Source of the DNA: Clostridia bacterium
GTDB taxonomy: Bacteria > Bacillota > Clostridia > Lachnospirales > WQUN01
NCBI GenBank assembly: GCA_025997155.1
Contig: BNUF01000053.1
Coordinates: 1 to 14,417 of the forward strand
Reading direction: 5' to 3'
DNA: 14,417 nt
Part shown: positions 1 through 14,417 of the stretch, in pieces
Numbering within the stretch: position 1 is the stretch's first letter
How the letters are laid out: the number at the start of each line of letters is the position of its first letter
The notes under the pieces: model-generated
Database searches by the model: none
Seen by the model: only the letters and a program-made list of their open reading frames with translations
What the model was told of the DNA's origin: nothing
Translations under genes and position numbers: made by a program

Positions 1-1072
1 TTCCGACAAACAAAAAATCACCGTTTGTAAACTCAACGCCCGAATGACTTTCAAGGCAGTCAATCCCCGCCACAACATATCCTTTGTATATATCGCGTTC
101 GCCCGATAAAGCGTAAATATCCGCGCCCTGCTTTATCGTTATGATTTTGCGTTCAACCTTGCCGTTTTTGTTCATCTTATCTATTTCAAGTTTCGCGTTA
201 AAACCGTTCTCCATCGACACCGAAACAACCTTGATATACGGGCGGTTGAAGTCGCCGTCAACTTGATTGCTCGATACGCAGATTTGCTTTACAAGCCCCA
301 TTTGGTAAGCGTCCACGGGAGTTAATCTGTACAGCAGATTATTTTTCTCTCGGTGAGTCGCCGAATACCGCAGCACCACAAGCGGGTTAAGGCTTGCTAT
401 CGCCTCTTTCGCTTTTGGCGTGTTGTAAACGGACTGCGGTTCGTCAATAATCACAATAGGGTTAGTGTCCGTTATATACTTCATAGCCGTCTCGCCAGAC
501 AGCTTGTCCTGCGCCTGATTTATGACATTTTCGGACTTCTTGAACGCGTCAATATTGATAATCATTATCTCAATGTCGCTTGAAGTGGCGAACAGCCGCA
601 CCTCCGACAGCTTTTTACTGTCATAAATAAAGCTCCTCACGGGCGTATTATTGTACTGCTCCGAAAAATGCTCGGCGGTAATCTGAAACGATTTATACAC
701 GCCCTCGCGGATAGCTACAGACGGCACGACAACGATAAACTTCGTAAATCCGTACTGTTTGTGGAGTTCAAAGATAGTTTTTGTATAGACATAAGTCTTG
801 CCCGTCCCCGTTTCCATTTCAACGCAAAAAGACCTCGGCTCGTCCGCCGAAACAGGCAGCGAAAGCCTCTGCTGAACGGCGTTCATATTCGTTCGGATTG
901 CCTCGTCCGTCACGGAAAGACCGTTCGTGTAGCCCAACCCTCCCATAAGGTCAAGCTGTGTTTCGTTTGTTATCGTGAACGTGTCAAGCCGTTTCTCCTG
1001 CCCGCGAAACAAGTCCGCAACGGCGTTCACCGCTTGTGTTTGAAACTCCTGCGTCTTAAATTTCAGTTTCAT
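1..1072 (-). CDS. res: Type III restriction enzyme, Res (helicase/nuclease) subunit, N-terminal part
   Basis: The frame is open from the ATG at 1072 to the left window edge (357 codons, no stop), so only the N-terminal part is present. It encodes the SF2 translocase/nuclease subunit that works with Mod to cut foreign DNA after ATP-dependent communication between sites. Visible motifs are Walker A METGTGKT (residues 86-93), Walker B-like IIDEPQ (about 208-213) and SATH, helicase motif III (237-240). The DEPQ form and the METGTGKTYV context are typical of type III Res. The C-terminal helicase lobe and the PD-(D/E)xK nuclease must lie beyond base 1. An AAGGGG ribosome binding site sits just before the ATG. 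The gene follows the subtilisin gene after a 72-bp gap (1073-1144) with no clear promoter, so it is probably read from upstream. In a standard type III system it would directly follow mod; here two genes separate them. Confidence 0.9.
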   Translation of the reverse strand, partial: MKLKFKTQEFQTQAVNAVADLFRGQEKRLDTFTITNETQLDLMGGLGYTNGLSVTDEAIRTNMNAVQQRLSLPVSADEPRSFCVEMETGTGKTYVYTKTIFELHKQYGFTKFIVVVPSVAIREGVYKSFQITAEHFSEQYNNTPVRSFIYDSKKLSEVRLFATSSDIEIMIINIDAFKKSENVINQAQDKLSGETAMKYITDTNPIVIIDEPQSVYNTPKAKEAIASLNPLVVLRYSATHREKNNLLYRLTPVDAYQMGLVKQICVSSNQVDGDFNRPYIKVVSVSMENGFNAKLEIDKMNKNGKVERKIITIKQGADIYALSGERDIYKGYVVAGIDCLESHSGVEFTNGDFLFVG

Positions 1073-1144
1073 AAATTACCCCTTGAAATAAAGTTGTTTA
1101 ATTTCTTATCGAATGTCAGTACCTTAAAATCGTTTGGTAAGTTA

Positions 1145-3070
1145 TTACAATTTAAGTTGTATAGGCGTTTTAATCCTGTCTTTAATCTTTACATTTGCCT
1201 GTTCCAATAATTTTTGACGAAGCAAAATATCCGTATCTCCGTCATATGAATAAGTAATTGCTATAGCGTATGGCTGCGGGCTTTTTTCGTCTGGGTGCGC
1301 GAACTTTTCTTTGCCTGTAACGAGAACATAAAGATACGGATTTTGTTCATTCAATAAATCTTTTCCGCCTTTAGCTGTGTTCTCATACATTCTTTGCTGT
1401 AAGGTTGATTTGTTAAGGGTGGTGCTTCCGGGTGTAAATTTCTGCGCAGAGTGCTTTTCTGTATATTTTTTCATAATTTCGTCTGCTTCTTCGTCCTTGT
1501 GTTCCGCCGATTTTGCTTTATATTTAAGTAATTCTTCTTCATCTGTGTCCTTGAACACTTCAAAGTGTAGGCTATTTGATATATATGCTTGTCTGCTTAG
1601 CCTTATCGGCGGGTTATAAGCAAAGCTTATGGTAATGCGTTTATTTGCCTTTACTGTTAAAAATTCAGGCGGTATTGGTATTTTGTACAGGTCTAAGTCG
1701 CGCAATGTCAACTCGTCTTCCGCAAAAAGCGTAATGTTATTAAATGTCGAAGATATTGTTGAGTCATCAACTTTTCCATACCCACTCAATCTCATTTTCC
1801 ATTCTTGTATTTTTCTTTTTTCACCCGTAAAATTCGGTTCGTTTGAGCCTTCAAGCCATTCTTCTTGTGTATATTTAGCGGAATTTGCAAGTACGGCTCT
1901 GATTAAATTAGCGGAAGGTCTATGCCCCATTTGTTTTTCTAATGATTTTTCAATTCTTGCGGTTATATGAGTAACGTGAGGAGCGGCAAAGTTTGTACCA
2001 ACATATCCCTTAAACGCTTTTTCAGTCGTATTGTTAAGCGTTGGTTCAAGCAGAGCCTTGTTATTTGGCTGCCACCTTGTATGGTTGTTTCCTCTTGGCA
2101 TTTGCGTCAGACAAAAATTGCCTCCATAGTCCGCAAATTCAGGTTTGACTGCCTTGTTTACACCAAATCCTGTTCGAGTAAAAACTGAAGGATAATTCTC
2201 GTTTCCCACGGAAACAGGTGCTGTTCCAGAACTGCTCGGAGATTCTGGTGCCGCGTATCGCGTGATAGCCCCTACGGTTATACCGAGAGCTGTTGTAGCA
2301 GGGTCAAGCAATCTGTGTTTCGGCGTTAAAAGGTTGTCCCGAATTTTTTCGCAAAGTTCGCTTCTCGTTCCAACATCGGGAATTTCAGGATATGACACAT
2401 TGCCCGCGCTTACAACAATAACTATATCAAGTTCTTTTTGCAGCAAGTCAAGAGAGTATGCCCAAGGCATTTGACGCCCTCCGTCATAAACACGGTCGGT
2501 ATCACCAGAAGACAAGTTAAAGATTCTGCAATTATAAGTATCGTAAAAATATCTTACAGCCTTTTCAATTATTATTTCAGGGCGTTCATCAACGGAATAG
2601 GCCGGATTTCTTCTATCGTCATTGTGCATAACTTTTCCGTTGCAAATTTTTACAAGCGGTGTAAAGATTTTGTTTTCTCTATCAAAATCTGTGAAATCTC
2701 CATAAGCTACTATTCCCGCTATACCTGTCCCGTGACCATTCAAGTCTGTTGTTGTATTTTCTGTAACATCAAAATCATTTTCAGCTGCAATCAGTGAAGA
2801 TAATAGTTTATGACCTGAATATACGCCGGAATCAAGGACGCAAGCAATAGGCGCGTTATCTGAAAGAGTATTGTTTACTCTCGGGACAAAATCCGAGCCA
2901 TACAGTTCATATGTTTCAACAGATGAAGACGTCATAGGCAAATCAACAGAGGCAATTAACTCTAAATCTAACAAAGAGTTTAGCGTAAACTCATTTACCT
3001 CGGCGCGTCCAAGTAAAATATTCTCAAGTTCAAATAAATCCCCTAACAATTTACTGCCGCCAGTTCCCAA
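1145..3070 (-). CDS. ietS: IetS-like subtilisin-fold (S8) protein, C-terminal piece; catalytic Ser replaced by Asn
   Basis: This is the catalytic-domain portion (641 codons from a TTG at 3070) of an S8 family serine protease interrupted upstream by an in-frame TAA. The subtilisin motifs appear in order: the Asp motif CVLDSGV (Asp80), the His motif NGHGTGIAG (His113), and the oxyanion motif SAGN (Asn224). The Ser motif is usually GTSxAAP but here reads GTNFAAPHV, with AAC (Asn360) at 1991-1993 in place of the nucleophile. As written, the protein should have no protease activity. The TTG start has no good ribosome binding site, and homology continues upstream past it in the same frame, so 3070 is a default start and not a natural one. 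The family partner is the AAA+ ATPase encoded upstream; in IetAS the two act together as a defence or plasmid-exclusion module. GC content (about 35-43% in sampled rows) is lower than in mod and res. The assignment to S8 is secure. Assignment to IetS rests on architecture and context. Confidence 0.85.
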   Translation of the reverse strand: MGTGGSKLLGDLFELENILLGRAEVNEFTLNSLLDLELIASVDLPMTSSSVETYELYGSDFVPRVNNTLSDNAPIACVLDSGVYSGHKLLSSLIAAENDFDVTENTTTDLNGHGTGIAGIVAYGDFTDFDRENKIFTPLVKICNGKVMHNDDRRNPAYSVDERPEIIIEKAVRYFYDTYNCRIFNLSSGDTDRVYDGGRQMPWAYSLDLLQKELDIVIVVSAGNVSYPEIPDVGTRSELCEKIRDNLLTPKHRLLDPATTALGITVGAITRYAAPESPSSSGTAPVSVGNENYPSVFTRTGFGVNKAVKPEFADYGGNFCLTQMPRGNNHTRWQPNNKALLEPTLNNTTEKAFKGYVGTNFAAPHVTHITARIEKSLEKQMGHRPSANLIRAVLANSAKYTQEEWLEGSNEPNFTGEKRKIQEWKMRLSGYGKVDDSTISSTFNNITLFAEDELTLRDLDLYKIPIPPEFLTVKANKRITISFAYNPPIRLSRQAYISNSLHFEVFKDTDEEELLKYKAKSAEHKDEEADEIMKKYTEKHSAQKFTPGSTTLNKSTLQQRMYENTAKGGKDLLNEQNPYLYVLVTGKEKFAHPDEKSPQPYAIAITYSYDGDTDILLRQKLLEQANVKIKDRIKTPIQLKL

Positions 3071-3094
3071 CGCGGTTTTTATACGACTTTCAAT

Positions 3095-3667
3095 TTAAAT
3101 CATACTGCTACATTCAGTATTCCAAACATCAATATCAACCTTAAACACATTTGGAAGCTCTTTTTTATTTAGAGCTATTTTTAATCTCGGACCCACCCTG
3201 TCACCTTTTGAAACAATATGTATATCGTCAATGCAATCAAAGAAAGATTCTCTTTGGGTTGATGTAAGAAGTGACTTACTGGCAGTTTCATTTTTATACT
3301 TTTCACACTCCGCCCTAAATTGATTGATGTCGGCTTTACTCTCAAACTGCACTATTAGCTTGGATTTATTATCTGTTAGTTTTATTTCGGATACCACAAA
3401 AAAATTAAGTTTACTTGAAGAGTCGTCTATATTTTTCGGAGAAATGGCATTGGCGGATAATTCAAGTACAAGAAAATTATTAGGTTCTATTCCTATAATT
3501 TCACGATTTTGCTCAATTTCGGAAATAGAATCATCTATATTTTTCGTCAAAATATTGCCGTGGTCAAGGCGGTCTCGTTTGGGAGGCTTTGGAGGGTGTG
3601 TATTTCGCTTGAATTTGTACTCAGACTTTTTTATACTTTCTTTAGCGATTTCTATGTGGTTATCCAT
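3095..3667 (-). CDS. ietS: IetS-like subtilisin-fold protein, N-terminal piece (cut short by in-frame TAA)
   Basis: The 190-codon frame starts at ATG 3667 behind a strong GGGGGGTG ribosome binding site, 16 bp after the ATPase gene, so it is translated as the second gene of the pair. It begins with a Lys/Arg/Pro-rich segment, then has an FLVLEL strand (about 65-70) and ends FKVDIDVWNT plus seven residues before TAA at 3095-3097. The same frame then continues through eight sense codons into the TTG at 3070 and on through the subtilisin domain. Read together (1145-3667), they give one 840-codon frame with a single stop at codon 191. The size and the order of N-terminal domain then protease suit this S8 family. 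I therefore read this as the N-terminal domain of a split gene and not as a separate small protein. A real two-polypeptide arrangement remains possible. Confidence 0.75.
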   Translation of the reverse strand: MDNHIEIAKESIKKSEYKFKRNTHPPKPPKRDRLDHGNILTKNIDDSISEIEQNREIIGIEPNNFLVLELSANAISPKNIDDSSSKLNFFVVSEIKLTDNKSKLIVQFESKADINQFRAECEKYKNETASKSLLTSTQRESFFDCIDDIHIVSKGDRVGPRLKIALNKKELPNVFKVDIDVWNTECSSMI

Positions 3668-3683
3668 TTACCACACCCCCCGT

Positions 3684-4673
3684 TTAATATTGAGTTTTTC
3701 TAAGGTTTACAAGTCGTTCTTGCTGTAAAACCGCGGTTTCAACATCGCTTTTAGTATACATACGCCTACCGTCAAGGATACACCGTTTAAGTACACTCAC
3801 TGCCGCTTGTTCTGTGTCAGAGTGTGTGAAATTTTCCATATGTTTGGCAAACTCTTTTATAATATTTTGAGAGCCGTCAAATTGGTTTAATCTAATATTG
3901 AACAAGCGTACTCTGTCATCGTTGTCAGGCATATCAAATCTAAGCGTACTATCAAATCTTCGCCATACGGCATAGTCAAGGGACTCTTCAAAATTTGTGG
4001 CGGCAATGATTAAAGAACGCCCCTTAAAGCTGTCTACTTGCTGTAAAAAGGCATTTACAACTCGCTTAATTTCACCGTGTTCGTGTTGGTCGTTCCTGCT
4101 CCGCCCTATAGCGTCAAATTCGTCGAACAATATAACATAGTTGTCGTTTTTTGCAAAATCAAACACCTTACGAATGTTGCTTGCGGTTTCGCCTAAATAT
4201 GACGATATAACGCCGTCAAACCTTACATACAAAAGCGGCAAACCTATTTCGGAAGCGATTGCGTGAGCGGTTAGCGTTTTGCCGCAACCGGGGCAGCCGT
4301 AAAATAAAATACGCCGCATTGGATACGCTCCATTACTAAGCAATACATCCCAATTGATAAACTCGTGTATTATCTGCTGTATTTGCTGTTTATTCTCATT
4401 GGTAAGAACCACGTCCGAAAGTTCCTTTTCCGGGAACATTATCTCAAAAAATTTACTTTCTTGTTCGTTACAGTCGTTTAGCGAAAGCGCAGATACCGAG
4501 TTCTTGGGAATAATAAAACCTTGATTTATAATATTTTGCAATCTGTTTGCCATTGTTGCGTGATTTTTCTTTCTCTCATCTTCGATTATCTCGTTGGCAG
4601 TCTTAATAATGCCATCTCGATTATTTTTCATAACATCAGTAAACAACTGTTCAATCAAGTCCGATTTTATCAT
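3684..4673 (-). CDS. ietA: AAA+ ATPase, IetA-like partner of the subtilisin protein
   Basis: This is a 329-residue AAA+ ATPase with every core motif intact: Walker A GCPGCGKT (126-133), Walker B VILFDEFDAIG (180-190, with Asp184 and Glu185), sensor-1 AATN (224-227) and an arginine-finger region WRRFD (237-241). A helical N-terminal region (1-110) precedes the ATPase core. The start is fixed by GGAGGTG seven bases before the ATG. A stand-alone AAA+ ATPase of about 330 residues immediately upstream of an S8 protease is the IetAS arrangement, known as an incompatibility determinant and as an anti-phage system. The ATPase is thought to control or deliver substrate to the protease. Unlike its partner, this gene shows no damage. 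It has its own candidate promoter upstream, besides possible read-through from mod. GC content is low compared with mod. Other AAA+/S8 pairs of unknown role are the main alternative. Confidence 0.85.
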   Translation of the reverse strand: MIKSDLIEQLFTDVMKNNRDGIIKTANEIIEDERKKNHATMANRLQNIINQGFIIPKNSVSALSLNDCNEQESKFFEIMFPEKELSDVVLTNENKQQIQQIIHEFINWDVLLSNGAYPMRRILFYGCPGCGKTLTAHAIASEIGLPLLYVRFDGVISSYLGETASNIRKVFDFAKNDNYVILFDEFDAIGRSRNDQHEHGEIKRVVNAFLQQVDSFKGRSLIIAATNFEESLDYAVWRRFDSTLRFDMPDNDDRVRLFNIRLNQFDGSQNIIKEFAKHMENFTHSDTEQAAVSVLKRCILDGRRMYTKSDVETAVLQQERLVNLRKTQY

Positions 4674-4749
4674 TTAATCCACCTCCATTCTTGTTAAGTT
4701 TATTAGTTGTTGCCAAATTGGTTAGGCATAAATCGCGTTATTTTATTGT

Positions 4750-4778
4750 ATCATAGATTTTTAGGACTATTCGGGCAA
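4750..4778 (-). promoter_or_regulatory. Candidate promoter for the AAA+/subtilisin module
   Basis: On the minus strand, -35 TTGCCC (4773-4778) and -10 TATGAT (4750-4755) are separated by exactly 17 bases. They lie in the 139-bp gap between the end of mod and the start of the ATPase gene. They match the consensus at 4/6 and 5/6 positions. The 5' leader would be about 70 nt. I see no terminator after mod, so read-through from mod may add to transcription. Confidence 0.5.
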
Positions 4779-4812
4779 TTAAACGGAAAATATACTGCTT
4801 TTTCAGATTGGG

Positions 4813-6657
4813 TCACAGAGATTTTATCGTAATGCCTTTGTCACGCAAAATGAGTTTTACGTTGGTTTTCTGCTCGGTGTTGTCAAAACAGCTGTCCGCA
4901 AAGACAATTCGCCCGGGTGCGTATTTTGCCATTTCCTCCGCGTCCTCGGCTGAAACATCGGGGGCAAGGCATACGATAAACTTTACGTTCGCGCATACGC
5001 CGTATACGGTTTTGCCGTTTATGTTAAGAGGTGTCACAGCCTCGCACAAGTCCTGCCCGAATTTAAGCATTACCTCAAAGGTTACGTCAAGGTCGGAGCG
5101 GTCGGGGTTTAGAATGTCGATATGGGCGCGGAGACGGTCAAGCAAGATTTTAGCCGCCACGGCGGGGTCTTTTTCGCGGATTGGTGAGGTGTCCCACGCT
5201 TTTAGGTTTGAGGTGTCAAGTTTGAACGCCCTAAAACCTGTGTCTAAGTTAGGCGCGGTAAGTTGGTTTTCGGCTTTGATTTTCGCGCCTGCACGGCGTA
5301 TTCTTTCTTTTCCGATTTCGCAAATATTTTTGTACCCCGCCTTGTAGGCTTCGCTTTTTTCGTCACACAATTCAGGGAGTTGTACGCAAATAAACCGCCG
5401 ATTTCCTCCGTCCTCGGCGTTAAGTTGCATAACCGCGTGGGCGGTTGTCGCGCTTCCGCTGAAAAAATCTAAAATAGTGTCGTCATTCTCTGTCGCGTGA
5501 AATGCCAGACGTTTTATCAGTTCCATAGGTTTAACCGTTTCAAATCCGTGATTACCCAAAATTCCAGCAAGTTCCTTTTTTGCGCTTTCTGCCGTTCCGA
5601 TTTCTTTTGACAAAAACGCCCAAAATGGTTCTGTGGTTTCGTTCCGTTCAAATTCTGGACGCATTTTGATAACCACTTTTCCGTCACGAATAAACAAGTT
5701 GTTTCCAGTTTTATATGTGGCAACTTGAGATTGTCCAATTTGCCATTGTTTCCCTTTGGGCGGTGAAACAGTAGCAACTCCATCGGAAATATCAAATATC
5801 ATAGTTTCACGTCCGCGTATTCCTGTTGCGTTCATTAATTCAAGAACGTGTTCTCTGTATTTGCCTTGTTCGTCTTCCAATGGATAATCCCGTTTCCCTT
5901 TTTCCAATAAGTTAAAGCGGCGTTTGTCGTGTTTTGTGTACACTAAAATATGTTCAATTTTTGGTTGAAGTTTATTGAACGCCGTAATAGTGTTTTGAGA
6001 TTTTGTTTTAGATTCCCACGCTATATTACCTATAAAATTTTCTTCCCCGAAAATGTCATCAAGAAGATACCGCAAGTTGCGTACCTCGGTATCGTCAATA
6101 GATATGAAAATAACGCCGTCGTCGCGGAGCAGGTTAGCCGCAAGGCGCAACCTCGGGAACATCATATTAAGCCAGTTTGTATGAAATCTGCCCATTGTTT
6201 CCGGGTTGCTTTTCGTAGCTTGGCTTGTAATCTCTTTGTAGCTCGCAATCGGGTCGGCAAAATTATCCTCGTACACAAAGTCGTGTCCCGTGTTGTACGG
6301 CGGGTCAATGTAAATCATCTTGACTTTGCGGAAATATGAGGTCTGCAAGAGTTTCAGCACCTCAAGATTGTCGCCTTCAATGTATATGTTTTTGGTGGCG
6401 TCCCAGTCCGCGCTGCTCTCTTTGTCGGGGAGCAGCGTCCCCGCCGTGCGCCTGTTCGCGAGTTTTTGCGCCTCAACCTTGCCTTTCCAGCGAAACTCGT
6501 ACTTCTCAAAATCGTCCTCAATGTACTCTCCGCAAAGATTCAGAAGTTTATCAATCTGCAGCTTCCCGTCCGCAAAACACTCGGGAAACACAGACTGCAA
6601 GCGGTCACGGCTTTTTTGTTCTACGTCCATTGACGCAGCTATAAATTTATCGTCCAT
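4813..6657 (-). CDS. mod: Type III DNA methyltransferase, Mod subunit (beta-class N6-adenine)
   Basis: The 614-residue protein methylates adenine in one strand of a short asymmetric site and gives the complex its specificity. The catalytic motif IV DPPYNTG (118-124) comes before the SAM-binding motif I DFFSGS (397-402). This is the beta-class order, and the length is typical of type III Mod. The stretch between these motifs holds the target-recognition domain. I chose the ATG at 6657 because GAGG lies six bases upstream; an in-frame ATG at 6687 has no comparable site and lies close to the predicted transcription start. A strong promoter precedes the gene. By hand count, bases 5461-6060 (residues about 200-399) have about 38% GC, while sampled rows on either side are mostly 50-60%, suggesting a swapped recognition domain. 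The gene looks intact. Its res partner is separated from it by the AAA+/subtilisin pair. Confidence 0.93.
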   Translation of the reverse strand: MDDKFIAASMDVEQKSRDRLQSVFPECFADGKLQIDKLLNLCGEYIEDDFEKYEFRWKGKVEAQKLANRRTAGTLLPDKESSADWDATKNIYIEGDNLEVLKLLQTSYFRKVKMIYIDPPYNTGHDFVYEDNFADPIASYKEITSQATKSNPETMGRFHTNWLNMMFPRLRLAANLLRDDGVIFISIDDTEVRNLRYLLDDIFGEENFIGNIAWESKTKSQNTITAFNKLQPKIEHILVYTKHDKRRFNLLEKGKRDYPLEDEQGKYREHVLELMNATGIRGRETMIFDISDGVATVSPPKGKQWQIGQSQVATYKTGNNLFIRDGKVVIKMRPEFERNETTEPFWAFLSKEIGTAESAKKELAGILGNHGFETVKPMELIKRLAFHATENDDTILDFFSGSATTAHAVMQLNAEDGGNRRFICVQLPELCDEKSEAYKAGYKNICEIGKERIRRAGAKIKAENQLTAPNLDTGFRAFKLDTSNLKAWDTSPIREKDPAVAAKILLDRLRAHIDILNPDRSDLDVTFEVMLKFGQDLCEAVTPLNINGKTVYGVCANVKFIVCLAPDVSAEDAEEMAKYAPGRIVFADSCFDNTEQKTNVKLILRDKGITIKSL

Positions 6658-6703
6658 GTAAACCTCACTATGATACCTTAAACACATCGTTGCCTATCTC
6701 TAC

Positions 6704-6732
6704 ATTATACCCGAAACTTGTGAAGTTGACAA
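6704..6732 (-). promoter_or_regulatory. Strong promoter for mod, with a possible operator dyad
   Basis: On the minus strand, -35 TTGTCA (6727-6732; 5/6) and -10 TATAAT (6704-6709; 6/6) are 17 bases apart. The start point would be near 6697, giving a leader of about 40 nt. A 13-bp inverted repeat AACTT-CAC-AAGTT (6715-6727) fills the spacer and touches the -35, a common operator position. The promoter sequence is clear; the operator reading is inference. Confidence 0.7.
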
Positions 6733-6736
6733 CTAT

Positions 6737-6837
6737 TACACATTCCAGTTTGAAACATCGGGAAGTGCATTTTGGAACTTCCACGCTTCAAGGAAGTTTC
6801 AAAATGTGCTTGCCGATGATTGAAAACGGAATGTGTA
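6737..6837. repeat. 101-bp imperfect palindrome with 10-bp perfect terminal inverted repeats (MITE-like or long hairpin)
   Basis: The left arm 6738-6782 and right arm 6792-6836 pair over 45 positions with 37 Watson-Crick matches, around a 9-base loop. A further T-A pair at 6737/6837 makes the outermost 10 bp, TACACATTCC/GGAATGTGTA, perfect. Three of the eight mismatches (6766/6808, 6767/6807, 6775/6799) would be G-U pairs in plus-strand RNA. TAT stands directly outside both ends (6734-6736 and 6838-6840), resembling a short target duplication. The element fills the gap between the pheS stop and the mod promoter. No T-run follows the hairpin on the minus strand, so it is not a standard terminator. 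It could be a miniature transposable element, an RNA hairpin or a regulatory structure. Confidence 0.7.
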
Positions 6838-6861
6838 TATCCCTTGAGGTGTCGTATTTTA

Positions 6862-7881
6862 CTAGAATTGTTTAAGGAATTTCACGTCGTTTTCGTACAA
6901 CGCCCGCATATCGGTTATTCCGAATCTCTGCATAGCAAGCCGCTCAAGCCCCATTCCGAAGGCGAACCCCGAATACAGATTTGAATCTATCCCCGACATT
7001 TCAAGCACACGCGGGTGAACCATACCGCAGCCCAAAATCTCGATAAACCCGCTGTCGCCGCAAACCCGACACCCTTTGCCCCCGCAGGCGAAACAGGACA
7101 CGTCCATTTCCGCGCTGGGTTCTGTGAAAGGGAAGTGGTGCGGGCGAAAGCGTACTTTCGCGTTTTCTCCGAAAAGTTCCCGCGCAAAGACCGCCAACGC
7201 TCCCTTGAGGTCGCCCATCGTAACGCCGCGGCCCACAACCAGCCCCTCCAGCTGGTGGAACACGGGCGAATGTGTCGCGTCCACCTCGTCGGCGCGGTAG
7301 ACGTTCCCGGGAGCTATAATACGTATCGGGAGTTTGCCTTTTTCCATTGTGTGTATCTGCACGGTGGACGTTTGCGTGCGGAGGACGTGTCCCCCGTCCG
7401 TGTAGAAAGAATCCCCCGTGTCGCGGGCGGGGTGGTCGGCTTGAATATTCAGCGCGTCAAAGTTGTAGTATTCCGTCTCAATATCAGATCCTTCCGCGAT
7501 TTCGTAACCCATTCCGATAAATATATCGCTTACCTCGTTTATTATCGCCGACATCGGGTGTCTGTGTCCCAGTCCCTTACGTTTGCCGGGTATAGTCACG
7601 TCGATTTTTTCCGAAAGCAGACGCGCCTCTTGCCGAGCGGAGGAAAGGCGCGTTTTCGCCGACTCAAGCCCGTTTTCGATAAAGGCGCGTGTTTCGTTCA
7701 CAAGCTGCCCTACGGCGGGACGCTCCTCTTTTGAGAGTTCGCCCAGTCCCTTAAGAATCGCCGTGAACTCGCCCTTTTTCCCCATATACTTTACGCGGAT
7801 TTCCTCGATTGCCTTGAGCTCTTTCGCGTTCGCGAGTTCGCCCTCGAGTCTGTTTCGCACTTCCTGTAATTTTTCTTTCAT
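6862..7881 (-). CDS. pheS: Phenylalanyl-tRNA synthetase alpha subunit
   Basis: This 339-residue protein is the catalytic subunit of the alpha2-beta2 enzyme that charges tRNA-Phe in the cytoplasm. An N-terminal coiled-coil arm (1-95) is followed by a class II synthetase core. Motif 2 lies around GNVYRADEVDATHSPVFHQ (192-210), and motif 3 is FGMGLERLAM (308-317). FTEPSAEMDV (252-261) and the paired-cysteine segment CFACGGKGCRVC (263-274) are typical of bacterial PheS. Full length is present. The ATG at 7881 is preceded by AAGGAG and lies two bases after the upstream phosphatase stop, so the two genes are translationally close and share a transcript. pheT normally follows directly, but here the downstream DNA is the palindrome and the mod-res defence block. 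pheT must be elsewhere or displaced beyond the window. Confidence 0.97.
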   Translation of the reverse strand: MKEKLQEVRNRLEGELANAKELKAIEEIRVKYMGKKGEFTAILKGLGELSKEERPAVGQLVNETRAFIENGLESAKTRLSSARQEARLLSEKIDVTIPGKRKGLGHRHPMSAIINEVSDIFIGMGYEIAEGSDIETEYYNFDALNIQADHPARDTGDSFYTDGGHVLRTQTSTVQIHTMEKGKLPIRIIAPGNVYRADEVDATHSPVFHQLEGLVVGRGVTMGDLKGALAVFARELFGENAKVRFRPHHFPFTEPSAEMDVSCFACGGKGCRVCGDSGFIEILGCGMVHPRVLEMSGIDSNLYSGFAFGMGLERLAMQRFGITDMRALYENDVKFLKQF

Positions 7882-7883
7882 AA

Positions 7884-8546
7884 CTATCTCCTTGTATTTA
7901 TTAAATTAAGCAGTTCAAGCGGTTGCGAAATTATGTGAACCGCGCCGTTTTCCGTGAGCTCGGCGCGTTGTCTGAACCCCCACAACACCCCGACAGGGAT
8001 TGCGCCGCAGGCGGCCGCCGTTTGCATATCCATTTTTGTATCTCCCAGAAAAAACGCGTTTTCAGGGGATACGCCCAGTTCCGACAAGGCAAGATTCGCC
8101 ATATCGGGCGCGGGCTTGAGCGGTACGCCCTCACGCCCGCCCGACACAAAGTCAAAAAGTTTGCCGAAATACTTCTCTATGATAAACGCGGCTTGTTCTA
8201 TCGGCTTGTTCGTGACGACGGCGCATTTGATACCCATACCGTTAAGGGATTTCAGAAGGTCTGTAATTCCGTCATAGGGTTTCGACTTGTCAAGAGAATG
8301 TTTACCGTAATACTCACAGTATATCTCAAGCGTCGCCTCAATCTCCTCCTCCGTCCCGCGTTCTTTCGGGATTATCCGCTCCATAAGTACGCGAACGCCG
8401 TTACCCACAAAATACTTATACTTCTCCGTTTCGTGCGTCTTGTGCCCCCTTGCGAAAAGCGCGTAATTCGCCGCGTCCGCAAGGTCGTCAAGCGAGTTCA
8501 GGAGCGTTCCGTCAAGGTCAAACAGGACCGCCTCAACCTTCGCCAT
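7884..8546 (-). CDS. gph: HAD-superfamily phosphatase, phosphoglycolate phosphatase-like
   Basis: The 220-residue haloacid dehalogenase-fold hydrolase has all four motifs: DLDGT (10-14, nucleophile Asp10 and acid/base Asp12), VTNK (111-114), the Lys of LKPAPD (Lys144) and GDTKMD (168-173, metal ligands Asp169 and Asp173). A helical cap lies between motifs I and II. The length and motif spacing fit the Gph/PpaX group, which dephosphorylates 2-phosphoglycolate or similar small phosphates; the exact substrate cannot be read from the sequence. I chose the ATG at 8546 because AAAGGGGG lies about seven bases upstream. The TTG at 8564 would fall within or before that site. The gene leads a two-gene operon with pheS and has its own promoter at 8573-8601. 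Confidence 0.85.
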   Translation of the reverse strand: MAKVEAVLFDLDGTLLNSLDDLADAANYALFARGHKTHETEKYKYFVGNGVRVLMERIIPKERGTEEEIEATLEIYCEYYGKHSLDKSKPYDGITDLLKSLNGMGIKCAVVTNKPIEQAAFIIEKYFGKLFDFVSGGREGVPLKPAPDMANLALSELGVSPENAFFLGDTKMDMQTAAACGAIPVGVLWGFRQRAELTENGAVHIISQPLELLNLINTRR

Positions 8547-8572
8547 ATAAAAACCCCCTTTCAATCCTTTTA

Positions 8573-8601
8573 ATTATAACTATTTTGCGTATAAAAATCA
8601 A
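8573..8601 (-). promoter_or_regulatory. Promoter for the gph-pheS operon, -35 embedded in the upstream terminator
   Basis: On the minus strand, -10 TATAAT (8573-8578; 6/6) and -35 TTGATT (8596-8601; 4/6) are 17 bases apart. The -35 hexamer forms the 3' foot of the terminator stem that ends the alcohol dehydrogenase transcript. The leader to the ATG at 8546 is only about 20 nt and carries the AAAGGGGG ribosome binding site. Confidence 0.6.
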
Positions 8602-8639
8602 ACGGTTATGAATTCTAAAGAATCCATAACCGTTTGATT
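8591..8639 (-). terminator. Intrinsic terminator of the alcohol dehydrogenase gene
   Basis: A perfect 15-bp stem (8596-8610 with 8625-8639) closes a 14-base loop that contains a further 4-bp pairing, ATTC/GAAT. Read on the minus strand, the stem runs into TTTTT then ATA, the usual U-tract. The stem overlaps the alcohol dehydrogenase stop codon (8638-8640), so termination follows translation immediately. In the plus direction no T-run follows. Confidence 0.85.
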
Positions 8640-9816
8640 ATTTCGCTAATTTGTATATTTCAAGCACATCTTCCCAGTACAATTTTTTGAGTCCACCCAA
8701 AATCCGCAATCCGCCGTAAGCCACGTGCGTTGCGCGTTTCGCCATTGTCTCAAAAGTATCCTCGGCGATTCCGACTTCCGAAAGGGTCTGCGGAAGTCCG
8801 ATTCGGCGGTAGAAGGTTTGGAGCTTGCAAAGTCCCTCGCATATAACGGCGTCCGTATCGCGGAGACTCCCCGACACGCCGAGAACGTTCACCGCGAACT
8901 GCGCGAACATATTGGGGTTCACCTTGTAAACATACTTAATCCACGCGGGGGTAAGTATCGCAAGCCCCGCGCCGTGGGCAATGTCGTACATCGCGCTGAG
9001 TTCGTGCTCCATAGCGTGGCACGCCCAGTCCTGCTCGCGTCCCATACCCAGAAGTCCGTTATGCGCAATCGTCCCGCCGAATCCGATTTCACACCACGCG
9101 TCATAGTTTCGCGGGTCGTCATACACGAGCGGGGCGTTTTTGATTACGGCGCGAAGCGTCGCCTCGCAAAGTCCGTCCGTGATATCCGTGTGCCGCGTGT
9201 TCGTGAAGTATCTCTCAAAAATATGACTCATCATATCCGCAACGCCGTTGGCGATTTGGTTTTTCGGCAGAGTGAAAAACAATTCGGGGTTCACGATACT
9301 GAACACGGGAAAGGTGACATTGTTGGTGCATCCGCGTTTCATTCCGCGTTCCTCGTTCGAGATAACGGAACTGTTGCTCGACTCGCTCCCCGCCGCCGGA
9401 ATCGTCAAAACCGCCGCGACAGGCAGCGTCTTTTCAATCTTAAGCCCTTTTTCATAGATATCCCAAACGTCGCCGTCATAGTAAAAGCCCACTCCGATTG
9501 CCTTCGCGGTGTCGATTACGCTGCCCCCGCCGACCGCCAAAATAAACCCTATGCCGTCGCGGCGCGTGATTTCAACGCCCTTGCGTACAAGCGAAACACG
9601 CGGATTCGGGGCGATTCCCGAAAGTTCCGTAAACGACACGCCCGCGTCACTAAGCGACTTTACGACGTCGTAATACAATCCGCTTTTCTTAATCGACGCT
9701 CCGCCGTAACAAAGCAACACCTTGTCCGCGTATTTTTTCACGCGTTCGCCGACTTTGTGCTGTTCCCCCTTGCCGTAAATAATCTTTGTCGGGTTGTGAA
9801 ACTCAAAATTTTCCAT
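8638..9816 (-). CDS. Iron-containing-family alcohol dehydrogenase (YqhD/butanol dehydrogenase type)
   Basis: The 392-residue cytoplasmic oxidoreductase interconverts aldehydes or ketones and alcohols with NAD(P)H. The dinucleotide-binding motif VGGGSVID is at 95-102. The metal ligands of the family are present as Asp194, His198, His267 and His281 (in ADMMSH, WACHAMEH and AHGAGLA). These are the same spacings and numbers as the four ligands I recall for E. coli YqhD, so this is the YqhD/BdhA branch and probably prefers NADPH. The gene is full length and complete. The start at 9816 has AGGAG seven bases upstream. It is transcribed alone, with a terminator at its end and a promoter that overlaps the divergent mccB promoter. 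The physiological substrate is unknown; aldehyde detoxification or fermentative alcohol formation is likely. Confidence 0.93.
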   Translation of the reverse strand: MENFEFHNPTKIIYGKGEQHKVGERVKKYADKVLLCYGGASIKKSGLYYDVVKSLSDAGVSFTELSGIAPNPRVSLVRKGVEITRRDGIGFILAVGGGSVIDTAKAIGVGFYYDGDVWDIYEKGLKIEKTLPVAAVLTIPAAGSESSNSSVISNEERGMKRGCTNNVTFPVFSIVNPELFFTLPKNQIANGVADMMSHIFERYFTNTRHTDITDGLCEATLRAVIKNAPLVYDDPRNYDAWCEIGFGGTIAHNGLLGMGREQDWACHAMEHELSAMYDIAHGAGLAILTPAWIKYVYKVNPNMFAQFAVNVLGVSGSLRDTDAVICEGLCKLQTFYRRIGLPQTLSEVGIAEDTFETMAKRATHVAYGGLRILGGLKKLYWEDVLEIYKLAK

Positions 9817-9877
9817 AGGCTACTCCTATACTCCTATTTTTATAACTTGAACTTACGAAGCATCTTCTTCATAGAGG

Positions 9878-9907
9878 ATTGTACCACAGAATATAGCCGA
9901 TTGACAA
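9878..9907 (-). promoter_or_regulatory. Candidate promoter for the alcohol dehydrogenase
   Basis: On the minus strand, -35 TTGTCA (9902-9907; 5/6) and -10 TACAAT (9878-9883; 5/6) are 18 bases apart. The -35 overlaps the -35 of the divergent mccB promoter by five bases. The leader would be about 55 nt. It holds GAAG-CAT-CTTC (about 9857-9867), a small inverted repeat of unknown meaning. Confidence 0.5.
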
Positions 9908-9929
9908 TAAAGACTATAAATAATATAAT
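9901..9929 (+). promoter_or_regulatory. Perfect-consensus promoter for mccB-mccA
   Basis: TTGACA (9901-9906) and TATAAT (9924-9929) are separated by exactly 17 bases, so both hexamers and the spacing equal the sigma-70/sigma-A consensus. Transcription would start near 9936, leaving a leader of about 35 nt. That is too short for an S-box, T-box or other riboswitch, so control, if any, must act by a protein at the promoter. Confidence 0.85.
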
Positions 9930-9970
9930 CGTTGTATACGCTTTTTTTAAAGACAAAGGAGCAACCGCAT

Positions 9971-11071
9971 ATGGAAAACAAAAAATTCAACACCGCGCTG
10001 ATACACGGCGGTTTCAGGTTTGACAAACACACGGGGGCGGTGAATATCCCGATTTACCAGACTTCGACCTACGCGAAAAAATCCGTGTCGGAGAGTGTTT
10101 GCGGGTATGAGTATTCGCGCAGCGGCAACCCGACACGCGCCGCTCTCGAGTCGCTTATCGCGGAGCTTGAGGGCGGGATGCGGGGGTTTGCGTTCGCGTC
10201 CGGTATGGCGGCTGTCACGGCGGTTTTGTCGATATTTAAGAGCGGGGACACAATCCTTGTGACGGACAACGTGTACGGCGGCACGTTCCGCGTACTCGAC
10301 AAAGTTTTCTCCCACTTCGGGATAAAGTATAAGTCAATCGACACGAGCAAACCCGAAAATATCGAAAACGCCCTCACGCCTGACGTTGCGGCAATTTTTG
10401 TCGAAAGCCCGACGAATCCGCTTTTGACGGTCACGGACTTGTCGGCTATTGCGGAAATCGCCAAAAAGCACAGCATTTTGTCGATTGTTGACAACACCTT
10501 TATGACGCCGTACTTGCAAAAACCGCTTGAGCAAGGAATCGATATAGTCGTGCACAGCGCGACAAAGTTTTTGGGCGGACACAGCGACCTCATAGCGGGG
10601 CTTGTCGTGACAAAGGACGATGTGCTGGGCGAAAGAATCGGGTTTGTCCAAAACAGCACGGGCGGCATATTACAGCCCTTCGACAGTTTTTTGCTGATAC
10701 GCGGGATAAAGACTTTGGCGGTTCGTATGGACAGACACATACAAAACGCCGATAAAGTCGCGGAACTCCTGAAAAACAGCCCGTATGCGGATAAGGTGTA
10801 CCATGTCGGGATACCCGTGGTATCTTTTGAATTGTCAACTTCCAAAAACCTTGATAAATTTTTTGATAACCTTAAGATACTTACATTGGCGGAGAGTCTG
10901 GGCGGGATTGAGAGCCTTATGTGCCACCCCGCGACGATGACGCACGCCTCCATACCCAAAGAAATGCGGGACGCGCTGGGGATAAAGGATAATTTAATCC
11001 GCGTTTCGGTCGGAATAGAAGATATTGACGATATTTTAAAGGATTTATCCTACGCGCTTGAAAACGCGTAG
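9971..11071 (+). CDS. mccB: PLP-dependent cystathionine gamma-lyase / homocysteine gamma-lyase
   Basis: The 366-residue Cys/Met-metabolism PLP enzyme splits cystathionine to cysteine in reverse transsulfuration. The PLP lysine is Lys199 in SATKFLGGHSD (196-206). Other family marks are YEYSRSGNPTR (46-56), FASGMAA (75-81), ESPTNP (145-150), and SLGGIESL plus HPATMTHASIP near the C-terminus. I chose the ATG at 9971 because AAAGGAG lies nine bases upstream; an in-frame ATG at 9932 would lie at the transcription start with no ribosome binding site. The family usually has 15-20 more residues between the VYHVG turn (about 277) and VSFEL (284-288). The segment with the conserved GxGG(M) run seems to be missing in frame. 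The mccA gene follows 20 bp later, which favours MccB over MetB (cystathionine gamma-synthase). Substrate preference cannot be settled from sequence. Confidence 0.85.
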   Translation: MENKKFNTALIHGGFRFDKHTGAVNIPIYQTSTYAKKSVSESVCGYEYSRSGNPTRAALESLIAELEGGMRGFAFASGMAAVTAVLSIFKSGDTILVTDNVYGGTFRVLDKVFSHFGIKYKSIDTSKPENIENALTPDVAAIFVESPTNPLLTVTDLSAIAEIAKKHSILSIVDNTFMTPYLQKPLEQGIDIVVHSATKFLGGHSDLIAGLVVTKDDVLGERIGFVQNSTGGILQPFDSFLLIRGIKTLAVRMDRHIQNADKVAELLKNSPYADKVYHVGIPVVSFELSTSKNLDKFFDNLKILTLAESLGGIESLMCHPATMTHASIPKEMRDALGIKDNLIRVSVGIEDIDDILKDLSYALENA

Positions 11072-11091
11072 TTAACAAAGGGGGGTCTGTA

Positions 11092-12018
11092 ATGTACTAC
11101 AAGTCTATTCAGGAACTTATCGGAAACACGCCTATCGTGCAGCTGTCCCGCGTACTTTCGCGAATGTCTAAGCCCGTTAATCCGGGCGTGAATCTGTTCG
11201 CGAAACTGGAACTGTACAATCCGTCCGGGAGCGTCAAAGACAGAATCGGGCAGTCGATGCTCCTTGACGCGGAACAATCGGGAGCGCTTGTCGCGGGCGG
11301 GACGATTATCGAGGCGACGGCGGGCAACACGGGTCTCGGGATAGCTTTTGCCGCACTCGGGCGAGGGTATCGCGTGATTTTTGTCGTACCCGAAAAATTT
11401 TCACAGGAAAAACAGACGCTTATGCGGGCACTCGGCGCGGAGGTTATCAACACCCCGAAAGAGGGCGGTATGCAAGGAGCGTCGAAAAAAGCGGAAGAAC
11501 TCCGCGACGAAATCCCGAACGCCGTGGCGTTTCGCCAGTTCAAAAACCCTGTAAACCCCGAAACGCACTACAAAACCACGGGCGCGGAGATTTACGCGGC
11601 AATGGAGGGCAAAATCGACTATATCGTTTGCGGGGCGGGGAGCGGCGGCACTTTCAGCGGGATTATGAAATATATGAAAGAACGCGACCCGAATATCAAA
11701 GGGATTCTCGCCGACCCGCTGGGTTCGGTTATCGGCGGCGGGGAACACGGCGAATACGACATTGAGGGAATCGGCAACGATTTTATCGCCGAAACGATGG
11801 ATACGTCCCTTGTCGATTCGGTAATCAAAATAACCGACCGCGAGGCGTTTGAACACACGCGTCTTCTTGCCCGCGAAGAGGGGATTATCGCGGGGAGTTC
11901 GTCGGGGGCGGCGCTCGCGGCGTCTTTGCGTTTCGCAGCTACAATCGAAAAAGGCAATATCGTCACCGTTTTCCCCGACAGGGGCGACCGATATTTCAGC
12001 AAAAATTTACTGGGTTAA
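11092..12018 (+). CDS. mccA: Cystathionine beta-synthase (O-acetylserine-dependent) / cysteine synthase family
   Basis: The 308-residue fold-type II PLP enzyme probably joins homocysteine to activated serine to give cystathionine, the substrate of the preceding gene product. PLP Lys49 lies in NPSGSVKDR (43-51), the substrate loop is EATAGNTG (74-81), and the PLP phosphate loop is GAGSGGT (181-187). GSSSGAA (268-274) contacts the PLP ring. The EATAGNTG loop, PEKFSQEKQ (100-108) and the GGMQGA segment (125-130) resemble Bacillus MccA and cystathionine beta-synthases more than CysK, which usually has EPTSGNTG. There is no regulatory CBS-pair domain. The ribosome binding site AGGGGGG lies before the ATG, 20 bp after mccB, so the two form an operon. 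Plain cysteine synthase (CysK) is the alternative. Confidence 0.85.
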   Translation: MYYKSIQELIGNTPIVQLSRVLSRMSKPVNPGVNLFAKLELYNPSGSVKDRIGQSMLLDAEQSGALVAGGTIIEATAGNTGLGIAFAALGRGYRVIFVVPEKFSQEKQTLMRALGAEVINTPKEGGMQGASKKAEELRDEIPNAVAFRQFKNPVNPETHYKTTGAEIYAAMEGKIDYIVCGAGSGGTFSGIMKYMKERDPNIKGILADPLGSVIGGGEHGEYDIEGIGNDFIAETMDTSLVDSVIKITDREAFEHTRLLAREEGIIAGSSSGAALAASLRFAATIEKGNIVTVFPDRGDRYFSKNLLG

Positions 12019-12027
12019 AATTTCCGC

Positions 12028-12054
12028 TTGACAAATAGAAAATATAAGTATAAT
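12028..12054 (+). promoter_or_regulatory. Candidate promoter for the nitrogenase-like genes
   Basis: TTGACA (12028-12033; 6/6) is followed by TATAAT (12049-12054; 6/6) with a short 15-base spacer; TAATAT at 12051-12056 gives a 17-base spacer but a poorer match. It begins ten bases after the mccA stop with no terminator between. The downstream genes could therefore be transcribed both alone and with mccBA. Confidence 0.6.
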
Positions 12055-12061
12055 ATAGATG

Positions 12062-12109
12062 AAAACATAAATCATATCTAACTAATATGTATAATATGTT
12101 TTATGTTTT
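12062..12109 (+). repeat. 16-bp inverted repeat in the leader of the nitrogenase-like operon
   Basis: Arms 12062-12077 and 12094-12109 are inverted copies with 15 of 16 matches around a 16-base, AT-rich loop. A third ATATG copy at 12085-12089 could pair with the left arm instead. The dyad lies between the predicted start point and the GGAGGGG ribosome binding site at 12114-12120. It could be a leader hairpin or a repressor/activator site. It has no terminator T-run after the right arm beyond TTTT. Confidence 0.65.
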
Positions 12110-12125
12110 TCGTGGAGGGGTAAAT

Positions 12126-13610
12126 TTGGAGAATATTATAGATTTAACCATGCCGGAAGTGTCCGTGCGTGAAATCCGTCTCGGGTCTATTACAGGGTTT
12201 GCGGGGACTGCGCAGGAGCTAGTCGACGGGTCGCGTGACGGCACGCTTAAAAATAAAACGCGTTCGTTCAGCCAGTGTCTCGGCTGTTCGACAGCCAACG
12301 CGGCTTGCACCGTGATACTCATTCAGGACGCGGCGGTTATAAGCCACGGGCCTGTCGGGTGTTCGACCTGTCTCCACGAGTTCGCGTTCACGTACCGCGT
12401 AAACGCGCCTAGCCGCGGCGTTGAAAAGCCGACGCAGCGCAAAGTTTTCACGACCAATCTTGAGGAAAAAGACACGGTATACGGCGGCGGCGAGAAACTT
12501 GCCGCGACTATCCGCGAAGTCAAGGAACGCGTCAACCCCAGTGCTATTTTCATACTCACCACCTGCGCGTCGGGGATTATCGGCGACGACGTTGAGAGTG
12601 TCGCGGACGAGGCGGAGGACGAACTCGGAATCCCGATTATCGCTCTCTTCTGCGAGGGATTTCGTTCAAAGGTGTGGACCAGCGGATTTGACGCGGGGTA
12701 TCACGGGATTGCGCGAAAAATCATCAAACCCGCCAGAGAACGCCGAAAAGACGTGATAAACGTAATCAACTTCTGGGGGAGCAACGTTTTTGCGGACTGG
12801 TTCGAGCGTCTTGGCGCAAAACCGAATTATATCACTCCGTATTCGACCATAGAAAGCCTTAAATATTCGTCCGAGGCGGCGGCGACGATTCAGATTTGTC
12901 CGACTCTCGGTTCGTACCTTGGCGCGGTGCTTGAAAAAGAATACGGAGTACCTGAGCTCCGAACCGCTCCCCCCTACGGAATCGCCCAAACCGAACGCTG
13001 GTTTAAGGAACTGGGGCAACTTCTCGGCAAGGAAGCGGAGGCGGAGGCGTTTTTAGCCGAACAACGCGCCGAGTTTACGCCTAAGATAGAGTCGCTGCGC
13101 GAAAAACTTAAAGGAAAAACCGCCTATGTGACGGCGGGAGCGGCACACGGACACGGACTCCTCTCCGTGCTTGCGGAACTTGGGATAAAACCAATCGGGG
13201 CGGCGATTTTCCACCACGACCCGCTTTATGACAACGGGTGCGAGGAATCGGACGCGCTCGCGCAAGCAGTCCGTGATTACGGCGACGTGAAGAACTTCAA
13301 CGTATGCAACAAGCAGGAGTTTGAACTCGTTAATATCCTCAACCGCCTTCGCCCCGACGTGATGCTTGCGCGGCACGGAGGTATGACTCTCTGGGGGGCG
13401 AAATTCGGTATTCCGACACTTTTAATCGGCGACGAGCATTTCGGTATGGGCTATGAGGGGCTTGTGAAATACGGCGAGCGTATCCTTGAGACAATCGAAA
13501 ACGACGAATTTGTAAAAAACTTGGAGAAACACACGATAAACCCATATTCTAAATGGTGGCTTGAACAGCAGCCCTTCGCCTTCTTGGGTACTGAAGGAGG
13601 GGACGAATAA
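12126..13610 (+). CDS. Nitrogenase-like oxidoreductase, D (NifD-like) subunit; possibly methylthio-alkane reductase MarD
   Basis: The 494-residue protein belongs to nitrogenase component 1 and aligns by eye along NifD. Cysteines at P-cluster positions are present: the CLGCSTANAAC segment (Cys51/54/61), GPVGC (Cys79) and TTCASGIIGDD (Cys147). The NifD region that holds the FeMo-cofactor Cys matches QICPTLGSYL, with Cys258 conserved. This points to a catalytic D subunit that holds a metal cluster, unlike the BchN/ChlN group. A candidate His is in GDEHFGMGYEG (434-444), but I cannot confirm it as a ligand. The TTG at 12126 is chosen because GGAGGGG lies five bases upstream; ATGs at 12087 and 12150 lack such a site. 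The stop overlaps the K-subunit ATG (TAATG), so the two are coupled. No NifH-like gene is in the window. Adjacent transsulfuration genes suggest sulfur metabolism and hence the methylthio-alkane reductase group, by inference only. Confidence 0.85.
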   Translation: MENIIDLTMPEVSVREIRLGSITGFAGTAQELVDGSRDGTLKNKTRSFSQCLGCSTANAACTVILIQDAAVISHGPVGCSTCLHEFAFTYRVNAPSRGVEKPTQRKVFTTNLEEKDTVYGGGEKLAATIREVKERVNPSAIFILTTCASGIIGDDVESVADEAEDELGIPIIALFCEGFRSKVWTSGFDAGYHGIARKIIKPARERRKDVINVINFWGSNVFADWFERLGAKPNYITPYSTIESLKYSSEAAATIQICPTLGSYLGAVLEKEYGVPELRTAPPYGIAQTERWFKELGQLLGKEAEAEAFLAEQRAEFTPKIESLREKLKGKTAYVTAGAAHGHGLLSVLAELGIKPIGAAIFHHDPLYDNGCEESDALAQAVRDYGDVKNFNVCNKQEFELVNILNRLRPDVMLARHGGMTLWGAKFGIPTLLIGDEHFGMGYEGLVKYGERILETIENDEFVKNLEKHTINPYSKWWLEQQPFAFLGTEGGDE

Positions 13611-13722
13611 TGTCGGGTATGATTGAACAGGAGCGTTACACCTGCGCTATCGGCGCGTTGCAGAGCGTCGTCGCTATACCGCGCGCCGTGCCGATTCTTC
13701 ACTCGGGGCCTGGGTGCGGCAC
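13610..13722 (+). pseudogene. Nitrogenase-like K (NifK-like) subunit, N-terminal 37 codons, interrupted by an inversion
   Basis: The ATG overlaps the D stop by one base and has GGAGGGG upstream, so this is the real start of the partner K subunit. Residues 1-37 carry two P-cluster-type cysteines: YTCAIGAL (Cys12) and the HSGPGCG turn (Cys36). After GGCAC at 13722 the homology stops. The plus frame reads on for about 35 unrelated codons to a stop at 13829-13831, and those codons are the complement of the oppositely oriented K segment. As assembled, no functional K protein can be made from this start. D without K should be inactive, because the P-cluster is shared between the two subunits. Confidence 0.85.
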
Positions 13723-14417
13723 CCTGTTCAAGGGCGAAATCCAGAAGACGGCGCAAAAATTTCTCGGTCTCGTTCGCTCCGATTGGAATATACGGAAACT
13801 TAAAGTACGGTTGGTCATAAAGTTCATGTAAATGCGCGACAATCGGCTCGCCGTACCACGGCGAAACGAGTACGTTGAAGTTCGCCCGCGGAATAGTTTT
13901 CCACTCCGAAACGCCCGCCGATTCCGGCCCGAAAAGTACGTTTACCTTAAGCCCTAGATTTTCTATAAGGCGTTTGTATTCCCTCAAATTCCCTTTCCAA
14001 AAGGGGTCTTGATAAGGGATAGACGCGAACAGGTTCACGGTGTTTTTTTCGCTCCGCGTGGGGTTATCTCCCTCAAAAAGCGCGACGTACTGGTCGATAA
14101 TCGCGTTCACAACGTCGCTGTGGGCGATAAGGTTGTTACACTTGAACCCGGGCGTTTCGACGCAAACAATCGGTTTGCCTATTTCCGCGAATTCGGCGGT
14201 AAGGCTCTCCACGTCGTCCCCGACGATACCCGCCGTACACCCCGTAAGGATTACCTGTAAATCCGTGTCCAAAACTTTGTACGTATTTCTTACAACATCG
14301 CGCAGCTGGTCAATCCCGCCGAACACAACCTCGCTTTCGCCGAAATTCGTACACGGAGTCGTGTTTCCCCCCGCGTACCCTTTCGCCCGCTCGAAGAATC
14401 CGTTTATCATTGTGCCG
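13717..14417. other. Inverted DNA segment bounded by 6-bp inverted repeats CGGCAC / GTGCCG
   Basis: CGGCAC at 13717-13722 and its reverse complement GTGCCG at 14412-14417 bound a 689-bp segment (13723-14411) that is backwards relative to its gene. Flipping it gives TGC GGC ACA ATG at the left junction and GAA CAG GGT GCC at the right, one open K frame. The repeat may be longer than six bases, because the right copy ends at the window edge. A site-specific invertible element, a fixed inversion or a chimeric join would all leave this pattern. Confidence 0.7.
13723..14417 (-). pseudogene. Nitrogenase-like K subunit, internal part (about residues 38-268), on the opposite strand
   Basis: Read on the minus strand, this segment continues the K protein exactly where the plus-strand fragment stops, with GT-MINGFFERAKGYAGG at the right edge. 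It goes on through TTPCTNFGESEVVFGG (NifK-like), LTGCTAGIVGDD (the third P-cluster Cys), WYGEPIVAHLHELY and FPYIPIGANETEKFLRRL. Homology ends at the Gln codon finishing at 13724. Farther left the minus frame is only the complement of the plus-strand K start and of D. Its ATG at 14410 is an internal Met and not a start. The C-terminal part of K (perhaps 180 residues) should lie beyond 14417. If the segment is flipped, both junctions stay in frame. Confidence 0.85.

Follow-up and report, generated by a model that had tools for sequence, protein, structure and literature searches.

Programmed excision of DNA inside nifD occurs in heterocyst-forming cyanobacteria, in which the element is removed by its own recombinase. 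The locus described here likewise carries a DNA rearrangement inside a nitrogenase-family gene, whereas its rearrangement is an inversion at a 6-bp repeat. Invertons are DNA segments bounded by inverted repeats, for which a length of 10–40 nt is given (PMC11892184). Inverted joins are also generated during DNA amplification. Among 475 chimeras from single-cell amplification of Escherichia coli, 406 were inverted, 337 of these 406 inversions spanned less than 10 kb, and the overlaps at the joins reached up to 21 nt (PMC1855051). In chimeras from amplified human DNA, the overlap length peaks at 7 nt with more than 95% at 3–13 nt, GC-rich overlaps are favored when short, and the preferred distance between the partners is 80–280 nt (PMC5372508). 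Template switching at inverted repeats is reported for another strand-displacing system (PMC9484634), and palindromic reads are reported for amplified tardigrade DNA (PMC13265396).

The locus resembles the inverted chimeras of multiple displacement amplification (MDA) in the features reported for them (PMC1855051; PMC5372508): the second segment is inverted, both segments belong to one locus and lie well within 10 kb of each other (689 bp), the join carries a short reverse-complement overlap (CGGCAC, the second partner of which is deduced from a Gly-Ala-G reading), and many similar joins are found in the same genome. The 6-nt overlap fits the human data, while the distance of 689 bp exceeds the range preferred there (PMC5372508). 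Unlike those chimeras, which were described from reads, the present one is known from contigs alone, and amplification is presumed. With invertons, the locus shares a segment inverted between inverted repeats; in contrast to them, its repeat is 6 bp instead of the 10–40 nt of the definition (PMC11892184), a single orientation is seen, the contig has no recombinase match and none of 80 relatives carries the inversion.

A nitrogenase-like K gene split across both strands

The window, that is, the whole stretch of 14,417 bp that was analyzed, is the entire contig C53 of a draft genome of 502 contigs and 3.05 Mb that is rated 77% complete. The right end of the window contains the following features.

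12087..13610, plus strand: intact nitrogenase-like D subunit gene (507 aa), directly upstream of K; PF00148, 297.1 bits against a cut-off of 28.6
13610..13722, plus strand: 5′ end of K, residues 1–37 and two bases of codon 38
13717..13722, plus strand: CGGCAC, left copy of the 6-bp inverted repeat, putative priming overlap of a fold-back
13723..14411, minus strand: K from the third base of codon 38 to codon 267, in the opposite orientation to that in all 80 relatives examined; PF00148
14412..14417, plus strand: GTGCCG, right copy of the repeat and final six bases of the contig

The start codon of K is the ATG at 13610. On the unflipped plus strand, residue 37 is followed by 36 codons of unrelated sequence and a stop, and residues 38–267 are read from the minus strand (14416 down to 13723). 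Inverting 13723–14411 (689 bp) creates one frame of 267 continuous codons of K. The rearrangement is genuinely present in the sequence, and the initial annotation was correct in describing a K gene split across strands, a frame restored by the flip and bounding CGGCAC/GTGCCG repeats. Its minus-strand piece is correctly located and consists of 230 codons, the first of which is split by the join, rather than the 229 that had been counted. The frame-perfect join claimed for both sides holds for the left one; the right junction is not visible, as 14417 is the last base of the contig and a search of the 502 contigs with a full-length hybrid query did not find K from residue 268 on. Both D and the K piece (13723–14416, 132.8 bits against 28.6) exceed the Pfam cut-off for the nitrogenase component 1 superfamily (PF00148). 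Regarding named nitrogenase or NifEN subunits, D and the K piece stayed below the cut-off in every NCBIfam equivalog or subfamily match, which is a weak result for K as a partial protein.

Gene order in relatives

A genome scan found 111 relatives, of which the 80 named ones (L027–L106) were kept. The flipped K product aligned with each of the 80 as a single tblastn piece on one strand, with 66–79% identity and with at least residues 4–260 covered. None of the 80 has a gap in the alignment columns of residues 31–46 around the join, and a few have small gaps elsewhere. Therefore, the flipped order is the correct order of K. The check for the same inversion in related genomes, which had been proposed at the outset, thus gave 0 of 80. 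A search of the own genome for an intact copy of the same K, using the hybrid query, returned only the two pieces on C53 and a paralogous pair on C70. In the protein collection, the piece as query gave 79 matches with a top identity of 78%. The hybrid query, the final 178 residues of which come from L027 and raise the identities, gave 2974 matches; among the 120 listed, one protein reached 87% and the rest up to 81%.

The 6-bp repeat

When the minus-strand frame is followed beyond the join, the six shared bases give Gln-Gly-Ala-G. Gly-Ala stands at K positions 268–269 in 57 of the 80 relatives, and L048 and L068 have the identical bases GGGTGCCG at this position. Considering this agreement, the intact K gene probably holds the 6-bp inverted pair at codons 36–38 and 268–270. 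The Gly-Ala-G reading is what a genuine K origin of the overlap would predict.

The repeat in itself is nothing unusual, as 788 inverted 6-mer pairs spaced 100–1500 bp apart occur in the D and K stretch in its intact order; the one feature not expected by chance is the origin of both pieces from a single gene. Five of the six bases of CGGCAC are G or C. A 13-bp inverted repeat (13292–13304 and 13871–13883) was set aside, since it lies away from the breakpoints. Across 202 contig ends, nine in-frame flips, including that of the window, were obtained from 347 inverted 6-mer pairs. By eye, six of the other joined proteins resemble an antisense reading fused to an ordinary reverse-strand gene, and no other same-gene flip at a 6-bp repeat was seen among these ends. 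Frame continuity together with a 6-mer is therefore weak evidence, and the telling criterion is the homology of both parts to one gene.

Fold-backs elsewhere in the assembly

The survey for similar joins covered 141 of the 502 contigs (C40–C180, including C53). An exact inverted self-overlap of at least 20 nt was present at 12 of the 282 ends, with lengths of 127, 127, 99, 99, 75, 73, 57, 54, 51, 34, 27 and 20 nt, vs. 0 of 60 true ends of other genomes, which were not matched for the assembler and had a longest inverted overlap of 12 nt. When the same contigs were cut at random, 5 of 282 cuts had such an overlap; all five lay in L135, L150 and L235, three contigs that also appear on the fold-back lists. 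Direct terminal overlaps of at least 20 nt were found at 5 of the 282 ends vs. 1 of 60 in the other genomes. Of the 141 contigs, which total 1.25 Mb, 17 contain inverted self-matches of at least 98% identity, compared with none of 80 control loci totaling 0.83 Mb. In two of the 17, the match is a palindrome of about 30 nt, and some of the internal self-matches may have a natural origin. In C79, arms of 4944 bp form a perfect palindrome with 253 bp at its center, and C111 is a near-complete palindrome with 3.7-kb arms and three mismatches.

The closest parallel to K is groEL. PF00118 has only two matches in the genome, both on C109, at 5964–6899 (plus strand) and 7109–7711 (minus strand), which are two parts of groEL in the same layout as K. 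When the 770 bp that precede the 51-nt overlap at the end of C109 are inverted, an unbroken GroEL results (820.8 bits against a cut-off of 397), and the last 51 bases of C109 themselves also show the correct groEL join. An inversion inside groEL is expected to be lethal. A broken sole groEL copy is not credible biology, although a second groEL is possible in an incomplete genome. Mobile elements or invertons were also considered as a source of the terminal inverted overlaps (20–127 nt), and groEL in C109 is not so explained. Some of the 12 may nevertheless be natural, as C116 (L187) carries an integrase-like gene and C141, C164 and others may belong here; the 98-bp hairpin of C61 (L110) is probably natural. 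A flip at the terminal overlap restored a recognizable whole gene only in C109. Several other contigs seem to be in the right order without a flip, and it is their terminal join that would be false.

Several further contigs were noted in passing. By eye, C42 looks like a fold-back in atpG. C186 carries a PF00142-type match close to either end, the two being identical and on opposite strands (47–175, minus strand; 4199–4327, plus strand), with another match on C114, and C186 is probably another palindromic contig. The 10.1-kb palindrome of C79 (L150) has its center inside a gene for a reverse transcriptase, which matches group II maturase and Drt3a models below the cut-offs and lies beside two similar open reading frames ending in ..WWLRSPG..VRPALWLN; by eye, this region is possibly a diversity-generating retroelement.

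The contig end and a k-mer model

The end of C53 coincides exactly with the 6-bp repeat. In a simple k-mer model, in which a random stand-in replaced the missing downstream part of K, a genome with only the inverted order gave one unbroken contig through the repeat. An intact genome with one snap-back gave a K unit that extended past the repeat by 120 bases (k = 127), and an intact genome with snap-backs from both strands gave a unit that ends exactly at both repeats, as in the window. The K piece with both repeats (701 bp) corresponds to this repeat-bounded unit. A true mixture of orientations produced a graph identical to that of two snap-backs. Thus, the exact end disfavors a fixed inversion, while it is equally compatible with two snap-backs and with a flip-flop. 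Among the terminal overlaps elsewhere, six measure exactly 127 nt (four direct, two inverted), and the lengths of 11 of the 12 inverted overlaps are at most 4 nt away from 21, 33, 55, 77, 99 or 127, a match made post hoc with a chance of about 0.0008 for even lengths. These values are presumably the k series of SPAdes.

Origin of the flipped segment

The flipped K piece is almost certainly an artefact of fold-back copying or assembly at the end of C53, and K is most likely intact in the cell. This reading rests on the many other fold-backs in the draft genome, one of which splits the only groEL found in the same way, and the competing explanation that had been set beside a DNA switch, a short-homology fold-back chimera or an assembly error, is supported by them. 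The chimera may have arisen during library making or during whole-genome amplification, most likely with a strand-displacing polymerase as in MDA. A growing 3′ end with CGGCAC (K codons 36–38) would pair with GTGCCG about 690 bp onward (K codons 268–270), and the paired 3′ end would copy the opposite strand back, so that residue 37 would be followed by residue 267 in reverse complement. This chimeric join would then be kept by the assembler, with the contig broken off at the repeat. From the contigs, we infer that amplification was the cause, that priming took place as described and that the intact gene has the right-hand repeat copy. Several observations run counter to an artefact: the overlap at the window end is only 6 nt, in contrast to the lengths near k values of 11 of the 12 inverted overlaps elsewhere; the exact end needs both inverted junctions in the k-mer model, hence snap-backs on both strands or a real flip-flop; and the genome holds many recombinase genes.

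These last two points would suit a true invertible segment, in which the 689-bp piece exists side by side in its two orientations and a recombinase inverts it at the 6-bp repeats, turning K on or off in part of the population. No phase variation within a nitrogenase-like enzyme is known to us so far, and such a switch, if real, would be the first. The genome has 19 matches to PF00239 and 14 to PF00589. However, a profile search found no match to either family on C53, in line with the earlier remark that no invertase gene is in view, with the other side of the locus unassembled; the 6-bp repeat is below the length given for inverton repeats (PMC11892184), such pairs arise by chance in hundreds within D and K, and no relative examined shows the inversion. 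A recombinase would have to act on 6 bp amid contigs with the same kind of fold-back, including that in groEL. The proposed on/off switch is thus unsupported and highly improbable. A fixed inactivating inversion in the lineage, caused by microhomology-driven rearrangement, would explain why C53 shows only the inverted order, and a second D–K pair on C70 could make the loss of K bearable. Against it, the model predicts a contig that runs past the repeat, yet C53 stops on its last base, and the K frame is otherwise clean across 267 codons; this alternative, which had been raised with the switch, is disfavored and extremely unlikely. An assembler or scaffolder could also have misjoined two correct contigs computationally, with no chimeric molecule involved. 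The traces of several k values among the overlap lengths (127 at six ends and 99 at two) and the correspondence of the 701-bp piece to the repeat-bounded unit agree with this, but the 3.7–4.9-kb palindrome arms are more easily explained by real fold-back molecules and the 6-nt overlap is far below any k value seen, which makes a purely computational misjoin very unlikely.

With a fold-back artefact as the preferred reading, K is most likely an ordinary, intact gene and the flip would have no biological significance. Fold-back chimeras in draft genomes can mimic intragenic invertible segments, including short inverted repeats and a restored frame. Even when reads are not at hand, such artefacts would be exposed by testing whether contig ends overlap with their own sequence in inverted orientation and whether housekeeping genes are split in this way.

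Other genes of the window and the genome

Directly upstream of D, the window encodes a Cys/Met-metabolism PLP enzyme and a cysteine synthase-like protein (9932–12018), a sulfur-metabolism setting that, in our view, is reminiscent of methylthio-alkane reductase loci. The second nitrogenase-like D–K pair (C70, 6638–9306; L119, L021), with a K that is 42% identical over 439 residues, lies just upstream of a gene that by eye resembles rpoB. Just one strong match to a NifH-type reductase occurs in the genome, on C25 (13296–14105; L252; PF00142, 421 bits), a contig that carries neither D–K pair. At the other end of the window, 1145–4673 (minus strand) contains a pair of genes, one matching PADLOC IetS (S8 peptidase) and the other IetA (AAA ATPase). 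The two enclose a gene for a 190-aa protein that has no PADLOC match, and the pair is flanked by the Mod and (cut) Res genes of a type III restriction system (2–1072 and 4813–6687).
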